In this document: positions 1 to 64,000 of the stretch, piece by piece
Layout of the letters: every line of letters begins with the position of its first letter
Position numbering within the stretch: the stretch's first letter is position 1
Assembly (NCBI GenBank): GCA_016790285.1
Contig: JAEUPJ010000083.1
Coordinates: forward strand, 32,151 to 96,150
Length of the DNA stretch: 64,000 nucleotides
Direction of reading: 5' to 3'
Origin: Roseateles sp.
GTDB lineage: Bacteria > Pseudomonadota > Gammaproteobacteria > Burkholderiales > Burkholderiaceae_C
Program-made: the position numbers and the translations under genes
The notes under the pieces: generated by a model
The model's database searches: none
What the model saw: only the letters and a program-made list of their open reading frames with translations
Told to the model about the DNA's origin: nothing

Positions 1-126
1 CTTTTCCACCACCGGGTTGCTGACCTTGTTGTTCTTGGGGTCGACCTTGGCCTTGGTGTTGTTGGTGATCTGTGCCTGGGCGGAGACGGCGACCACCAGG
101 GCCAGCGGGAGGAGGATGCGTTTCAT
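1..126 (-). CDS. Secreted protein, N-terminal fragment
   Basis: An open frame starts at the ATG whose complement lies at 124-126 and runs leftward off the window edge, so only 42 codons are visible. The N-terminus MKRILLPLALVVAVSAQAQ is a classic Sec signal peptide with a likely cleavage after AQA. The mature part begins with a polar, Asn/Lys-rich stretch (ITNNTKAKVDPKNNKVSNP). Nothing visible identifies the family. It is divergent from the yaeQ gene to its right, with about 105 bases between the two starts. Confidence 0.6.
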   Translation of the reverse strand, partial: MKRILLPLALVVAVSAQAQITNNTKAKVDPKNNKVSNPVVEK

Positions 127-231
127 GTCGAGCGCGCAACGCTGGGTTGCGAAGGTTCAGGAACGGAAGGCGGAATCATGCCACGAGGCTTCCCCCGATA
201 ATGGCGGGCTGCCCTTAGTAACCATCGTTTC

Positions 232-2152
<1,921 letters not shown>

Positions 2153-2157
2153 ACCAC

Positions 2158-2186
2158 TGGTCAGGCATCCAGTAGTGCTGTATAAA
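2158..2186 (+). promoter_or_regulatory. Sigma-70-type promoter overlapped by the LexA box
   Basis: A -35-like TGGTCA (2158-2163) is separated by 17 bases from a -10-like TATAAA (2181-2186). The -10 lies inside the CTGT-N8-ACAG palindrome, so LexA binding would block polymerase. Transcription should start near 2193, giving a leader of about 20 bases before the small ORF at 2215. The hexamers are read by eye, and the -35 matches consensus at four of six positions. Confidence 0.6.
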
Positions 2187-2193
2187 CTTACAG
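2178..2193. promoter_or_regulatory. LexA (SOS) box
   Basis: The 16-mer CTGTATAAACTTACAG fits the proteobacterial SOS consensus CTGT-N8-ACAG exactly. It is extended by flanking TG and CA that keep the palindrome going. It covers the -10 element of the promoter at 2158-2186 and sits 21 bases upstream of a start codon with a good ribosome site. It lies downstream of the argG stop, so it does not belong to argG. Confidence 0.75.
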
Positions 2194-2214
2194 CACTTTC
2201 AGTGGAGCCTGACC

Positions 2215-2295
2215 ATGCATCACCAATACCGCCAGAACTACGTCCCGAGCCGCCCGCTGCCGCGCTGGCTGCAACTGTTGATCCGCTGGCTCTGA
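2215..2295 (+). CDS. Putative SOS-regulated 26-residue peptide
   Basis: A 26-codon ORF with a GGAG ribosome site at 2204-2207, seven bases before the ATG. It lies directly behind a LexA-box-covered promoter. The peptide begins MHHQYRQNYVPSRPLPR and ends WLQLLIRWL. It has four arginines and a Trp/Leu-rich, potentially amphipathic C-terminal third. An imperfect hairpin (CTGACC at 2292-2297, GGTCAG at 2317-2322) follows the stop and could slow transcription before the convergent ligase gene. I do not recognise the family. The size and charge recall SOS-induced membrane peptides such as TisB, but that is analogy only. Confidence 0.6.
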   Translation: MHHQYRQNYVPSRPLPRWLQLLIRWL

Positions 2296-2318
2296 CCCGT
2301 GAGGCAGGTGTCTCGCGG

Positions 2319-3104
2319 TCAGGCGTCGTCGGCGATACGCAGGAAGCTGGCAAAGCGCGGTTTGCCCGCAGGTGTCAGGTCACGGTAGCGGTACGTCACG
2401 CGTGACCCCACCGGCGGAGGATGGCGGCGCTGGTCGTCCGTGAAGCCCGTGCCGAGCTTGAAGCGAATGCCCTCCGGCGTCTCCAACTCCAGCGCGCCCA
2501 TCAGGCCGGCAAACCGCCCCCTGCCAGGTTCATGGGCCACGACCGTCGCCTCGGCGTCCAGCTGGGGCTTGAGCTTGAGCAGCCGGTCGCTGCGGCCGGT
2601 GGCGGGCGGCGCGTCCGCCCGGTGCAGCATCAGACCCTCACCCCCAGCCTGGACGACAGCCCGCAGCCGGGCCTGCAACGCTGCGGGGGAATCGATGCGA
2701 TCCTGCGCCACCGCCACGACCAGCCCCCCGGCGAGCGCCTGGATGCGCTGCGCCCGTGCCTCGAACGAGCCGCCGGCCTCCGGCAGCTCGAACACGTGAT
2801 ACCGCACGCGACGCCACTCGGCGTCCTGCGGCTCGCTGCGCCGCACGATGGCCGAGAGCTCGTCGAAGGTGCGGCGCCCCATCCACAGCTCGCCATCCAG
2901 GGCTTGCCGCGGCAACCCGGCCAGGAACCACGCGGGTGCGGCCACCACACGGCCGCTGCGAAACCTGAGCACCTGCCCGTCCCACAGGGCGCGCACGCCG
3001 TCGAGCTTCTCGCTCACAAGGTAGCCGCGCGGGTCGATGCCCGCTGGCGCACTGCGGGCCAGCAAGGGCTCCAACGCCCGCGCGGGCCCGCCGCCCAGGC
3101 CCAA
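2319..3104 (-). CDS. Periplasmic-type ATP-dependent DNA ligase
   Basis: A small ATP-dependent DNA ligase of the bacterial Lig E type, which seals nicks via a covalent lysine-AMP. The adenylation motif is SEKLDGVRALWDG, with the nucleophile Lys in KLDG about 33 residues from the start given here. Later motifs include DGELWMGRRTF, GEGLMLHRADA and RLLKLKP. A hydrophobic leader (RRLLLGLGGLLGLGGGPARALE) precedes the catalytic domain and suggests export. The start is uncertain: there is no ATG, GTG or TTG at the expected place just after murB. The codon at 3138-3140 reads GTC where GTG would be expected, so I used the next in-frame TTG (3104). It converges with the SOS-type small gene. Confidence 0.8.
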   Translation of the reverse strand: MGLGGGPARALEPLLARSAPAGIDPRGYLVSEKLDGVRALWDGQVLRFRSGRVVAAPAWFLAGLPRQALDGELWMGRRTFDELSAIVRRSEPQDAEWRRVRYHVFELPEAGGSFEARAQRIQALAGGLVVAVAQDRIDSPAALQARLRAVVQAGGEGLMLHRADAPPATGRSDRLLKLKPQLDAEATVVAHEPGRGRFAGLMGALELETPEGIRFKLGTGFTDDQRRHPPPVGSRVTYRYRDLTPAGKPRFASFLRIADDA

Positions 3105-3142
3105 CAGGCCGCCCAGGCCGAGCAGCAGGCGGCGCGTGACGC

Positions 3143-4222
3143 CTACAGCACCACGGGCTCCGGCTCCAGACGGATGCCAAAGCGCCCATAGACGCTTTCC
3201 TGGATCGCCCGCGCCAGGGTCACCACCTCCGCCCCCCGGGCATCGCCCTTGTTGACGAGCACCAGGGCCTGCTTCTCGTAGACCGCCGCCCCGCCCACCG
3301 TTTTCCCTTTCCAGCCGCATGCGTCGATCATCCAGCCGGCAGCCAATTTGACGCTGCCATCCCCCATCGGGTAGTGAACGATCCCCGGGTCGCGGTCGAT
3401 GATGTCGCGGCACTGCTCGGCGGTCACCACCGGGTTCTTGAAGAAGCTGCCCGCGTTGCCGATGACGGCTGGATCAGGGAGCTTGGCGCGCCGAACGGCC
3501 ACGATCCAGTCGAAGATCTGTCGGGCATCGGGGCTGCGGATGCCCGTCTCGGCCATCTTGCGCTCGATCTCGAGGTAACCCAGCACCGGCTGCCAGGGCC
3601 GCGGCAGCCGAAAGCGCACCCTCGTGATGACGCTCTTGCCCGCCAGGCCGCCGAAATCGGAGTGCTTGAAGACGCTGTCCCGGTAACCGAAGCGGCAGAC
3701 TTCGGCCGGCAGCAGCGCCGGCCGGCCGGTGATGAGGTCCATCACCTCCATGGCCTCCAGCCTGTCCTTCACCTCGATGCCGTAGGCGCCGATGTTCTGC
3801 ACCGGTGCCGCGCCCACCGTGCCCGGAATGAGGGCCATGTTCTCGAGGCCCGGGAAACCGTGGTCCAGCGTCCAACTGACCAGCTCATGCCACGGCACCC
3901 CGGCGCCCGCCTCCACGATCCAGGCGTCGTCGCGCGCTTCCAACAGCCGGATCCCGGTAATTTCCACCTTGAGCACCACGGCGTCGACGTCGCGGGTCAG
4001 CACGAGGTTGCTGCCGCCGCCCAGCACGAACTTGGGCGCGCGGCCGAGATCCGGGTGGTCCACCACCCGGCGCACATCGGCCGCCTCGCGGATGCGCACC
4101 AGGCGCCGGGCCACGGCCGGCAGGCCGAAGGTGTTGTAGGACTTCAGGTTCACGTCCGTCTCGACCTGCAGCCCGGGGGCTTCATTCGAGGGGGTTGGTG
4201 TCGTGACGGGAGGAATGGACAT
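3143..4222 (-). CDS. murB: UDP-N-acetylenolpyruvoylglucosamine reductase
   Basis: A cytosolic FAD enzyme that reduces UDP-GlcNAc-enolpyruvate with NADPH to UDP-MurNAc in peptidoglycan precursor synthesis; 359 residues. The FAD-binding signature [12 protein letters not shown] is near residues 65-76. It is followed by [19 protein letters not shown] and, in the C-terminal domain, NAGSFFKNP with the catalytic serine, and a terminal LEPEPVVL. I chose the ATG at 4222 (MSIPPV); an upstream in-frame ATG would add 20 unlikely residues. The stop lies at the beginning of the DNA ligase leader on the same strand, so the two are probably co-transcribed. It is divergent from yajQ with 75 bases between the starts. 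Confidence 0.96.
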
Positions 4223-4297
4223 GGGAAAATTTGTTGGACGTCTAGCGCCGTGCTTGAACGGCCAATTTTCGCAGACGCCCACCTAACGACATCACAC

Positions 4298-4786
4298 ATG
4301 CCCAGCTTCGACACCGTTCTCGAACCCGACCACGTCAAGATCCGCAATGGCGTGGACAACACCATCAAGGAAATCGGCACCCGCTTCGACTTCAAGGGAA
4401 CCGGGGCCAAGGTCGAGCTCAAGGACAAGGAAATCCACGCCACGGGCGACAGCGAGTTCCAGCTCGAGCAGATCGAGGCCGTGCTGTACGGCAAGCTGAC
4501 CAAGCAGGACGTCGTCATCAGCTTCCTGGACAAGCAGGACAAGATCGAGAAGCTCGGCGGCGACAAGGTGCGCCAGGTCTACAAGATCAAGGAAGGCATC
4601 GCGGCCGACCTCGCCAAGAAGATCGTCAGCTCGCTCAAGGAGAGCAAGCTCAAGGTGCAGGCGAGCATCCAGGGCGACGCCGTGCGCGTGACGGGCAAGA
4701 ACCGAGACGACCTCCAGACGGCGATCGCGCACCTGAAGAAGAGCTTCAGCGACACGCCGCTCACCTACAACAACTTCCGCGACTGA
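4298..4786 (+). CDS. YajQ family nucleotide-binding protein
   Basis: A 162-residue protein, full length for the YajQ/DUF520 family. It begins [21 protein letters not shown] and ends PLTYNNFRD, both hallmark sequences. YajQ proteins have two ferredoxin-like domains. Members in Xanthomonas and Pseudomonas bind cyclic di-GMP, and E. coli YajQ binds nucleotides or tRNA. The gene is divergent from murB and only four bases ahead of the next gene, suggesting co-transcription. Start chosen at 4298 because the family begins exactly there. Confidence 0.94.
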
Positions 4787-4790
4787 CCCC

Positions 4791-5438
4791 ATGCACCGCT
4801 TCCTGCCCGTGCCGCTGCTGCTGGCCTGCGGCCTGGCCCTCGGCCAGGGGCTGCCACCCGGCCAGGTGCAGCTCAACGGCATGCTGGGCGCACGCTCGGC
4901 CCTGCTGATCATCGACGGCGAGGCACGCACGGTCGAGGTCGGCGCGTCGGCCAAGGGCGTCAAGCTCGTGGCGATCGAGGACGGCCGCGCGGTGGTCGAG
5001 TTCGGCGGCCGTCGCCAGACCCTGACCTTGGGCGCCGCTCCCGGCCGCGTCGTGCCGCAAACTGCCGCGCCGCGCCAGATCGTCCTGCCCATGGGCCAGG
5101 GTGGGCACTACACCACCATCGGCATGATCAATGGGCAGGTCACGAGCTTCCTGGTGGACACCGGCGCCACCAGCGTGGCCATCAGCCAGATCGAGGCCGA
5201 AAAGCTCGGCCTGCGCTACATGTACGGCAAGCGCATCGTGACGATGACAGCCAACGGCGTGGTGCCGGCCTACCAGATCCAGCTCGGCACGATCCGGATC
5301 GGCGACGTGGAGGTGCGTGATGTCGAGGCCATCGTCATCCCCGGCACCATCAGCCACGTGTTGCTGGGCAACAGCTTCCTGAACCGCTTCCAGATGCGTC
5401 GTGAGAACGACGTCATGACCTTGGAGCTGCGCTACTGA
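4791..5438 (+). CDS. Retropepsin-like aspartic protease family protein (TIGR02281 type)
   Basis: A 215-residue exported protein. An N-terminal signal peptide (residues 1 to about 19, MHRFLPVPLLLACGLALGQG) is followed by a short beta-rich region and then a clan AA aspartic-protease domain. The active-site motif FLVDTGATSVAIS places the catalytic Asp at residue 123. The later hydrophobic-Gly motif HVLLGNSFLNRFQ is also present. Such single-domain proteins act as dimers, as in retroviral proteases, and sit in the periplasm. It follows yajQ by four bases. The substrate is unknown. Confidence 0.85.
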   Translation: MHRFLPVPLLLACGLALGQGLPPGQVQLNGMLGARSALLIIDGEARTVEVGASAKGVKLVAIEDGRAVVEFGGRRQTLTLGAAPGRVVPQTAAPRQIVLPMGQGGHYTTIGMINGQVTSFLVDTGATSVAISQIEAEKLGLRYMYGKRIVTMTANGVVPAYQIQLGTIRIGDVEVRDVEAIVIPGTISHVLLGNSFLNRFQMRRENDVMTLELRY

Positions 5439-5494
5439 ACTTCGCGCAGGCCGGCGCCTATCATCGCCGGCCACAGAAAGTTCGACGCCCAGCC

Positions 5495-8338
5495 ATGCCC
5501 CATTCCGCTCCTGCCGCCCACGGCCGCCTCGGCACACGCTTGCTCGCCAGCGTCGCCTGCGCCGCGATGCTCGCCTGCGCCGCGACCCCGGTCGTCGCCG
5601 AAGACAACAAGGCCAAGGCGGCCAAGTACTACGAGGATGCGTTGAGCCGCTACGAGCGCAACGACATCCCCGGCAGCATCATCCAGCTCAAGAACGCGCT
5701 GCAGGCCGACAAGACGATGCTGCCCGTGCAGCTGCTGCTGGCCCGCGCGCTGATGGCCGACGGCCAGGTGGCGGCAGCCGAAGTCGCCATCACCGAGGCG
5801 CTGCGGCTGGGCGTGGACCGGGCCGAGGTCGTGCAGACGCTGGGCAACGCGCTGCTGGCCCAGGGCAAGCATGAGCAACTGCTGGAGCAGGCCCGCATGG
5901 CGCCTGCGGGCCTGCCCAACAGCGTGAGGCTGCAGGTGCTGCTGCTGCGCGCCTCGGCGCAGGCCGACCTCGGCGACCCCACCACCGCGCTCAAGTCCGT
6001 CACCGAGGCGCGGGCCATCGACCCCAATGCGGTCGAAACCTGGCTGGCCGAGGTGTCCATCCGCCTGCGCGCTCGCCAGTTCGCCGAGGCCACGACGGCG
6101 GCTGACACCGCCATCAAGCTGGCGCCGCAGTCGGCTGAAGCCTATTACCAGCGCGGCAGCGTCAGCCACGCGCGCGGCCAGGTGGCCGAGGCGATGAAGG
6201 CCTACGACCAGGCCATCTCGCTGACCCCGACGCACTACGAGGCCCGCCTGGCGCGCGCCGGCCTGCACCTGGATGCCGGCCGCAATGCGGAGGCGCTCGC
6301 CGACATCACCGAGGCGCGCAAGTCCCAGCCCCGCGAGCCCCGGGCCGCCTACCTGCAGGCCGTGCTGGCTGACCGCGCCGGCGACCGGCCCGCGGCCCGT
6401 GCCGCGCTGTCGCAGGTCACCGCCCTGCTCGACCCCGTGCCGCTGGACTTCATCAAGTACCGGCCGCAGATGCTGCTGCTCAACGGCCTGAGTCACTTCG
6501 CGCTGGACGAGGGCGAGAAGGCCCGCCCGCTGCTCGAAGCCTTCGCGCGCACGCAGCCGGTGACGCCCGTCAGCAAGATCCTGGCGCAGCTCTACCTCAA
6601 GGCCAACGACCCGGACCGCGCCATCGCGGTGCTGGAGGCGTATCTGCGCGGTGTCCCGGGAGACGGCAAGGCGCTCACGCAGCTCGCCGCCGCGCAGATC
6701 GCCAAGGGCCGGCCGGCACGCGCCACGCAGCTGATGCAGAAAGCACTGCGCGCCCGCGACGTGCCCGAGCTGCGCACGGTGCTCGGCGTGAGTCTGCTGC
6801 AAAGTGGCGACAGCAATTCGGCGCGCGCCGAGCTTGAAGCCTCGTTCAAGAAAGACCCGAAGCAATTGCAGGCCGGCATGGGCCTGATTGCGATCTACCT
6901 GCGCGAACGCGACCCCGCGAAGGCGGCCAACGTCGCCAACCAGCTGCTGCGCAGCCAGCCCAACAACCCTGCGCTGCTCAACCTGGCCGGCGTGGCCAAG
7001 GCCGAGGCAGGCGACTTCGGCGGCGCGCGACGCGCCTTCGAGCATGCCCTGGCTCTGGACAAGACGATGATCGCCGCGCAGCTTGGCCTGGCGCGGGTGG
7101 ACATCGCCACGGGCGCTCTGCACGCCGCGGAAGTGCGCCTGAAGGCCTTGCAGAAGGCCGACGAACGCAACCCGGAAGTGCTGTACGACCTGGCCGTGCT
7201 CACGGTGCGTAAAGGGCAGGTCGATGAAGGCCTGGCCCTGCTGCGCAAGGCGGCCGACGTGTCCCCCAAGAGCGACAGCCGAGCGCTGGAGGCCCTGATC
7301 GACTTCTACCTCAAGCACGGCCGGGCCGTGCAGGCCCTGGACGCCGCCAAGGTGCTGCTGGCCCAGTCGCCCGAAGACGTCCAGTACCTGACGATCTATG
7401 CCAAGGCACAGCTTGCCAGCGGCGACAGCAACGGTGCCCGCCTCACGCTCACCAACGCGACCCGCCGGGCGGGTTACAGCGCGTTTGCCCTGACCAGCCT
7501 GGCACGGCTGCAGATGGCCGCCAATGACCTGGACGGCGCGGCCTACACGCTGGACAAGGTGCTGAGCGCCGAGCCGGAATTCCTGGCTGCGCAGGCGCTG
7601 CTGGCCAACATCGAGACGCGCAAGGGCGACTTCGCCCGCGCTGAGCCGCGCATCCGCCGCATCGTCAGCCAGTACCCCAAGCTGGGCGTCGGCTACGGCC
7701 TGCAGGGCGACCTGGCCAGCGCGCGCCGCCAGCCAGCCGCCGCGATCGAGGCCTACCGGCAAGCGCACAAGGTGGAGCCCAGCGTGGGCACGGCCCTGGC
7801 GCTGATCAACTCGCTGGGCGCCCAGGGCCAGCTGCAGGACGCCCGCAACGTGGCGGATGCCTGGCTCAAGACCAACCCCGCCGATGTCCAGATCCAGAAG
7901 TCGCTGGCCAACCTGCTGGCGCGCTCCGGCGACTTCGCCCGCGCCCGCACGGCTTACGAGGCGGTCCTCAAGCTGGTGCCCGACGATGTGGAGACGCTCA
8001 ACAACCTCGCCAACGTCCACCTGCGCCTGAAGGACACCCGCAGCGCCATCGCCACCGCAGAGCAGGCCGTGGCCAAGGCGCCGACCAACCCGCTGGTCAT
8101 CGACACCCTGGGCTGGGCCCTGTTCGAGGCCGGCCAGACCGATGCCGCCCTGGCCAAGTTGCGCGACGCGCGCCTGCGCGCCCCCACGAACCCGGACATC
8201 CGCTACCACCTGGCCGCCGTGCTCGCCAAGCAGGGCAAGCGGACCGAAGCCCGGGACGAGCTGACGACGGCCCTGCGTGATTACCCGAACTTCGAATCAC
8301 AAAGTGCGGCAAAAGCCCTGCTGGCCACACTCAACTGA
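5495..8338 (+). CDS. prsT: PEP-CTERM system TPR-repeat protein PrsT
   Basis: A 947-residue exported protein made almost wholly of tetratricopeptide repeats after a signal peptide (cleavage near AAMLACAATPVVAED). The N-terminal block KYYEDALSRYERNDIPGSII followed by QLKNALQADK is typical of PrsT (TIGR02917). PrsT is a protein found with exosortase, PrsK/PrsR and exopolysaccharide genes in bacteria that sort PEP-CTERM proteins. The exosortase and polysaccharide genes are not in this window. However, the next gene is itself a PEP-CTERM protein with a sigma-54-type promoter, which supports the link. Its molecular role is thought to be scaffolding in surface export. Confidence 0.85.
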   Translation: MPHSAPAAHGRLGTRLLASVACAAMLACAATPVVAEDNKAKAAKYYEDALSRYERNDIPGSIIQLKNALQADKTMLPVQLLLARALMADGQVAAAEVAITEALRLGVDRAEVVQTLGNALLAQGKHEQLLEQARMAPAGLPNSVRLQVLLLRASAQADLGDPTTALKSVTEARAIDPNAVETWLAEVSIRLRARQFAEATTAADTAIKLAPQSAEAYYQRGSVSHARGQVAEAMKAYDQAISLTPTHYEARLARAGLHLDAGRNAEALADITEARKSQPREPRAAYLQAVLADRAGDRPAARAALSQVTALLDPVPLDFIKYRPQMLLLNGLSHFALDEGEKARPLLEAFARTQPVTPVSKILAQLYLKANDPDRAIAVLEAYLRGVPGDGKALTQLAAAQIAKGRPARATQLMQKALRARDVPELRTVLGVSLLQSGDSNSARAELEASFKKDPKQLQAGMGLIAIYLRERDPAKAANVANQLLRSQPNNPALLNLAGVAKAEAGDFGGARRAFEHALALDKTMIAAQLGLARVDIATGALHAAEVRLKALQKADERNPEVLYDLAVLTVRKGQVDEGLALLRKAADVSPKSDSRALEALIDFYLKHGRAVQALDAAKVLLAQSPEDVQYLTIYAKAQLASGDSNGARLTLTNATRRAGYSAFALTSLARLQMAANDLDGAAYTLDKVLSAEPEFLAAQALLANIETRKGDFARAEPRIRRIVSQYPKLGVGYGLQGDLASARRQPAAAIEAYRQAHKVEPSVGTALALINSLGAQGQLQDARNVADAWLKTNPADVQIQKSLANLLARSGDFARARTAYEAVLKLVPDDVETLNNLANVHLRLKDTRSAIATAEQAVAKAPTNPLVIDTLGWALFEAGQTDAALAKLRDARLRAPTNPDIRYHLAAVLAKQGKRTEARDELTTALRDYPNFESQSAAKALLATLN

Positions 8339-8440
8339 GGGGTCCAAACGCCCCCCCTAGGTGTCAGTTCTCCTTACAATTTTTCCAACAGGCGAAATGC
8401 CGCGCTGCCAAGCAATTGATCCCAAAAGGATTTTTCAACC

Positions 8441-8457
8441 TGGCATGCCACGTGCTT
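8441..8457 (+). promoter_or_regulatory. Sigma-54 (-24/-12) promoter
   Basis: The sequence TGGCATGCCACGTGCTT has the invariant GG (8442-8443) and GC (8454-8455) exactly ten bases apart, as in the RpoN consensus TGGCAC-N5-TTGC. It lies about 50 bases upstream of the PEP-CTERM gene at 8508. In species with the PrsK/PrsR two-component pair, many PEP-CTERM genes are known to have such promoters, so a PrsR-like activator is the likely partner. No activator gene is in the window. Confidence 0.65.
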
Positions 8458-8507
8458 TACCCCTGGCAACAATTTCGGCCCTGGCCAAAAACTAAAGAGG
8501 AGTTCCC

Positions 8508-9401
8508 GTGAACGCAATCAAGTCGCAAATGATCCAGGCACTGGTCCTGGTCTGTGGCCTCGGTGTGGGTGCGATGGCTCAAGCAGCCACCACGTGGCAG
8601 TTCTCCGGCAACGGCACGTACAACACCCAGGGCGAAGAAAACGCCAAGACGAGCTACACGGGCGCCGACGCGACGCTGAACATCAGCGGTGCCTACGTCG
8701 CCAACGTGAATGGCGTGGCCGACTCGACCAAGAAGTTCAGCACGACGGCTCCCAACGCCAACCCGCTGTACTTCGGCGGCAACGGCCTGGGCATGTGCTC
8801 GGACCCGGCCAGCTCCACCAGCTGCCCGGCCTCCAACCCGCCCAACCACGCCATCGACAACTACGGCACGACTGAAGGCATCCTGCTGAACTTCACGAGC
8901 AAGGTCGCGCTGCAGCAGATCTACCTCGGCTTCACGAGCACCGACTCCGACATCTCGGTCTTCCGCTACACCGGCGTCGGCGCCAACGGGGTGACCGCGA
9001 CGACCAACCTGGCCAACGTGTCGGCCTCCGCAGGCGGCCTGACGAACGCCGGCTGGGAACTGGTGGGCAACTACGGTGACGTGGCTTACGACACCAACCC
9101 CGCCGCCCCGAACCAGAACATCAACGCCTCTGGCCTGACCTCGACCTGGTGGCTCATCACGGCCTACAACTCCGGCCTGGCTGGCACGACCAAGAAGTCC
9201 GGCAACGAGGTGTCGAACAACAACGACTTCTTCAAGATCTTCGCCGTCGCCGGCACCGCCTGCGCGACGCAGATCGTCAACGGCCAGTGCGGCAGCAGCG
9301 GCGGCAAGCTGCCTGAGCCGGCCACGCTGGCCCTGACCAGCGTCGCGCTGCTGGGCGTGGCTGGCCTGCGTCGCCGCCAAGCCGGCAAGACCCAGGCCTG
9401 A
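8508..9401 (+). CDS. PEP-CTERM sorting domain-containing protein
   Basis: A 297-residue secreted protein. A signal peptide (to about residue 26, GVGAMAQAATT) is followed by a Ser/Thr/Asn/Gly-rich beta-type body. The C-terminus is KLPEPATLALTSVALLGVAGLRRRQ: a PEP motif, a transmembrane helix and an Arg cluster, the recognition signal for exosortase. The GTG start has an AGAGGAG ribosome site a few bases upstream. It follows prsT by 169 bases with its own sigma-54-type promoter and ends in a clear terminator. A role at the cell surface or in a polysaccharide matrix is inferred. Confidence 0.9.
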   Translation: MNAIKSQMIQALVLVCGLGVGAMAQAATTWQFSGNGTYNTQGEENAKTSYTGADATLNISGAYVANVNGVADSTKKFSTTAPNANPLYFGGNGLGMCSDPASSTSCPASNPPNHAIDNYGTTEGILLNFTSKVALQQIYLGFTSTDSDISVFRYTGVGANGVTATTNLANVSASAGGLTNAGWELVGNYGDVAYDTNPAAPNQNINASGLTSTWWLITAYNSGLAGTTKKSGNEVSNNNDFFKIFAVAGTACATQIVNGQCGSSGGKLPEPATLALTSVALLGVAGLRRRQAGKTQA

Positions 9402-9423
9402 TTCTTCGGACCAGCCCCCCTCG

Positions 9424-9450
9424 AAAAGGCACTCTTCGGAGTGCCTTTTT
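9424..9450 (+). terminator. Rho-independent terminator after the PEP-CTERM gene
   Basis: A perfect seven-base stem GGCACTC (9428-9434) and GAGTGCC (9439-9445) around a TTCG tetraloop is preceded by AAAA and followed by TTTTT. It lies 23 bases past the stop of the PEP-CTERM gene. Confidence 0.9.
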
Positions 9451-9552
9451 GCTTTTGGGCGCTGTGTCGTGCGGTTGTCTCTGGCCGGACAGCCAGGATG
9501 CGAACGACCGTGCTAAAACGCGTCGCATTCCCTCACGACAACGAAGCGAGAC

Positions 9553-10752
9553 ATGGACCTGAACTTCACCGATGCGGAGCTCGCCTTCCGCGCTGAGGTG
9601 CGCGACTGGGTGCGCGCCAACCTGCCGGCGGATATCGCCCACAAGGTGCGCCACGCGCAGCGCCTGCACAAGGACGACATGCAGCGCTGGGCCAAGATCC
9701 TCGGCGCGAAGGGCTGGCACGGCTGGGCGTGGCCCCAGCAGTTCGGCGGCCCGGGCTGGAACGCCGTACAGCGCCACCTGTTCGAAGAGGAATGCGCCCT
9801 CGCCTGTGCGCCCCGCATCGTGCCGTTCGGCCCCGTCATGGTGGCGCCCGTCATCATGGCCTTCGGCACGCCCGAGCAGCAGCAGCGCTTCCTGCCCGGC
9901 ATCATGAGCGGCGAGGTGTGGTGGAGCCAGGGCTACAGCGAGCCGGGCTCCGGCTCCGACCTCGCGTCGCTGAAGTGCCGCGCCGAGCGCCAGGGCAACA
10001 ACTACATCGTCAACGGCCAGAAGACCTGGACCACCCTCGGCCAGTACGGCGACTGGATCTTCTGCCTGGTGCGCACGTCCACCGAAGGCAAGCCCCAGAC
10101 GGGCATCAGCTTCCTGCTGATCGACATGAAGTCGCCTGGCGTCACCGTCAAGCCCATCATCATGCTGGACGGCGAACACGAGGTGAACGAGGTCTGGTTC
10201 GACAACGTCGAGGTGCCGGCCGAGAACCTCATCGGCGAGGAGAACAAGGGCTGGACCTACGCCAAGCACCTGCTCTCCCACGAGCGCACCAACATCGCCG
10301 ACGTGAACCGCGCCAAGCGCGAGCTGGAGCGGCTCAAGCGCATCGCCACCGCCGAGGGCCTGATGGACGACCAGCGCTTTCGCGACCAGGTCGCCCTGTG
10401 CGAGGTCGACGTCGTCGCGCTGGAGATGATGGTGCTGCGCGTGCTCTCGGGCGAGCGCACCGGCAAGCAGCCGCTGGACGTGGCCGGCCTGCTCAAGATC
10501 CGCGGCAGCGAGCTGCAGCAGCGCTACACCGAGCTGATGATGCTGGCCGGCGGCCCGCTGGCCCTGCCGCACATCCTGGAGGCCATGGAGGCCGGCTGGC
10601 AGGGCGACCAGTGGCTGGGTGGCGCCTGGATGGGGGGCGCTTCGCACGCCATCCCGCTCACCGGCAACTACCTCAACGTGCGCAAGACCACCATCTACGG
10701 TGGCTCGAACGAAGTGCAACGCAACATCGTCGCGCAGACGGTGCTCGGCTGA
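9553..10752 (+). CDS. Acyl-CoA dehydrogenase, PimC-like large subunit
   Basis: A 399-residue flavoprotein that introduces a trans-2 double bond into an acyl-CoA, passing electrons to ETF. It shows the acyl-CoA dehydrogenase signatures GYSEPGSGSDLAS and NGQKTWTT in the middle domain and KTTIYGGSNEVQRNIVAQ at the C-terminus. Length and sequence resemble the large subunit of pimeloyl-CoA dehydrogenase (PimC). It is followed 18 bases later by a second, divergent acyl-CoA dehydrogenase, as in pimCD. No CoA ligase, thiolase or hydratase gene is adjacent, so a dicarboxylyl-CoA substrate is inference. Confidence 0.88.
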   Translation: MDLNFTDAELAFRAEVRDWVRANLPADIAHKVRHAQRLHKDDMQRWAKILGAKGWHGWAWPQQFGGPGWNAVQRHLFEEECALACAPRIVPFGPVMVAPVIMAFGTPEQQQRFLPGIMSGEVWWSQGYSEPGSGSDLASLKCRAERQGNNYIVNGQKTWTTLGQYGDWIFCLVRTSTEGKPQTGISFLLIDMKSPGVTVKPIIMLDGEHEVNEVWFDNVEVPAENLIGEENKGWTYAKHLLSHERTNIADVNRAKRELERLKRIATAEGLMDDQRFRDQVALCEVDVVALEMMVLRVLSGERTGKQPLDVAGLLKIRGSELQQRYTELMMLAGGPLALPHILEAMEAGWQGDQWLGGAWMGGASHAIPLTGNYLNVRKTTIYGGSNEVQRNIVAQTVLG

Positions 10753-10770
10753 CCCGGGGAGACAGACAAC

Positions 10771-11898
10771 ATGGATTTCGATTTCACGGAAGACCAGGAA
10801 GCCCTGCGCGACGCCGTGCGCCGCTTCGTCGACAAGGACTACGCCTTCGATCGCCGCACGCAGATCGTGCGCGCCGGCGGCTTCGACCGCGCCACCTGGG
10901 AAGGCCTGGCGGGCCTGGGCCTGACGGCGCTGGCCATACCTGAAGCCCACGGTGGCCTGGGCTTTGGCGCCGTCGAGGCGATGGTGGCCATGGAGGAACT
11001 CGGCCGCGGCCTCGTCATGGAGCCCATCGCCCAGGGCGCCCTGATCGCGCCGGCCCTGCTCGGCCACGCGCCCGAGGCCCTGCAGGCCAGCTGGCTGCCC
11101 CGCATGGCCGGCGGCGAAGCCCTCGTCGTGCTGGCCCACCAGGAAGCCAGGTCGCGCTACCGCCTCAACCAGGTGGCCACGCGGGCCGTGGACGGCAAGC
11201 TCAGCGGTGTGAAGAGCCTCGTGCCCGCGGGCGACGTGGCCGATGCCTTCATCGTGCCGGCCCGCGTGTCGGGCGATGACCGCGCAGCCGAGGGCATTGC
11301 GCTCTACCTGGTCGAGCGCACGGCCCCCGGCGTGCACACCCGCGCCTACTCGCTGCACGACGGCTCGCGCGCGGCCGAAGTCAACCTGGACAACGCCCCG
11401 GGCCAGCTCATCGCCGGCCCCGAGCAGGGCCTGGCGCTGCTGGAGCTGGCGGCCGACATCGGCATCGCCGCGCAGGCGGCCGAGGCAGTCGGCGTGATGG
11501 AGAAGTACCTGGCCCTGACCGTCGACTACCTGAACACGCGCAAGCAGTTCGGCGTCGTCATCAGCAGCTTCCAGGCGCTGCGCCACCGGGCGGCCGACGT
11601 CAAGATGCAGCTGGAGCTGGCCCGCTCCATGAGCTACTACGCCACGCTGCGCCTGGGTGACGCCCCGGCCGTGCGGCGCCGCGCGCTGTCCCAGGCCAAG
11701 GTGCAGCTCGGGCAGGCCATGCGCTTCGTCGGCCAGCAATGCACACAGATGCACGGCGGCATCGGCGTGACGGACGAATACGTCGGCAGCCACTACTTCA
11801 AGCGGCTGACCGTCATGGAGATGCAGTGGGGCGACACCCTGCATCACCTCGGTGAAGTCAGCGCCCGGATGCAGGACACTGCGGGGGTGTTTGCCTGA
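10771..11898 (+). CDS. Acyl-CoA dehydrogenase, PimD-like small subunit
   Basis: A 375-residue acyl-CoA dehydrogenase homologue starting MDFDFTEDQEALRDAVRRFV. It carries the C-terminal signature TQMHGGIGVTDEYVGSHYFKRL. It is shorter and more divergent than its upstream neighbour, as expected of the PimD-type partner in two-subunit enzymes. The middle domain is degenerate compared with single-subunit enzymes. It has its own GGGGAG ribosome site just upstream. Pairing with the preceding gene is strong from order and spacing. Confidence 0.86.
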   Translation: MDFDFTEDQEALRDAVRRFVDKDYAFDRRTQIVRAGGFDRATWEGLAGLGLTALAIPEAHGGLGFGAVEAMVAMEELGRGLVMEPIAQGALIAPALLGHAPEALQASWLPRMAGGEALVVLAHQEARSRYRLNQVATRAVDGKLSGVKSLVPAGDVADAFIVPARVSGDDRAAEGIALYLVERTAPGVHTRAYSLHDGSRAAEVNLDNAPGQLIAGPEQGLALLELAADIGIAAQAAEAVGVMEKYLALTVDYLNTRKQFGVVISSFQALRHRAADVKMQLELARSMSYYATLRLGDAPAVRRRALSQAKVQLGQAMRFVGQQCTQMHGGIGVTDEYVGSHYFKRLTVMEMQWGDTLHHLGEVSARMQDTAGVFA

Positions 11899-11914
11899 CC
11901 GCGGAGGTCACCCG

Positions 11915-12469
11915 ATGAAAGCCCCCCTTGCCATGCTGCTGGCCAGCATGGCCGCCCTTGCCGGCTCCCACGCCCACGCCCAGACCATGAAGCCGGGCCT
12001 CTGGGAGTTCAAACAGACGCCCCAACTCGACCCGGCGCGCCAGGCCCAGATGGCCCAGGCACAAAAGGCCATGGAGAGCATGCCCGCCGAACGCCGCGCC
12101 ATGATCGAGCAGATGATGGCGCAGCGCGGCGTGAGCGTGTCCATGGCGGGCGGCGCGATCACGGTGAAGACCTGCATCTCCAAGGAGCAGGCCGAGCGCA
12201 ATCAGGCGCCCGTGGCGCAGCATGGCAACTGCACCCAGGACACCAAGCGCAGCGGCAGCGTGATCCAGACGCATTTCGTCTGCACCGACCCCGCCTCCGA
12301 GGGCGATGCGACGGTGACCCTGCGAGGCAGTGAAGGCTTCACCAACGAGGTGACCGTGCGCACCCAGCGCCAGGGCAAGACCGAGACCGTGAAGGTGACG
12401 GGCGAAGGCCGCTGGCTGGGCGCCGACTGCGGCGATGTGCAACCGATGAAGTCCCAGGCCAAACCTTGA
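11915..12469 (+). CDS. DUF3617 domain-containing secreted protein
   Basis: A 184-residue protein with a signal peptide (MKAPLAMLLASMAALAGSHAHAQ). Its mature part begins TMKPGLWEFKQTPQ, the usual start of DUF3617 proteins. It contains a TVKTCISKEQAER segment and further cysteines at C-T-Q-D and VCTDP, consistent with disulfides in the periplasm. The function of the family is unknown. Start chosen at the ATG behind GGAGGT. The stop codon overlaps the TTG start of the following pseudouridine synthase by four bases. Confidence 0.85.
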   Translation: MKAPLAMLLASMAALAGSHAHAQTMKPGLWEFKQTPQLDPARQAQMAQAQKAMESMPAERRAMIEQMMAQRGVSVSMAGGAITVKTCISKEQAERNQAPVAQHGNCTQDTKRSGSVIQTHFVCTDPASEGDATVTLRGSEGFTNEVTVRTQRQGKTETVKVTGEGRWLGADCGDVQPMKSQAKP

Positions 12470-13191
12470 AGCAGCGGCTTTCGCAGATCCTGTTCAGCCA
12501 GGGGTTCGGAACACGGCGCCTGTGCGCCGGGCTGGTGTGGAATGGTGAAGTCTCGGTCCACGGCGAGGTGGTCGACGACCCCGATGCCGAGTACGAGACA
12601 CAAGGGTTCAGCTTCGTCATCGACGGCGTCACCTGGCCCTGCTTCGACAAGGCACTCGTGCTGCTGAACAAGCCCGCCGGCTACGAGTGTTCGCAAAAGC
12701 CCAAGCACCACCCGAGCGTGATGAGCCTGCTGCCACCACCGCTGCGCGAGCGCGGCGTGCAGCCGATCGGCCGGCTCGATGAAGACACCACCGGCCTGCT
12801 GCTGCTCACCGACGACGGCACCCTCATCCACAAGCTCACCTCACCCAAGCACCACGTGCCCAAGGTCTACGAGGCCCGCTGCAAGCATCCGCTCACCGCG
12901 GCCATGGTCGAGCAGCTGCTGGCAGGCGTCGAGCTCAAGGAGCCGGAAGGCAAGTTCCAGCGCCCGCCCGAGGTCAGCAAGGCCGAAGGGGCGGAGATCG
13001 TCGACGAGACGCTGCTGCGCCTCACCCTCATCGAAGGCAAGTACCACCAGGTCAAGCGCATGGTCGCGGCCGTGGGCAACCGGGTGGAGACCTTGCACCG
13101 CCCGAGCTTCGGTGCCCTGACGCTGCCGGGCGACCTCGCCCCCGGCCAATGGCGCTGGGTCGGCAGCCCCGCCGAGGTCTGGGGACAATGA
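12466..13191 (+). CDS. rsuA: 16S rRNA pseudouridine(516) synthase, RsuA family
   Basis: A 241-residue enzyme with an N-terminal S4-like region (KQRLSQILFSQGFGTRRLC). The catalytic motif IGRLDEDTTGLLLLTDDG contains the invariant Asp of RLD. Late in the protein lies IEGKYHQVKRM. RsuA-family enzymes isomerise a single uridine in the small-subunit rRNA. The start is a TTG overlapping the preceding stop, which implies translational coupling. The family call is secure; assignment to U516 rests on overall similarity. Confidence 0.85.
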   Translation: MKQRLSQILFSQGFGTRRLCAGLVWNGEVSVHGEVVDDPDAEYETQGFSFVIDGVTWPCFDKALVLLNKPAGYECSQKPKHHPSVMSLLPPPLRERGVQPIGRLDEDTTGLLLLTDDGTLIHKLTSPKHHVPKVYEARCKHPLTAAMVEQLLAGVELKEPEGKFQRPPEVSKAEGAEIVDETLLRLTLIEGKYHQVKRMVAAVGNRVETLHRPSFGALTLPGDLAPGQWRWVGSPAEVWGQ

Positions 13192-13196
13192 CGGGC

Positions 13197-14213
13197 ATGC
13201 GAGTTTTCAGAGGTTTCCACCATCCCGGCGTCGCACCCGCCTGCGCGCTGACCATCGGCAACTTCGACGGCGTGCACCGCGGCCACCAGGCCATGCTCGC
13301 CCTGCTGCAGTCCGAGGCCCGCCACCGCGGCCTGCCGACCTGCGTGATGACCTTCGAGCCCCATCCGCGCGACTTCTTCGCCGCGAAGATGGCCAAGCCC
13401 GAGCTGGCGCCCGCACGCATCGCGCCGCTGCGCGACAAGCTCGGCGAGCTGGAACGCTGCGGCATCGACCAGGTCGTGATCCTGCGCTTCGACGAGGCGC
13501 TGGCCTCCCTGCCGGCGCAAGGCTTCATCCGCCAGGTGCTGCAGGAGGGGCTCGGCGCCCGCTACGTGCTCGTCGGCGACGACTTCCGCTTCGGCGCCAA
13601 GCGCCAGGGCGACTACGCCACGCTGGACGCCGCCGGCCGCGCCCAGGGCTTCGACGTCGCCCGCATGATGAGCTACGAGGTGCACGGCCTGCGCGTCAGC
13701 AGCTCGGCCGTGCGTGAAGCGCTGTCGGCAGGCGACATGACGGCCGCGGCCGCGCTGCTGGGCCGGCCTTACGCCATCAGTGGCCACGTCACCCATGGCC
13801 GCAAGCTCGGCCGCCAGCTCGGCGAGAGCACCCCGGGTGCCGCCGACGGCTTTCGCACGCTGAACCTGCGCTTCCCGCACGACAAGCCGGCGGCGCACGG
13901 CATCTTCGCCGTGCTCGTGCATGGCCTCACGCCGCAGCCTTTGCCCGGCGTGGCGAGCCTGGGCAACCGGCCCACCGTGGAGGACGCCGGCCGCGTGCTG
14001 CTGGAGGTGCACTGCCTCGAGTGGCCCCTCGGTGCCGAAGGGGGCTACGGTAAACTCGCCCGCGTGGAACTGCTGCACAAACTTCGCGACGAAGCCCGCT
14101 ACGACGGGCTGGACGCACTGACGGCTGCCATCGCGGCCGACACGGCGGCAGCACGCGCCTTCCTGGCCACCCACGCCGCCCAGCGTCGCCAGACCACGCG
14201 CGACCGAATTTGA
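13197..14213 (+). CDS. ribF: Bifunctional riboflavin kinase / FAD synthetase
   Basis: A 338-residue enzyme that phosphorylates riboflavin to FMN and adenylates FMN to FAD. The N-terminal FAD synthetase domain has the nucleotidyl-transferase motif TIGNFDGVHRGHQ and the later SSSAVREALSAGD. The C-terminal flavokinase domain has GRPYAISGHVTHGRKLGRQLG and SLGNRPTV. I chose the ATG at 13197 (MRVFRGF) because RibF proteins begin there. An ATG at 13188 that overlaps the preceding stop is the alternative. It precedes ileS and lspA, a conserved arrangement. Confidence 0.94.
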   Translation: MRVFRGFHHPGVAPACALTIGNFDGVHRGHQAMLALLQSEARHRGLPTCVMTFEPHPRDFFAAKMAKPELAPARIAPLRDKLGELERCGIDQVVILRFDEALASLPAQGFIRQVLQEGLGARYVLVGDDFRFGAKRQGDYATLDAAGRAQGFDVARMMSYEVHGLRVSSSAVREALSAGDMTAAAALLGRPYAISGHVTHGRKLGRQLGESTPGAADGFRTLNLRFPHDKPAAHGIFAVLVHGLTPQPLPGVASLGNRPTVEDAGRVLLEVHCLEWPLGAEGGYGKLARVELLHKLRDEARYDGLDALTAAIAADTAAARAFLATHAAQRRQTTRDRI

Positions 14214-14285
14214 AGCGGCGCCCCGCCGCTCTCATTCCCGTCCTCCCGCCTTCCGACCGCCAGGCTCGCCGCCTGGCCGCACGCC

Positions 14286-17108
14286 ATGACCACCCCGGAC
14301 TACCGCTCCACGCTCAACCTGCCCGACACGCCCTTCCCCATGCGCGGCGACCTGCCCAAGCGCGAGCCGGGCTGGGTCAAGGCCTGGGACGAGCAAGGCC
14401 TGTACAAGCGCCTGCGCGATGCGCGCTGTGGCGCCCCGAAGTTCGTCCTGCACGACGGCCCGCCCTACGCCAACGGCCAGATCCACATCGGCCACGCCGC
14501 CAACAAGATCCTCAAGGACATGATCGTCAAGGCCCGCCAGCTGGCGGGTTTTGATGCCGCCTACATCCCCGGCTGGGACTGCCACGGCCTGCCCATCGAG
14601 AACCAGATCGAGAAGACCTTCGGCCGCGGCCTGCCGCGCGACGAGGTGCAGGCCAAGAGCCGCGCCTACGCCACCGAGCAGATCGACGGCCAGCGCACCG
14701 ACTTCAAGCGCCTGGGCGTGCTCGGCGAATGGGACAACCCGTACAAGACGATGAACTTCGCCAACGAGGCCGGCGAGATCCGCGTCTTGAAGCGCCTGTT
14801 CGAGCGCGGCTTCGTCTACCGCGGCTTGAAGCCCGTCTACTGGTGCTTCGACTGCGGCTCGTCGCTCGCCGAGTTCGAGATCGAGTACGCCGACAAGCAG
14901 TCGCCCGCCGTGGACGTGGCCTTCCTGAGCGCCGAGCCCGACAAGCTGGCCGCGGCGTTCGGCGTGGCGCCCCTCACCAAGGACGCCTTCACCGTCATCT
15001 GGACGACCACCCCCTGGACCATCCCGGCCAACCAGGCGCTCAACCTCAACCCCGAGCTGCCCTACGCGCTCGTGGACACGCCCAAGGGCTACTTCGTCGT
15101 CGCCGAGGCGCTGGTGGAGAAGTGCCTGGCGCGCTGGCAGCTCGAAGGCCAGGCCGTGGCCACCGTGCCCGGCCGCAAGCTCGAACTGCTGAAGTTCAAG
15201 CACCCGATGGCGCATGTCGACGCCGGCTATGACCGCGAAAGCCCGGTCTACCTCGCCGACTACGCCACCGCCGACGACGGCACCGGTGTCGTCCACTCCG
15301 CCCCCGCCTACGGCCTGGACGACTTCCAGAGCTGCGTGGCCCACGGCCTGAAGTTCGACGACATCCTGAACCCCGTGCAGGGCAACGGTGCCTATGCGGC
15401 CGAACTGCCGCTGTTCGGCGGCCAGCACATCTGGAAGGCCAACGCCGTCATCGCCCAGGCGCTGCTGGACGCCGGCCGCCTGATGGCGCAAAGCAAGATC
15501 ACCCACAGCTACCCGCACTGCTGGCGCCACAAGACGCCGGTCATCTACCGCGCGGCGGCCCAGTGGTTCGTGCGCATGGACGAGGGCGAGGGCCTGTTCA
15601 CCACGGACAAGGCCCCGCTGAGCCTGCGCCAGACGGCCCTGGCCGCCATCGACGCGACCAGCTTCTACCCCGAGAACGGCCGCGCCCGGCTGCACGACAT
15701 GATCGCCGGCCGGCCCGACTGGTGCATCTCGCGCCAGCGCAGCTGGGGCGTGCCCCTGCCCATCTTCCTGCACAAGGACACGGGCGAGGCCCACCCGAGC
15801 ACGCTCGAATTCATCGAGCGCGCCGCGCAGCTGGTGGAGGCCAACGGCATCGAGGCCTGGTCCAAGCTCGACCCGGCCGAGTGGCTCGGCGCCGAAGCTG
15901 CCCAGTACACCAAGGGCAACGACATCCTGGACGTGTGGTTCGACTCCGGCTCCACCTTCGAGCACGTGCTCAAGGGCAGCCACAAGGGCGCCGCGCACGA
16001 GAGCGGCCCCGAGGCCGACCTCTACCTGGAAGGCCACGACCAGCACCGCGGCTGGTTCCACTCCTCGCTGCTGATCGCCTGCGCCCTCTACGGCCGCGCG
16101 CCGTACAAGGGCCTGCTGACCCACGGTTTCGTCGTGGACGGCCAGGGTCGCAAGATGAGCAAGTCCCAAGGCAACGTGGTCGCGCCGCAGGCGGTGTCGG
16201 ACAAGTACGGCGCCGAGATCCTGCGCCTGTGGACCGCCGCGACCGACTACTCCGGCGACCTGGGCCTGGACGACAAGATCCTCGCCCGCGTGGTCGACAG
16301 CTACCGCCGCGTGCGCAACACGCTGCGCTTCCTGCTGGCCAACGTGAGCGACTTCGACCCCGCCACCGACGCCGTCCCGGCCGAGCAGCTGCTGGAGGTC
16401 GACCGCTACGCCCTGGCCCGCGCGGCCGAGCTGCAGGCGGAGATCCTCGCTCACTTCGAGCGTTATGAGTTCCACCCGGTCGTGGCCAAGCTGCAGGTCT
16501 ACTGCTCCGAAGACCTCGGCGCGTTCTACCTGGACGTGCTCAAGGACCGCCTCTACACCACCGCGCCCAAGAGCCTGGCCCGCCGCTCGGCCCAGACGGC
16601 GCTGTGGCAGATCACGCACGCCATGCTGCGCTGGATGGCGCCCTTCCTGAGCTTCACGGCCGAGGAAGCCTGGGCCCTGTTCGGCAAGGGGGAGTCCATC
16701 TTCACCGAGACCTACTGGGCCTTCGGTGCGACCGACGCCAGCCTGCTGGCCAAGTGGCAGCGCATCCATGAGATCCGCGACGACGTGAACAAGGCCATCG
16801 AGGCCGTGCGCACGACCGGCGCGGTGGGCGCGTCGCTGCAGGCCGAGCTGACGCTGCACGTCAACGCCGAGGACGAAGCCCTGCTCAAGACGCTGGGTGA
16901 GGACCTGCGCTTCGTATTCATCACGTCCGCCGTCACGCTGGTGCCGGCTGCAGAGTTCAGCGTGGTGGTCACGCCGAGCGCGCATGCCAAGTGCGAGCGC
17001 TGCTGGCACTACCGCGCCGACGTCGGCAGCATCGCCGCGCACCCGACGCTGTGCGGCCGCTGTGACAGCAACCTCCACGGTGCGGGCGAAACCCGCACGG
17101 TCGCCTGA
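14286..17108 (+). CDS. ileS: Isoleucyl-tRNA synthetase
   Basis: A 940-residue class I synthetase that charges tRNA-Ile. The HIGH motif is at residues 67-70 ([12 protein letters not shown]), the KMSKS motif is KMSKSQGN, and the editing domain shows [13 protein letters not shown]. The C-terminus has a Cys4 zinc site (CERCWHY and CGRCDS). Length fits the bacterial ileS1 type. It sits in the ribF-ileS-lspA order, and lspA starts three bases after its stop. Confidence 0.98.
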
Positions 17109-17110
17109 CC

Positions 17111-17602
17111 ATGGCGGGCAAGCAAGGCAACGGCGCCGGGTTGACGCAATGGCTGCTGATCGCAGCCGTCATCATCCTGGCCGACCAATTCACCAAGATC
17201 CTCGTCATCGGCGCCTTCCGCCTGGGCGACGTGCACCCGGTCACCGGCTTCTTCGACCTGGTGCGCGCCCACAACTACGGGGCGGCCTTCAGCTTCCTGC
17301 ACGGGGCGTCGGGCTGGCAGCGCTGGTTCTTCCTGGGCCTGGGGCTGGCGGCGGCCGGCTTCATCGTCTGGATGCTGCGCCGGCACGGCCACCAGCGGCT
17401 CTTCGGCTGGGCGCTGACGCTCATCCTGGGCGGGGCGCTGGGCAATGTCATCGACCGCGCCATCCACGGCTACGTGGTCGACTTCATCCAGGTCCACGCC
17501 GGCGGCTGGTATTTCCCCGCCTTCAACGTCGCCGACAGTGCGATCACCATCGGAGCCATCCTGCTGATCCTGGATGAGCTCCGACGTGTCCGACGCACCT
17601 GA
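17111..17602 (+). CDS. lspA: Lipoprotein signal peptidase
   Basis: A 163-residue inner-membrane aspartic protease that removes signal peptides from prolipoproteins. Four membrane segments can be seen. The two catalytic aspartates are in [10 protein letters not shown] (Asp115) and FNVADSAI (Asp142). It follows ileS immediately. Its 3' end overlaps the start of the next gene by 29 bases in another frame, which suggests translational coupling. Confidence 0.97.
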
Positions 17603-18398
17603 GCAGTACCCTCCCGGCTATGTCCCCTACGTGCCCGAGCCCACCGTGGAGCTCGGGCCCAGGCTGCAGCGCCTGCCGCTTTCGGCACCGCTGCAGTGGC
17701 TCCGCCTCGGCTGGGCCGACTTCCGCCGCGCGCCCGGCGTTGGGCTCTTCTTCGGCCTGTGCTTCGCGCTGATGGGGCTGGCAGTGCTCATGGTGTTCCG
17801 CCATGCGCCCATCTACACGTTGGCCCTGTGCGCCGGCTTCGTGCTGCTGGGGCCCCTGCTCTGCCTGGGCGTGTACCAGGTCAGCCTGCGGCTGGAGCGC
17901 GGCGAGAAGCCCACGCTGGACGACGCGCTCGGCGCCTGGCTGGCCAACGTCAAGCAGATCGCCATCTTCGGCTTCGTGCTGCTGATCCTGGAGATGCTCT
18001 GGGGGCGCGCGGCCCTGGTGATCTTCGCGGTGAGCTTTGACGGCATGCCCGATTTCGCCGGGTCCGTGCAGAAGCTGCTCAGCGCGGACACCCTCGGCTT
18101 CGTCACCGCCTACCTCGCCGTGGGCGCCCTTTTCGCGGGGCTGATCTTCGCCATCAGCGTGGTGGCCATGCCGCTGCTGCTGGACCGCGAAACCGACGCC
18201 GTGACCGCGGGGCTGGCCAGCCTCAAGCTCTGCCTCACCCAGCCGCTCGTCATGCTGTGCTGGGGCGTCATCGTCACGACGCTGGTCGTGCTGGCCATGC
18301 TGCCCTACTTCGCCGGCCTGATCGTCATCGGCCCGTGGCTGGGGCACGCGAGCTGGCACCTGTACCGGCATGCCCTGGGTCAAGGTCAGTCGACTTAG
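17574..18398 (+). CDS. DUF2189 domain-containing integral membrane protein
   Basis: A 274-residue protein with a Pro-rich N-terminal tail and about six hydrophobic segments (for example [20 protein letters not shown] and [15 protein letters not shown]). The pattern, with [15 protein letters not shown] at the front and [14 protein letters not shown] near the end, fits DUF2189. No function is known for the family. The start lies inside lspA (29-base overlap); a GTG four codons later also overlaps. Confidence 0.8.
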
Positions 18399-18432
18399 CG
18401 CACTAGTTCACGCGAGGCAGGTGTGACAAACG

Positions 18433-19929
<1,497 letters not shown>

Positions 19930-19941
19930 CGCCCACGCGCG

Positions 19942-20928
19942 TCAGGGCAGCAGGATGGCACTGCCGGTCAGCCGGCGGGCCTCCAGGTCGCGATGCGATT
20001 CGGCCACGTCGGCGAGCGCATAGCGGCGGTCGATGTGGATCTTGACCTGGCCGCTCGCGACCATCGCGAAGAGATCGTCGCCCATCGCCTGCGTGGACTC
20101 GTGCGTGGCGATGTGCGTGAACAGCGTCGGCCGTGTGATGTAGATGGACCCCTTGGCCGCCAGCGTGCCGATGGCGATGGGCGGCACGGCGCCGGAGGCC
20201 GCCCCGAAGCTGGCCAGCAAGCCGAAAGGCGCCAGGCTGTTGAGCGAGCCCTCCCAGGTGTCGGCGCCCACGGAGTCATAGACCACTTTCACACCGCGCC
20301 CCCCGGTGATCTCCTTCACCCGCGCGGCGAAATCTTCGGTGCGGTAGTTGATGGCATGCGCCGCGCCGTGGTCGATCGCGAGCTGGCACTTCTCGTCGCT
20401 CCCGGCCGTGGCGATGAGCTGAAGGCCCAGGGCGCGGGCCCACTGGCAGGCGATCAGCCCGACACCACCGGCGGCGGCGTGAAACAGCAGGTGGTCGCCC
20501 GCCTGCAGGCCGCCCAGGGGCAAGGTCTTGCGCAGCAGGTACTGCACGGTCAAGCCCTTGAGCATCATGGCCGCGCCCGTCTCGAAGCTGATGACGTCGG
20601 GCAGCTTGAGCACGCACTTGGCCGGCATCACGCGCACGGTGGCGTAGGCCCCCGGCGGCTGGCTGGCGTAGGCCGCACGGTCGCCCGGCTTCAGGTGCGT
20701 GACGCCCTCGCCCACCGCCTCGACGACGCCGGCCCCTTCCATGCCCAGCCGCGCCGGCAAGGGCAGCGCGTAGCTGCCGTTGCGGTGGTAGACGTCGATG
20801 TAGTTCAAGCCGCAGGCCGCATGGCGGATGCGGATCTCGCCCGGGCCAGGCTCGCCGACGTTCACGTCCACCAGCTTCAACTGCTCGGCACCACCCGGCG
20901 CCTCGATCACCACGGCCTTCTCGCTCAT
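19942..20928 (-). CDS. Quinone oxidoreductase (zeta-crystallin-like MDR family)
   Basis: A 328-residue NADPH-dependent reductase of the medium-chain dehydrogenase superfamily. It begins MSEKAVVIEAPGGAEQLKL and shows GLNYIDVYHRNGSY and LGMEGAGVVEAVG. The Rossmann motif is HAAAGGVGLIACQWARALG. It lacks the cysteine set of zinc alcohol dehydrogenases, matching the QOR class that reduces quinones or enals. Start chosen at 20928 behind AGGAGACG. Its 3' end faces the histidine kinase; a six-base inverted repeat (CTGACG/CGTCAG) lies between the two stops. Confidence 0.92.
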   Translation of the reverse strand: MSEKAVVIEAPGGAEQLKLVDVNVGEPGPGEIRIRHAACGLNYIDVYHRNGSYALPLPARLGMEGAGVVEAVGEGVTHLKPGDRAAYASQPPGAYATVRVMPAKCVLKLPDVISFETGAAMMLKGLTVQYLLRKTLPLGGLQAGDHLLFHAAAGGVGLIACQWARALGLQLIATAGSDEKCQLAIDHGAAHAINYRTEDFAARVKEITGGRGVKVVYDSVGADTWEGSLNSLAPFGLLASFGAASGAVPPIAIGTLAAKGSIYITRPTLFTHIATHESTQAMGDDLFAMVASGQVKIHIDRRYALADVAESHRDLEARRLTGSAILLP

Positions 20929-20990
20929 GCGACGTCTCCTGTTGCTAGGTGGGCTATCGTGCCAGCCCTTCGCAACCCGCGCCGCTGGTG

Positions 20991-21602
20991 ATGACGCTGA
21001 CCCCACGAGCCCTCCGGATCGTCCATGCCGACGCACGTCTGGTCGTCATCGACAAGCCGGCCGGGCTGCTCAGCGTCCCGGGCCGCACCGAGCCCGACTG
21101 CGCCAGCGCCCGCGTGCAGGCCGAGTTCCCGGACGCGCTCATCGTGCATCGCCTGGACCAGGCCACCTCCGGGCTGCTGCTGTTCGCGCGCGGCGCGCAG
21201 GCCCAGCGCGAGCTCAGCGCCGACTTCGCCGAGCGCCGCATCGAGAAGCGCTACGTCGCCATCGTCGGCGGCCAACTTGATGGCGAAGGCCTCATCGACC
21301 TGCCGCTCGCCGCCGACTGGCCCAACCGCCCGCGCCAGCAGGTCGACCTCGCCCGGGGCAAGCCTTCGCAAACCCGCTGGCGAGCGCTCGGCCGGGAAGG
21401 CGCGCACACTCGGGTGGAACTCACCCCCATCACCGGTCGCAGCCACCAGCTGCGCGTGCATCTCGCGGCCTTGGGCCATCCCATCGTGGGTGACGCGCTC
21501 TATGCACCCCCCGCCCTCGCCACGGCCAGCCCCCGGCTGCTGCTGCACGCCAGCGCGCTGCAGGTGGCCGGCCACCATTTCGTGTCGTTCCCGGAGTTCT
21601 GA
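20991..21602 (+). CDS. RluA-family pseudouridine synthase
   Basis: A 203-residue RNA pseudouridine synthase. The catalytic motif HRLDQATSGLLLFAR contains the invariant Asp. It is followed by KRYVAIVGGQ and the C-terminal RSHQLRVHLAALGHPIVGD. The compact size without an S4 domain resembles RluA itself (23S rRNA U746 / tRNA U32), but the target cannot be told from sequence alone. ATG chosen at 20991 after a GTG-rich stretch; a GTG at 20988 is equally possible. The following gene begins one base after the stop. Confidence 0.88.
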   Translation: MTLTPRALRIVHADARLVVIDKPAGLLSVPGRTEPDCASARVQAEFPDALIVHRLDQATSGLLLFARGAQAQRELSADFAERRIEKRYVAIVGGQLDGEGLIDLPLAADWPNRPRQQVDLARGKPSQTRWRALGREGAHTRVELTPITGRSHQLRVHLAALGHPIVGDALYAPPALATASPRLLLHASALQVAGHHFVSFPEF

Positions 21603-22307
21603 ATGCATCTCTTCATCGTCACCGGCAGCTCGCGGGGCCTCGGCGCCGCGCTCACGCAGCAGCTCGCGCAGGCCGGGCACACGGTCCTGGGCATCGCGCG
21701 GCGCGCGCAGCCGGCTCTGCAGGCCGACCAATGGGCGCTGGACCTGGCCGACCCGCTGCCCGCCGCACAGCGCCTGCAGGGCTGGCTGCAAGCGCACGCC
21801 GGGTGCGAGAGCGCCACGCTCATCAACAACGCCGCGCTGCTGAGCCAGCCGGGGCCCCTGGCAGCCACCGAGCTCGAGGAACTGTCGGCAGCCCTGCGCG
21901 TCGGCCTGGAGGCACCGGTCATGTTGAGCCGCGCCTTCCTGGCCGCCACCGCGGGCGTGCCCACCCGCCGCATCCTGAACATCTCATCGGGCCTGGGGCG
22001 GCGGCCGATGGCCGGCAGCGTTGCCTACTGCGCCATCAAGGCCGGCCTGGACCACATGAGCCGCGCGCTGGCTCTGGAGGAGCCCGGTGTGGCCATCGAG
22101 TCCCTGGCGCCGGGCGTCATCGACACCGACATGCAGGGGCAACTGCGCGGCGCCGACCCCGCCCGGTTCACCGAGCAGGCGCGCTTCCAGGGCCTGAAGG
22201 ACGCCGGCCAGCTGCAGACCGCCGAGGCGACCGCGGCCGCGATAGTTCGTCACCTCTTGCAGCCAGACTTCGGAAAAACCGTTGTTTCTGACATCAGAGA
22301 CGCTTGA
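21603..22307 (+). CDS. Short-chain dehydrogenase/reductase
   Basis: A 234-residue NAD(P)-dependent oxidoreductase of the classical SDR type. The cofactor motif TGSSRGLGAAL is at the N-terminus, with NNAA in the middle, ISSG for the catalytic serine, and YCAIKAG for the Tyr/Lys pair. PGVIDTDMQ follows the active site. It abuts the pseudouridine synthase, so they are probably co-transcribed. Its sequence resembles benzil reductase/sepiapterin-reductase-like SDRs, but the substrate is not identifiable. Confidence 0.88.
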   Translation: MHLFIVTGSSRGLGAALTQQLAQAGHTVLGIARRAQPALQADQWALDLADPLPAAQRLQGWLQAHAGCESATLINNAALLSQPGPLAATELEELSAALRVGLEAPVMLSRAFLAATAGVPTRRILNISSGLGRRPMAGSVAYCAIKAGLDHMSRALALEEPGVAIESLAPGVIDTDMQGQLRGADPARFTEQARFQGLKDAGQLQTAEATAAAIVRHLLQPDFGKTVVSDIRDA

Positions 22308-22365
22308 AAATACTGAACCAAGTCCGCATCTGCAGACCTGTTCGATTCCTCACCCGGAGACTCAC

Positions 22366-23253
22366 GTGAACCGCATCATTGCTGTGACCCTCGCCACCTT
22401 GCTGGCCGTTGCCCTGCCCGTGCAGGACGCCGAGGCCAAGCGCCTGTCCAGCGGCGGCATGAAGCGCAGCGTGCCCACGCAGCCTGCGCCGCAGACGCCG
22501 CCCACCCAACCCGCCGCGCCGCAACAGGCCGCGCCGGGCAAGCAGGCTGCCGCCCCCACCGCACCGGCTGCGGCGGCGCCCAAGCGCTCGTGGCTCGGCC
22601 CCATTGCCGGCCTGGCCGCCGGCCTGGGCCTGGCGGCACTCGCCAGCCACCTGGGCTTCGGGGGCGAACTGGCCAACTTCATGACTTTGCTGCTGCTGGG
22701 CATCGTCGCCTTCATCGCCATCCGCTTCCTGATGCGCCGCTTCGCTTCGCCCAAGCCGCAGCTCGCCGGTGCCAACGGCGCGAACTTCCGCGACGCCGAG
22801 CCGGCGTGGAACCCGGCCCCTGGGGCCGCGGCGGCCGGTGGCGCCGCCGCTGGTGCCACGGCTGAGCCCCTGGTGACGCAAGGCGCCGTGCCGGCGGACT
22901 TCGACGCCGCCGGCTTCGAGAAGATCGCCAAGCAGGTGTTCATCCGCCTGCAAGCCGCCAACGATGCGGGCGACCAGGGCGACCTGCGCCGCTTCACGAC
23001 GCCGCAGATGTACGCCAGCATCCAGCAGGAGCTGCTCGAACGCGGCGGCCAGACGCAGCGCACCGAGGTGTTGCAGCTCGACGCGCGCGTCGTCGACGTC
23101 GCCACCGAGAACGGCCAGCAAGTCGTCTCCGTGCGCTTCTGGGGCCTGGTGCGCGAGCAAAGCGAGCAGGCGGCAACCGACTTCGACGAAGTCTGGCACC
23201 TGACGCAATCGGGCGAGGGTTGGCTGATCGCCGGCATCCAGCAGACCGCCTGA
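22366..23253 (+). CDS. Tim44-like domain membrane protein
   Basis: A 295-residue protein. A signal/anchor (VNRIIAVTLATLLAVALPVQDAEAK) precedes a Pro/Ala/Gln-rich linker and two hydrophobic segments (PIAGLAAGLGLAALASHLGF and FMTLLLLGIVAFIAIRFLM). The C-terminal Tim44-like domain (about residues 185-293) contains FEKIAKQVFIRLQAANDAGD and FDEVWHLTQS. Related betaproteobacterial proteins are annotated as putative transporters or membrane proteins. The GTG start at 22366 has GGAGA just upstream. Confidence 0.85.
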   Translation: MNRIIAVTLATLLAVALPVQDAEAKRLSSGGMKRSVPTQPAPQTPPTQPAAPQQAAPGKQAAAPTAPAAAAPKRSWLGPIAGLAAGLGLAALASHLGFGGELANFMTLLLLGIVAFIAIRFLMRRFASPKPQLAGANGANFRDAEPAWNPAPGAAAAGGAAAGATAEPLVTQGAVPADFDAAGFEKIAKQVFIRLQAANDAGDQGDLRRFTTPQMYASIQQELLERGGQTQRTEVLQLDARVVDVATENGQQVVSVRFWGLVREQSEQAATDFDEVWHLTQSGEGWLIAGIQQTA

Positions 23254-23313
23254 TGCTGGCCTCGGGCATGACCTGCGTAACAGCGGGTTAGACCCGAGTC
23301 CGGGCGGGCCGAG

Positions 23314-23341
23314 AATGGGCGCTTCGAGCGCCCATTTCTCT
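23314..23341 (+). terminator. Rho-independent terminator
   Basis: An inverted repeat AATGGGCGC / GCGCCCATT around TTCGA spans 23314-23336 and is followed by a T-rich TCTCTTT. It lies between the Tim44-like gene and the S9 peptidase gene. The transcript of the former should end here, and the latter starts just beyond, at 23357. Confidence 0.7.
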
Positions 23342-23356
23342 TTGAGGCCCCACCCC

Positions 23357-25366
23357 ATGATCCGACTCAAGCTTTCGCTCTGCGCCCTCGGCACGGCCCT
23401 GCTGGCCGCCTGCGCATCCGGCCCCACGACCACCGCGCCGGCCGCGGTCGTCGCGCCCAACCCCAACCTCGTCGTGCAGGGCATCCCGCCGGTCCCGCAG
23501 TCGCTGGCGGACGCCATCAGCCGCTACAACGACTTCCGCGGTCACACCTTCACCGACTGGCACCCCACGCAGCGCGAGATGCTCGTGAGCCATCGCAAGG
23601 CCGGCGCCAACACGTCGCAGATCTTCCGCGTCACGACGCCACTGACCGAAGGCGAGCAGCTCACCGACGGCGCTGACCCCGTCACCCGCGCCACCTATGA
23701 GCCGCGCACCGGCCAGTACATCGTCTTCGAGCGCGCCACGGGCGGCAACGAGGTGGGCCAGCTCTACCGGCTGCCGCTGGGCCAGCCCGGTGCGCAACCC
23801 GCGCTGCTGACCAACCCCGACGAGCGCAATGCCTTCAACACCTGGCTGCGCAAGAGCGGCCAGCTGATCTACTCCAGCGTGCCCATCGACCGCACCGCCC
23901 AGGGCGGCACGCGCAGCAAGGTCACGACGAGCTTCTGGCTCATGGACCCGCTGGCCCCCGAGGGGCGTCGCAAGCTCACCGAACTCGACGGTGGTGGCTG
24001 GTCGGCCGGCCGGCCTTCACCCGACGAGCGCATCGTGACGCTGACGCGCTATCTGTCGGCCAACGAATCGCAGATCTGGACGCTGGATCTCGCCAGCGGC
24101 GCCACGCGCCAGGTGCTGCCGGCGGCAGGCAGCCAGGAGGCGAAGGCCTCCTACACACCGGCCGGGTGGTCGGGTGATGGCCGCTCGATGTGGATCGCCA
24201 GCGACCGCGCGGGTGAGTTCCGCGAGCTGATGAAGCTCGACGTCGCCAGCGGCCGCATCGACCGCGTCAGCGCGCACATCCCGTGGAACATCAACGGCCT
24301 CACCCTCACCGAGGACGGCAGCCGGATGGCAGCCCAGTTCAACGTGGACGGCCGCGACGAGCTGCGCTTCTTCGATGGTGTCACCGGCAAGGAAATCCCC
24401 GCCCCGGCCGCCCTGCCCAACGGCAACGTCGGCACAGCGTACTACCACCGCGGTCGAGCTGAACTGGCGTTCTCGGTGAGCAATGCACAAGGTCCCAGCC
24501 AGATCTACTCGCTGGGCACCGACGGCAAAGTCCAGCAATGGACGCGCGCCGCCGCTGCCGCCGGCATGGACACGACCGGCTTCACCGAGCAGAAGATCGT
24601 GCGCTGGAAGAGCTTCGACGGCCTGACCATCTCCGGCCTGCTCACCTCCCCGCCCAAGAAGTTCACCGGCAAGCGCCCGGTGCTGATCAGCATCCACGGC
24701 GGGCCTGAAGGCCAGGCCACCGTCGGCTTCCTCGGCCGCAACGCCTACTTCGTGCAGGAGCTCGGCATGGCCGTGATCCAGCCCAACGTGCGCGGCTCCA
24801 GCGGCTACGGCAAGACCTTCCTCGCGCTGGACAACGGCTTCAAGCGCGAAGACTCCGTCAAGGACATCGGCGCGCTGCTGGACTGGATCGCCACGCAGCC
24901 GGACCTGGATGCCTCGCGCGTGCTGGTCACGGGCGGCAGCTACGGCGGCTACATGACGCTGGCGGTGTCCACGCACTACGCCGACCGCATCGCCGGTGCC
25001 ATCGACGTGGTTGGCATCTCGCACTTCGTCACCTTCCTGAACAACACCGAGAGCTACCGCCGCGACCTGCGCCGCGTGGAGTACGGCGACGAACGTGACC
25101 CCGCGATGAAGGCCCACCTCGAGAAGATCTCGCCGCTGACCAACGCCGCCAGGATCAAGAAGCCGCTCTTCGTCATCCAGGGCAAGAACGATCCGCGCGT
25201 GCCCTTCACCGAGGCCGAGCAGGTCGTGGCCACGGTGCGCGCGGGCGGCACGCCCGTGTGGTACCTGCGCGCCGAGAACGAAGGCCACGGCTTCCAGAAG
25301 AAGGACAACCAGGACTACCAGTTCTACGCCACCGTCCTGTTCATGCAGCAGACCGTGCTGAAGTAG
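23357..25366 (+). CDS. S9 family prolyl oligopeptidase, lipoprotein
   Basis: A 669-residue peptidase with a lipoprotein signal (LCALGTALLAACASG; lipid-modified Cys near residue 18). A seven-bladed propeller-type region with repeats such as SPDERIVTLTRY and TEDGSRMAAQFN is followed by the alpha/beta-hydrolase catalytic domain. The nucleophile is in VTGGSYGGYMTL, and the catalytic His is in ENEGHGFQK. It cleaves peptides in the periplasm or at the outer membrane. The start at 23357 follows a terminator hairpin. Confidence 0.92.
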   Translation: MIRLKLSLCALGTALLAACASGPTTTAPAAVVAPNPNLVVQGIPPVPQSLADAISRYNDFRGHTFTDWHPTQREMLVSHRKAGANTSQIFRVTTPLTEGEQLTDGADPVTRATYEPRTGQYIVFERATGGNEVGQLYRLPLGQPGAQPALLTNPDERNAFNTWLRKSGQLIYSSVPIDRTAQGGTRSKVTTSFWLMDPLAPEGRRKLTELDGGGWSAGRPSPDERIVTLTRYLSANESQIWTLDLASGATRQVLPAAGSQEAKASYTPAGWSGDGRSMWIASDRAGEFRELMKLDVASGRIDRVSAHIPWNINGLTLTEDGSRMAAQFNVDGRDELRFFDGVTGKEIPAPAALPNGNVGTAYYHRGRAELAFSVSNAQGPSQIYSLGTDGKVQQWTRAAAAAGMDTTGFTEQKIVRWKSFDGLTISGLLTSPPKKFTGKRPVLISIHGGPEGQATVGFLGRNAYFVQELGMAVIQPNVRGSSGYGKTFLALDNGFKREDSVKDIGALLDWIATQPDLDASRVLVTGGSYGGYMTLAVSTHYADRIAGAIDVVGISHFVTFLNNTESYRRDLRRVEYGDERDPAMKAHLEKISPLTNAARIKKPLFVIQGKNDPRVPFTEAEQVVATVRAGGTPVWYLRAENEGHGFQKKDNQDYQFYATVLFMQQTVLK

Positions 25367-25373
25367 GCCCGGC

Positions 25374-26573
25374 TTGGCGCCGCTGGACCCCGTCAGCCCC
25401 CTGCCCGCGGTCGCCGCGGCCGGGCTGGCCTTCGCCACGGCAGCGCTGTGGGCGCGCGTGGCCGGTGCGCCTGCGGTGGCGGGGCGCCATGCCAGCATCG
25501 ACGGCCTGCGCGGCTACCTCGCGCTGGGCGTCTTCCTGCACCACGCCAGCATCTGGTACTTCTACAGCCACACCGGGCGCTGGCAGCTGCCGCCCTCGCA
25601 GCTCTACACCCACCTCGGCCACGGCAGCGTCGCCCTGTTCTTCATGATCACGGGCTTCCTGTTCTTCGCCAAGCTGCTCGACGCGCGCCGGCGGCCCATG
25701 GACTGGTTGCACCTGTACACATCACGCGTGCTGCGCATCGTGCCGCTGTACCTGGTGGTGATGCTGCTGCTGTTCGCGACGGTAGCGGTGCTGTCGGGCG
25801 GCGAGCTGCACGAGCCGCCGCGCACGGTGGCCAAGCAGCTGCTGCGTTGGCTGGGCTTCACGATGTACGGCAACCCGCCCATCAACGGGGTCGAGGCTAC
25901 CAAGATCATCGTGGCCGGCGTGACGTGGTCGCTGCCTTACGAATGGTTCTTCTACGGCGCCCTGCCCCTGTTCGCCCTGGTGCTGGGCCTGCGCCCCCGA
26001 TGGCCGTGGCTGCTGCTGGGCCTGGCGTCGACCGCCGCGCTGCTGGACTGGCACGCGCTCGCCCCACATCTGTGGGCCTTTGCCGGGGGCATGGCAGCGG
26101 CCGTCATCAGCCGCTGGACTGGGGCGCACAGGTTGGCACGCACGCCGCTCGCGAGCGGCCTGGTCGTCGCCTGCGTCGCGGCCGCCGTGGCCCTCTTTCC
26201 GCTGGCAACGGATGCCGGCGCCCTGGTGCTCTACGCACTGGCCTTCGTGCTGGTGGCCTGCGGGAACCCGCTGTTCGGCCTGCTGCACCACCCCGTCTCG
26301 CGCCTGCTGGGAGAGTCGGCCTACAGCATCTACCTGCTGCACGGCCTGCTGCTGTTCGGGCTGATGCATTTCGGCCTGCGCGCCGACGCTGCAGGCGGTG
26401 CGCTCGCTGCGGCCACGCACTGGGCCTGGGTGCTGGTGTTGACGCCGGTCGTCGTGCTCGTGAGCCAGCTCAGCTACCGCGCCATCGAGGCCCCGGCGAT
26501 GCGGGCCGTGCCGCGGGTGACGGCGGCACTGCGGCGGCGGCTTCAGCGCTCGAGCGGGCAGCTCGCCGCATAG
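25374..26573 (+). CDS. Acyltransferase 3 family membrane protein
   Basis: A 399-residue protein with about ten membrane segments and the acyltransferase-3 signatures: IDGLRGYLALGVFLHHAS near residue 42 with the catalytic-type His, FFMITGFLFFAKL, and a late GESAYSIYLLHGLLLF. These enzymes transfer acyl groups, often acetyl, to cell-surface sugars. The start is a TTG eight bases after the S9 peptidase stop. The 3' end overlaps the convergent histidine-phosphatase gene by 31 bases. Confidence 0.88.
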   Translation: MAPLDPVSPLPAVAAAGLAFATAALWARVAGAPAVAGRHASIDGLRGYLALGVFLHHASIWYFYSHTGRWQLPPSQLYTHLGHGSVALFFMITGFLFFAKLLDARRRPMDWLHLYTSRVLRIVPLYLVVMLLLFATVAVLSGGELHEPPRTVAKQLLRWLGFTMYGNPPINGVEATKIIVAGVTWSLPYEWFFYGALPLFALVLGLRPRWPWLLLGLASTAALLDWHALAPHLWAFAGGMAAAVISRWTGAHRLARTPLASGLVVACVAAAVALFPLATDAGALVLYALAFVLVACGNPLFGLLHHPVSRLLGESAYSIYLLHGLLLFGLMHFGLRADAAGGALAAATHWAWVLVLTPVVVLVSQLSYRAIEAPAMRAVPRVTAALRRRLQRSSGQLAA

Positions 26574-27067
26574 CCCAGCGGCGGGGGCCACGTGCCCGGC
26601 GTGGGCGGGCCGCCCCGCCAGCAGCGGGCGCTGATCCAGCCGGCATGCCCCACGGCCAGCGCGCAGGGTGGCTCCCAGGCGGCGGCGCGGGCCAGCAGCT
26701 GCCCAAGCGTCTCTCCGCCGTCAAAGCCGAAGCCGGTGAAGTCGGCCATCCACCGGTCGAACTCCGCGGGCGGGATGTCGGCCCAGGCGCGGCCGTCCCA
26801 GGCGCCGAAGTCCATCTCCTTGAGCGCGGCGTCGGTACGCCAACGAAAGCCCCACCGCGCGAGCCACCGCCCCACCGCCGCGGCCCGCGCCAGGGGCGAG
26901 GTGACGACTTCGCGTGGCAGGCCGTGCCTGCGCGCGTGGGCGCGGATGCGGTGGGCCAGCCGTTTGGCCTTGCGCGGGTCCACGGGCAGGTCCGTGCGTC
27001 CGCCGATGCAGCGCCCCTGCGCGCCGCGTGGCCGCGGGTGGCGCCAGACCGTGCAGGCCGCGCTCAC
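26543..27067 (-). CDS. Histidine phosphatase family protein (CobC-like)
   Basis: A 174-residue phosphoglycerate-mutase-fold protein. The phosphohistidine motif is reduced to WRHPRPRG near residue 10. It is followed by GRTDLPVDP, a LKEMDFGAWDGRAW block and a second His in AVGHAGW. As the last gene of a cobalamin nucleotide-loop cluster, it is the likely alpha-ribazole-5'-phosphate phosphatase. The GTG start at 27067 overlaps the cobS stop by four bases (GTGA), so translation is coupled. Confidence 0.82.
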   Translation of the reverse strand: MSAACTVWRHPRPRGAQGRCIGGRTDLPVDPRKAKRLAHRIRAHARRHGLPREVVTSPLARAAAVGRWLARWGFRWRTDAALKEMDFGAWDGRAWADIPPAEFDRWMADFTGFGFDGGETLGQLLARAAAWEPPCALAVGHAGWISARCWRGGPPTPGTWPPPLGYAASCPLER

Positions 27068-27825
27068 AGCGACGCCGTGAAGGCCAGCAACACGGCGATC
27101 TCGGCGAGCTGCTCGGTGGCGCCGAGGCCGTCGCCCGTGTAGCCGCCCAGGCGGCGCCGCAACCACTGCCGCATCACCACGGCCACCAGCAGCGCGGCCA
27201 GCGCCGCCACGGCCAGGCGCTGCCAGGCCACACCCCAGGCCGCGAGAGCACCCGCCAGCGCCAGGCACCAGCTCAAGGCGATGGCCAGGTTGCGCGGCGC
27301 CACGGCCAACGCCAGCGGCTTGGCCTTGGCATGCTCGGCATCGCCGCCATAGGGCAGGCTCACCATCACGCCCACTGCCGCGGCGCGCGCCCAGGCGTGG
27401 CTGGCCAGCAGGGCCGCGACGGCGCCCGCGAGGGGGCGCGTCGCCAGCACGGCCAGCAAGGCGGCGCGCAGCAGCAGCGACAGCCCCAGCGCCAGCGCGC
27501 CGTAGCTGCCGATGCGCGAGTCCTTCATGATGGCCAGCGCCTTCTCGCGCGGCACGACGCCGCCGAGCGCGTCGAAGGTGTCCGCGAGGCCGTCCTCATG
27601 GAAGCCGCCCGTCAGCGCCACCGTGGCAGCCAGGGCCAGCAGCGCAGCCACCCACGCCGGCCACCACTGGGCACCGGCCACGAGCACGCCGGCGCCCACG
27701 CTGCCGACGAGCGCCCCCACGAGCGGGAAGTGGCGCACGCAGTCGTTCAGCCAGGCCGGCTCGAACCGGTGGAGGCGCACCGGCAGCCGGGTCAGGAACT
27801 GCAAAGCGACGAGGAAGAGACGCAA
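27064..27825 (-). CDS. cobS: Adenosylcobinamide-GDP ribazoletransferase (cobalamin synthase)
   Basis: A 253-residue polytopic membrane enzyme that joins adenosylcobinamide-GDP with alpha-ribazole (or its phosphate) to finish adenosylcobalamin. Family signatures include LQFLTRLPV at the N-terminus and GGFHEDGLADTFDALGG with the acidic metal-binding residues. DSRIGSYGALALGLSLLLRA follows. It lies 12 bases after cobT and is coupled to the phosphatase gene downstream. Confidence 0.95.
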   Translation of the reverse strand: MRLFLVALQFLTRLPVRLHRFEPAWLNDCVRHFPLVGALVGSVGAGVLVAGAQWWPAWVAALLALAATVALTGGFHEDGLADTFDALGGVVPREKALAIMKDSRIGSYGALALGLSLLLRAALLAVLATRPLAGAVAALLASHAWARAAAVGVMVSLPYGGDAEHAKAKPLALAVAPRNLAIALSWCLALAGALAAWGVAWQRLAVAALAALLVAVVMRQWLRRRLGGYTGDGLGATEQLAEIAVLLAFTASL

Positions 27826-27837
27826 TGCCGCCCCGCC

Positions 27838-28863
27838 TCAATCGCGATGGCTGACGCCGGCGCTCTCGAAGCTGGCCATGTCCGCCAGCAGCGCGCAGGC
27901 CGCCGGCAGCAGGGGCCAGGCCAGCGCCGCACCGCTGCCCTCGCCCAGGCGCAGATCCAGGTCCAGCAGCGGGCGCACGCCCAGGTGCTCCAGCCAGCGG
28001 GCATGCGGGCCCTCGGCCGAGCGGTGTGCAAACACGCAGGCCGCGAGCACGCCCGGCCTGAGCGCCTCCGCGAGCGCCACGGCTGCCGTGGTGATGAAGC
28101 CATCGACCACGACGACGCGCCGCGCCGCAGCCGCGGCGATCACGCTGCCGGCCATCGTCACGATCTCGAAGCCCCCGAGCGCCGCGGCGATCTCGAGCGG
28201 GCTCAAGGCGCTGGCGTTGGCCTGCAGCGCCTGTTCCAGCACGCCGAGCTTGCGTGCCAGGCCTGCGTCGTCCAGCCCCGTGCCGCGGCCGACGCACTCT
28301 TGCAGGGACAGCCCGGTGAGGCGCTGCATCAACAGGCTCGCCGACGAGGTGTTGCCGATGCCCATTTCGCCCAGCAGCAGGGCATTGCCGGGCAGCCGCT
28401 CGATCAGCGCCATGCCGTTGTTCAGCCCCTGCAGGGCCTGGGCGATAGGCATGGCTGGCCCCGCACTCGCATCGGCCGTGCCGGGCGCCAGGCGCAGGTC
28501 GGCGGCGCCTTCGGCCAACGGCGCATCCACGCCGCAGTCAGCAATCGTCAGCGCCAGCCCCTGCTGGCGCGCCAGCACGGAGACGGCCGCACCGCCCGCC
28601 AGCATGTTGGCCACCATCTGCGGCGTGACCTCGCGCGGGTAGGCCGACACGCCGCGGCGGGACAGCCCGTGGTCTGCGGCATAGACAACCAGCTGCGGCT
28701 CGCGCAGCGCGGGCCGGGCCACGCCCTGGATGAGCGCGAGCTGCAACGCCAGGGCCTCGATGCGGCCCAGGGCGCCCAGCGGCTTCGTCTTGTGATCGAG
28801 TGCGTGCTGCACGCGCGCAGCGAGTTCAGGCGCGGCCAGGGCCGGCAGGTCGGGAAACTGCAT
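27838..28863 (-). CDS. cobT: Nicotinate-nucleotide-dimethylbenzimidazole phosphoribosyltransferase
   Basis: A 341-residue enzyme that makes alpha-ribazole phosphate, the lower-ligand nucleotide of cobalamin. It shows KTKPLGALGRIEALA at the N-terminus, VYAADHGLSRRGVSAYP, and the active-site region LGEMGIGNTSSASLLMQRL. The C-terminal FAHRSAEGPHARWLEHLG carries the family's catalytic Glu region. It precedes cobS on the minus strand. The gene upstream is a CbiB-family protein. Confidence 0.96.
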   Translation of the reverse strand: MQFPDLPALAAPELAARVQHALDHKTKPLGALGRIEALALQLALIQGVARPALREPQLVVYAADHGLSRRGVSAYPREVTPQMVANMLAGGAAVSVLARQQGLALTIADCGVDAPLAEGAADLRLAPGTADASAGPAMPIAQALQGLNNGMALIERLPGNALLLGEMGIGNTSSASLLMQRLTGLSLQECVGRGTGLDDAGLARKLGVLEQALQANASALSPLEIAAALGGFEIVTMAGSVIAAAAARRVVVVDGFITTAAVALAEALRPGVLAACVFAHRSAEGPHARWLEHLGVRPLLDLDLRLGEGSGAALAWPLLPAACALLADMASFESAGVSHRD

Positions 28864-28878
28864 GGAGAGGGGCCGGGG

Positions 28879-29868
28879 TCAGCCGACCAGGTTGGCGAGG
28901 GTCAGCAGCGCGAGCAAGAGCATCCACAGCACGACCGACCGCCACACCAGCCCGACGACGCTTTGCAGGTGACCCAGTTGCGGCGGTGCCCCGGCCGTGG
29001 AACCGGCTGCACCGGTGGCGCCAGGCTCGGAGCCGGCGTCGAAGGTCTTGCTGCGGTCGGGCGTGATGCCCGGGGCGGCCGCACCCCCCAGCTGCAGGCC
29101 CACGGCCCCGGCGGCCGAGGCAAGGATGATGCCCTCGTTGGCATGCAGCCAGAGTGCCGCATCACGGCGCCAGCCATTCACGGCCTCCTCGAAGTTGCCG
29201 ACGATGGCAAAGCCCGTGGCGGTCAGGCGTGCAGGCAGGTGGTCGATCCAGGTGAAGGCCTGGCGGGACAGGGCCAGCAGCCGCGCATTGGTGGGCGCGT
29301 CGAGCGTGCGGCTCTTGAACGCCCAGTAGCGGCCGGCGAACTCGGCCATGCGGTAGACCACGGCGCCCGCCGGGCCCAGGCCGAGCGTGGAGCAGACGAT
29401 GAACCAGAAGAACACGCCGAACACGTGGCGATGCGCGGCCAGCAGGGAATGCTCGATCACGTGGCGGATGAGCTCGGTGCGCGGCAGCTCGCTCGCATCC
29501 AGGTGACGCCACTCGGCGAGCAACTGCCGGGCGGTGGCGTCGTCCCCGCGCTCCAGGGCGTCACGGATGTCGGTGAAGTAGTGGCTGAACTGGCGGAAGC
29601 CCAGCGTGAGGTAGAGCACCAGCACGTCCACCCCCAGCGCCAGCAACAGGCTGAAGTGGCGCAGGGCGAGGTAGATCGCCGCAATCAGCAAGCCCGGCAC
29701 GAGCACGGTGATGGCCCACACGATCGCCGCATGGTGCTCGTCGCCGGCGTCGAAGTTGCGGCCCGTCCAGCGGACCCATGCGATCACGGACTGATGCACC
29801 CGGTTCCCGTGTCTCAGGGGCTTGAGTTGCTCACACAACAGGGCCAGCAGCACCGCAAAGAAATTCAT
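28879..29868 (-). CDS. CobD/CbiB family protein
   Basis: A 329-residue membrane protein. It has several hydrophobic segments (IVWAITVLVPGLLIAAIYLAL, LLALGVDVLVLYLTLGF, GVFFWFIVCSTLGLGPAGAVVYRM). The sequence RQFSHYFTDIRDALERGD, followed later by WIDHLPARLTATGFAIVG, matches the betaproteobacterial CobD/CbiB branch. True CbiB enzymes attach aminopropanol to cobyric acid; this branch is divergent from E. coli/Salmonella CbiB, so activity is inferred from linkage to cobT and cobS. ATG chosen at 29868. Confidence 0.85.
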   Translation of the reverse strand: MNFFAVLLALLCEQLKPLRHGNRVHQSVIAWVRWTGRNFDAGDEHHAAIVWAITVLVPGLLIAAIYLALRHFSLLLALGVDVLVLYLTLGFRQFSHYFTDIRDALERGDDATARQLLAEWRHLDASELPRTELIRHVIEHSLLAAHRHVFGVFFWFIVCSTLGLGPAGAVVYRMAEFAGRYWAFKSRTLDAPTNARLLALSRQAFTWIDHLPARLTATGFAIVGNFEEAVNGWRRDAALWLHANEGIILASAAGAVGLQLGGAAAPGITPDRSKTFDAGSEPGATGAAGSTAGAPPQLGHLQSVVGLVWRSVVLWMLLLALLTLANLVG

Positions 29869-29890
29869 GGGCCGGGATGATAGTGGCGCC

Positions 29891-30574
29891 TCAGGCGCCG
29901 CTGAGCAGACGGTAGAGGTTGCGCAACATGGCAGCCGTCGCGCCCCAGATGAAGTACTCGCGCTCGGCGCCCTGCCAGGGCATGGAAAGGAAGCGCCGTT
30001 GGGTGCCGGCAAAGTCGAACTGATGATGCCGGTGGTGCGCCGGGTTCATCAGGAAGGCCAGCGGCACCTCGAAGGCCTCGGCCACCTCGGCCGGGTCCGG
30101 AGTGAGCGTGAAGCCCGGCTGGACGAGCGCGACGACCGGGGTCACCTGGTAGGCGGTGACCGTCGAGTACACAGGCAGTTGGCCGATGACCTCGATGAAG
30201 CGGCGCGACAGGCCGATCTCTTCCTCGGTTTCGCGCAGGGCCGTCGCCACGGGGCCCTCGTCCTCGGGCTCGACGCGACCTCCGGGGAAGCTGATCTGCC
30301 CGGCGTGATCGCGCAGGTGGTCGGTGCGCCGCGTCAGCAGCAGTTGCAGGCCCGCATCCCGCTGCACCAGCGGTACAAGCACCGCCGCACCAGTCGGCTC
30401 TCGGTCGACGAAGCGCCCACCGTCGCCGGCGAACTCGGGCGTCCACGCCTGCGCGGCGGCGAGCCGGGCGCGGATGGCGGGAATCGTGAGCGCCTGCGCC
30501 GGCACGGGCGGCAAGGCGTCGTCAATGCCCGTGACGGGCACGAGGTGGGGCTGGGTGATTGCGGGTCGGGTCAT
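29891..30574 (-). CDS. CoA pyrophosphatase, Nudix family
   Basis: A 227-residue Nudix hydrolase. The Nudix box GGRVEPEDEGPVATALRETEEEIGL lies mid-protein. It is preceded by LLLTRRTDHLRDHAGQISFPG, the extra conserved block of CoA pyrophosphatases (NudL/YeaB). The predicted reaction splits CoA to 4'-phosphopantetheine and 3',5'-ADP. It starts 22 bases upstream of the CbiB-like gene, so it may lead the cobalamin transcript. It lies just past the rplS terminator. Confidence 0.9.
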   Translation of the reverse strand: MTRPAITQPHLVPVTGIDDALPPVPAQALTIPAIRARLAAAQAWTPEFAGDGGRFVDREPTGAAVLVPLVQRDAGLQLLLTRRTDHLRDHAGQISFPGGRVEPEDEGPVATALRETEEEIGLSRRFIEVIGQLPVYSTVTAYQVTPVVALVQPGFTLTPDPAEVAEAFEVPLAFLMNPAHHRHHQFDFAGTQRRFLSMPWQGAEREYFIWGATAAMLRNLYRLLSGA

Positions 30575-30584
30575 GCGGCGGACA

Positions 30585-30621
30585 AAACAAAAGCCGCCAA
30601 GAGCGTAGCTCTGGGCGGCTT
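30585..30621 (-). terminator. Rho-independent terminator after rplS
   Basis: Read on the minus strand, AAGCCGCC (complement of 30614-30621) pairs with GGCGGCTT (complement of 30591-30598). A T-rich run TTTTGTTTT follows. It lies about 20 bases past the rplS stop and closes the rpsP operon. Confidence 0.8.
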
Positions 30622-30641
30622 CAGTGGCGCGAACCGGGGGA

Positions 30642-30995
30642 TCAGGCCAGCTTTTCCTTGATGCGGGCCGACTTGCCCGAACGCTCGCGGAGGTAGTACA
30701 GCTTGGCGCGGCGGACGTCACCACGGCGCTTGACTTCGATCGAGGCGATCAGCGGGCTGTACAGCTGGAACGTACGCTCCACGCCTTCGCCGCTGGAGAT
30801 CTTGCGGACGATGAAGCTGCTGTTCAGGCCGCGGTTGCGCTTGGCGATCACGACGCCTTCGTAGGCCTGCACGCGCTTGCGGCTGCCTTCAACGACGTTC
30901 ACGCTGACGATCACGGTGTCGCCGGGGGCAAACGTCGGGATCGTCTTGTTCAGGCGAGCAATTTCTTCTTGCTCAAGGGTTTGGATCAGGTCCAT
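30642..30995 (-). CDS. rplS: 50S ribosomal protein L19
   Basis: A 117-residue large-subunit protein located at the 30S/50S interface. Diagnostic blocks are [46 protein letters not shown] and [26 protein letters not shown]. It is the last gene of the rpsP-rimM-trmD-rplS operon. A 124-base gap with its own promoter-like sequence separates it from trmD. It may therefore be expressed more strongly than trmD. Confidence 0.98.
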
Positions 30996-31105
30996 CTGTA
31001 CTCCTAGGGATCTTGGCGAACCGCTATTTATCGGTTGGGTTTGCAGCCATCAGCCTTGCAAGGCGTCGGGTCCACTCGGCTCGCCAGAGGATCGGACAGC
31101 CCGCA

Positions 31106-31135
31106 AGTATAGCCCGGTATCAGGGCTTATGCCTA
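31106..31135 (-). promoter_or_regulatory. Candidate internal promoter for rplS
   Basis: On the minus strand, TAGGCA (complement of 31130-31135) is separated by 18 bases from TATACT (complement of 31106-31111). The -10 is close to consensus. The -35 matches at four of six positions and overlaps the last codons of trmD. It would give a leader of about 105 bases to rplS, which includes a short ACCG/CGGT hairpin. Confidence 0.4.
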
Positions 31136-31872
31136 GATTTGGCGAGGTAGGCTTCGTCGGCCTTGCTGAGCCGCCCCGCGGCGCGTGCAGCCTCGATGAG
31201 GTCGGGACGCCGTGCGGCCGTGATCGCCAGCGACTGCTCGCGCCGCCAGCGCCGGATGTCCGCATGGTGGCCAGAGAGCAGCACGGGCGGCACGGCGCGC
31301 CCATCGGGCAGCACCTCCGGGCGGCTGTAGTGCGGGCAGTCCAGCAGGCCGTCGGAAAAGCTGTCCTGCTGGTGCGACTGCGCGTCACCCAGCACGCCAT
31401 CCTGCAGGCGCGCCACGGCGTCAAGCAATGCCAGCGCGGGCAGCTCGCCGCCCGACAGCACGAAGTCGCCCAGGCTCAGTTCCAGCGTCACATGCCGGTC
31501 CAGCACTCGCTGGTCAATGCCCTCGTACCGGCCGCACAGCAGCACGGCGCCCGGGCCCGCTGCGAGTTCGGCCACGCGGGATTGGTCCAGGCGCGCCCCG
31601 GTCGGCGTGAAGTGGATGACCGCTGGCGCGTCACCGCCACGATCAGCGGTGACGGCCGTGAGCGCCCTCTCGAGCGGCTCGGCCAGCATCACCATCCCGG
31701 GTCCACCGCCATAGGTGCGGTCGTCCACGCGGCGGTAGTTGTCGTCAGCGAAGTCGCGCAGTGGCCACAGGCGCACGTCGACCTGGCGGCTCTCGAAGGC
31801 ACGCCGCGTGACGCCGTGCGTCAGGTGCGGCGCGAACAGCTCCGGGAAGATCGTCAGGACGTCGAAGCGCAC
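31120..31872 (-). CDS. trmD: tRNA (guanine-N1)-methyltransferase
   Basis: A 250-residue SPOUT-class enzyme that methylates G37 of tRNAs with SAM, preventing +1 frameshifts. It shows [13 protein letters not shown] at the N-terminus, [27 protein letters not shown] and [15 protein letters not shown], the trefoil-knot SAM site. It follows rimM with one base between the genes. The same operon carries rpsP and rplS. Confidence 0.98.
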
Positions 31873-31873
31873 G

Positions 31874-32473
31874 TCAGAAGTCCACGCCCCAGTCGACGCG
31901 GATCTGTCGGGATTCCAGGCTCACGTCATCGACGAAGGCCTCGACGAAGGGGATGAGCCGCTCCTGGTCGGGCTTGGCGGGCTCCTCGATGCCCGGCGGC
32001 AGGATGCGCAGCACCGCATGCGGGCCGGTTTCGATCAGGCCGATGACGCGCCCGAGGGCCTGGCCCTCACGGTTGACGACCTCCAGGCCGATGAGGTCGA
32101 TCCAGTAGTACTCGCCGTCATCCGTGCGCGGGAAGTCGGTACGCGACACCCACAGCTCCCAACCCCGCAGCGCCTCGGCGCCGTTGCGGTCGGTCACGCC
32201 CTCGGCGCTGGCGACGATGCCTTCGCCATGCTCGCGCACGGACAGCATCTTCAGCGTCTGGCGACCCGCCTTGGGGCCGTCGCTCTTCAAGAACCAGTGC
32301 TTGGCGTTGAAGATCGCCTCGGGCTGGCCCGAGTAGGCCTGCACCTTGAACCAACCCTTGACGCCCCAGGCATCAAGAATGCGACCCACCTGCACGGCAT
32401 CTGCCGGCCATGGCACGTCAGAAGCAAAAGACGGCGCCGAAGCGCCGTCTTTCTGAGGCTTGTTGCCTGCCAC
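31874..32473 (-). CDS. rimM: Ribosome maturation factor RimM
   Basis: A 199-residue 30S assembly factor that binds S19 and acts on the 16S 3' domain. The RimM N-domain [20 protein letters not shown] starts after an unusual 25-residue tail. The PRC-barrel part shows [21 protein letters not shown]. The gene begins five bases after rpsP. Codons about 8-16 of rimM form a perfect terminator-like hairpin (see separate entry), which may keep rimM-trmD levels below those of the ribosomal protein. Confidence 0.96.
32426..32452 (-). terminator. Terminator-like hairpin inside the rimM reading frame
   Basis: On the minus strand an 11-base perfect stem AAAGACGGCGC / GCGCCGTCTTT closes on a TTCG tetraloop and ends in TTTT. 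It is inside rimM, about 20 bases past the start codon and just after rpsP. It looks like an intrinsic terminator placed between the highly expressed rpsP and the low-abundance rimM-trmD products. The U-tract is only four long, so readthrough should be partial. Confidence 0.6.
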
Positions 32474-32478
32474 GAGCC

Positions 32479-32748
32479 TTAAGCGGCAGCGGCGGGGGCC
32501 ACGGCAGCCGTCTTGGCTTCGCCAACCAGGCGGGCCACGGTGGGCGACAGCTGGGCGCCAACGCCGACCCAGTAGCTCACGCGGTCCTGCTCGACACGCA
32601 GCTTTTCAGCGGCGCCGGAGGCCACGGGGTTGTAGAAGCCGACGCGCTCGATGAAGCGGCCGTCACGGCGTTGGCGGCTGTTGGCCACGACGATGTTGTA
32701 GAAGGGGCGCTTCTTGGAACCGCCGCGAGCCAGTCGAATCACAACCAT
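32479..32748 (-). CDS. rpsP: 30S ribosomal protein S16
   Basis: An 89-residue small-subunit protein. It starts [23 protein letters not shown] and contains [15 protein letters not shown], both invariant in S16, and ends in an Ala-rich tail. ATG chosen at 32748 as in all S16 proteins. It leads the rpsP-rimM-trmD-rplS operon with a leader of about 130 bases and a perfect TATAAT upstream. Confidence 0.98.
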
Positions 32749-32884
32749 GATGTTTCCTAAATATTGGGCGACCACCGCACGAGGAGACACTCAAGTAGCG
32801 ATCAAGGTCGAATGGCAGAAAACCCCTGCCGGGGGAGGCACCGTAGATACGCCGCAGCCATCTGCAGCCAGCGCCAAACCCAGC

Positions 32885-32890
32885 ATTATA
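32885..32890 (-). promoter_or_regulatory. -10 element of the rpsP operon promoter
   Basis: The minus strand carries a perfect TATAAT (complement of ATTATA at 32885-32890). A start near 32878 would give a leader of about 130 bases before rpsP. No good -35 at 16-18 bases is evident; a TTGCCT lies 20 bases upstream. A small CCCC/GGGG hairpin followed by TTTT occurs within the leader. Confidence 0.5.
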
Positions 32891-32931
32891 AACTCGACTC
32901 AGCCCCTCTCAGGCAAGAACCCAAACGACAG

Positions 32932-33480
32932 ATGTCACACCCCTCCCCTTGCGCCAAACCCCTCGTCATTCGCCCGAGCGCCGACGCCGACCTCCCCGCC
33001 ATCCAGGCCATCTATGCCCACGCCGTGGAACACGGCACCGGCACCTTCGAGACCGAGGTTCCCAGCGTTGAGGACATGGGGCGACGGCGCGCTGAAGTCC
33101 TGGGCCGGCAATTGCCCTGGCTGGTGGCCGAGCGCGGCGGCGAGGTGCTCGGCTACGCCTACGCCAACTATTTCCGACCGCGCCTGGCGTACCGGTTCTG
33201 CGTGGAAGACTCCATCTACCTGGCCCCCGCCGCGCAGGGCCAGGGCGTTGGCCGGCTGCTGTTGGCGGAACTGATCGCCCGGTGCGAGGCTGCCGGTTCC
33301 CGGCAGATGCTGGCCGTCATCGGCGATGCGAATAATGCCGGCTCGGTTGGCGTGCATACCGCCCTGGGGTTCAAGCACACCGGCGTGCTCAAGAGCGCAG
33401 GCTGGAAGTTCGGCCGCTGGCTCGATGTGGTGCTGATGCAGCGCACGCTGGGCCTGGGCGACAGCGCGGCGGCCGAATGA
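32932..33480 (+). CDS. GNAT N-acetyltransferase (phosphinothricin acetyltransferase-like)
   Basis: A 182-residue acetyltransferase. The acetyl-CoA loop AAQGQGVGRLLLAELI is preceded by SIYLAP, and the N-terminal IQAIYAHAVEHGTGTFETE matches the Pat/Bar/MnaT group. That group acetylates phosphinothricin, methionine sulfoximine or methionine sulfone. ANNAGSVGVHTALGFKHTG completes the fold. The start at 32932 is chosen from the family; the longer open frame upstream is non-coding leader of rpsP. The stop overlaps the next start (ATGA). Confidence 0.88.
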   Translation: MSHPSPCAKPLVIRPSADADLPAIQAIYAHAVEHGTGTFETEVPSVEDMGRRRAEVLGRQLPWLVAERGGEVLGYAYANYFRPRLAYRFCVEDSIYLAPAAQGQGVGRLLLAELIARCEAAGSRQMLAVIGDANNAGSVGVHTALGFKHTGVLKSAGWKFGRWLDVVLMQRTLGLGDSAAAE

Positions 33481-33902
33481 ACGGCGTCAAGCACAAGGCC
33501 GTCGCCACATGGCTGGCGCTGCTGGTGGGCGTCTTCGGCGTGCACCGCTTCTACCTCTACGGCCTGAAGGACCGCTGGGCCTGGGCCTTCCCGCTGCCCA
33601 CGCTGCTCGGGCTGGTAGGTGTGCAGCGCATGGAGCACCTGGGCCAGGATGACCGTGTCGCCTGGGTGCTGCTGCCGCTGCTGGGCATCAGCCTCGTGGC
33701 AGCCCTGCTGGGCGGGATCGTCTACGGCCTGATGCCCGACGAGCGCTGGAACGAACGCTTCAACGGCGGCCGCACCGCAAGCATCGGCGGCTGGCCGGCC
33801 GTCATCGGCGTCGTGCTGTGTCTCTTCATTGGCGGCACGACGCTGATGGCGACCATCGCCTTCAGCGCCCAGCGCTACTTCGAGTCGCAGGTTGGTCAGT
33901 AG
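33477..33902 (+). CDS. TM2-domain-like small membrane protein
   Basis: A 141-residue protein. The N-terminus KAVATWLALLVGVFGVHRFYLYG is a TM2-type hairpin with the HRFYLG-like turn. Two more hydrophobic segments follow (VLLPLLGISLVAALLGGIVYG and AVIGVVLCLFIGGTTLMATIAF). The function is unknown. It is translationally coupled to the acetyltransferase gene and ends seven bases inside the convergent pit gene. Confidence 0.75.
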   Translation: MNGVKHKAVATWLALLVGVFGVHRFYLYGLKDRWAWAFPLPTLLGLVGVQRMEHLGQDDRVAWVLLPLLGISLVAALLGGIVYGLMPDERWNERFNGGRTASIGGWPAVIGVVLCLFIGGTTLMATIAFSAQRYFESQVGQ

Positions 33903-34906
33903 AGCGCAAAGCTGACCCAGTAGCAGACGCCCGCCATCGTCGCGGCAGCGGGGATCGTGAAGATCCACGCCCACACGATGCTGCCCGCCACGCCCCAGCG
34001 AACGGCAGAGGCGCGCTGCACGGAACCGACGCCAACGATTGCGCCCGTGATGGTGTGCGTGGTCGACACGGGCACGCCCAGGGCGGTGGCCAGGAACAGC
34101 GTGATCGCCCCGCCCGTCTCGGCGCAGAAGCCACCCACCGGCTTGAGCTTGGTGATGCGCTGCCCCATGGTCTGCACGATGCGCCAGCCGCCGAACATCG
34201 TGCCAAGGCCGATGGCCACATAGCAGGCCACGATGACCCAGTTCGGCGGCGCCTTGTCGCCCACACTGACCATGCCGGCGGCGATGAGCAGCATCCAGAT
34301 CAGGCCGATGGTCTTTTGCGCATCGTTGCCGCCGTGGCCGAGGCTGTAGAGGCCCGCGGAGACGAGCTGCAATCGGCGGAACCACCGGTCGATGCGCAGC
34401 GGCGACTTGTGCCGGCACACCCAGGACACGAGCACCATCATCAGCGAGCCCAGCAGGAAGCCGAGCAGCGGCGAGATGACGATGAAGGCCACCGTCTTCC
34501 AGATGCCGCCGGCCACCAGCGCCGAGGGGCCTGCCTTGGCGACCACGGCGCCCGCGATGCCGCCGATCAGCGCGTGGGATGAACTGGACGGGATGCCCCA
34601 CCACCATGTGATGGCGTTCCATGCGATCGCCCCGATGAGGGCGCCGAACACCACGTGGTGGTCGACGACGCCCGGCTCGACGATGCCCTTGCCGATGGTG
34701 GCTGCCACCTTCAGCTGGAAGAAGGCGATGGCCAGGACGTTGAAGAAGGCTGCGAACAGCACGGCCTGCTGGGGCTTGAGCACCCCAGTGGAGACGACGG
34801 TGGCGATGGAGTTGGCGGCGTCGTGGAAGCCGTTCATGAAGTCGAACAGCAGCGCCAGCACGACGAGCAGGGCCACCACCCAGAAGGCGATCTCAGCGGA
34901 TGCCAT
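33896..34906 (-). CDS. Inorganic phosphate transporter, Pit family
   Basis: A 336-residue polytopic membrane protein of the Pit family, which imports metal-phosphate by proton symport at low affinity. The duplicated Pit signatures are visible: DFMNGFHDAANSIATVVSTGVLKP near the N-terminus and GVPVSTTHTITGAIVGVG in the second half. SLGHGGNDAQKTIGLI lies between them. It follows a DUF47 gene by nine bases, the widespread accessory-Pit pair. The pair is preceded by a PHO-box array. Confidence 0.94.
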   Translation of the reverse strand: MASAEIAFWVVALLVVLALLFDFMNGFHDAANSIATVVSTGVLKPQQAVLFAAFFNVLAIAFFQLKVAATIGKGIVEPGVVDHHVVFGALIGAIAWNAITWWWGIPSSSSHALIGGIAGAVVAKAGPSALVAGGIWKTVAFIVISPLLGFLLGSLMMVLVSWVCRHKSPLRIDRWFRRLQLVSAGLYSLGHGGNDAQKTIGLIWMLLIAAGMVSVGDKAPPNWVIVACYVAIGLGTMFGGWRIVQTMGQRITKLKPVGGFCAETGGAITLFLATALGVPVSTTHTITGAIVGVGSVQRASAVRWGVAGSIVWAWIFTIPAAATMAGVCYWVSFALY

Positions 34907-34915
34907 GGGCGCGGA

Positions 34916-35563
34916 TCAGGAGTTTTCGAGGACGATGCCCTCGATCAGGTTGGCCACGTCCTCGCAGCGGTCGGAGATGGATTCGAGCTGCTCGTAGATC
35001 GCCTTGAGCTTGATGAGCTCGCGCACGTCTTCCTGCTCGCGGAACAGGCTCGACATCGCTGCGCGCATCACGCGGTCGGCGTCGGACTCCAGGCGGTCGA
35101 TCTCTTCGCAGGTCTTGAGCGCCGCCTCGGTGGTGGCCGGCTTGCTCAGGTTGGGCAGCAGCGTCACCGCATGCTGGACGCGTTCGCAGCAACGCACCGA
35201 CAGCGTTGCCAGCTGGAGCACCTGCTCAGGCACGCTGCGCACGTCATAGAGCGACATCGTCTCGGACGAGTCCTGCAGCAGGTCCAGGATGTCGTCCATC
35301 GCGTTGATCAGGCTGTGGATCTGCTCGCGGTCGATGGGCGTGATGAAGGTGCGGTGCAGGAGCCGGTTCACCTCGGCCGTCACACGGTCGGCCGCGTGCT
35401 CGGCCTTGTCGACCTGGTCGGCGTACTGCTGCCGGACTGCCGGGTCGGCGTAGTTCTCGATCATCTTCTGGAAGGCGCGGGCGCCCTCCAGGATGAACCC
35501 CCCGTGCTCGTTGAACAGCTCAAAAAAATTGCCCTCACGGGGCAGCAGCTTGCCAAAAAACAT
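34916..35563 (-). CDS. DUF47 (PhoU-like) Pit accessory protein
   Basis: A 215-residue all-helical cytosolic protein of the DUF47/PhoU-like family. It starts MFFGKLLPREGNFFELFNEHG and shows a series of acidic heptad helices (ALERKTCEEI-like segments, DRLESDADRVMR, YEQLESISDRCEDVANLIEGI). It always pairs with Pit transporters and is thought to modulate them. ATG chosen at 35563 behind AAGGA; an upstream ATG at 35578 is less likely. Its upstream region carries four 11-base-spaced GTCAC repeats. Confidence 0.9.
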   Translation of the reverse strand: MFFGKLLPREGNFFELFNEHGGFILEGARAFQKMIENYADPAVRQQYADQVDKAEHAADRVTAEVNRLLHRTFITPIDREQIHSLINAMDDILDLLQDSSETMSLYDVRSVPEQVLQLATLSVRCCERVQHAVTLLPNLSKPATTEAALKTCEEIDRLESDADRVMRAAMSSLFREQEDVRELIKLKAIYEQLESISDRCEDVANLIEGIVLENS

Positions 35564-35606
35564 GGCCGTCCTTGTCATTCTTGGAAGGCGCGCAGTTTAC
35601 CGGCCC

Positions 35607-35648
35607 TTGTCACAAACCGGTCACGCAGCCGTCACGACAGCGTCACAT
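35607..35648. promoter_or_regulatory. Tandem PHO boxes upstream of DUF47-pit
   Basis: GTCAC occurs at 35609, 35620, 35631 and 35642, exactly 11 bases apart. A GTCAT at 35654 is one base out of phase. This is the PhoB pattern of 7-base repeats with 4-base spacers, doubled. On the minus strand the array ends nine bases before a TAAACT -10-like element of the DUF47 promoter. The repeats point away from the genes, opposite to the usual activator orientation, so repression is as plausible as activation. Confidence 0.7.
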
Positions 35649-35654
35649 CTGACG

Positions 35655-36782
35655 TCATCCACGCCCGGCCAGCCCCAGCAGCCACGCGCCCAGCACGGCG
35701 GCGACCACCAACGCCGGCACGGCATAGGCATGAAAGCTCCGCCACGCCCGAGCATCGCCCGACATGCGCAGCGCGATCAGGTTGGCGAGTGAACCGACCA
35801 TGAAGCCGAAACCTCCCACGTTGACGCCGTAGGCCAGAACCCGCCAGTTGTCGGCGTACTCAGCCAGCGCAATCGCCGCCGGCACGTTGCTGATGAGCTG
35901 GCTCGCGCCAATGCTGGCAAGGTAGAGGTTCAACGGGTCGTGCAGGTCCAACCCCGCCATGGCCGCCTTCACCGCGGGCAGTTGTGCGAGCAGGCGCAGG
36001 TCGATGAACATCAGCGTGAAGATCAGCAACAGCCCCCAGTCCAGGTCCAGCACCGCGCGCGGCCGCAGGCCGACGAACAGCACAAGCAACACGCCGACGG
36101 CCCAACCGGCGTGGCCGTGATCGGCAGCCACCAGGAACGGCACGTACAGCGCCAGCGACAACGCGAGCAGCCGCCGGTCCAGCGACGCATGTTCACCCGG
36201 CGCGACACGGATCTCCCGCCCCCTGAACGCAGCACAGGTCAGCCCCACCAGCGCAAGCATGAGCAGGCCCACCAGTGGGAGTTGATGCCAGACGAATTCG
36301 CCGAATGACACCTTGGCCAACTGCCAGAGGAAGAGATTCTGCGGGTTGCCGATCGGCGTGAGCGCCGAGCCGGCATTGACGGCCAGCGCCTCGAAGACGA
36401 TGAGGCGGGTCGCCGGCAACGGGGCGATGCGGCAAACACCGAGCGTGAGCGGCACCACGACGAAGAGCGCTACGTCGTTGGTGAGCACGGTGGACAAGCC
36501 GGCCGCCGCGAGCACGAGGCTGAGCGCCACGGCGCGCTCGCTGGGCATGGCTTCGACAAGCCGGTGCCCGAGGTGATGGAGCACGCCGCTGAGCTCCAGC
36601 CCCTTGGTGAGCAGCAGCAAGCCCGTGAGCGCGGCCAGGGTGGCGCCGTCCACCAGAGAAGGATAGGACGTCAGCGGCGCAGGCGACACGAAGGCCAAGA
36701 CCAGCAGACCCGCCAGCAGGATCTGGAAGAAGCGGTCGCCTCGCAGCCCGCTCAGCACCCGCACCAGGGCCTGCTTCACCAC
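35655..36782 (-). CDS. ArsB/NhaD-type permease (SLC13-like ion transporter)
   Basis: A roughly 375-residue polytopic membrane protein of the ion-transporter superfamily that includes ArsB, NhaD and CitM. Signature regions are GLSTVLTNDVALFVVVPLTLG and NAGSALTPIGNPQNLFLWQL, with a related second-half motif SQLISNVPAAIALA. The substrate could be sodium, arsenite or an organic anion. The start is unclear: two tandem GTG codons (36782 and 36779) lie 14 bases after folK. It is the last gene of the minus-strand run. Confidence 0.8.
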   Translation of the reverse strand: MVKQALVRVLSGLRGDRFFQILLAGLLVLAFVSPAPLTSYPSLVDGATLAALTGLLLLTKGLELSGVLHHLGHRLVEAMPSERAVALSLVLAAAGLSTVLTNDVALFVVVPLTLGVCRIAPLPATRLIVFEALAVNAGSALTPIGNPQNLFLWQLAKVSFGEFVWHQLPLVGLLMLALVGLTCAAFRGREIRVAPGEHASLDRRLLALSLALYVPFLVAADHGHAGWAVGVLLVLFVGLRPRAVLDLDWGLLLIFTLMFIDLRLLAQLPAVKAAMAGLDLHDPLNLYLASIGASQLISNVPAAIALAEYADNWRVLAYGVNVGGFGFMVGSLANLIALRMSGDARAWRSFHAYAVPALVVAAVLGAWLLGLAGRG

Positions 36783-36795
36783 GCCGAAGCCAGCC

Positions 36796-37272
36796 TCAAA
36801 GCGACAGGGGACCGAGGCGCTCGATGCGCTGGGTCTGCCAGGCCGCCCCCGACGCGAGGCCGATGAGGCCAGGCGCGATCTCGAGGAGTGGGCGCAGCAC
36901 GAAAGCGCGCTCACCCAGACGCGGATGGGGCAGCGTCAGGCGTGGCGTGTCGAGCACGGCGTCGTCGTATAGCAGCAGGTCCAGGTCCAGTGTGCGCGGC
37001 GCGTGGCGGTAGGGGCGCTCGCGCCCATGCGCCAGCTCGATGGCCTGCAGGGCGTCCAGCAGCGGCAGCGGCGCGAGGCCGGTGTCCAGCGCCACCACGG
37101 CATTGACGAAGTCAGGACCCTCGGCGTCCACGGGCGCGCTGCGCCAGAGGCTGGACAAGGCGCTGACCTGCGTCCCCGGCAAGGCGGCCAGGTGCAAGGC
37201 GGCCTGCGTGAGCGTGGCACCCAGGTCGGCGCCCAGGTTGGCGCCCAGGCCGACGTAGGCGCGGGACGTCAC
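36796..37272 (-). CDS. folK: Hydroxymethyl-dihydropterin pyrophosphokinase
   Basis: A 158-residue enzyme that transfers pyrophosphate from ATP to 6-hydroxymethyl-7,8-dihydropterin in folate synthesis. Motifs: YVGLGANLGADL at the start, FVNAVVALDT, and RPYRHAPRTLDLDLLLYDD carrying the metal-binding DxD. HPRLGERAFVLRPL follows. The start overlaps the pcnB stop by four bases. folK behind pcnB is a common proteobacterial order. Confidence 0.95.
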   Translation of the reverse strand: MTSRAYVGLGANLGADLGATLTQAALHLAALPGTQVSALSSLWRSAPVDAEGPDFVNAVVALDTGLAPLPLLDALQAIELAHGRERPYRHAPRTLDLDLLLYDDAVLDTPRLTLPHPRLGERAFVLRPLLEIAPGLIGLASGAAWQTQRIERLGPLSL

Positions 37273-38852
37273 TCGCCTGCGGGCGCGGACGGCGCCGCAG
37301 CGCCCTCCCCGCCTCCGGAAGGCTTGCGGCGGCGGCGGCGGCGCTTGCGGGCGGGCGCGGCGGCCGCATCGGCGGCGCTGTCGTCGTCATCGCCGGCGGG
37401 CTCCCCCTCGGCGGCGGCAGCGGATGCCGGCCGCGGTGCGCGCACCACGCGAGGCTGCTTCTGCTGGGAGGCCCGGGCGTCGGCCAGCAAGGCCTGGCGG
37501 TCGTCGTCACTGCCGAGGGCGAAGTCCTCCCACCAGTCGGCCAGGGCCGGGTCGATCTCGCCGACGTCGGCGCGCAGGCGCAGGAAGTCGAAACCGGCGC
37601 GGTAGCGCGGCTGCTCGATGAGGCTGAACACGCCTGAGCCGCTGCGGCGCTCGAAGCGGGTCTGCATCATCCAGATCTCGCGCATGTCGCCAGCCAGCTT
37701 GCCGCGGCCGGAGATGTCGCCGATGCGGGCATCGAACACCGCGTCGATGGCCTGCGCCAGCGCCGGCACCGGAGCCTCGCCACTTGCGCGGGTCTTGTTC
37801 CAGCGGTCGAGCACCTCGTGCCAGAGCATGCAGGCGAGCATGAAGCTCGGGCTGACGCCGCGGCCTTCCTGCACACGGCGGTCGGTGTCCTCGAAGGCCT
37901 TGCGCACGAAATCGCCGCGCACGCCGGGGTGCAGGTCACCGGTGTCGGTGAGCATGGCGTCCAGCACGGCGAACGCGCCCTTGCCGCCCTGCCCCACGAG
38001 GCCGAGCTTCTTGAGCTGCTCCAGGCTCGCCAGGGAATGGCCTGTCTGCAGCAGCTTGATCATCTCGTCGAACAGGCGCGACGCGGGCACGTTGGCCAGC
38101 AGCGGGATGCAGGCCTGCACCGGCGCCAGGGTCTTCTTCTCGAGCTGGAAGCCCAGCTTGGCGGCAAAGCGCACGGCGCGCACGATCCGCACCGGGTCTT
38201 CGCGGTAGCGGGTCTCGGGGTCGCCGATCATGCGCAGCACCTTCGCCTTGGCGTCGGCCAGGCCCCCGTGGTAGTCCACCACCAGGCGGCGCTGCGGGTC
38301 GTAGTACATCGCGTTGACGGTGTAGTCGCGCCGCGCGGCGTCTTCGATCTGCGGGCCCCAGACGTTGTCGCGCAGCACGCGGCCGCTGGCGTCCACGGCG
38401 TGGGACTTGCCGTCGAGCTCCCCCTTGGACGTCTTCTCGTTGCCGCTCACGGCTTCGGACTCCGTGGGCAGGGCCCGGAAGGTCGACACCTCGATCACTT
38501 CATGCTCGCGACCGCGGCCATAGACCACGTGCACGATGCGGAACCGCCGGCCGATGATGAAGGCCCGGCGGAACAGGCCCTTGACCTGCTCGGGCGTGGC
38601 ATTGGTGGCCACGTCGAAATCCTTGGGTCGCACGCCCAGCAACAGGTCGCGCACGGCACCGCCGACGATGTAGGCCTCGTAGCCCGCATCGGTCAACGTC
38701 TTGACCACCTTGACGGCCCGCTCGTCGAGCAGGTCGGGGTCGATGCCGTGGACCTCGGCGGAGATCTCGACCCGCTTGCCCAGGGGGCTGGCCTTCTTGG
38801 CGCTGGCCGCAGCGGGCTTGCCGAGCAGTTTGTCGATGAACTTTTTAATCAT
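37269..38852 (-). CDS. pcnB: Poly(A) polymerase I
   Basis: A 527-residue nucleotidyltransferase that adds poly(A) tails to RNA and so promotes decay. The polymerase motif is AYIVGGAVRDLLLG, followed by RPKDFDVATNATPEQV with the catalytic aspartates. The arm region has RVLRDNVWGPQIEDAARRDYTVNAM. The C-terminal 65 residues form an acidic Ala-rich patch followed by a KRRRRRRK cluster, likely an RNA-binding tail. Overlaps exist at both ends with the HAD and folK genes. Confidence 0.95.
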   Translation of the reverse strand: MIKKFIDKLLGKPAAASAKKASPLGKRVEISAEVHGIDPDLLDERAVKVVKTLTDAGYEAYIVGGAVRDLLLGVRPKDFDVATNATPEQVKGLFRRAFIIGRRFRIVHVVYGRGREHEVIEVSTFRALPTESEAVSGNEKTSKGELDGKSHAVDASGRVLRDNVWGPQIEDAARRDYTVNAMYYDPQRRLVVDYHGGLADAKAKVLRMIGDPETRYREDPVRIVRAVRFAAKLGFQLEKKTLAPVQACIPLLANVPASRLFDEMIKLLQTGHSLASLEQLKKLGLVGQGGKGAFAVLDAMLTDTGDLHPGVRGDFVRKAFEDTDRRVQEGRGVSPSFMLACMLWHEVLDRWNKTRASGEAPVPALAQAIDAVFDARIGDISGRGKLAGDMREIWMMQTRFERRSGSGVFSLIEQPRYRAGFDFLRLRADVGEIDPALADWWEDFALGSDDDRQALLADARASQQKQPRVVRAPRPASAAAAEGEPAGDDDDSAADAAAAPARKRRRRRRKPSGGGEGAAAPSAPAGE

Positions 38853-39517
38853 GCGAAAAGATGCAGCTGGGGCCAGCCGCGGGCGCTGGCGATGGCGGCG
38901 AGCGACGGGCTGGGGTTGGTCGCCACCGGGTGGCTGACACGTTCGAGCAGCGGGAGATCATTGGTCGAGTCGCTGTAGAAAGTCACGCGCTCGAAATCGC
39001 GCCATTGTGCCCCCAGCCCTTGCAACCAGGCCTCGACCCGGGCGATCTTGCCTTCCCGGAAGCTCGGGATGCCGTCGATCTCGCCGGTGTAGCGCCCGGC
39101 GCCGTCGCGCTTGAGGTCCACAGCGATCAAGTGCTCCACCCCGAACGCCTGCGCAATCGGCGTCGTGACGAAGACGTTGGTGGCCGTGACCACCGCCAGC
39201 AGATCACCCGCCGCACGGTGCTGTGCCACGAGCGCCAGCGCCTCGGGCCGCAGCGCCGGCCCCATCACCTCGGCCATGAATCGCTCACGCATGGCCAGTG
39301 CCTCGTCCAGCGGGCGGCTGCGCCAGGCTGAAGTGGCGAAATCGATGTAGGCCGGCAGGTCCAGCGTGCCAGCGTTGTACTGGGCAAAGAACTCGTCGTT
39401 CTTCGCGCCCCACACGGCACCGTCCACCCACCCGACGTCCACCATGAAGCCGCCGAAGGCATGGTCCGAGTCCACGGGGATCAGCGTCCCGTCCAGGTCA
39501 AACAAGGTCAGATTCAT
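38849..39517 (-). CDS. HAD-IB family hydrolase (SerB-like)
   Basis: A 222-residue phosphatase of the HAD superfamily. Motif I is LFDLDGTLIPVDSDHAFGG, motif II is VVTATN, and the later FYSDSTNDLPLLERV carries the acidic motif IV. The sequence resembles HAD-IB subfamily proteins related to phosphoserine phosphatase, often found beside hda and pcnB in betaproteobacteria. The substrate is unknown. It overlaps hda and pcnB by four bases each. Confidence 0.88.
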   Translation of the reverse strand: MNLTLFDLDGTLIPVDSDHAFGGFMVDVGWVDGAVWGAKNDEFFAQYNAGTLDLPAYIDFATSAWRSRPLDEALAMRERFMAEVMGPALRPEALALVAQHRAAGDLLAVVTATNVFVTTPIAQAFGVEHLIAVDLKRDGAGRYTGEIDGIPSFREGKIARVEAWLQGLGAQWRDFERVTFYSDSTNDLPLLERVSHPVATNPSPSLAAIASARGWPQLHLFA

Positions 39518-40224
39518 AAAATGGGGTCAGAGTCGATTTTCTTTTCCCGCGGGTCGCTGCTCTGGTCAGCCAGCATGGCCTTGAGCAGAGGCAGCGTCAG
39601 CGCCCGCTTGCTGGCCAGCGCGAACTCGTCGAGCCGCTCCAGCAGCGCCATCAGGCCCTTGAGATTGCGCTCGAAACGGGTGAGCAGGTAGCTCAGGATG
39701 TCGTCGCCCAGCAGCAGCCCGCGGCGGTCCGCCTCACGCCGCAGGGCCGCGCGCATCTCCGGCTCGCTGAGCGGCGCCAGTGCGAAGCTGGGGCCCCAGC
39801 CCAACCGGGTGCGGAGGTCTTCACGAAGCGGCAGGTCCACCGCCGGGGCATCCGCTGTGGCGACCACGTTGTAGCCCTGCCCCGCCGACGCCACGAACAG
39901 CCCGAACGCCGCATGCTGCTGGCCGTCATCGAAGCGCTGGCAATCGTCCAGCAGCAGCAGGCTTTCGTGCGCGGGCAGCTCCCAGGGCAGCGGCGTGTCG
40001 GCGTCGTACCAGGCCACGCGCTGTCCGCCGGCCTGCCACCGCTCGGCCAGCCCCTGCAGCAGATGCGTCTTGCCCGACCCGGTCGGGCCCCACAGCAGCA
40101 CCGGCGGGTCGCCGGGCATGAGCCCCATCAGGTAGGCCAACGCCTCGGCATTGGCGCCGGGCAGAAAGTTGTCGAAGCTGTGCGCCGGCGGCGCCAGCAA
40201 AGCCAGGGGAATCTGTCTCATCAA
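39514..40224 (-). CDS. hda: DnaA regulatory inactivator Hda
   Basis: A 236-residue AAA+ protein homologous to the DnaA ATPase domain. It stimulates DnaA-ATP hydrolysis after replication starts. It begins MRQIPLALLAPPAHSFDNFLPG, has Walker A GPTGSGKTHLL (about residues 46-56) and Walker B LLLLDDCQRF. It lacks a DNA-binding domain IV and ends with a hydrophilic tail. It is coupled to the AI-2E gene upstream and the HAD gene downstream. Confidence 0.93.
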   Translation of the reverse strand: MMRQIPLALLAPPAHSFDNFLPGANAEALAYLMGLMPGDPPVLLWGPTGSGKTHLLQGLAERWQAGGQRVAWYDADTPLPWELPAHESLLLLDDCQRFDDGQQHAAFGLFVASAGQGYNVVATADAPAVDLPLREDLRTRLGWGPSFALAPLSEPEMRAALRREADRRGLLLGDDILSYLLTRFERNLKGLMALLERLDEFALASKRALTLPLLKAMLADQSSDPREKKIDSDPIL

Positions 40225-41282
40225 GTGAACAGCGAACTCGTGAGATAGGCCTGGTGCAGACGCCGTGCTGCCACCGCTGCCACTGCCGACAGCGGCAACG
40301 CGATCAAGACGCCGACGAAGCCGAGCAGGTGACCGAACGCCAGCAGCGCGAAGATGACCATCAACGGGCTCATGCCGATGCGCTCACCCACGAATCGCGG
40401 CGTCAGCACGAAACTCTCCAGCAACTGGCCGATGCCAAACACCACCGCCACGGCCAACACGCCGTAAAGACTGGCGAACTGCAGCAGGCCAGCCAGTAGC
40501 GCCAGCAACAGGCCGAGCCCGAAGCCGACGTAGGGAATGAAGACCGCCAGGCCCGTGAACACGCCGATCGGCAGCGCGAGATCAAAGCCGGCCAGCGCCA
40601 GGCCAGCGCTGTAGAAGACGGCCAGCGCCCCCATCACGAGCAGCTGCCCGCGCAGGTATTGGCCGAGCGTCGCGTCGCAGTCGTCCAGGAAGCTGCCAAC
40701 GGTCTCCCGCGCCGACGGCGGCACCAGGGCGCGCGCCCGCGCCACCAGTTGGGGCCAGTCCGACAACAAATAGAATAGCACCACCGGCAGCAGCACCGCG
40801 TTGCCGATGAAAGCCAGCAGGAAGCTGCCCCCGATGCGGGCCGAGCTCAGCACGGTGGACAGCCAGTCTTCGAGGTTGGCGTCGAGATACTTGAGCACGA
40901 AGGCCTTGATGCTGGCCGGGTCAAGCTGCATGTGGATGCCGTACTGCGCGAGCCACGGCGACAACTTCTCGTTGGCGATGTTGGCGAGTGCTGGAATCTG
41001 CTCGCGCAAGGCCGGCAGCTCCTTGCTGAGGATGGGCAGCACCAGCAGCAACAGGGCCAGCAGCGCGAGGATGAAGACGAGCTCCACGAAGAACACGGCC
41101 AGTGGGCGCGGGACGCGGCGCTTGACCAGTGCCTGCACTGCAGGCGCCAGGGCATACGCCAGCACCAGGGCCGCAATGAAGGGGGCCAGCACCGGCGCCA
41201 GCAGCCACAACAGCAGGGAGCCGACGAGCGCGACCCCACCCCAGGCCAGGGCGGTGCGTTGATGCTTGCTGAGGTTCATCAT
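40221..41282 (-). CDS. AI-2E family transporter (PerM-like)
   Basis: A 353-residue membrane protein with about eight hydrophobic segments. It shows VALVGSLLLWLLAPVLAPFIAALVLAYAL at the N-terminus, FLDDCDATLGQYLRGQLLVMGALAVFYS in the middle, and late LLGFVGVLIALPLSAV. Members have been linked to autoinducer-2 export or permease functions. Adjacent hda and purine or cell-cycle genes make the physiological role unclear. The start could be the second Met at 41279. It leads the AI-2E-hda-HAD-pcnB-folK chain of overlapping genes. Confidence 0.88.
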   Translation of the reverse strand: MMNLSKHQRTALAWGGVALVGSLLLWLLAPVLAPFIAALVLAYALAPAVQALVKRRVPRPLAVFFVELVFILALLALLLLVLPILSKELPALREQIPALANIANEKLSPWLAQYGIHMQLDPASIKAFVLKYLDANLEDWLSTVLSSARIGGSFLLAFIGNAVLLPVVLFYLLSDWPQLVARARALVPPSARETVGSFLDDCDATLGQYLRGQLLVMGALAVFYSAGLALAGFDLALPIGVFTGLAVFIPYVGFGLGLLLALLAGLLQFASLYGVLAVAVVFGIGQLLESFVLTPRFVGERIGMSPLMVIFALLAFGHLLGFVGVLIALPLSAVAAVAARRLHQAYLTSSLFT

Positions 41283-41312
41283 GGGGCGGGTTTGTAGCGC
41301 GGGCGCGGATTG

Positions 41313-42170
41313 TTACTGAAGCGGCGGGGAGCGGCCTTCGACCAGGCGGTTGCGGCGCGCACGCAGGGTGGCCGCATCGGGCGCGTCAGGCTGGCGGGCG
41401 AGGTAGAAGCCCAGGTCTTCAGCGGCGGCGACAGCATCGCCGAGCGCTTCCAGCACCAGGCCCCGGTCGCGGCGCTCGGCGGCGTCGTCTGGCAACAGCA
41501 CGACGAGGCGATGGTGTACGCCCAGTTGCCGAGGCAGGTCGCGTGCCGCGCGGTGAACTTCCTTCAGGTTGCGCAGCATGCGCGCCAGGATCTGCCGCTT
41601 GCTGGCAGCCCGCAAGAAAAACTCCAGCGGCAGCTCCAGGTCGGCCGGCAGCTCGCTGCCGTGGCGGTAGACCGCCAGCAGTTCGTCCAGCCGCGTGCTG
41701 GACATGGGCGAACCCGTGAAGGGGTCGATGACGATCTCGCCCAGGCCCATGCGGCACTTCACCAGGAAGTGGCCGGGAAAGGCCACGCCAGCCGCACGCA
41801 GCCCCGCATGCTCGGCGAGCTCCAGGAGCAGGACGGCCAGGCTGATGGGGATGCCGCGGCGCGTTTCGAGCACGCGATGCAGGTAGCTGTTCTCAGCAGC
41901 GTAGTAGTTGTTGAGGTTGCCGGCGAAGCCAAGCTCGCCGTGGAAGAACCGCGTCAGCTGCCTTAGCCGCTCGGCAGGCACGGTGTCGACCGCGATGCGC
42001 GCGCGCAGGCGCCGCCCCAGCTCGTCGACGCGGGCCAGCACCGACTGCACGTCCAGCTGCGGCTCCTCGTCCTGGGCGAGGCTCACCGCAGCCTCCAGCA
42101 GGTTCAGGCTTTCATCCTCCGCCACCAGCGTCGCGAAGTACTGCAGCGGGGTCGGCGCGGAGAACTTCAT
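41313..42170 (-). CDS. SirB1 family protein (transglutaminase-like)
   Basis: A 285-residue protein. The N-terminal two-thirds match the SirB1/transglutaminase-like domain with YAAENSYLHRVLETRRGIPISLAVLLLELAEHAG and GVAFPGHFLVKC. The C-terminal third is a TPR-like helical region (RAASKRQILARMLRNLKEVHR). The cysteine nucleophile is not obvious in the PISLA segment, so enzymatic activity is unsure. The start overlaps the murJ stop by four bases, a conserved pairing. Confidence 0.86.
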   Translation of the reverse strand: MKFSAPTPLQYFATLVAEDESLNLLEAAVSLAQDEEPQLDVQSVLARVDELGRRLRARIAVDTVPAERLRQLTRFFHGELGFAGNLNNYYAAENSYLHRVLETRRGIPISLAVLLLELAEHAGLRAAGVAFPGHFLVKCRMGLGEIVIDPFTGSPMSSTRLDELLAVYRHGSELPADLELPLEFFLRAASKRQILARMLRNLKEVHRAARDLPRQLGVHHRLVVLLPDDAAERRDRGLVLEALGDAVAAAEDLGFYLARQPDAPDAATLRARRNRLVEGRSPPLQ

Positions 42171-43732
42171 GCGCTGGGCCGTCCCAGCGCCCGCGGGCGC
42201 ATGCCAACGAGCAGCAGCACGCTGAAATAGACCACCGCGCTCGCTGCCAGGCTCCCCGCCATCCAGAGTGCCCGCTGCAACTCATGCTGGCCGAGGGCGA
42301 TCCAGTCGAGCCGCGTGGCGAGCTGCCACTGCAGCAGGCCCATCGCAGCACACCCCACCGCCACGCGTAATGCAAACGGCAACCATCCCGCTTCGGGCCG
42401 GTAGCTGCCGAGCTTCTTGAGCCCGACCAGCAACCAGGTGGCATTGACCAAGGCCCCCAGGCCGATGGAGAGCGCCAGTCCCGCCACACCGATCCAGGGC
42501 ACAAACACGAGGTTGAACAGCTGCGTGAGGATCAGCACCGCGACGGCGATCTTGGCCGGCGTGCCCGTGTCCTGGCGCGCATAAAACCCCGGGGCGAGCA
42601 CCTTCACGGCGATGAGCCCGAGGAGGCCCACGCCCCATCCCATGACGGACTGCGCGGTATGAGCGACGTCCAGTGCCTTGAACTGCCCGCGGTGATACAG
42701 CACGGCCGTCAGGGGTTCGGCAAACACCAGCAGCGCGACGGCGCAGGGCAGAGCCAGGAGCATGACCATGCGCAGGCCCCAGTCGAGCAGGCGGCTGTAT
42801 CGCTCGGTGTCGTTGGCCGCCTGCGCAGAGGAAAGCTGCGGCGTCAGCACGGCGCTCAGCGCCACGCCCAGCAGGCCGATGGGGAACTCCATCAGGCGGT
42901 CGGCGTAGTTGAGCCAGGAGGTGGCGCCTTCGCCGAGGTTGCTGGAGATCTGCGTGTTGATCATCAGGGACAACTGCGACACGCCCACGCCCAGCAGCGC
43001 AGGCCCCATGTTGATCAGCATGCGCTTCACGCCCGGGTGGGCCTGGGACTCGCGAAACCCCCGCCACGTCAAGCGCATGCGCGGGCGCATCCCGATGCGA
43101 GCCAGCGCCGGCCATTGCACGGCCAGTTGCAACACGCCACCCAGCATGACGCCCGCAGCCATGCCGTAAATGCCCGGCAGGCCGGCGCGCTCCAAGGGCC
43201 CGACCAGCGTCCAGGCGCACGCGATCATGCTCAGGTTCAGCAGCACGGGCGACGCTGCAGGCACGACGAATCGCCGCCACGTGTTCAGGATGCCGGCCGA
43301 CAGCGCGACAAGCGACATGCAGCCGATGTACGGGAACATGAAGCGCGTCATCACGACGGAAGCGTCGAAGGATTTCGGCGCCAGGCCCGAGCCCAGCAGC
43401 CACACGAGCACGGGCGCAGCGACGATGCCCAGCACGGAAGTCGCGACCAGCGCCCACAGCAGCACCGTCGCGACGGCATCCACCAGGTCGTGGGTGGCCT
43501 GGTCGCCGTCGGTCGTACGGCTGGCGGCCAGCAGGGGCACGAACGCTTGGGAGAATGCGCCTTCGGCAAACAACCGGCGCAACAGGTTGGGAATGCGAAA
43601 GGCCACCAGGAAAGCGTCCGTCATGCCCGTGGCGCCGAACAGGCCCGCGGTCAACTGCTCGCGTACGAGGCCGGTGATGCGCGACGCCAGGGTCAGCAGG
43701 GAGATGGTCGACGCAGCGCGCAACAGATTCAT
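42167..43732 (-). CDS. murJ: Lipid II flippase MurJ
   Basis: A 521-residue membrane protein with about 14 segments. It flips lipid II across the cytoplasmic membrane for peptidoglycan synthesis. It begins MNLLRAASTISLLTLASRITG followed by GMTDAFLVAFRIPNLLRRLFAEGAFSQAFVP, the MviN signature. Essential charged residues lie within the cavity helices. It is divergent from rpsT, a conserved betaproteobacterial order. Confidence 0.96.
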   Translation of the reverse strand: MNLLRAASTISLLTLASRITGLVREQLTAGLFGATGMTDAFLVAFRIPNLLRRLFAEGAFSQAFVPLLAASRTTDGDQATHDLVDAVATVLLWALVATSVLGIVAAPVLVWLLGSGLAPKSFDASVVMTRFMFPYIGCMSLVALSAGILNTWRRFVVPAASPVLLNLSMIACAWTLVGPLERAGLPGIYGMAAGVMLGGVLQLAVQWPALARIGMRPRMRLTWRGFRESQAHPGVKRMLINMGPALLGVGVSQLSLMINTQISSNLGEGATSWLNYADRLMEFPIGLLGVALSAVLTPQLSSAQAANDTERYSRLLDWGLRMVMLLALPCAVALLVFAEPLTAVLYHRGQFKALDVAHTAQSVMGWGVGLLGLIAVKVLAPGFYARQDTGTPAKIAVAVLILTQLFNLVFVPWIGVAGLALSIGLGALVNATWLLVGLKKLGSYRPEAGWLPFALRVAVGCAAMGLLQWQLATRLDWIALGQHELQRALWMAGSLAASAVVYFSVLLLVGMRPRALGRPSA

Positions 43733-43788
43733 GGCGGCGGATTATCTGCGTCGACCTTGGGGCGACTTTGAAAACTCGGCCCGAATGC

Positions 43789-43818
43789 TTGGCTGAAATG
43801 ACATTCCCATGCTATACT
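43789..43818 (+). promoter_or_regulatory. Sigma-70-type promoter of rpsT
   Basis: TTGGCT (43789-43794) and TATACT (43813-43818) are separated by 18 bases. The start would be near 43825, with a leader of about 28 bases to the S20 start. It lies in the 120-base murJ-rpsT divergent region. Confidence 0.6.
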
Positions 43819-43852
43819 CGCTGTCTTTGCACCAACTGGGTATAGATACAGC

Positions 43853-44149
43853 ATGGCAACCAGCTCCAAAGCCAAGAAGAAGACGGTTCGCCTGGCGTCG
43901 GGCCGCAAGCGCGCCCGCCAGGACGTCAAGCTCAACGCCGCGAATACCGCGCTGCGTTCCAAATTCCGCACGGTCATCAAGAACGTGCAAAAGGCCGTGA
44001 CGGCCGGCGACAAGTCCAAGGCCGCCGAACTGTTCAAGACCGCCCAGACCGTCATCGACTCTGTCGCTGACAAGGGCATCTTCCACAAGAACAAGGCTGC
44101 TCGTCACAAGAGCCGCCTGTCCGCCAAGATCAAGGCGCTCGCCGCCTGA
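43853..44149 (+). CDS. rpsT: 30S ribosomal protein S20
   Basis: A 98-residue small-subunit protein of the 16S 5' domain. It is rich in Ala and Lys ([20 protein letters not shown]), with [19 protein letters not shown] and the conserved [24 protein letters not shown] end. It is followed by a strong terminator and has its own promoter, so it is monocistronic. Confidence 0.97.
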
Positions 44150-44178
44150 TAACCAATCCAGCTCTGGTGCAAGCAACG

Positions 44179-44202
44179 AGGCCCGCGAAAGCGGGCCTTT
44201 TT
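44179..44202 (+). terminator. Rho-independent terminator of rpsT
   Basis: A perfect eight-base stem AGGCCCGC (44179-44186) and GCGGGCCT (44191-44198) encloses a GAAA tetraloop and runs into TTTTT. It lies 30 bases past the rpsT stop. Confidence 0.92.
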
Positions 44203-44232
44203 GCGTTCTGAGGGGCGCGCGCCGGCCTCGGG

Positions 44233-45123
44233 TCAGTGCCACTCTCCCGGGCCGACGCCCTGGATGCTGCGATCCCTCAGCCACTCAGCCACCGCGCGCG
44301 CCACCCATTGCGGGTCGTCCAGCGGCAGATCGTGCCCCGCCTTGGTGTGCAGTCTCAGCGGGGCACCCCACGCCCGGCTCATGGCTTGCGAGCAGCGCCA
44401 GTCGATCAAGCCATCAGCCTTGCTGCACAGCAGCAGCATGGGTGCCGCAGGCCGCGTGCGGCTCGCGCGATAACGCATGCTGGCGAGCAGTTGACGCGCC
44501 GTGTTGCGCACGCCCAGCGGATATTCCCGCTGGAGTTCCACCCAGCGGTCGATGACGGCCTGCGTGGGTGTGAGCCGCGTCGTCAGGCTGAGCACCCGTT
44601 CCTCGCGCATCCGGGCGCTGAAACGACTCAGCGACAGCAGCAGCAGGCCCAGGTAATTCAGAGGCCGCGACTTGCGAAACAACTCGCTGAACGGGCGCAA
44701 GCTCGGGTTGATGAGCACACCTGACTCCACTTCCGCCGGATAGCGGTTCGCCCAGTCCGTCAGCACCGCGGCGCCAAGCGACATGCCCACCAGCGACAGC
44801 GGCCCGCCCACACCCTGGCGCTGCAACTCGGCGCGGCAGGCGTCGACGATGGCCGAGACCTGCGTGGGGCTGGCCTGGCGGCGCAGCGCGCCCGTGCCAG
44901 GCAGGTCCAGCGCCACGAGCCGCACCGTGGGCTGCAAGGCCCGCAATTCGCGAAGCAGATGCTCCGGAAACACGCCCCAATGGCCACTCGCGCGCGACAA
45001 GCCGCGCAGCAGCACCCACACCGGCGCAGCAACACGTTCGGCCGGCGCCAGGGGCGCGGTGACCGCTTGTGCGTCCACCGCGACGGCGGCGGTGCTCACG
45101 GGGGAAGGAACGTTTCCGAGCAT
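44233..45123 (-). CDS. Alpha/beta-fold hydrolase
   Basis: A 296-residue cytosolic hydrolase. The strand/nucleophile-elbow motif LVGMSLGAAVLTDW holds Ser. LLRGLSRASGHWGVF forms the oxyanion region, and AGHDLPLDDPQWVA holds the catalytic His. A SKADGLIDWRCS segment supplies the acid. Substrate not identifiable. I used the ATG at 45123; an upstream TTG at 45186 would add 21 residues. It ends just beyond the rpsT terminator on the opposite strand. Confidence 0.82.
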   Translation of the reverse strand: MLGNVPSPVSTAAVAVDAQAVTAPLAPAERVAAPVWVLLRGLSRASGHWGVFPEHLLRELRALQPTVRLVALDLPGTGALRRQASPTQVSAIVDACRAELQRQGVGGPLSLVGMSLGAAVLTDWANRYPAEVESGVLINPSLRPFSELFRKSRPLNYLGLLLLSLSRFSARMREERVLSLTTRLTPTQAVIDRWVELQREYPLGVRNTARQLLASMRYRASRTRPAAPMLLLCSKADGLIDWRCSQAMSRAWGAPLRLHTKAGHDLPLDDPQWVARAVAEWLRDRSIQGVGPGEWH

Positions 45124-45195
45124 TGGCGCCGAGGATACCGGCGCCCCGGCCTGCCGCCCCTTGGGAATCTCGCTAGGAGCGGGCAAATGGCGCTC

Positions 45196-45633
45196 TCAAG
45201 CGCCGCTCTTGCCAGCCGGCTGGTCGGGCAGAAGGCAGGCGTCGGCGACCTGCAGGTTGTTGTCGCGAGCGAAGTTCATGACGAAGTCCCAGGCCATCGG
45301 CTCCAGGCGCCGGAGTTCTTCGTTGACGATGACGCACTTCACGCCGTTGATGACCGTGGGCACACACAGCGGGGAGTAGCCGATGTGGGCCCCGATGCCG
45401 GGACGCATGCCACCCGGTCGAAAGCAGGACATGGCACCTGCCAGCCGCTCGGCCCAGTCACTCGGCCGGAAGGTTTTGCCATCCAGGGTGACACCTTGGA
45501 TGAAGACTTCGCGCGGCGGAGGGGCAACGGTCATGGACGGGGGGAGGACTTCGCGGATCAGCGGGGCACCGCTGCCAAAAGCCGCTATTGTGCCTCGGCG
45601 GCGAGTCATCTGCTGCGCCGCAGCATTTGTCAT
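45196..45633 (-). CDS. DUF3579 domain-containing protein
   Basis: A 145-residue protein. The DUF3579 domain covers its C-terminal two-thirds, with REVFIQGVTLDGKTFRPSDWAERLAG and GYSPLCVPTVINGVKCVIVNEELR, ending in DACLLPDQPAGK. The family is confined to betaproteobacteria and is of unknown function. It lies divergent from argD, a typical neighbour. The N-terminal 50 residues are poorly conserved, and a start at 45609 is also possible. Confidence 0.82.
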   Translation of the reverse strand: MTNAAAQQMTRRRGTIAAFGSGAPLIREVLPPSMTVAPPPREVFIQGVTLDGKTFRPSDWAERLAGAMSCFRPGGMRPGIGAHIGYSPLCVPTVINGVKCVIVNEELRRLEPMAWDFVMNFARDNNLQVADACLLPDQPAGKSGA

Positions 45634-45690
45634 GGGTATCGACCCTAGAATCAAAAGCCCACTTTTCCTCACTCTTCATCCGGAGACCCG

Positions 45691-46893
45691 ATGAACGTCC
45701 CTCCCGCGTCCGAGCCCCATGTCATGCCGACCTACGGCCGCCTGCCCGTTGCGCTTTCGCACGGCCAGGGCTGCTGGGTGTGGGACACGGAAGGCCGACG
45801 ACTGCTCGACGGCCTCGGGGGTATCGCGGTCAACACGCTGGGCCACAACCACCCGCGCCTCGTGCCGGCCCTGCAGGAGCAGCTTTCCAAGCTGATCCAC
45901 ACGAGCAACTACTACCACATCCCGCTGCAGGAGCAACTCGCCGCCAAGCTCTGCGAGCTGTCGGGCATGGCCAACGTGTTCTTCTGCAACAGCGGGCTGG
46001 AAGCCAACGAGGCAGCGCTCAAGATTGCCCGCAAGTTCGGCCATGACCGGGGCAACACTTCGCCCGAGGTGATCGTCTTCGAGGGCGCCTTCCACGGCCG
46101 CTCGATCGCGACGCTGTCGGCCACGGCCAACCCGAAGATCCAGGCCGGCTTCGCGCCGCTGGTGCCGGGTTTCGTGCGCTGCCCGCTCAACGACATCCCG
46201 GCCGTGGAAGCCGCGCTGGCAGGCCACCCGAACGTCACGGCCATCTTCCTGGAGACCATCCAGGGCGAAGGCGGCATCAACCCCGCGCGCATCGAGTTCC
46301 TGCAGGCCCTGCGCCGCCTGTGCGACGAACGCGACCTGCTGCTGATGCTCGACGAAGTGCAATGCGGCATCGGGCGCACCGGCCAATGGTTCGCTCACCA
46401 GTGGGCAGGCATTCAGCCCGATGTGATGCCGCTGGCCAAGGGCCTCGGCTCGGGTGTGCCCATCGGCGCCGTTGTCTGCGGCCCGCGCGCTGCAGGCGTG
46501 CTGACGGCCGGCAACCACGGCACGACCTTCGGCGGCAACCCGCTGGCGATGCGCGCCGGCGTCGAGACGCTGAAGATCATGGAAGAAGACGGCCTGCTCG
46601 CCAATGCCGCCGCCGTGGGCGCCACGCTGCGCGCCGCGCTGGCCGAAGGCCTGGCCGGCGAGGCCGGTGTCGTCGAGATCCGTGGCCAGGGCCTCATGCT
46701 CGGCATCGAGCTCGACCGCCCTGCCGGCCCGCTGCTGGGCCAGGCGCTGGACGCCGGCCTGCTCATCAGCGTCACCGCCGACCGCGTCGTGCGCCTGCTG
46801 CCGCCGCTCATCCTCACGCACGACGAAGCGCGCCAGATCGCCGCACTCCTCGTGCCGCTCATCAAGGCCTTGCTGGCCCAACCCAAGCCATGA
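45691..46893 (+). CDS. argD: Acetylornithine transaminase
   Basis: A 400-residue PLP enzyme of class III that converts N-acetylglutamate semialdehyde to N2-acetylornithine in arginine synthesis. The cofactor lysine is Lys250 in MPLAKGLGSGVPIGA. LMLDEVQCGIGRTG precedes it, and the ETIQGEGG motif is intact. The stop overlaps the argF start (ATGA), so the pair is translationally coupled. It can also serve as N-succinyl-diaminopimelate aminotransferase in some bacteria. Confidence 0.95.
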   Translation: MNVPPASEPHVMPTYGRLPVALSHGQGCWVWDTEGRRLLDGLGGIAVNTLGHNHPRLVPALQEQLSKLIHTSNYYHIPLQEQLAAKLCELSGMANVFFCNSGLEANEAALKIARKFGHDRGNTSPEVIVFEGAFHGRSIATLSATANPKIQAGFAPLVPGFVRCPLNDIPAVEAALAGHPNVTAIFLETIQGEGGINPARIEFLQALRRLCDERDLLLMLDEVQCGIGRTGQWFAHQWAGIQPDVMPLAKGLGSGVPIGAVVCGPRAAGVLTAGNHGTTFGGNPLAMRAGVETLKIMEEDGLLANAAAVGATLRAALAEGLAGEAGVVEIRGQGLMLGIELDRPAGPLLGQALDAGLLISVTADRVVRLLPPLILTHDEARQIAALLVPLIKALLAQPKP

Positions 46894-47852
46894 AGCCGGG
46901 GGACACGCTGATGCGCCACTACCTCCAGTTCAAGGACCTGCGGGCCGAGGAATACGCCCACCTGTTCGACCGCGCCGGCATCATCAAACGCCGCTTCAAG
47001 AACTACGAGAAGTACCAGCCGCTGCAGGACCGCACGCTGGCCATGATCTTCGAGAAGGCCAGCACGCGCACCCGCGTGAGCTTCGAGGCGGGCATGTACC
47101 AGATGGGCGGCTCGGTCGTGCACCTGACCACCGGCGACAGCCAGCTCGGCCGGGCCGAGCCGGTGGAAGACTCGGCGCGCGTCATCAGCCGCATGGTCGA
47201 CATCGTCATGATCCGCACCTTCGAGCAGAGCAAGATCGAGCGCTTTGCCGCCCACTCGCGCGTGCCGGTCATCAACGGGCTGACCAACGAATACCACCCC
47301 TGCCAGATCCTGGCCGACCTCTTCACCTTCATCGAAGCCCGCGGCATGGACCGCCGCGGCGCCATCGACATGGACTGCCTCAAGGGCCGTGTCGTGGCCT
47401 GGGTGGGTGACGGCAACAACATGGCCAACACCTGGCTGCAGGCGGCCGAGATCCTCGGCTTCAAGGTGCACCTCAGCACCCCGAGCGGCTACGAGATCGA
47501 CCCGGCCGTGGCCGGGGTGAAGGACGCCAGCTGCTACCGCGTGTTCAAGGACCCGCGCGAAGCCTGCGTGGGGGCGGACCTCGTCACGACGGACGTCTGG
47601 ACCAGCATGGGCTACGAGGCCGAGAACGAGGCCCGCAAGACCGCGTTCGCCGACTGGTGCGTGGACGCCGCGATGATGGCCCGCGCCAAGCCCGACGCGC
47701 TCTTCATGCACTGCCTGCCCGCGCATCGCGGCGAGGAGGTGACGGCCGACGTCATCGACGGACCGCAGTCCGTGGTGTGGGACGAGGCTGAGAACCGCAT
47801 GCACGTGCAAAAGGCACTCATGGAGTACCTGCTGCTCGGTCGCATCGGCTGA
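46890..47852 (+). CDS. argF: Ornithine carbamoyltransferase
   Basis: A 320-residue enzyme making citrulline from ornithine and carbamoyl phosphate. It has the carbamoyl-phosphate motif EKASTRTRVSFE, the NGLTNEYHPCQ block and the ornithine-site MHCLPAHRGEE. It begins at the ATG overlapping the argD stop; a second ATG at 46911 (MRHYLQF) is an alternative start. A strong terminator follows. Confidence 0.95.
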   Translation: MKPGDTLMRHYLQFKDLRAEEYAHLFDRAGIIKRRFKNYEKYQPLQDRTLAMIFEKASTRTRVSFEAGMYQMGGSVVHLTTGDSQLGRAEPVEDSARVISRMVDIVMIRTFEQSKIERFAAHSRVPVINGLTNEYHPCQILADLFTFIEARGMDRRGAIDMDCLKGRVVAWVGDGNNMANTWLQAAEILGFKVHLSTPSGYEIDPAVAGVKDASCYRVFKDPREACVGADLVTTDVWTSMGYEAENEARKTAFADWCVDAAMMARAKPDALFMHCLPAHRGEEVTADVIDGPQSVVWDEAENRMHVQKALMEYLLLGRIG

Positions 47853-47867
47853 ACCGCCCGCACGAAA

Positions 47868-47895
47868 GAAAGCCGGCCCTGAGGCCGGCTTTTTC
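47868..47895. terminator. Bidirectional terminator between argF and a PEP-CTERM gene
   Basis: AAAGCCGGCC is followed by CTGA and GGCCGGCTTTTT. The stem is perfect, and both sides have A/T tracts, so it can end argF on the plus strand and serve the convergent PEP-CTERM gene on the minus strand. Confidence 0.85.
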
Positions 47896-47910
47896 ATTGC
47901 GCGTGCGCGT

Positions 47911-48489
47911 TCAGCTGCGGCGGCGGCGCGCCAGCAGCAGTGCGGCACCACCCACCATCAGCGCGACGCTGCTGGGCTCGGGGACAGCGCTGATGTTGTC
48001 CAGCGCGACCACGTTGGCAGCGCCCGTGAGGTCGAACGACAGCGCCGTGCCGCTGAAGCTCAACACGGCCTGGCGCCAGGTGGTGTAGTCGGCGGAGTTG
48101 GCCGTCAGGTCGATGCTGCCCAGCAGAGCGCCGGTGCCATTGAGGCCGGCGTAGGCCTTGATGGCCACCGGCACGTCGCTGGGCGCCGAATAGAAGAAGC
48201 TCAGCCCACCCGTGACACCTGCCGCGACGTTCATGTACGCGGCCGTGTTGACCACGCCGTCCAGCTGCACGAAGGCCACGCCCAGCGGCGACGGGGCGTT
48301 GCCGAAGTAGGTGAAATCGGCGTCGTTGGACAGGCCCAGCACGTTGGTGAAGGTCACGCCATCGGCCGCGTAGGTGCTGCCCACCTCTTCGCCGTAGGAC
48401 CACGTCTTCTCGAAATCGATGGACAGCGGGGCGTCGGCAAACGCCGGCGAGGCCAGGCCGAATGCCAAGGCAAGGGAGACGAGCTTCAT
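47911..48489 (-). CDS. PEP-CTERM sorting domain-containing protein
   Basis: A 192-residue secreted protein. The signal peptide is MKLVSLALAFGLASPAFA. A beta-sandwich body has FEKTWSYGEEVGSTY and FTNVLGLSNDADF. The C-terminus VPEPSSVALMVGGAALLLARRRRS is a clear PEP-CTERM signal. The body resembles the lectin-like PEP-CTERM proteins with a calcium-type beta fold. ATG chosen at 48489. I could not find the sigma-54 element seen for the other PEP-CTERM gene at 8508. Confidence 0.85.
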   Translation of the reverse strand: MKLVSLALAFGLASPAFADAPLSIDFEKTWSYGEEVGSTYAADGVTFTNVLGLSNDADFTYFGNAPSPLGVAFVQLDGVVNTAAYMNVAAGVTGGLSFFYSAPSDVPVAIKAYAGLNGTGALLGSIDLTANSADYTTWRQAVLSFSGTALSFDLTGAANVVALDNISAVPEPSSVALMVGGAALLLARRRRS

Positions 48490-48675
48490 CGGGAACTCCA
48501 GGCTTTGTGGGTGGGCGCGGCGAAGGCCGCAGCGTCGGTGTCGGGGCGCAGTGTGGTGAGCAAAGACGACAGCCGCGTGACGGCGCCGCGTCAGCGGCCC
48601 GCGTCGTGCAGGCGTCATGCGCGCGTCACCGGCGGCTGCCAAGGTGGGCGTCGCTGCCGCCACTGCACCCTTCCC

Positions 48676-49125
48676 ATGCGCCCAACCGCCCTGCCCCGCC
48701 GTCACCTCCTCATCGCGCTGGCCGGCGCCGGCCTGGCGCGCCCCGCGCCGGCCTGCGAGTTCTTCAGCAGCCGCCTGCGGATCTGGCACCCCTGGACGCG
48801 AGCCACCCGCGTCGATGCGGACACCGCCCGGCTGTGCATGCGCTTCGACGAGATCCAGGCAGACGACCGGCTCGTTGGCCTCGTGACCCCCGTCGCGGCT
48901 GGCGCGCGGCTGGCCGGGCCGGGCATCTCGAAGGACGAGTCACGCCTGTCCCTGCCGCTGCGCGCCGGGCAGGAGCTGACCCTCCTGGAGGACGGCCTGC
49001 ACATCGAACTGCTGGACCTTCAGCAGCCGTTGCAGCTCGGCCGCAGTTTCCCGTTGCGCTTGATCTTCGAGTTCGCAGCCCCGGTCGAGGCCACGCTGAA
49101 CGTCGACTACGCCGGGCTGCGCTGA
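48676..49125 (+). CDS. Degenerate PCuAC-like copper-chaperone protein
   Basis: A 149-residue exported protein with an RR-type leader (MRPTALPRRHLLIALAGAGLA). The mature part follows the PCu(A)C fold: RIWHPWTRATRVDADTARL at the front and HIELLDLQQPLQLGRSFPL near the end, where true PCuAC has HLMLMGLKxPL. The copper-binding Met residues are missing, and only one His remains at the HxM position (His109). It may no longer bind copper, or may bind another ligand. It lies 109 bases before the PHP-domain gene. Confidence 0.7.
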   Translation: MRPTALPRRHLLIALAGAGLARPAPACEFFSSRLRIWHPWTRATRVDADTARLCMRFDEIQADDRLVGLVTPVAAGARLAGPGISKDESRLSLPLRAGQELTLLEDGLHIELLDLQQPLQLGRSFPLRLIFEFAAPVEATLNVDYAGLR

Positions 49126-49157
49126 AGTGGCATCGGGGCCGCAACGCCGTCGCGAAG

Positions 49158-49175
49158 ACGTCACGGCGAAGTCAC
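49158..49175 (+). promoter_or_regulatory. PHO box upstream of the PHP-domain gene
   Basis: Two GTCAC repeats begin at 49160 and 49171, exactly 11 bases apart, in the forward orientation. A TAGCAT -10-like element (49186-49191) begins ten bases after the second repeat. This is the standard PhoB-activated layout, with the start codon at 49235 downstream. Confidence 0.6.
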
Positions 49176-49234
49176 GGCCCGTCCATAGCATCCGCCGCGA
49201 TCAACAGCCACCACCCCTTGCCGGAGCCCCTGCC

Positions 49235-51466
49235 ATGACGCACACCCTCACCAAGAGCCAGATTGCCCTGGCAGCGCTCGCCGCCATCGGCGCCGCCGCC
49301 GTCGCACCGACCCTCGCGACCGCTGCCGGCAAGACGCCGGGCAAGTACGTCGCCGGCGACTTCCACAACCACACCACGTGCTCGGACGGCGCCATCTCCA
49401 TGCAGAAGCTGGTGAAGAAGGTGACCGACAAGACGACCGATTCGCCGTGGGGTCTGGACTGGTTCGTGCAAGCCGGCCACGGCGGCAACGGCAACCGCAA
49501 CTGCACGCTCGTCGAAGACGCCAGCCTGTCCACGCCCGCCTACCCCTACGTGGCCGGCCAGGGCCCGACGACGACATGGTCCAACAGCATCGGCGCGGCC
49601 AACCTCAAGGGCAACGGCGGCGGCGTGGGTGGCAACGGCAACATGTGGCGCTGGCAGTCGCTGCAGGAATACCAGTACCCGGTCGTCGAGTACCTTGCAG
49701 CCTACAAGAACCTGCCGCTGTTCCTGGGCCTCGAATCCGTCGTGGCGGGCCATGAGCACAGCTCCATGTCCGTCATCACCGGCCAGGTGCCGGCCAGCCT
49801 GGACAACGCGTCGCTCCCCGCGGGCCCGGGCTACACCGCTCTGGGCAACGCCGCAGCGCTGGCGCAGTGGTCCTACTGCTTCGATCGTGGCGACACCGAC
49901 ACCAGCCGCGGCAACGTGACCGGCTCCAGCGTGGGCAACAACTGGGACTGCAGCAACCCCGCCAGTGCCGACTCCACGGCCAGCACCCTCGGCTGGAGCG
50001 CCACGGGCCGCAAGCTCGTGCAGCCCGGCGGCTCGGGCACCGGCAACAAGGGCCACCTCAAGACGCTGGAAGCCTTGAAGTGGATGGCCAACTTCCACGG
50101 CCAGGGCAGCTACTACGTGCCGGCCCACCTGGAGCGCGCCGGCCCCTTCAACCCCGACGGCAACAACGGCTTCAACATCGAGCACCTGCGCAACTTCAAC
50201 AATGTCGCGCCCAACGTCGCCTTCGGCTTCGAGTCGCAGCCCGGCCACGGCGCGTCCAGCAACCGCGGCGAGTACCAGGTCAAGCGCAACAACATCGGCG
50301 GCGTGCTGACCGACTCCGCGGGCGGCACCACCTTCGGCGGCACCGGCGTGTACGCGGCCCAGGTCGGCGGCGTGTGGGACGCCCTGCTCGGCGAAGGCCG
50401 CAACTGGTGGTTCTTTGCCAGCTCCGACTGGCACAACCGCGGCCAGTTCGGCCCGGATGACCGCCGCTCCACGCAGGACTTCTACCCCGGCGAGTACCAG
50501 CGCACCCACGTCATGGTGCGCAACGGGGCCGACAAGCTGCGCCCGCAGACCATCGTCGACGGCCTGCGCACCGGCAACGCCTGGTCGGCGTCCGGCCAGC
50601 TGATCGACCGCTTGGCCTTCGTCGCCTGCACGTCCTACGCCGGCGTCGGTGCACGCACCAACGCCTCCGTCGAAGCCCTGGCCGTGGCCGCGGCCACGAA
50701 CGGCACGGACATCGACAAGGCCGGCTGCGCCACCATGGGCGAAAAGCTCGCCGCACGCCCGGGTGCCGACATCGTCGTGGCCATCGTCGTTCGGGACCCG
50801 GACGGCGCGAACTTCTCGCCCTACACCTTCCCGAACCCGTCGCTCGCCCAGGTCGGCATCAACCAGGCACTGAACAAGCCGGTGCTGGACCACGTGGACG
50901 TGATCCGCGGCCTCGTCACCGGCTACAAGACCCCGGGCGCGGCCGACTACGCCGGCGAGTGGCCGCGCAACACGGCCTGGCTCAAGGCCGACGGCACGAC
51001 CACCGGCCTGTCCTCCGTGCCCGCCGCCGCCAAGAACCTCTCGGCGGCCATCGTGAAGACCTTCGGCAACGGCAGCACGGCCTGGACGACCGTGCAGTCT
51101 GGTGTGGACAACACGACCTTCCTGAAGATGAGCTTGCGCATCCCGGCAGTCCAGGCGTCGCAGTACCTGCGCCTGCGCGGCAGCAACCTGCCGGCCGCCG
51201 TGCCGTTCGAGACGGACGCGGGCGGCAACCCGCTGTCGGACATCTACACCAACGCCGGTGACACCACGATGCTGCGCATCCCCTGCAACACCGTCGGCAC
51301 CGTGCTGACCGGTGATGCCATCAACGGCTGCCCGGCGCACCTGGCCACGGTGGCGGGCCAGAAGTACGTGTCGTACGACGTCGCGGCCTGGTCTGACCTG
51401 TGGTTCTACAGCAACCCGATCTACGTCGAGGTGGCGAACTCGGTGGCTGTGGCCGGCGTGAAGTAA
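49235..51466 (+). CDS. Secreted PHP-domain (DUF3604-like) metal-dependent phosphoesterase-type protein
   Basis: A 743-residue protein with a signal peptide (to about residue 31). The metal-binding HxH is in AGDFHNHTTCSDG (His44/His46). Glu167 in FLGLESVVAGHEHS, with His173/His175, His298 in YVPAHLERAG, and Asp398/His400 in ASSDWHNRGQFG supply the rest of a PHP site. PHP enzymes hydrolyse phosphate esters with two or three metal ions. It is preceded by a PHO box, suggesting induction at low phosphate. The C-terminal half (about residues 420-740) is beta-rich and without a known function. Confidence 0.75.
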   Translation: MTHTLTKSQIALAALAAIGAAAVAPTLATAAGKTPGKYVAGDFHNHTTCSDGAISMQKLVKKVTDKTTDSPWGLDWFVQAGHGGNGNRNCTLVEDASLSTPAYPYVAGQGPTTTWSNSIGAANLKGNGGGVGGNGNMWRWQSLQEYQYPVVEYLAAYKNLPLFLGLESVVAGHEHSSMSVITGQVPASLDNASLPAGPGYTALGNAAALAQWSYCFDRGDTDTSRGNVTGSSVGNNWDCSNPASADSTASTLGWSATGRKLVQPGGSGTGNKGHLKTLEALKWMANFHGQGSYYVPAHLERAGPFNPDGNNGFNIEHLRNFNNVAPNVAFGFESQPGHGASSNRGEYQVKRNNIGGVLTDSAGGTTFGGTGVYAAQVGGVWDALLGEGRNWWFFASSDWHNRGQFGPDDRRSTQDFYPGEYQRTHVMVRNGADKLRPQTIVDGLRTGNAWSASGQLIDRLAFVACTSYAGVGARTNASVEALAVAAATNGTDIDKAGCATMGEKLAARPGADIVVAIVVRDPDGANFSPYTFPNPSLAQVGINQALNKPVLDHVDVIRGLVTGYKTPGAADYAGEWPRNTAWLKADGTTTGLSSVPAAAKNLSAAIVKTFGNGSTAWTTVQSGVDNTTFLKMSLRIPAVQASQYLRLRGSNLPAAVPFETDAGGNPLSDIYTNAGDTTMLRIPCNTVGTVLTGDAINGCPAHLATVAGQKYVSYDVAAWSDLWFYSNPIYVEVANSVAVAGVK

Positions 51467-51484
51467 GACAGGCCCCGCCCGACG

Positions 51485-51515
51485 CAGCGGCGAGCGCCCT
51501 CGGGCCTCGCCGCTG
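51485..51515 (+). terminator. Stable hairpin after the PHP gene
   Basis: A perfect ten-base stem CAGCGGCGAG (51485-51494) and CTCGCCGCTG (51506-51515) lies 18 bases past the stop. It has no T-tract, so it may be a Rho-independent remnant, an mRNA-stabilising hairpin or a pause site. Confidence 0.45.
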
Positions 51516-51554
51516 TCGTCGTCCTGACATGTCGCTTTCCTAGCATGGCGCCCC

Positions 51555-52406
51555 ATGTCCAGCGTCCTGCCACCCACCGCCCTGACGACCCGCCCCCGCC
51601 TGCGCCTGCCTGGCTGGGCCCGGGAGCCCCTGCTGCATTTCCTGCTGCTCGGCGCCGTCCTGTTCGGCATCGATCACCTGCTGAACCGCAGCAAGGGTGA
51701 CGCCAACGAGATCGTCATCAGCGCCGAGGTCGACGAGGAAGCCCGGCAGCTCTTCAAGGCCAAGCGGGGACAGGACCCCAGCGCCGAGGAAATGGCCGCC
51801 CTGCGCAAGGTCTGGCTCGACAACGAAGTCCTGTACCGCGAGGGCATTGCCCTGCATCTGGACAAGGGCGACACCGCCATCCGCGAGCGCGTGATCTTCA
51901 AGGCTCTGAGCGTCGTCGACGGCGGGACCAAGCTGCCGGCCGTGACCGACGCGCTGCTGCGCGACTGGTTCGAGAAGCGCCGCACCAAGTACGACGAGCC
52001 CGCGCGGTTCGACTTCCAGGAAGCCGTGCTGGAGGGCAACCCCACCGAGCCCGTCATCCGAGCCTTCGTCGATCAACTCAACAACGGGACCCCCGGCGAT
52101 GCCAAGGCCGGGCTGCGCGTCTTCAAGGGCCGCCCCCACGCGAACCTGCTCCAGAGCTACGGCGAGGATTTCGCCAAGACGCTCGAAGCGGCAACGCCGG
52201 GTCAATGGCAGGCACTGAAGTCGCGCGAAGGTTGGCACGCGGTGCGCCTGGATGCGGCCACGCCCCCGCGGCCGGCGGACTTCGAAGCCCTGCGCGGCGT
52301 CGTGCTGCAGGACTGGACGGACGCCACGCTCGCCGAGCAACGCAGCGCCGCGGTGGCAGCCCTGTCGAAGAAGTACACGATCCGGGTCGAGGCGCAGGCG
52401 AAATGA
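51555..52406 (+). CDS. PpiC-type peptidylprolyl isomerase-like protein
   Basis: A 283-residue membrane-anchored protein. The N-terminal segment EPLLHFLLLGAVLFGID is one membrane helix. Helical chaperone regions precede a parvulin-like domain near the C-terminus (RPHANLLQSYGEDFAKTLEAATPGQW, ending WHAVRLDAATPPRP). The sequence is like the parvulin genes that sit beside hupE/ureJ genes. A role in folding the adjacent secreted protein is inferred. It is coupled to the HupE-like gene by an ATGA overlap. Confidence 0.75.
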   Translation: MSSVLPPTALTTRPRLRLPGWAREPLLHFLLLGAVLFGIDHLLNRSKGDANEIVISAEVDEEARQLFKAKRGQDPSAEEMAALRKVWLDNEVLYREGIALHLDKGDTAIRERVIFKALSVVDGGTKLPAVTDALLRDWFEKRRTKYDEPARFDFQEAVLEGNPTEPVIRAFVDQLNNGTPGDAKAGLRVFKGRPHANLLQSYGEDFAKTLEAATPGQWQALKSREGWHAVRLDAATPPRPADFEALRGVVLQDWTDATLAEQRSAAVAALSKKYTIRVEAQAK

Positions 52407-53356
52407 GCCGCCTGCTGAAGTGGCTGTTCGCCCTGGCCATGGCCCTGAGTGGCGTTGGGGTGGCTCATGCGCACGAGATGAGCATGGCCGAAATGCAACT
52501 GCGCGAGACGCAGCGCGGTGAGTTCCTGTGGCAATGGGGTGCCGGCGAAAAGCGCCCCATATCGCAAGACCTGACGCCCGTCTGGCCCCAGGGCTGCGCA
52601 GCGGACGCCACCGTGCTTCGATGCGGCGAGCGGGGCCTCGCGGGCACGTTGTCGGTCAAGGGCGTGGGTGAACGCTACTCGGCGGCCGTCGTGCGCGTGT
52701 TCTGGCTGGACGGCCAGACCCGCGTCTACACACTCACCCAGGCCCAGCCGAGCGTGCAGCTGTACGGCACGGCGGACGACACCCGCGGCATGGGCGAGAT
52801 CGCCAGCGCCTACGCGCTGCTGGGCGTGGAGCACATCCTGGGCGGCATCGACCACCTGCTCTTCGTCGTCGGGCTGCTCTTTCTCGTGGGCTTTCGGCGC
52901 CAGCTGCTGTGGACGATCACCGCCTTCACGGCCGCCCACAGCCTCACGCTGGCCAGCAGTGCGCTCGGCTGGCTGAGCCTGCGCTCGGCGCCCGTGGAGG
53001 CCACGATCGCGCTGTCCATCGTGCTGGTGGCGGGCGAGGCCCTGCATCGCCGCGACACCGCCGCGCGGCGCTGGCCGGCGCTCGTCGCCTTCCTCTTCGG
53101 GCTGGTGCACGGGCTGGGCTTTGCCGGGGCGCTGCAGGAAATCGGCCTGCCCGAGAACCACCTGCTCATTGCACTGCTCACCTTCAACATCGGCGTGGAA
53201 CTGGGCCAGTTGATGACGGTCGGCGTCTGCTGGTGCCTGTGGCGGCTGGCGGCGCGCTGGCCCGCCGCGCAGCGGCTGCGCACCGGGCTGCTGTATGCCA
53301 TCGGCAGCGTGGCGGCGTACTGGTCCTGGCTGCGCATCGCGGCGGTGCTCGCATGA
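52403..53356 (+). CDS. HupE/UreJ family protein
   Basis: A 317-residue protein. A signal peptide (SRLLKWLFALAMALSGVGVAHA) and a soluble segment of about 110 residues are followed by six membrane helices. The HupE/UreJ signature GVEHILGGIDHLLFVVGLLFL lies in the first of these, with TAFTAAHSLTLA next. HupE/UreJ proteins move nickel or cobalt, but this extended form has an extra periplasmic domain. It overlaps both neighbours by four bases. Confidence 0.82.
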   Translation: MSRLLKWLFALAMALSGVGVAHAHEMSMAEMQLRETQRGEFLWQWGAGEKRPISQDLTPVWPQGCAADATVLRCGERGLAGTLSVKGVGERYSAAVVRVFWLDGQTRVYTLTQAQPSVQLYGTADDTRGMGEIASAYALLGVEHILGGIDHLLFVVGLLFLVGFRRQLLWTITAFTAAHSLTLASSALGWLSLRSAPVEATIALSIVLVAGEALHRRDTAARRWPALVAFLFGLVHGLGFAGALQEIGLPENHLLIALLTFNIGVELGQLMTVGVCWCLWRLAARWPAAQRLRTGLLYAIGSVAAYWSWLRIAAVLA

Positions 53357-53979
53357 AGGACGAAATCATTGGCTTGTTCCCGGTGCCGCTGCAGCGCTCG
53401 CCCGCAGCGCTCCCGCCAGCGCTCGTCAACGCCCTCGTGGACCACTTCAGCACCCAGGCGCTGCAGGCCAACAACAGCTCGGACGCCCTGTCCCACACCC
53501 GCATGCTCCAGCCCGGCGACAGCCCGCTGCTCGTGCAGGCAGCCGCCCTGCTCACGCCACGCATCGCGGAGTTCGGGCGGCATCTCTTCGGCGAGGCGCT
53601 GGGCTGGGCCATCAAGGAGATGTGGGTCAACGTGCTGGACACCGGCGGCCGCCAGGCGATGCACAACCATGCCAACAGCTTTGCGTCGGGCGTGGTCTAC
53701 CTGACCGAGACGCACGAGTCGGCGCGGACCGTGTTCATGAAGTCGCCCGGCGGGCATGACTTCGCGCTGAAGAACGACCATGCCGGCGTCGCGACCGGCC
53801 CCTACAACGCTGAAAAGTGGATCAGCCCCGCGCCGAACCCGGGTGACCTGATCCTGTTCCCGAGCTACTTGATGCACGCCGTACCGCCCAACGCCGGCGG
53901 GCGGCGCATCTCGCTGGCCTTCAATGCGATCCCGACCCGGCTGGAGAGCTGGGGCTACACCCTGAGCTTCAGCGCGTGA
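53353..53979 (+). CDS. TIGR02466-type 2OG-Fe(II) oxygenase-like protein
   Basis: A 208-residue protein. The fold is indicated by MHNHANSFASGVVYLTETH, which is metal-binding. FPSYLMHAVPPNAGGRRISLAFN follows, giving the second His and the 2-oxoglutarate-binding Arg. It matches TIGR02466 proteins of unknown substrate. It starts four bases inside the HupE-like gene and overlaps the next gene by four bases. No phage or photorespiratory context is present. Confidence 0.82.
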   Translation: MKDEIIGLFPVPLQRSPAALPPALVNALVDHFSTQALQANNSSDALSHTRMLQPGDSPLLVQAAALLTPRIAEFGRHLFGEALGWAIKEMWVNVLDTGGRQAMHNHANSFASGVVYLTETHESARTVFMKSPGGHDFALKNDHAGVATGPYNAEKWISPAPNPGDLILFPSYLMHAVPPNAGGRRISLAFNAIPTRLESWGYTLSFSA

Positions 53980-55994
53980 GCGCGCTGGCCCTGTTGCTCA
54001 TGGCCGCGTCCGGCTTCGCCGGGCTGGGCTACCAGGTCATCTGGACACAGCAGCTGGGCCTTGCACTCGGGCATGAGGCCGTTGCCGTGCTCGCCGTCGT
54101 CGCGGCCTTCTTCGGCGGGCTGTCCCTCGGCGCTTTGCTGCTGGGCCGGCGCATCGAAGCCAGCGCCCAGCCGGCGCGCTGGTACGCCGCCTGTGAAGCC
54201 GTCATCGGGCTCTGGGGCGCCGTGCTGATGGCGGCCATGCCGGCGGCCAGCAGCGCGGCGCTCGCGCTGATCGGCCCGTCCGCCACCCCAGCCTGGCACT
54301 GGAGCGTGGCCTTCGCGACGAGCTTCTTGCTGCTGCTGCCCGCCACTGCCGCCATGGGCGCCACGCTGCCTGCCATGGCCCGGCTGGGCACGGCGCGGGT
54401 GGCGCCGCTGTATGCCGCCAACACGCTGGGCGCCGTCGCCGGCGTGCTGGTGACGGCGTTCTGGCTGATCCCGCAGCTCGGTCTCACACGCAGCGCTGGG
54501 CTGTGCGTGCTGCTCAACCTCGCCTGCGCCGCGGGTGCGGGCCTGGCGCTGCGCGCGCGGCCTGTCCCACCACCGCGCCCGCCGACGAGCCTGCGGCCGT
54601 TGCGGCAACTGGCCCTGAGCGGGTTGCTCGGCATTGCCTACGAGGTGCTCGCGGTGCGCGTGCTCAGCCAGGTCACCGAAGACACCGTCTACACGTTCGC
54701 GCTGCTGCTGGCGGTCTACCTCGCCGGCAGCGCGCTCGGTGCCGCCGCCCATGCCCGCTGGGCCGCCCTGCGGGACACGCCGCGCCTGCTGCAGGGCCTG
54801 GCGGCCAGCGTGTTGCTTGGCATGGCCGCACTCTGGGGTGCGGAGGGACTTCGCGACACCGTTCAGCCCGCCGGCTTCGCCGCAGCCCTCGCGACCGAAG
54901 CCCTGCTGGCGGTCAGCGTGTTCGCGCTGCCGACCGCGTTGATGGGCGCCCTCTTCTGCCAGCTCTGTGCCGAGGCCGACGCGGCAGGCCTGCCGTTGAG
55001 CCGCGCGCTCGGCGTCAACACCCTGGGCGCGATGGTCGCTGCGCCGCTGTTCGGCGTGGGTTTGGCTTCGGCACTGGGCCCTAAGCTCGCGTTGGTGGCC
55101 GTCGTGGTGGGCTACCTGCTGCTGGCGCCGGCCTGGCGCCGACTGGCGTGGTGGCTGCCAGCCGGCGCGGCGGCCGCAGTGGCTGCGCTGGCCCCGCCCC
55201 TGGCCTTCGTGGACCTGCCCGAGGGCGGCCGCCTTCTCAGCTACAACGACGGCCCGCTGGCCGCCGTCAGCGTCGTCGAGGACGCCGCGGGTGTCGCCCG
55301 CCTGCGCATCAACAACCGCCAGCAGGAGGGCAGCAGCGCCACAGTCTTCGTCGACGGGCGCCAGGCCCTGTTGCCCCTGCTGCTGCATGGGGACCCAGCC
55401 CGCGCGCTCTTCCTCGGGGTGGGTGCCGGTATCACGTCAGGCGTGGCGGCCCATCTGCCGGGGCTGCAGGTCGACGCCGTCGAGTTGCTGCCCGACGTCA
55501 TCGACGCCACCGAACTCTTCCGCCCAGCCCTGGGCGAGGGTCCGCGGCCGCACTTCATCGTGGCCGACGCACGCCGGCATGTGCGTACCTCGACGGCGCA
55601 GTACGACGTCATCGTCTCCGACAACTTCCACCCGGCCCGCAGCGGCTCAGGCGCGCTGTACACGCGGGAGCACTTCAGCGCCGTGCGGGAGCGCCTGGCG
55701 GCACAAGGCCTGTTCTGCCAGTGGCTGCCCCTGCACCAGCTCGACCTGGACACCCTGCGCAGCATCACCGCGAGCTTCCTCGCCGTGTTCCCGGATGGCG
55801 CGGCCGTGCTGGCCAGCCACAGCCTGGACACGCCGACCCTCGGCCTCGTCGCCCGCCGCAGCGGCACCCGCTTCGCCCAGCACACACCGCCGGCAATGGC
55901 GAGGGATTTCGGCCTCGCCGAGCCACTCGCCGTGCTGGGCAGCCTGGTGGCGACAGCGCCTCGTTGCAGCGCTTCGCTGCCGGCGCGCCGCTGA
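53976..55994 (+). CDS. Fused MFS/spermidine synthase-like membrane protein, frameshifted
   Basis: A 672-residue reading frame. About ten to eleven membrane helices (residues 1-400) precede a spermidine-synthase-like methyltransferase-fold domain: FLGVGAGITSG, VDAVELLPDVIDAT, and YDVIVSDNFHPARSGSGALYTREHF with the catalytic Asp. The frame ends early in ATAPRCSASLPARR. The expected continuation SLQRFAAGAPLNTDDRPWVAYRAPR lies in another frame to 56404. A one-base loss near 55940-55960 fits the shift. GTG start overlaps the preceding stop. Confidence 0.8.
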   Translation: MSALALLLMAASGFAGLGYQVIWTQQLGLALGHEAVAVLAVVAAFFGGLSLGALLLGRRIEASAQPARWYAACEAVIGLWGAVLMAAMPAASSAALALIGPSATPAWHWSVAFATSFLLLLPATAAMGATLPAMARLGTARVAPLYAANTLGAVAGVLVTAFWLIPQLGLTRSAGLCVLLNLACAAGAGLALRARPVPPPRPPTSLRPLRQLALSGLLGIAYEVLAVRVLSQVTEDTVYTFALLLAVYLAGSALGAAAHARWAALRDTPRLLQGLAASVLLGMAALWGAEGLRDTVQPAGFAAALATEALLAVSVFALPTALMGALFCQLCAEADAAGLPLSRALGVNTLGAMVAAPLFGVGLASALGPKLALVAVVVGYLLLAPAWRRLAWWLPAGAAAAVAALAPPLAFVDLPEGGRLLSYNDGPLAAVSVVEDAAGVARLRINNRQQEGSSATVFVDGRQALLPLLLHGDPARALFLGVGAGITSGVAAHLPGLQVDAVELLPDVIDATELFRPALGEGPRPHFIVADARRHVRTSTAQYDVIVSDNFHPARSGSGALYTREHFSAVRERLAAQGLFCQWLPLHQLDLDTLRSITASFLAVFPDGAAVLASHSLDTPTLGLVARRSGTRFAQHTPPAMARDFGLAEPLAVLGSLVATAPRCSASLPARR

Positions 55995-56404
55995 ACACCG
56001 ACGACCGCCCCTGGGTGGCCTACCGCGCGCCGCGCATCACCTACGCGCCCGACTCGGCCCCGCGCGAGCGCCTGCTGGCGCTGCTGAACCAGCTGGAACT
56101 GCACCCCGCCGCGCTGCTGCAGCCCGAGAGCGCCCCCCTCGCCCCCCGACTGGCGGCCTACGCCCGGGCGCGGCACACCTACCTCGCGCTGGGCGCCCGC
56201 ACCACGCCCAGCCCCGACCCGGCCGTGATGCTGGCCCGCGTGGGCGCGCCACTGCTGGACGTGTTGCGCCAGAGCCCCGACTTCCAGCCCGCGGCCGAAC
56301 CCCTGCGCCGCCTCGCGCAAGCCCTGGCCCCACGCGACCCAGCGGCCGCCCAGGCCCTGCTCGGCGCCCTGGACGACACACGCCTGGACCGCGTCGCCCG
56401 CTGA
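55950..56404 (+). pseudogene. Detached C-terminal part of the spermidine-synthase-like gene
   Basis: This frame carries GAPLNTDDRPWVAYRAPRIT, the normal spermidine-synthase-like C-terminal motif, followed by an Ala/Leu-rich helical tail of about 130 residues. It is open upstream but has no start or ribosome site here, so it is only meaningful joined to the preceding frame. The breakpoint is approximate. It could reflect a real frameshift or a sequencing error. Confidence 0.7.
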
Positions 56405-56445
56405 GCTGTTGGGCCGGCGTCAGCGCTTCGTGGCAAGCTGCGCCC

Positions 56446-57222
56446 ATGCGCTGGGCTTTCATCACCGACATTCACGCCAATCGACAGGCCTTCGAGGCCG
56501 TCCTCGCGGACGCCCGCGCCCAGGGGGCCAAACGATTTGCCCTGCTGGGCGATTTCGTCGGCTACGGGGCCGACCCGGCCTGGGTGCTGGACCAGGTCAT
56601 GGCCTTGGTGGCCGACGGCGCCATCGCCGTGCAAGGCAACCACGACGAAGCCGTGGCCAACGGCAGCACGCCCGGCATGCACCCCGACGCCCGCGCCGTC
56701 ATCGACTGGACGCGTGCCCAGCTCAACGAAGACCAGCTGCGCTTCCTGAGCCGCCTGCCCCTGCAGGCGCACGGTGAGCCGGGCCATTGCCTGTTCGTGC
56801 ATGCCAACGCCTACGACCCCAAGAGCTGGGAGTACGTGCAGGGCCGTGCCGAGGCAGTGAAGAGCCTGCATGCGAGCCCCGCTCGCATCCAGGTCTGCGG
56901 CCACATGCACGACCCCATGCTGTTTCACCTGTCGGGCACCGGCAAGGCGGGCGACTTCCGCCCCGTGGCCGGCGTGCCCATGCCGCTGCCGGCGCACCGG
57001 CAGTGGCTGGTCATCCCCGGCTCCTGCGGCCAGCCGCGCGACGCCAACCCGGCCGCGTGTTACGCGCTGCTGGACCTCTCCCGCTCGGAGCTGGACGACG
57101 CACGCATCACCTTCCAGCGCGTGGCCTACGACGTGGACGCCGCCTGCGCGGCGCTGCGCGCCACGGACCTGCCCCAGCCCATCGCGGAGCGCCTCGCCCG
57201 CCGCCTCACCCAAGGGGAATGA
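56446..57222 (+). CDS. Metallophosphoesterase family protein
   Basis: A 258-residue calcineurin-like phosphoesterase. The two-metal site is complete: FITDIHAN (Asp8/His10), LLGDFVGYG (Asp36), GNHD (64-67), CLFVHANAYDP and CGHMHDP (152-155). It belongs to the YfcE/bacterial serine/threonine phosphatase-like group. The stop overlaps the kinase start (ATGA), so it may oppose that kinase. Substrate unknown. Confidence 0.88.
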   Translation: MRWAFITDIHANRQAFEAVLADARAQGAKRFALLGDFVGYGADPAWVLDQVMALVADGAIAVQGNHDEAVANGSTPGMHPDARAVIDWTRAQLNEDQLRFLSRLPLQAHGEPGHCLFVHANAYDPKSWEYVQGRAEAVKSLHASPARIQVCGHMHDPMLFHLSGTGKAGDFRPVAGVPMPLPAHRQWLVIPGSCGQPRDANPAACYALLDLSRSELDDARITFQRVAYDVDAACAALRATDLPQPIAERLARRLTQGE

Positions 57223-58676
57223 TGAGCACCACAGCACCGCCACCAGCCCCCGCCTCGCCCCCCGCGCCGCTCGAACCCGGCCAGGTGCTGGACGGCTTCA
57301 AGCTGGAAGAGCGGCTGCACCAGGGCGGCATGGCCAACCTGTGGCGCGTGAGCCGCGTGGATGGCAGCGACCCGGGCACCGAGCTGCTGATGAAGGTGCC
57401 ACGCATCAAGGGCGGCGAGGACCCGGCGACCATCGTCGGCTTCGAGGTCGAGCAGATGCTGATGCCCCAGCTCAGCGGCCCGCACGTGCCGCGCTTCGTC
57501 GCCCGCGGGGACTGGACGCGCCAGGCCTTCATCGTGATGGAGCGCATCCCCGGCGACACCCTGCGCCCCCGGCTGGACGACGCGCCGCTGCCGCCCGAGG
57601 AAGTCGCCGACATCGGCGCGCGCGTGGCCACCGCGCTGGCGGCCCTGCACCGCCAGCACGTGGTGCACCTGGACATCAAGCCCAGCAACATCATGTTCCG
57701 CCCGGACGGCACGGCCGTGCTGGTGGACTTCGGGCTGAGCCGCCACGAGCACCTGCCTGACCTGCTCGAGGAAGAGTTCACCCTGCCCATGGGCACGGGG
57801 CCCTACATGAGCCCGGAGCAGGTGCAGTTCGTGCGCAACGACCCGCGCAGCGACCTGTTCGCGCTGGGCGTCATGCTCTACCACCTCTCCACGGGCGAGC
57901 GCCCCTTTGGCCAACCCAACTCCGTGCGCGGACTGCGCCGGCGGCTCTTCGTGGAGCCGGTGCCGCCGCGGGCCATCCGGCCGGAGCTGCCGCCGTGGCT
58001 GCAGGAGGTCATCCTGCGCTGCCTGGAGGTCAAGCCCGAGCGGCGCTACCAAAGCGCCGCCCAGCTGGCGCTGGACCTGCGGGAACCGACGGGCGTCGCC
58101 CTCACGGCCCGCGCCGAGAAGCTGCAGGCCAGCGGCGGCATGCGCCGGCTCAAGCGCTGGTTCTTCGCGCTGGGCTCGGAGCCCGCGGCGCCCGCGCCCG
58201 CCGGGCAGCAGCTCGCGCGCAGCCCCATCGTGATGGCGGCCGTGGACGTGGACAACGCCACGCCGGAGCTCCTGGCCCAGCTCTGCGAGACGGTGCGCCG
58301 CATCGTGCAGACCGAAGCCGGCGCCCGGCTCGCCTGCGTGAGCATCATGCGGGTCAACCGCATCGGCATCGACGAGCTCACCGACAAGCACGGCCAGAGC
58401 CTGCACGTGAAGCAGCTCATCGCGCTCAAGCACTGGGCCCGCCCCATCAGCAAGGCCCTGAACCTGGAAGACGGTCGGCTGACCTTTCACGTGCTGGAGG
58501 CGCCCGACCCCGCCGGCGCCATCATCGATTTCGCCCACCGCAACGGGGTGGACCACATCGTGATGGGCGCGCGCGGCTCATCCGCGCTGCGGCGCTACCT
58601 GGGCAGCGTCTCGGGCCAGGTGGTCGCCGAGTCGGACTGCACGGTCACGGTCGTGCGCGAGCCTGCCGGCGCCTGA
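57219..58676 (+). CDS. Serine/threonine protein kinase fused to a universal-stress domain
   Basis: A 485-residue two-domain protein. The kinase domain (about 25-310) has Lys59 in LLMKVPR and a degenerate Gly loop, HQGGMANLW. The catalytic loop is VVHLDIKPSNIMF (Asp152), and DFG is at 170-172, followed by GTGPYMSPEQ. A basic linker leads to a UspA-like domain (about 345-485) with GAIIDFAHRNGVDHIVMGARGSS. It is coupled to the phosphoesterase gene. A second in-frame ATG at 57222 could be the start. No transmembrane helix is visible. Confidence 0.88.
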   Translation: MMSTTAPPPAPASPPAPLEPGQVLDGFKLEERLHQGGMANLWRVSRVDGSDPGTELLMKVPRIKGGEDPATIVGFEVEQMLMPQLSGPHVPRFVARGDWTRQAFIVMERIPGDTLRPRLDDAPLPPEEVADIGARVATALAALHRQHVVHLDIKPSNIMFRPDGTAVLVDFGLSRHEHLPDLLEEEFTLPMGTGPYMSPEQVQFVRNDPRSDLFALGVMLYHLSTGERPFGQPNSVRGLRRRLFVEPVPPRAIRPELPPWLQEVILRCLEVKPERRYQSAAQLALDLREPTGVALTARAEKLQASGGMRRLKRWFFALGSEPAAPAPAGQQLARSPIVMAAVDVDNATPELLAQLCETVRRIVQTEAGARLACVSIMRVNRIGIDELTDKHGQSLHVKQLIALKHWARPISKALNLEDGRLTFHVLEAPDPAGAIIDFAHRNGVDHIVMGARGSSALRRYLGSVSGQVVAESDCTVTVVREPAGA

Positions 58677-59448
58677 GCACCGCCACCAGCAGCAGGCCAG
58701 CCGCCAGCATCAGCGCCGGTTGCGGCTCCGGCACCGGCAGCGGGTCGCCCAGCAGGCGGAACTGCAGGTCGGGCCCGAAGCCGGCACTGCCATCGGAGAA
58801 CCCGCTGGCGGCGAACACGGTGGCGTTGAGCCCGGCGTTGTAGGTGCTGAAGTTGTCGGTCACGTTGAACGCCGGGTTCAGGCCGAGCAGCTGCAGCTGC
58901 GCGGCGTTGGCGCCGGTCCAGTCGGCCTGGGCGAACACGACGAGCACGAAGAGGCTGCCCGCGTCGACCAGGCCGTTGCCGCCGCCGCGGAAGTCCAGCG
59001 CGGCCCGGCCGCCCGAGCTGCCCACCTGCAGGAAGCTGCTGCCCAGGTCGGCGGCGGCGGTGTCGTAGCCGAAGTCGTAGGCGCCGCGAGTGCCGCCGGC
59101 CAGCGCGAGGTCGGCCACGGCCGTGCCGCTGGCGCCCGGAGGCACCACGTTGGACAGGGTCAGGAAGGCGTCGCTGCTGCCGCTGTAGGCGCCGGGCGTC
59201 CAGCTGAAGCCGGTCTGGCCGGTCCGCACCGACGGGGAATAGCCCAGGAACTGGTCGCCGTCCTGGCCGCTGACGTCCACGTGCACGTCGTAGCGGGCGC
59301 TGGCGCCGGTGAAGCTGAGGTCCGCAAAGCTGACCCAGTAGACCGAGACGCGGTAGTCGAAGGTCAGCGCGGCCTGGGCGGCAGGCGCCACAGCGGCGGC
59401 CAGGAGCAGCGCGCAGGCGGCTCGGCACAGGTGAAGCAGAGGTCTCAT
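58645..59448 (-). CDS. PEP-CTERM sorting domain-containing protein
   Basis: A 267-residue secreted protein. The signal peptide runs to AAVAPAAQAALT. The body is beta-rich with FDYRVSVYWVSFADLSFTG and AQADWTGANAAQLQL. The C-terminus VPEPQPALMLAAGLLLVAVLRRRQARARP is a PEP-CTERM signal. Its 3' end overlaps the kinase gene by 32 bases, tail to tail. It is divergent from the TPR gene to the right. Confidence 0.85.
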   Translation of the reverse strand: MRPLLHLCRAACALLLAAAVAPAAQAALTFDYRVSVYWVSFADLSFTGASARYDVHVDVSGQDGDQFLGYSPSVRTGQTGFSWTPGAYSGSSDAFLTLSNVVPPGASGTAVADLALAGGTRGAYDFGYDTAAADLGSSFLQVGSSGGRAALDFRGGGNGLVDAGSLFVLVVFAQADWTGANAAQLQLLGLNPAFNVTDNFSTYNAGLNATVFAASGFSDGSAGFGPDLQFRLLGDPLPVPEPQPALMLAAGLLLVAVLRRRQARARP

Positions 59449-59526
59449 CAAGCTCTCCCGAAGTGATGGGAGGACTGTGCGCCCCGGCACCGCGTGCGGG
59501 GGGTGACGAGCAGGTGACGACTCGGC

Positions 59527-60864
59527 ATGCTGCGGCGCATGGACGCCGCCCTTGTCGACGCTGAACTGGACCGGCTGGCTGCGAGCGCACCCTTCCGGCG
59601 GGCGCACCGGCATCTGCGCTTCCTGCGCCACCTGCTGGCGCTCGGCCGCGCGGGCGACGCCGCGGGCCTGCGGGAGATGGCGCTGGGCGTGGCCGTCTTC
59701 CACCGGCGCGCCGACCAGTTCGACCCTCGCGCCGATTCCATCGTCCGCGTCGAGGCGCGGCGGCTGCGCGGCAAGCTCGCCGAGTACTACGCGGGCGAAG
59801 GGCGCAGTGCGCGGGTGGAGTTCCTGCTGCCCGTGGGCAGCTACCAGCTCCAGGTGCGCCTGCGCGCGCCACGCGCCCTGCCCGAGGCCATCCACCTCGG
59901 CCGCGCCGCGCTGGGCCTGGGCACGCTGGATGCCTGCCAGCGCGCAGTTCAGCTGGCCGAGGACACGCTGGCCAGCCACCCCGCCCTCGGTGCTGCCTGG
60001 CTGCTGAAAGCTGCGGCCCTCGTCGCCGCGGTGGGCCTGACCGCCTTGCCTGCCCCGGGCACCATGCCCATGGCGCGCGAGGCCGCCTTGCGGGCCCTGG
60101 GCGACGAGACGCTGGCCCCGGTCGAGCAGGCCGAGGCCCACGGGCTGCTTGCCACCATCGCGTTCAGCCACGACCGCCACTGGCCGGAAGCCCTGGCCCG
60201 GGTGCGCCAGGCACAGTCTCTGGCGGCCTCCGCTGCGCTGCACGCCCGCGAGGGGTGGATGCTGATGTTCGCCGGCCGCTTCGACGCCGCCCGCCAGGCC
60301 TACGCCGCGGCCCGCGCGCTGGACCCGCTGTCGCTGAACTACCGGGTGCATGAAGGCCTGATCGAGCTCTACGCACGCCGCTACGCCGTCGCAGCCACCG
60401 CGTTCGACGACGTGCTGAGCATCTCGCCCGGCCATCTGGTTGCCCAGTCGCTGGCCGCGGCGCTGCATCTTTACGCGGGCCGTGTGGACGCCGGCTTGCG
60501 GGCCTACCGCGCGCTCGACGAGACGCTCCCGGCGCTGAGCATCGGCCTGTGCGGCATCGCGCAGGCCCAGGCCCTGGTGGGCGATGCCGCGGCCGCACGC
60601 CAGTCCCTGGCTGCGCTGCAGCGGCGCTTTGCCGCCGGCACGGCCCCGCCCTACCAACTGGCCATGGTGCACGCTCGCCTGGGTGAGAGCGCTGACGCGC
60701 TGCGGTGGCTGACGCGTGCCGCCGAGCTGCACGACTTCAACCTCGTCTGCGCGGGCGTGGACCCGGCCTTCGATTCCCTGCGCGGCCTGCCCGCATTTGG
60801 CGAATGCCTGGCCGCGTGGGGCGTGGGCGGCGAGGCAGTGGCCCCGCCTATCATTCCCGGATGA
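59527..60864 (+). CDS. TPR-repeat protein with regulator-like N-domain
   Basis: A 445-residue protein. The N-terminal 105 residues contain FLRHLLALGRAGDAAGLREMALGVAVFHRR and FDPRADSIVRVEARRLRGKLAEYYAGEG. This resembles the winged-helix-like domain seen in adenylate-cyclase/TPR regulators of other phyla. Tetratricopeptide-like helices follow to the end (ALARVRQAQSLAA, GRFDAARQAYAAARALDP). No known DNA target. The start may be the ATG at 59539. It overlaps dapC by four bases, so it may affect it. Confidence 0.65.
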   Translation: MLRRMDAALVDAELDRLAASAPFRRAHRHLRFLRHLLALGRAGDAAGLREMALGVAVFHRRADQFDPRADSIVRVEARRLRGKLAEYYAGEGRSARVEFLLPVGSYQLQVRLRAPRALPEAIHLGRAALGLGTLDACQRAVQLAEDTLASHPALGAAWLLKAAALVAAVGLTALPAPGTMPMAREAALRALGDETLAPVEQAEAHGLLATIAFSHDRHWPEALARVRQAQSLAASAALHAREGWMLMFAGRFDAARQAYAAARALDPLSLNYRVHEGLIELYARRYAVAATAFDDVLSISPGHLVAQSLAAALHLYAGRVDAGLRAYRALDETLPALSIGLCGIAQAQALVGDAAAARQSLAALQRRFAAGTAPPYQLAMVHARLGESADALRWLTRAAELHDFNLVCAGVDPAFDSLRGLPAFGECLAAWGVGGEAVAPPIIPG

Positions 60865-62066
60865 GTTTTCCCGCCAATCCGCGGCTCGAGCGGCTGCACC
60901 CCTACCCGTTCGAACGCCTGCGCCAGCTGACCGCCGGCATCACGCCCAACCCGGCCCTGGCCCCCATCTCCCTGGGCATCGGCGAACCCCGCCACGCGGC
61001 GCCCGCCCTGATCGCCGAGGCCATCAACGGCTCGATGAAGAGCCTGGCCGCCTACCCCGCCACCGCCGGCACGCCCGCGCTGCGCGAGGCCATCGCCGGC
61101 TGGATCTCGCGGCGCTATGGCCTCGCGGTGGACGCCGCCACCCAGGTGCTGCCGGTCAACGGCTCCCGCGAGGCGCTGTTCGCCATCGCCCAGACGGTGG
61201 TCGACGCGACCCGCCCCGGCGCGACGGTGGTCTGCCCCAACCCGTTCTACCAAATCTACGAGGGCGCAGCCCTGCTGGCCGGCGCCGAGGTGGCCTATGC
61301 CAACGCCGACCCGGCCCGCAACTTCGCAGTGGACTGGTCCCAGATCGACGACGCCACCTGGGCGCGCACGCAGCTGCTGTACGTCTGCTCGCCGGGCAAC
61401 CCAAGCGGGGCGGTGATGCCGCTGGACGAGTGGCAGCGCCTCTTCGAGCTGAGCGACCGGCACGGCTTCGTCATCGCCTCCGATGAGTGCTACTCCGAGA
61501 TCTATTTCCGCGACGACGCGCCCCTGGGCGGGCTGGAGGCCGCGCACAAGCTCGGGCGCAGCGACTTCCGCAACCTCATCTCGTTCACTTCGCTGTCCAA
61601 GCGCTCCAACGTGCCGGGCCTGCGCTCGGGCTTCGTGGCCGGCGACGCCGCACTGCTCAAGAAATTCCTGCTCTACCGCACCTACCACGGCAGCGCCATG
61701 AGCCCCATCGTGCAGGCAGCGAGCATCGCGGCCTGGGGCGACGAGGCCCACGTGGTGGACAACCGCGCCCGCTACCGGGCCAAGTTCGCCGAGGTGACGC
61801 CGCTGCTGGCCGAGGTGCTGGACGTGGCCCTGCCCGACGCCGGTTTCTACCTCTGGGCGGCTGTTCCAGGCGGTAACGACGTCGCCTTCGCCCAGGGGCT
61901 GCTCGCTCAATACAATCTCGCGGTCCTGCCGGGCAGCCTGCTGGCCCGCGAAGCCCACGGCATCAACCCCGGCGCCGGGCGCATCCGCCTCGCGCTCGTG
62001 GCCGAAGGGGCCGAATGCCTGGAAGCCGCCCGCCGCATCGTCTCCTTCACGAAATCTCTCGCATGA
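60861..62066 (+). CDS. dapC: Succinyldiaminopimelate transaminase
   Basis: A 401-residue PLP aminotransferase of class I/II. It converts N-succinyl-2-amino-6-ketopimelate to succinyl-diaminopimelate in lysine and peptidoglycan precursor synthesis. The PLP lysine is in [17 protein letters not shown], and [14 protein letters not shown] plus [11 protein letters not shown] bind cofactor. It is followed by dapD with a four-base overlap, which supports the assignment over other aminotransferases. Confidence 0.92.
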
Positions 62067-62887
62067 ACACCGCTGAACTGCAAAGCCTGATCGACCTCGC
62101 CTGGGACAACCGCGCCTCGCTCGACCCCACCAACGCGCCCGAGCTGCGCCAGGCCGTCGAGCACGTCATCGCCGAGCTGGACGCCGGCCGCCTGCGCGTG
62201 GCCACCCGCGAGGGCGTGGGCCAGTGGACGGTGCACCAGTGGGTCAAGAAGGCCGTGCTGCTGTCGTTCCGCCTGAACGACAACCGCCTGATGGGCGACA
62301 AGGACCTGACCTTCTTCGACAAGGTGCCCACCAAGTTCGCCGGCATGAGCGAAGCCGAGCTGCGCGCCACCGGCGTGCGCGTGGTGCCGCCGGCCGTGGC
62401 CCGCCGCGGCAGCTTCCAGGCCAGGAACGTCGTGCTGATGCCCAGCTACGTGAACATCGGCGCCTACGTGGACGAAGGCGCCATGGTGGACACCTGGGCC
62501 ACCGTGGGCTCCTGCGCACAGATCGGCAAGAACGTGCACCTCTCCGGCGGCGTGGGCATCGGCGGCGTGCTGGAGCCGCTGCAAGCCAACCCGACCATCA
62601 TCGAGGACAACTGCTTCATCGGCGCGCGCTCCGAGGTCGTCGAAGGCGTCATCGTCGAAGAGAACTCGGTCATCTCGATGGGCGTCTACATCGGCCAGAG
62701 CACCCCCATCTACGACCGCGCGACCGACACCGTGAGCTACGGCCGCATCCCGGCCGGCTCCGTCGTCATCTCGGGCAGCCTGCCCAAGGATGGCGGCCGC
62801 TATAGCCTGTATGCGGCCATCATCGTCAAGCGCGTGGACGCACAGACGCGCTCCAAGACCAGCATCAACGAACTCCTGCGAGCCTGA
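62063..62887 (+). CDS. dapD: Tetrahydrodipicolinate N-succinyltransferase
   Basis: A 274-residue enzyme that succinylates tetrahydrodipicolinate. The hexapeptide left-handed beta helix is visible in [33 protein letters not shown] and later [15 protein letters not shown]. It begins [17 protein letters not shown]. It overlaps dapC, so the pair is coupled, as in other betaproteobacteria. Confidence 0.96.
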
Positions 62888-62897
62888 GGATTTGACC

Positions 62898-63008
62898 GTG
62901 CGGCACCAGATCAGCATCACGCGGGCCGAGCGCCGGGCCGCTCCCAAGCCGGCCCGCATCCCCTCGGGGGATCGGCCGATGTACTCATCGGACGAGGGGT
63001 GGTCATGA
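62898..63008 (+). CDS. 36-codon leader-like ORF
   Basis: A GTG-started small frame with GAGGA at 62886-62890, seven bases upstream. It encodes VRHQISITRAERRAAPKPAR and then IPSGDRPMYSSDEGWS. Its stop overlaps the ATG of the M20 peptidase gene (ATGA at 63005-63008). It runs through a pair of hairpins that can hide the ribosome site of the peptidase gene. I do not recognise the peptide. It may act only as a translated leader. Confidence 0.45.
   Translation: MRHQISITRAERRAAPKPARIPSGDRPMYSSDEGWS
62958..62999 (+). promoter_or_regulatory. Alternative hairpins covering the M20 ribosome site
   Basis: ATCCCC-TCG-GGGGAT (62958-62972) and CCGATG-TACT-CATCGG (62976-62991) form two local hairpins. Alternatively CCCCTCG (62960-62966) pairs with CGAGGGG (62993-62999), the ribosome site of the M20 gene, seven base pairs. 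The two states exclude each other, so the arrangement looks like a translational switch. Confidence 0.4.
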
Positions 63009-64000
63009 CCGAATACGAACGCATCGACGCCTGGATCGACGCCCACTTCGACGAGGAAGTGCGCTTCCTTCAGGCCCTCGTCCAGGTGCCGACGGACACG
63101 CCGCCGGGCAACAACGCGCCGCATGCCGAGCGCACGGCCGAACTGCTCGGCGCGATGGGCTTCGCGGTCGAGAAGCATCCGGTGCCGGCGCAGGAGGTCC
63201 ACGACTACGGCCTGGCGTCGATCACGAACCTGATCGTTCGCCGGCGCTACCGTGCCGGCCCGACGATCGCGCTCAACGCCCCCGGCGATGTCGTCCCCCC
63301 CGGCGAGGGCTGGACGCACGGCCCCTACAGCGGCGAGGTCGTGGACGGCAAGCTCTATGGCCGCGCGTCGGCCGTCAGCAAGAGCGACTTCGCGACCTAC
63401 AGCTTCGCCGTGCGCGCGCTCGAAGCGCTGGCCGCGCCGCTGGAGGGCGGCGTCGAACTGCACTTCACCTACGACGAGGAGTTCGGCGGCGAGCTCGGCC
63501 CGGGCTGGCTGTTGAAGCACGGCCTGACCAAACCCGACCTGCTGCTCGCCGCGGGCTTTTCCTACCAGGTGGTGACCGCGCACAACGGCTGCCTGCAGAT
63601 GGAAGTCACGGTGCACGGCAAGATGGCGCATGCCGCGATTCCGGATACCGGTGTCGACGCTCTGCAGGGTGCGGTCGCGATCCTCAATGCGCTGTACGCG
63701 CAGAACCTGGTCTACAAGCAGGTCAGCTCCAAGGTGCCGGGGATCACGCATCCATACTTGAACGTCGGCCGCATCGAGGGCGGAACGAACACCAACGTCG
63801 TCCCCGGCAAGGTGGTGTTGAAGCTCGACCGGCGCATGATCCCCGAGGAGAACCCGGCGCAAGTCGAAGCGACGATCCGCCAGGTGATCGCCGATGCGGC
63901 GGCAGCTTGCCCCGGCATCACGGTCGAGATCAAGCGTCTGCTGCTCGCCCACTCGATGCAGCCGCTGCCGGGCAACGCGGCATTGGTCGCGGCGCTGCAA
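63005..64000 (+). CDS. M20 family metallopeptidase (ArgE/DapE-like), partial, atypical metal site
   Basis: The first 332 residues are visible; the right edge cuts the gene. It matches M20 deacylases (LIVRRRYRAGPTIALN, GKLYGRASAVSKSDFATYSF, FTYDEEFGGELGPGWLL, VTVHGKMAHAAIPDTG). The expected GHxD-type metal motif NAHGDVVPPGEGW reads NAPGDVVPPGEGW, so the metal-binding His is replaced by Pro93. Glu158/Glu159 and other blocks are intact. It follows dapD, but it is not the short canonical DapE type. Activity is doubtful unless another ligand compensates. Confidence 0.85.
   Translation, partial: MTEYERIDAWIDAHFDEEVRFLQALVQVPTDTPPGNNAPHAERTAELLGAMGFAVEKHPVPAQEVHDYGLASITNLIVRRRYRAGPTIALNAPGDVVPPGEGWTHGPYSGEVVDGKLYGRASAVSKSDFATYSFAVRALEALAAPLEGGVELHFTYDEEFGGELGPGWLLKHGLTKPDLLLAAGFSYQVVTAHNGCLQMEVTVHGKMAHAAIPDTGVDALQGAVAILNALYAQNLVYKQVSSKVPGITHPYLNVGRIEGGTNTNVVPGKVVLKLDRRMIPEENPAQVEATIRQVIADAAAACPGITVEIKRLLLAHSMQPLPGNAALVAALQ

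What the first reader, a model, noticed from the sequence alone, without database searches (positions are those of the whole stretch)
2158..2295. LexA-controlled 26-residue peptide gene between argG and a DNA ligase
A palindromic CTGT-N8-ACAG lies exactly over the -10 of a TGGTCA-N17-TATAAA promoter. An ideal ribosome site and a 26-codon ORF follow. The peptide is basic with a Trp/Leu amphipathic tail. An SOS-induced small protein or toxin-like peptide in Burkholderiales would be new to me. Box, promoter, ribosome site and ORF are all correctly spaced, which is hard to get by chance.
Basis: partly seen in the sequence, partly recalled or inferred. Interest (0 to 1): 0.72.

Follow-up and report, generated by a model that had tools for sequence, protein, structure and literature searches.

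The report
DNA-damage-controlled micropeptide family in Comamonadaceae relatives
A 26-amino-acid peptide gene with a binding site for the DNA-damage repressor LexA turns out to belong to an apparently undescribed family of tiny proteins, conserved together with that site in many related bacteria, which makes it a good candidate for a built-in growth brake after DNA damage.

Summary
Box, promoter, ribosome site and ORF are where stated. The box alone is unremarkable (0.69 expected per window); conservation decides. All 20 Roseateles genomes searched encode the peptide, one copy each, with an exact box 36-40 nt before the ATG, at two or more chromosomal sites. dN/dS is 0.27 in frame, 1.03 and 1.85 in shifted frames. 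Profiles find relatives in 39 of 200 family species, 28 of 141 genera. Of 49 new places found by peptide profile, 37 have an exact box within 110 nt (background 0.13%). Some genera place it beside dinB or an unnamed LexA-boxed partner. In argG-linked loci a hairpin can hide the ribosome site, but only in mRNA reading through from argG. I read it as an SOS-induced inhibitory peptide, LexA-silenced and proofed against read-through. LexA control is near certain; the peptide's action is inferred. My searches of an open paper library showed no earlier description.

The parts
836..2152 (+). argG, argininosuccinate synthase (upstream, co-directional; context)
   Evidence: NF003779 868 bits
2158..2163 (+). 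-35-like TGGTCA, 17 nt from the -10
   Evidence: promoter score above its shuffled null in 17 of 20 Roseateles loci and 44 of all 61 loci scored
2158..2171 (+). 5' arm of the read-through hairpin (TGGTCAGGC-A-TCCA); outside the predicted SOS transcript
2178..2193 (+). LexA box CTGTATAAACTTACAG, over the -10
   Evidence: exact box 36-40 nt before the ATG in 20 of 20 Roseateles loci (19, L019)
2181..2186 (+). -10 TATAAA inside the LexA box
   Evidence: alignment A3
2204..2207 (+). Shine-Dalgarno GGAG, 7 nt from the ATG
   Evidence: alignment A3
2203..2215 (+). 3' arm of the read-through hairpin; covers the ribosome site and the A of the start codon
2215..2295 (+). SOS micropeptide ORF, 26 aa: MHHQYRQNYVPSRPLPRWLQLLIRWL
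2319..3164 (-). ATP-dependent DNA ligase, convergent (context; start approximate)
   Evidence: NF006592 334 bits

Best explanation
The locus encodes an SOS-induced micropeptide. LexA sits on the -10 and keeps the promoter shut. After DNA damage LexA is cleaved, a short mRNA starting near 2193 with an open GGAG ribosome site is made, and the 26-residue basic peptide accumulates. In the argG-linked Roseateles loci there is a second lock: mRNA that reads through from argG carries the 5' arm (2158-2171), which pairs with 2203-2215 and hides the ribosome site and start codon, so leakage is not translated. The peptide has a polar/aromatic YRQ-Y-P front and a short helix ending in a kept Trp-Leu/Phe C-terminus, and most likely binds a target to slow growth or division while DNA is repaired. 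SHOWN by sequence comparison: coding, conservation, box conservation, arm complementarity in these loci. INFERRED: LexA binding, induction, the start site, read-through from argG, and the inhibitory role. My estimates: LexA-controlled coding peptide 0.95; hairpin acts as a translational lock 0.65; growth- or division-inhibiting function 0.5.
For: Peptide in 20 of 20 Roseateles genomes, one copy each at E<=1e-3, each with an exact box. dN/dS 0.27 in frame vs 1.03 and 1.85 in the other frames (190, 189 and 183 usable pairs); dN<dS in 185 of 190. 39 of 200 family species have hits at E<=4e-4; all 39 were read and have an exact or one-mismatch box upstream or the partner gene in front, in G032 with the box about 176 nt up. 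Of the 8 places at E>=8.5e-4, 6 were read and none has a box. Same site type before recA, imuA, parE and one certain and one partial radical SAM gene in this genome. In other genera dinB is directly downstream in 3 loci of 2 genera (one confirmed by Pfam), and the partner has a LexA-like box (3 exact, 6 one-mismatch, 1 none) in the 10 parsed loci with no peptide seen beside it. Hairpin: outer arms complementary beyond shuffles (p<0.05) in 12 of 14 argG-linked loci vs 1 of 6 unlinked; matched arms -19.3 vs -15.95+-0.73 kcal/mol for arms exchanged between 13 distinct loci, 0 of 10,000 permutations. 67 of 68 members end in W-[L/F/C]. No SulA hit in 13 of 13 Roseateles genomes searched.
Against: No expression, binding or toxicity data. 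No 15-20-residue hydrophobic stretch, so it is not a transmembrane peptide like SidA or TisB. Amphipathicity is not significant in the three other-genus peptides tested. About 80% of sampled family species have no detectable copy, so it is not the universal division brake. 8 of 49 new places have neither an exact nor a one-mismatch box within 110 nt. The hairpin is not a family trait: outside Roseateles 3 of 47 loci pass p<0.05, near chance, and argG-linked L008 and L019 fail. In the pair count 6 of the 11 two-sided cells lie in the inner helix, which is the LexA palindrome itself; two of the five measures are not unusual (35 and 264 of 500 shuffles). These controls do not remove relatedness, and linkage may coincide with a clade.
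Confidence: 0.5

Rival explanations
1. The peptide is a cofactor or regulator of SOS repair proteins (for example DinB/Pol IV, or the neighbouring ~60-95-residue partner), not a growth inhibitor.
For: dinB directly downstream in 3 loci of 2 genera; the partner lies next to the peptide in 17 loci, 10 downstream and 7 upstream, 6 of the latter overlapping by 1-4 nt, and carries LexA-like boxes by itself.
Against: Most copies read stand alone; I saw neither neighbour beside the peptide in the 20 Roseateles loci (one search lists ORFs over 60 residues only), and of the three Roseateles genomes only G008 has the partner, elsewhere. The partner is in 15 of 200 family genomes.
Confidence: 0.27
2. The peptide acts inside the ribosome tunnel as an endogenous proline-rich-peptide-like brake on translation.
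For: Short and basic; a Y-x-P core and a strictly kept C-terminal pair. Apidaecin-type peptides act in the tunnel, and synthetic apidaecin genes have been screened in bacterial cells (PMC11347161, start of abstract seen in the listing). The likeness to apidaecin is recalled, not tested.
Against: No match to any PDB chain of 20 residues or more; few prolines; a C-terminal helix is predicted, whereas apidaecins, from recall, bind extended.
Confidence: 0.08
3. The product is a regulatory RNA or leader, with the ORF incidental.
For: Very short gene with a strong hairpin.
Against: Purifying selection in frame only; the ORF is kept across genera while the hairpin is not; the next gene here, the ligase, is convergent; no Rfam match near a gathering score, one sub-threshold hit at E 0.23.
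Confidence: 0.05
4. About the hairpin only: it is a 3' end protector or processing signal for argG mRNA, not a translational lock.
For: Found essentially where argG is upstream.
Against: Its base closes on the A of the peptide's start codon and includes the ribosome site in most linked loci; predicted openness of that site is lower in the read-through than in the SOS mRNA in 13 of 14 linked loci, against 2 of 6 unlinked.
Confidence: 0.3

Closest known systems
SidA of Caulobacter crescentus, SOS-induced division inhibitor (PMC4211646, passages seen)
   Same: LexA-controlled gene for a 29-residue peptide, close in size
   Different: SidA is an inner-membrane protein acting on FtsW; this peptide has no transmembrane-length segment; target unknown
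TisB of tisB/istR-1, Escherichia coli (PMC11449926, passages seen)
   Same: LexA control of a 29-residue amphipathic peptide, and structure in the mRNA that limits its production
   Different: TisB has a 20-residue membrane helix and an antisense RNA antitoxin; here the predicted SOS leader is only about 22 nt and the structure guards against read-through rather than its own transcript; an antisense RNA was not looked for
hypA and hypB, predicted LexA-regulated hypotheticals of beta-Proteobacteria (PMC3323433, passages seen; figures not held)
   Same: Unnamed LexA-regulated genes predicted in this class, from a set that includes Variovorax
   Different: The passages seen give no sequence, so identity with the partner can be neither claimed nor excluded

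Membership tests
LexA (SOS) regulon | LexA box overlapping the promoter, conserved across species | tested here: met
   20 of 20 genus loci; in other genera 37 of 49 exact, 4 of 49 one-mismatch, 8 of 49 neither within 110 nt
LexA (SOS) regulon | Same site type before core SOS genes of the same genome | tested here: met
   recA, imuA, parE, radical SAM; lexA itself has the variant CTGG-N8-ACAG
LexA (SOS) regulon | Direct LexA binding and induction by DNA damage | not testable with these tools
   needs gel shift and RNA-seq
Type I toxin-antitoxin (TisB-like) | Transmembrane-length hydrophobic helix | tested here: not met
   hydrophobic runs of at most 5 in the sequences tried; predicted helix of 9 residues
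Type I toxin-antitoxin (TisB-like) | Antisense RNA antitoxin | not tested
   no transcript data
SulA/SidA-type SOS division inhibitors | Match to the SulA family model | tested here: not met
   no Pfam or NCBIfam match for the peptide; SidA has no model in my searches and was not compared
SulA/SidA-type SOS division inhibitors | Blocks division when expressed | not testable with these tools
   bench test
Proline-rich antimicrobial peptides | Sequence match to ribosome-bound peptides of solved structures | tested here: inconclusive
   0 matches at E<=10, but chains under 20 residues are not held, so the test is weak

The most novel reading that the evidence does not exclude
A new, unannotated SOS micropeptide family spans the Comamonadaceae-like family and is a lineage-specific damage checkpoint. 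In argG-linked Roseateles it is doubly locked, by LexA on the DNA and by an RNA hairpin that leaves only promoter-proximal transcripts translatable. It may act through its strictly kept C-terminal Trp-Leu/Phe on the divisome, on translesion polymerase, or in the ribosome tunnel.
Probability: 0.4. Interest if true: 0.85.

Novelty: new variant of a known kind. Interest (0 to 1): 0.74.

Why it matters
Known SOS division and growth brakes differ from lineage to lineage, and gene callers tend to skip ORFs of this size. This gives a defined gene, switch and family in tractable environmental bacteria, with natural variants (alone, with the partner, before dinB) for finding the target. The argG-linked hairpin, if it works as read, is a clean case of a chromosomal gene guarded against read-through, which itself argues that stray expression is costly.

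Tried and rejected
Chance palindrome: rejected by conservation. Phage or plasmid origin: no relative of the Roseateles peptide in viral contigs, none of one family member in plasmids, one meaningless phage hit at E 9, no partner match in plasmids. Relatives outside the family: none convincing in samples of 250 and 200 order genomes, which share members; the best, G518 at E 1.1e-4, is a partial match at a contig edge and stays unresolved; five of the eight outside places were scanned and have no exact box. Known families: none for peptide or partner in NCBIfam or Pfam, one PHROG hit at E 0.048. Partner fold: low-confidence model (mean pLDDT 68.8, pTM 0.43), no PDB match below E 0.8, so nothing is claimed. 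'Missing SulA': weak SulA hits in 31 of 200 family genomes, 11 over cut-off, 26 of the 31 in frames of 246-341 residues, which I take for ImuA by inference; the argument is only suggestive. Hairpin as a family trait: rejected.

Earlier description: seven searches aimed at LexA/SOS small genes in this group showed none in their listings; one search listed 12 of 403. Searches were on TisB, read-through locks and apidaecins. Subscription journals and preprints are not covered.

Caveats: the loci are not independent (several per genus). One one search place at E<=1e-3 (G404, partial match) was not fetched again; it is L022, without a box, and is counted as a miss. dN/dS by Nei-Gojobori on 26 codons is rough. 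Upstream gene orientation outside Roseateles comes from a composition rule, not annotation. A partner search place (L242) was left out, and two others (L257, L258) could not be parsed. Mends after the one check: corrected the partner-box counts, 37 of 48 to 37 of 49, and the share of pair changes in the LexA palindrome; for the last I lowered the hairpin-lock estimate from 0.7 to 0.65 and raised its rival from 0.25 to 0.3.

Full report
WHAT IS THERE. The window lies in a genome of the genus Roseateles (which includes Pelomonas here): of the 16 named contigs that encode the peptide, 12 are titled Roseateles or Pelomonas, 2 Burkholderiales, 1 Comamonadaceae and 1 Methylotenera (MAGs). Between argG (ends 2152) and a convergent DNA ligase (ends 2319) sit, in order: TGGTCA 2158-2163, 17 nt, TATAAA 2181-2186 inside CTGTATAAACTTACAG 2178-2193, GGAG 2204-2207, and an ORF of 26 codons 2215-2295. 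The palindrome alone is expected 0.69 times per window.

IT IS CONSERVED AS A UNIT. The peptide was found in 20 of 20 Roseateles genomes (own included) at E<=1.2e-7, one copy each at E<=1e-3. All 20 loci have an exact CTGT-N8-ACAG 36-40 nt before the ATG (19; L019, which my pattern missed). Twelve of 26 residues are invariant. Fourteen loci follow argG; five lie beside a divergently transcribed gene, and one (L016) is unclear, so box and ORF persist in different surroundings. In-frame dN/dS is 0.27 (190 pairs), while the shifted frames give 1.03 and 1.85.

IT IS A FAMILY-WIDE GENE. A first profile search met distant copies, several with exact boxes. A broader profile of 19 rows was run on 399 family genomes: 67 places at E<=1e-3, 18 already known. 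Of the 49 new ones, 37 have an exact box within 110 nt, 4 a one-mismatch box and 8 neither; of these 8, six have the partner gene in front, one has a box at -164 and one (G404, partial match) has nothing. A 47-row profile gives 39 of 200 family species in 28 of 141 genera at E<=4e-4; all 39 were read and have a box (exact or one mismatch, in G032 about 176 nt up) or the partner in front. Of the 8 places at E>=8.5e-4, the 6 read have no box. Random 130-nt stretches have an exact box 0.13% and a one-mismatch box 1.8% of the time. One accepted hit, G162, has no start codon in its frame and may be decayed. At order level nothing convincing was found. Consensus, by eye: M-x(2-8)-[YLF]-RQ-x-Y-x-P-x(3-6)-P-x-W-L-x-R-x-W-x-W-[LF]-stop; 67 of 68 members end in W-[L/F/C]. 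AlphaFold2 of a 32-residue member: extended front, helix 23-31 (mean pLDDT 74.9, pTM 0.26).

COMPANY. In the same genome the pattern CTGTAT-N6-ACAG has 8 unique places: before recA, imuA, parE (cut by the locus end), a radical SAM repair gene, a probable PA0069-type radical SAM gene (partial, below cut-off) and the peptide; the other two, near a chemotaxis gene (L182) and an unassigned place (L185), may be chance. lexA has tandem variant sites beginning CTGG in the 12 of 13 loci printed, which makes CTGG half-sites elsewhere credible. In two other genera the peptide is directly upstream of dinB (3 loci; one tested, Pfam IMS and IMS_C). In 17 loci a ~60-95-residue partner (MNAPLLPEIL...EGVxRYVWExRFGxMLIEVxxGxAYVNG) lies next to the peptide: 10 downstream, 7 upstream, 6 of these overlapping by 1-4 nt. 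The partner occurs in 15 of 200 family genomes. Of 21 partner places, 20 were scanned: 8 have an exact box within 400 nt upstream (in some it is the peptide's own box), 8 only a one-mismatch box within 200 nt, 2 neither and 2 could not be parsed; among the 10 parsed places with no peptide seen within 700 nt the split is 3, 6 and 1. Peptide and partner have no name in the libraries searched.

THE READ-THROUGH HAIRPIN. In argG-linked loci the stretch from -57 to +1 can fold into a long hairpin; in the window its outer stem pairs TGGTCAGGC-A-TCCA with TGGA-GCCTGACCA, closing on the A of the start codon and covering the ribosome site. An mRNA started at the LexA promoter (near 2193) lacks the 5' arm. 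Leaving out the box and 6 nt on either side, the arms are more complementary than shuffled arms (p<0.05) in 12 of 14 linked loci (not L008, L019) and 1 of 6 unlinked ones (L014, p 0.048); arms of the same locus pair better than arms exchanged between 13 distinct loci (-19.3 vs -15.95+-0.73 kcal/mol, 0 of 10,000 permutations). Predicted openness of ribosome site and AUG is lower in the read-through than in the SOS mRNA in 13 of 14 linked loci (not L007) and 2 of 6 unlinked. The pair count on the alignment gives 11 two-sided changes vs 5.8 in shuffles (4 of 500) and a covariation score reached by 1 of 500, but 6 of the 11 lie in the inner helix, which is the LexA palindrome; the outer helix has 5 in four pairs and breaks several pairs in some loci, and two other measures are ordinary (35 and 264 of 500). 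Outside Roseateles the feature is absent (3 of 47 loci). None of these tests removes relatedness.

MECHANISM. LexA over the -10, a perfect box while lexA itself has weaker-looking variant sites, a ribosome site open only in the proper transcript, and a single-copy basic peptide: such double locking is what one expects for a product that hurts when made at the wrong time. Known SOS brakes include peptides of this size (SidA, 29 residues, PMC4211646; TisB, 29 residues, PMC11449926; passages seen). I therefore favour an SOS-induced inhibitory peptide (0.5) over a repair-protein cofactor (0.27), for which the dinB and partner contexts speak. It matched no SulA model, and it lacks the membrane helix of TisB and SidA; it may work like them without being one of them.

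NOVELTY. The searches named in Tried and rejected showed no description in their listings. The closest is a 2012 prediction of two LexA-regulated hypotheticals (hypA, hypB) in beta-Proteobacteria from a set including Variovorax (PMC3323433, passages); whether one is the partner cannot be told from the text seen. I rate it a new variant of a known kind: SOS micropeptides are known; this family, its partner and its read-through lock are not, as far as I could see.

Noticed in passing
L238-L256 (for example L245:1501-1716, L244, L247-L251): A ~60-95-residue unnamed protein with a LexA-like box of its own, with or without the peptide beside it; a candidate SOS gene family in its own right.
   Followed up: partly
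L068, L069, L159, L095: In two other genera the peptide directly precedes dinB (Pol IV) on the same strand, behind a LexA box.
   Followed up: partly
L195-L206 (12 lexA loci): Roseateles lexA has tandem variant sites CTGG-N8-ACAG and mostly CTGG-N8-CCAG, 19 nt apart, instead of the perfect palindrome.
   Followed up: no
L181:1501-1516 and 1615 onward: A LexA-type site lies about 100 nt before parE (topoisomerase IV subunit B) in the window's genome.
   Followed up: no
L147, L149, L170 (genome G108); L120, L140 (genome G274): Some genomes carry two or three divergent peptide copies; in G108 each is behind a partner gene.
   Followed up: no
L070 (L071 similar DNA): In genus g14 the peptide is followed at once by a 78-residue ORF matching DUF7661.
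   Followed up: no
L166, L167, L263-L265, L158: A subfamily like MHKPSRYVFRPARPAPALLRRIWAWF has an operator variant CTGAT-N7-ACAG; one copy (G162, L265) lacks a start codon.
   Followed up: no
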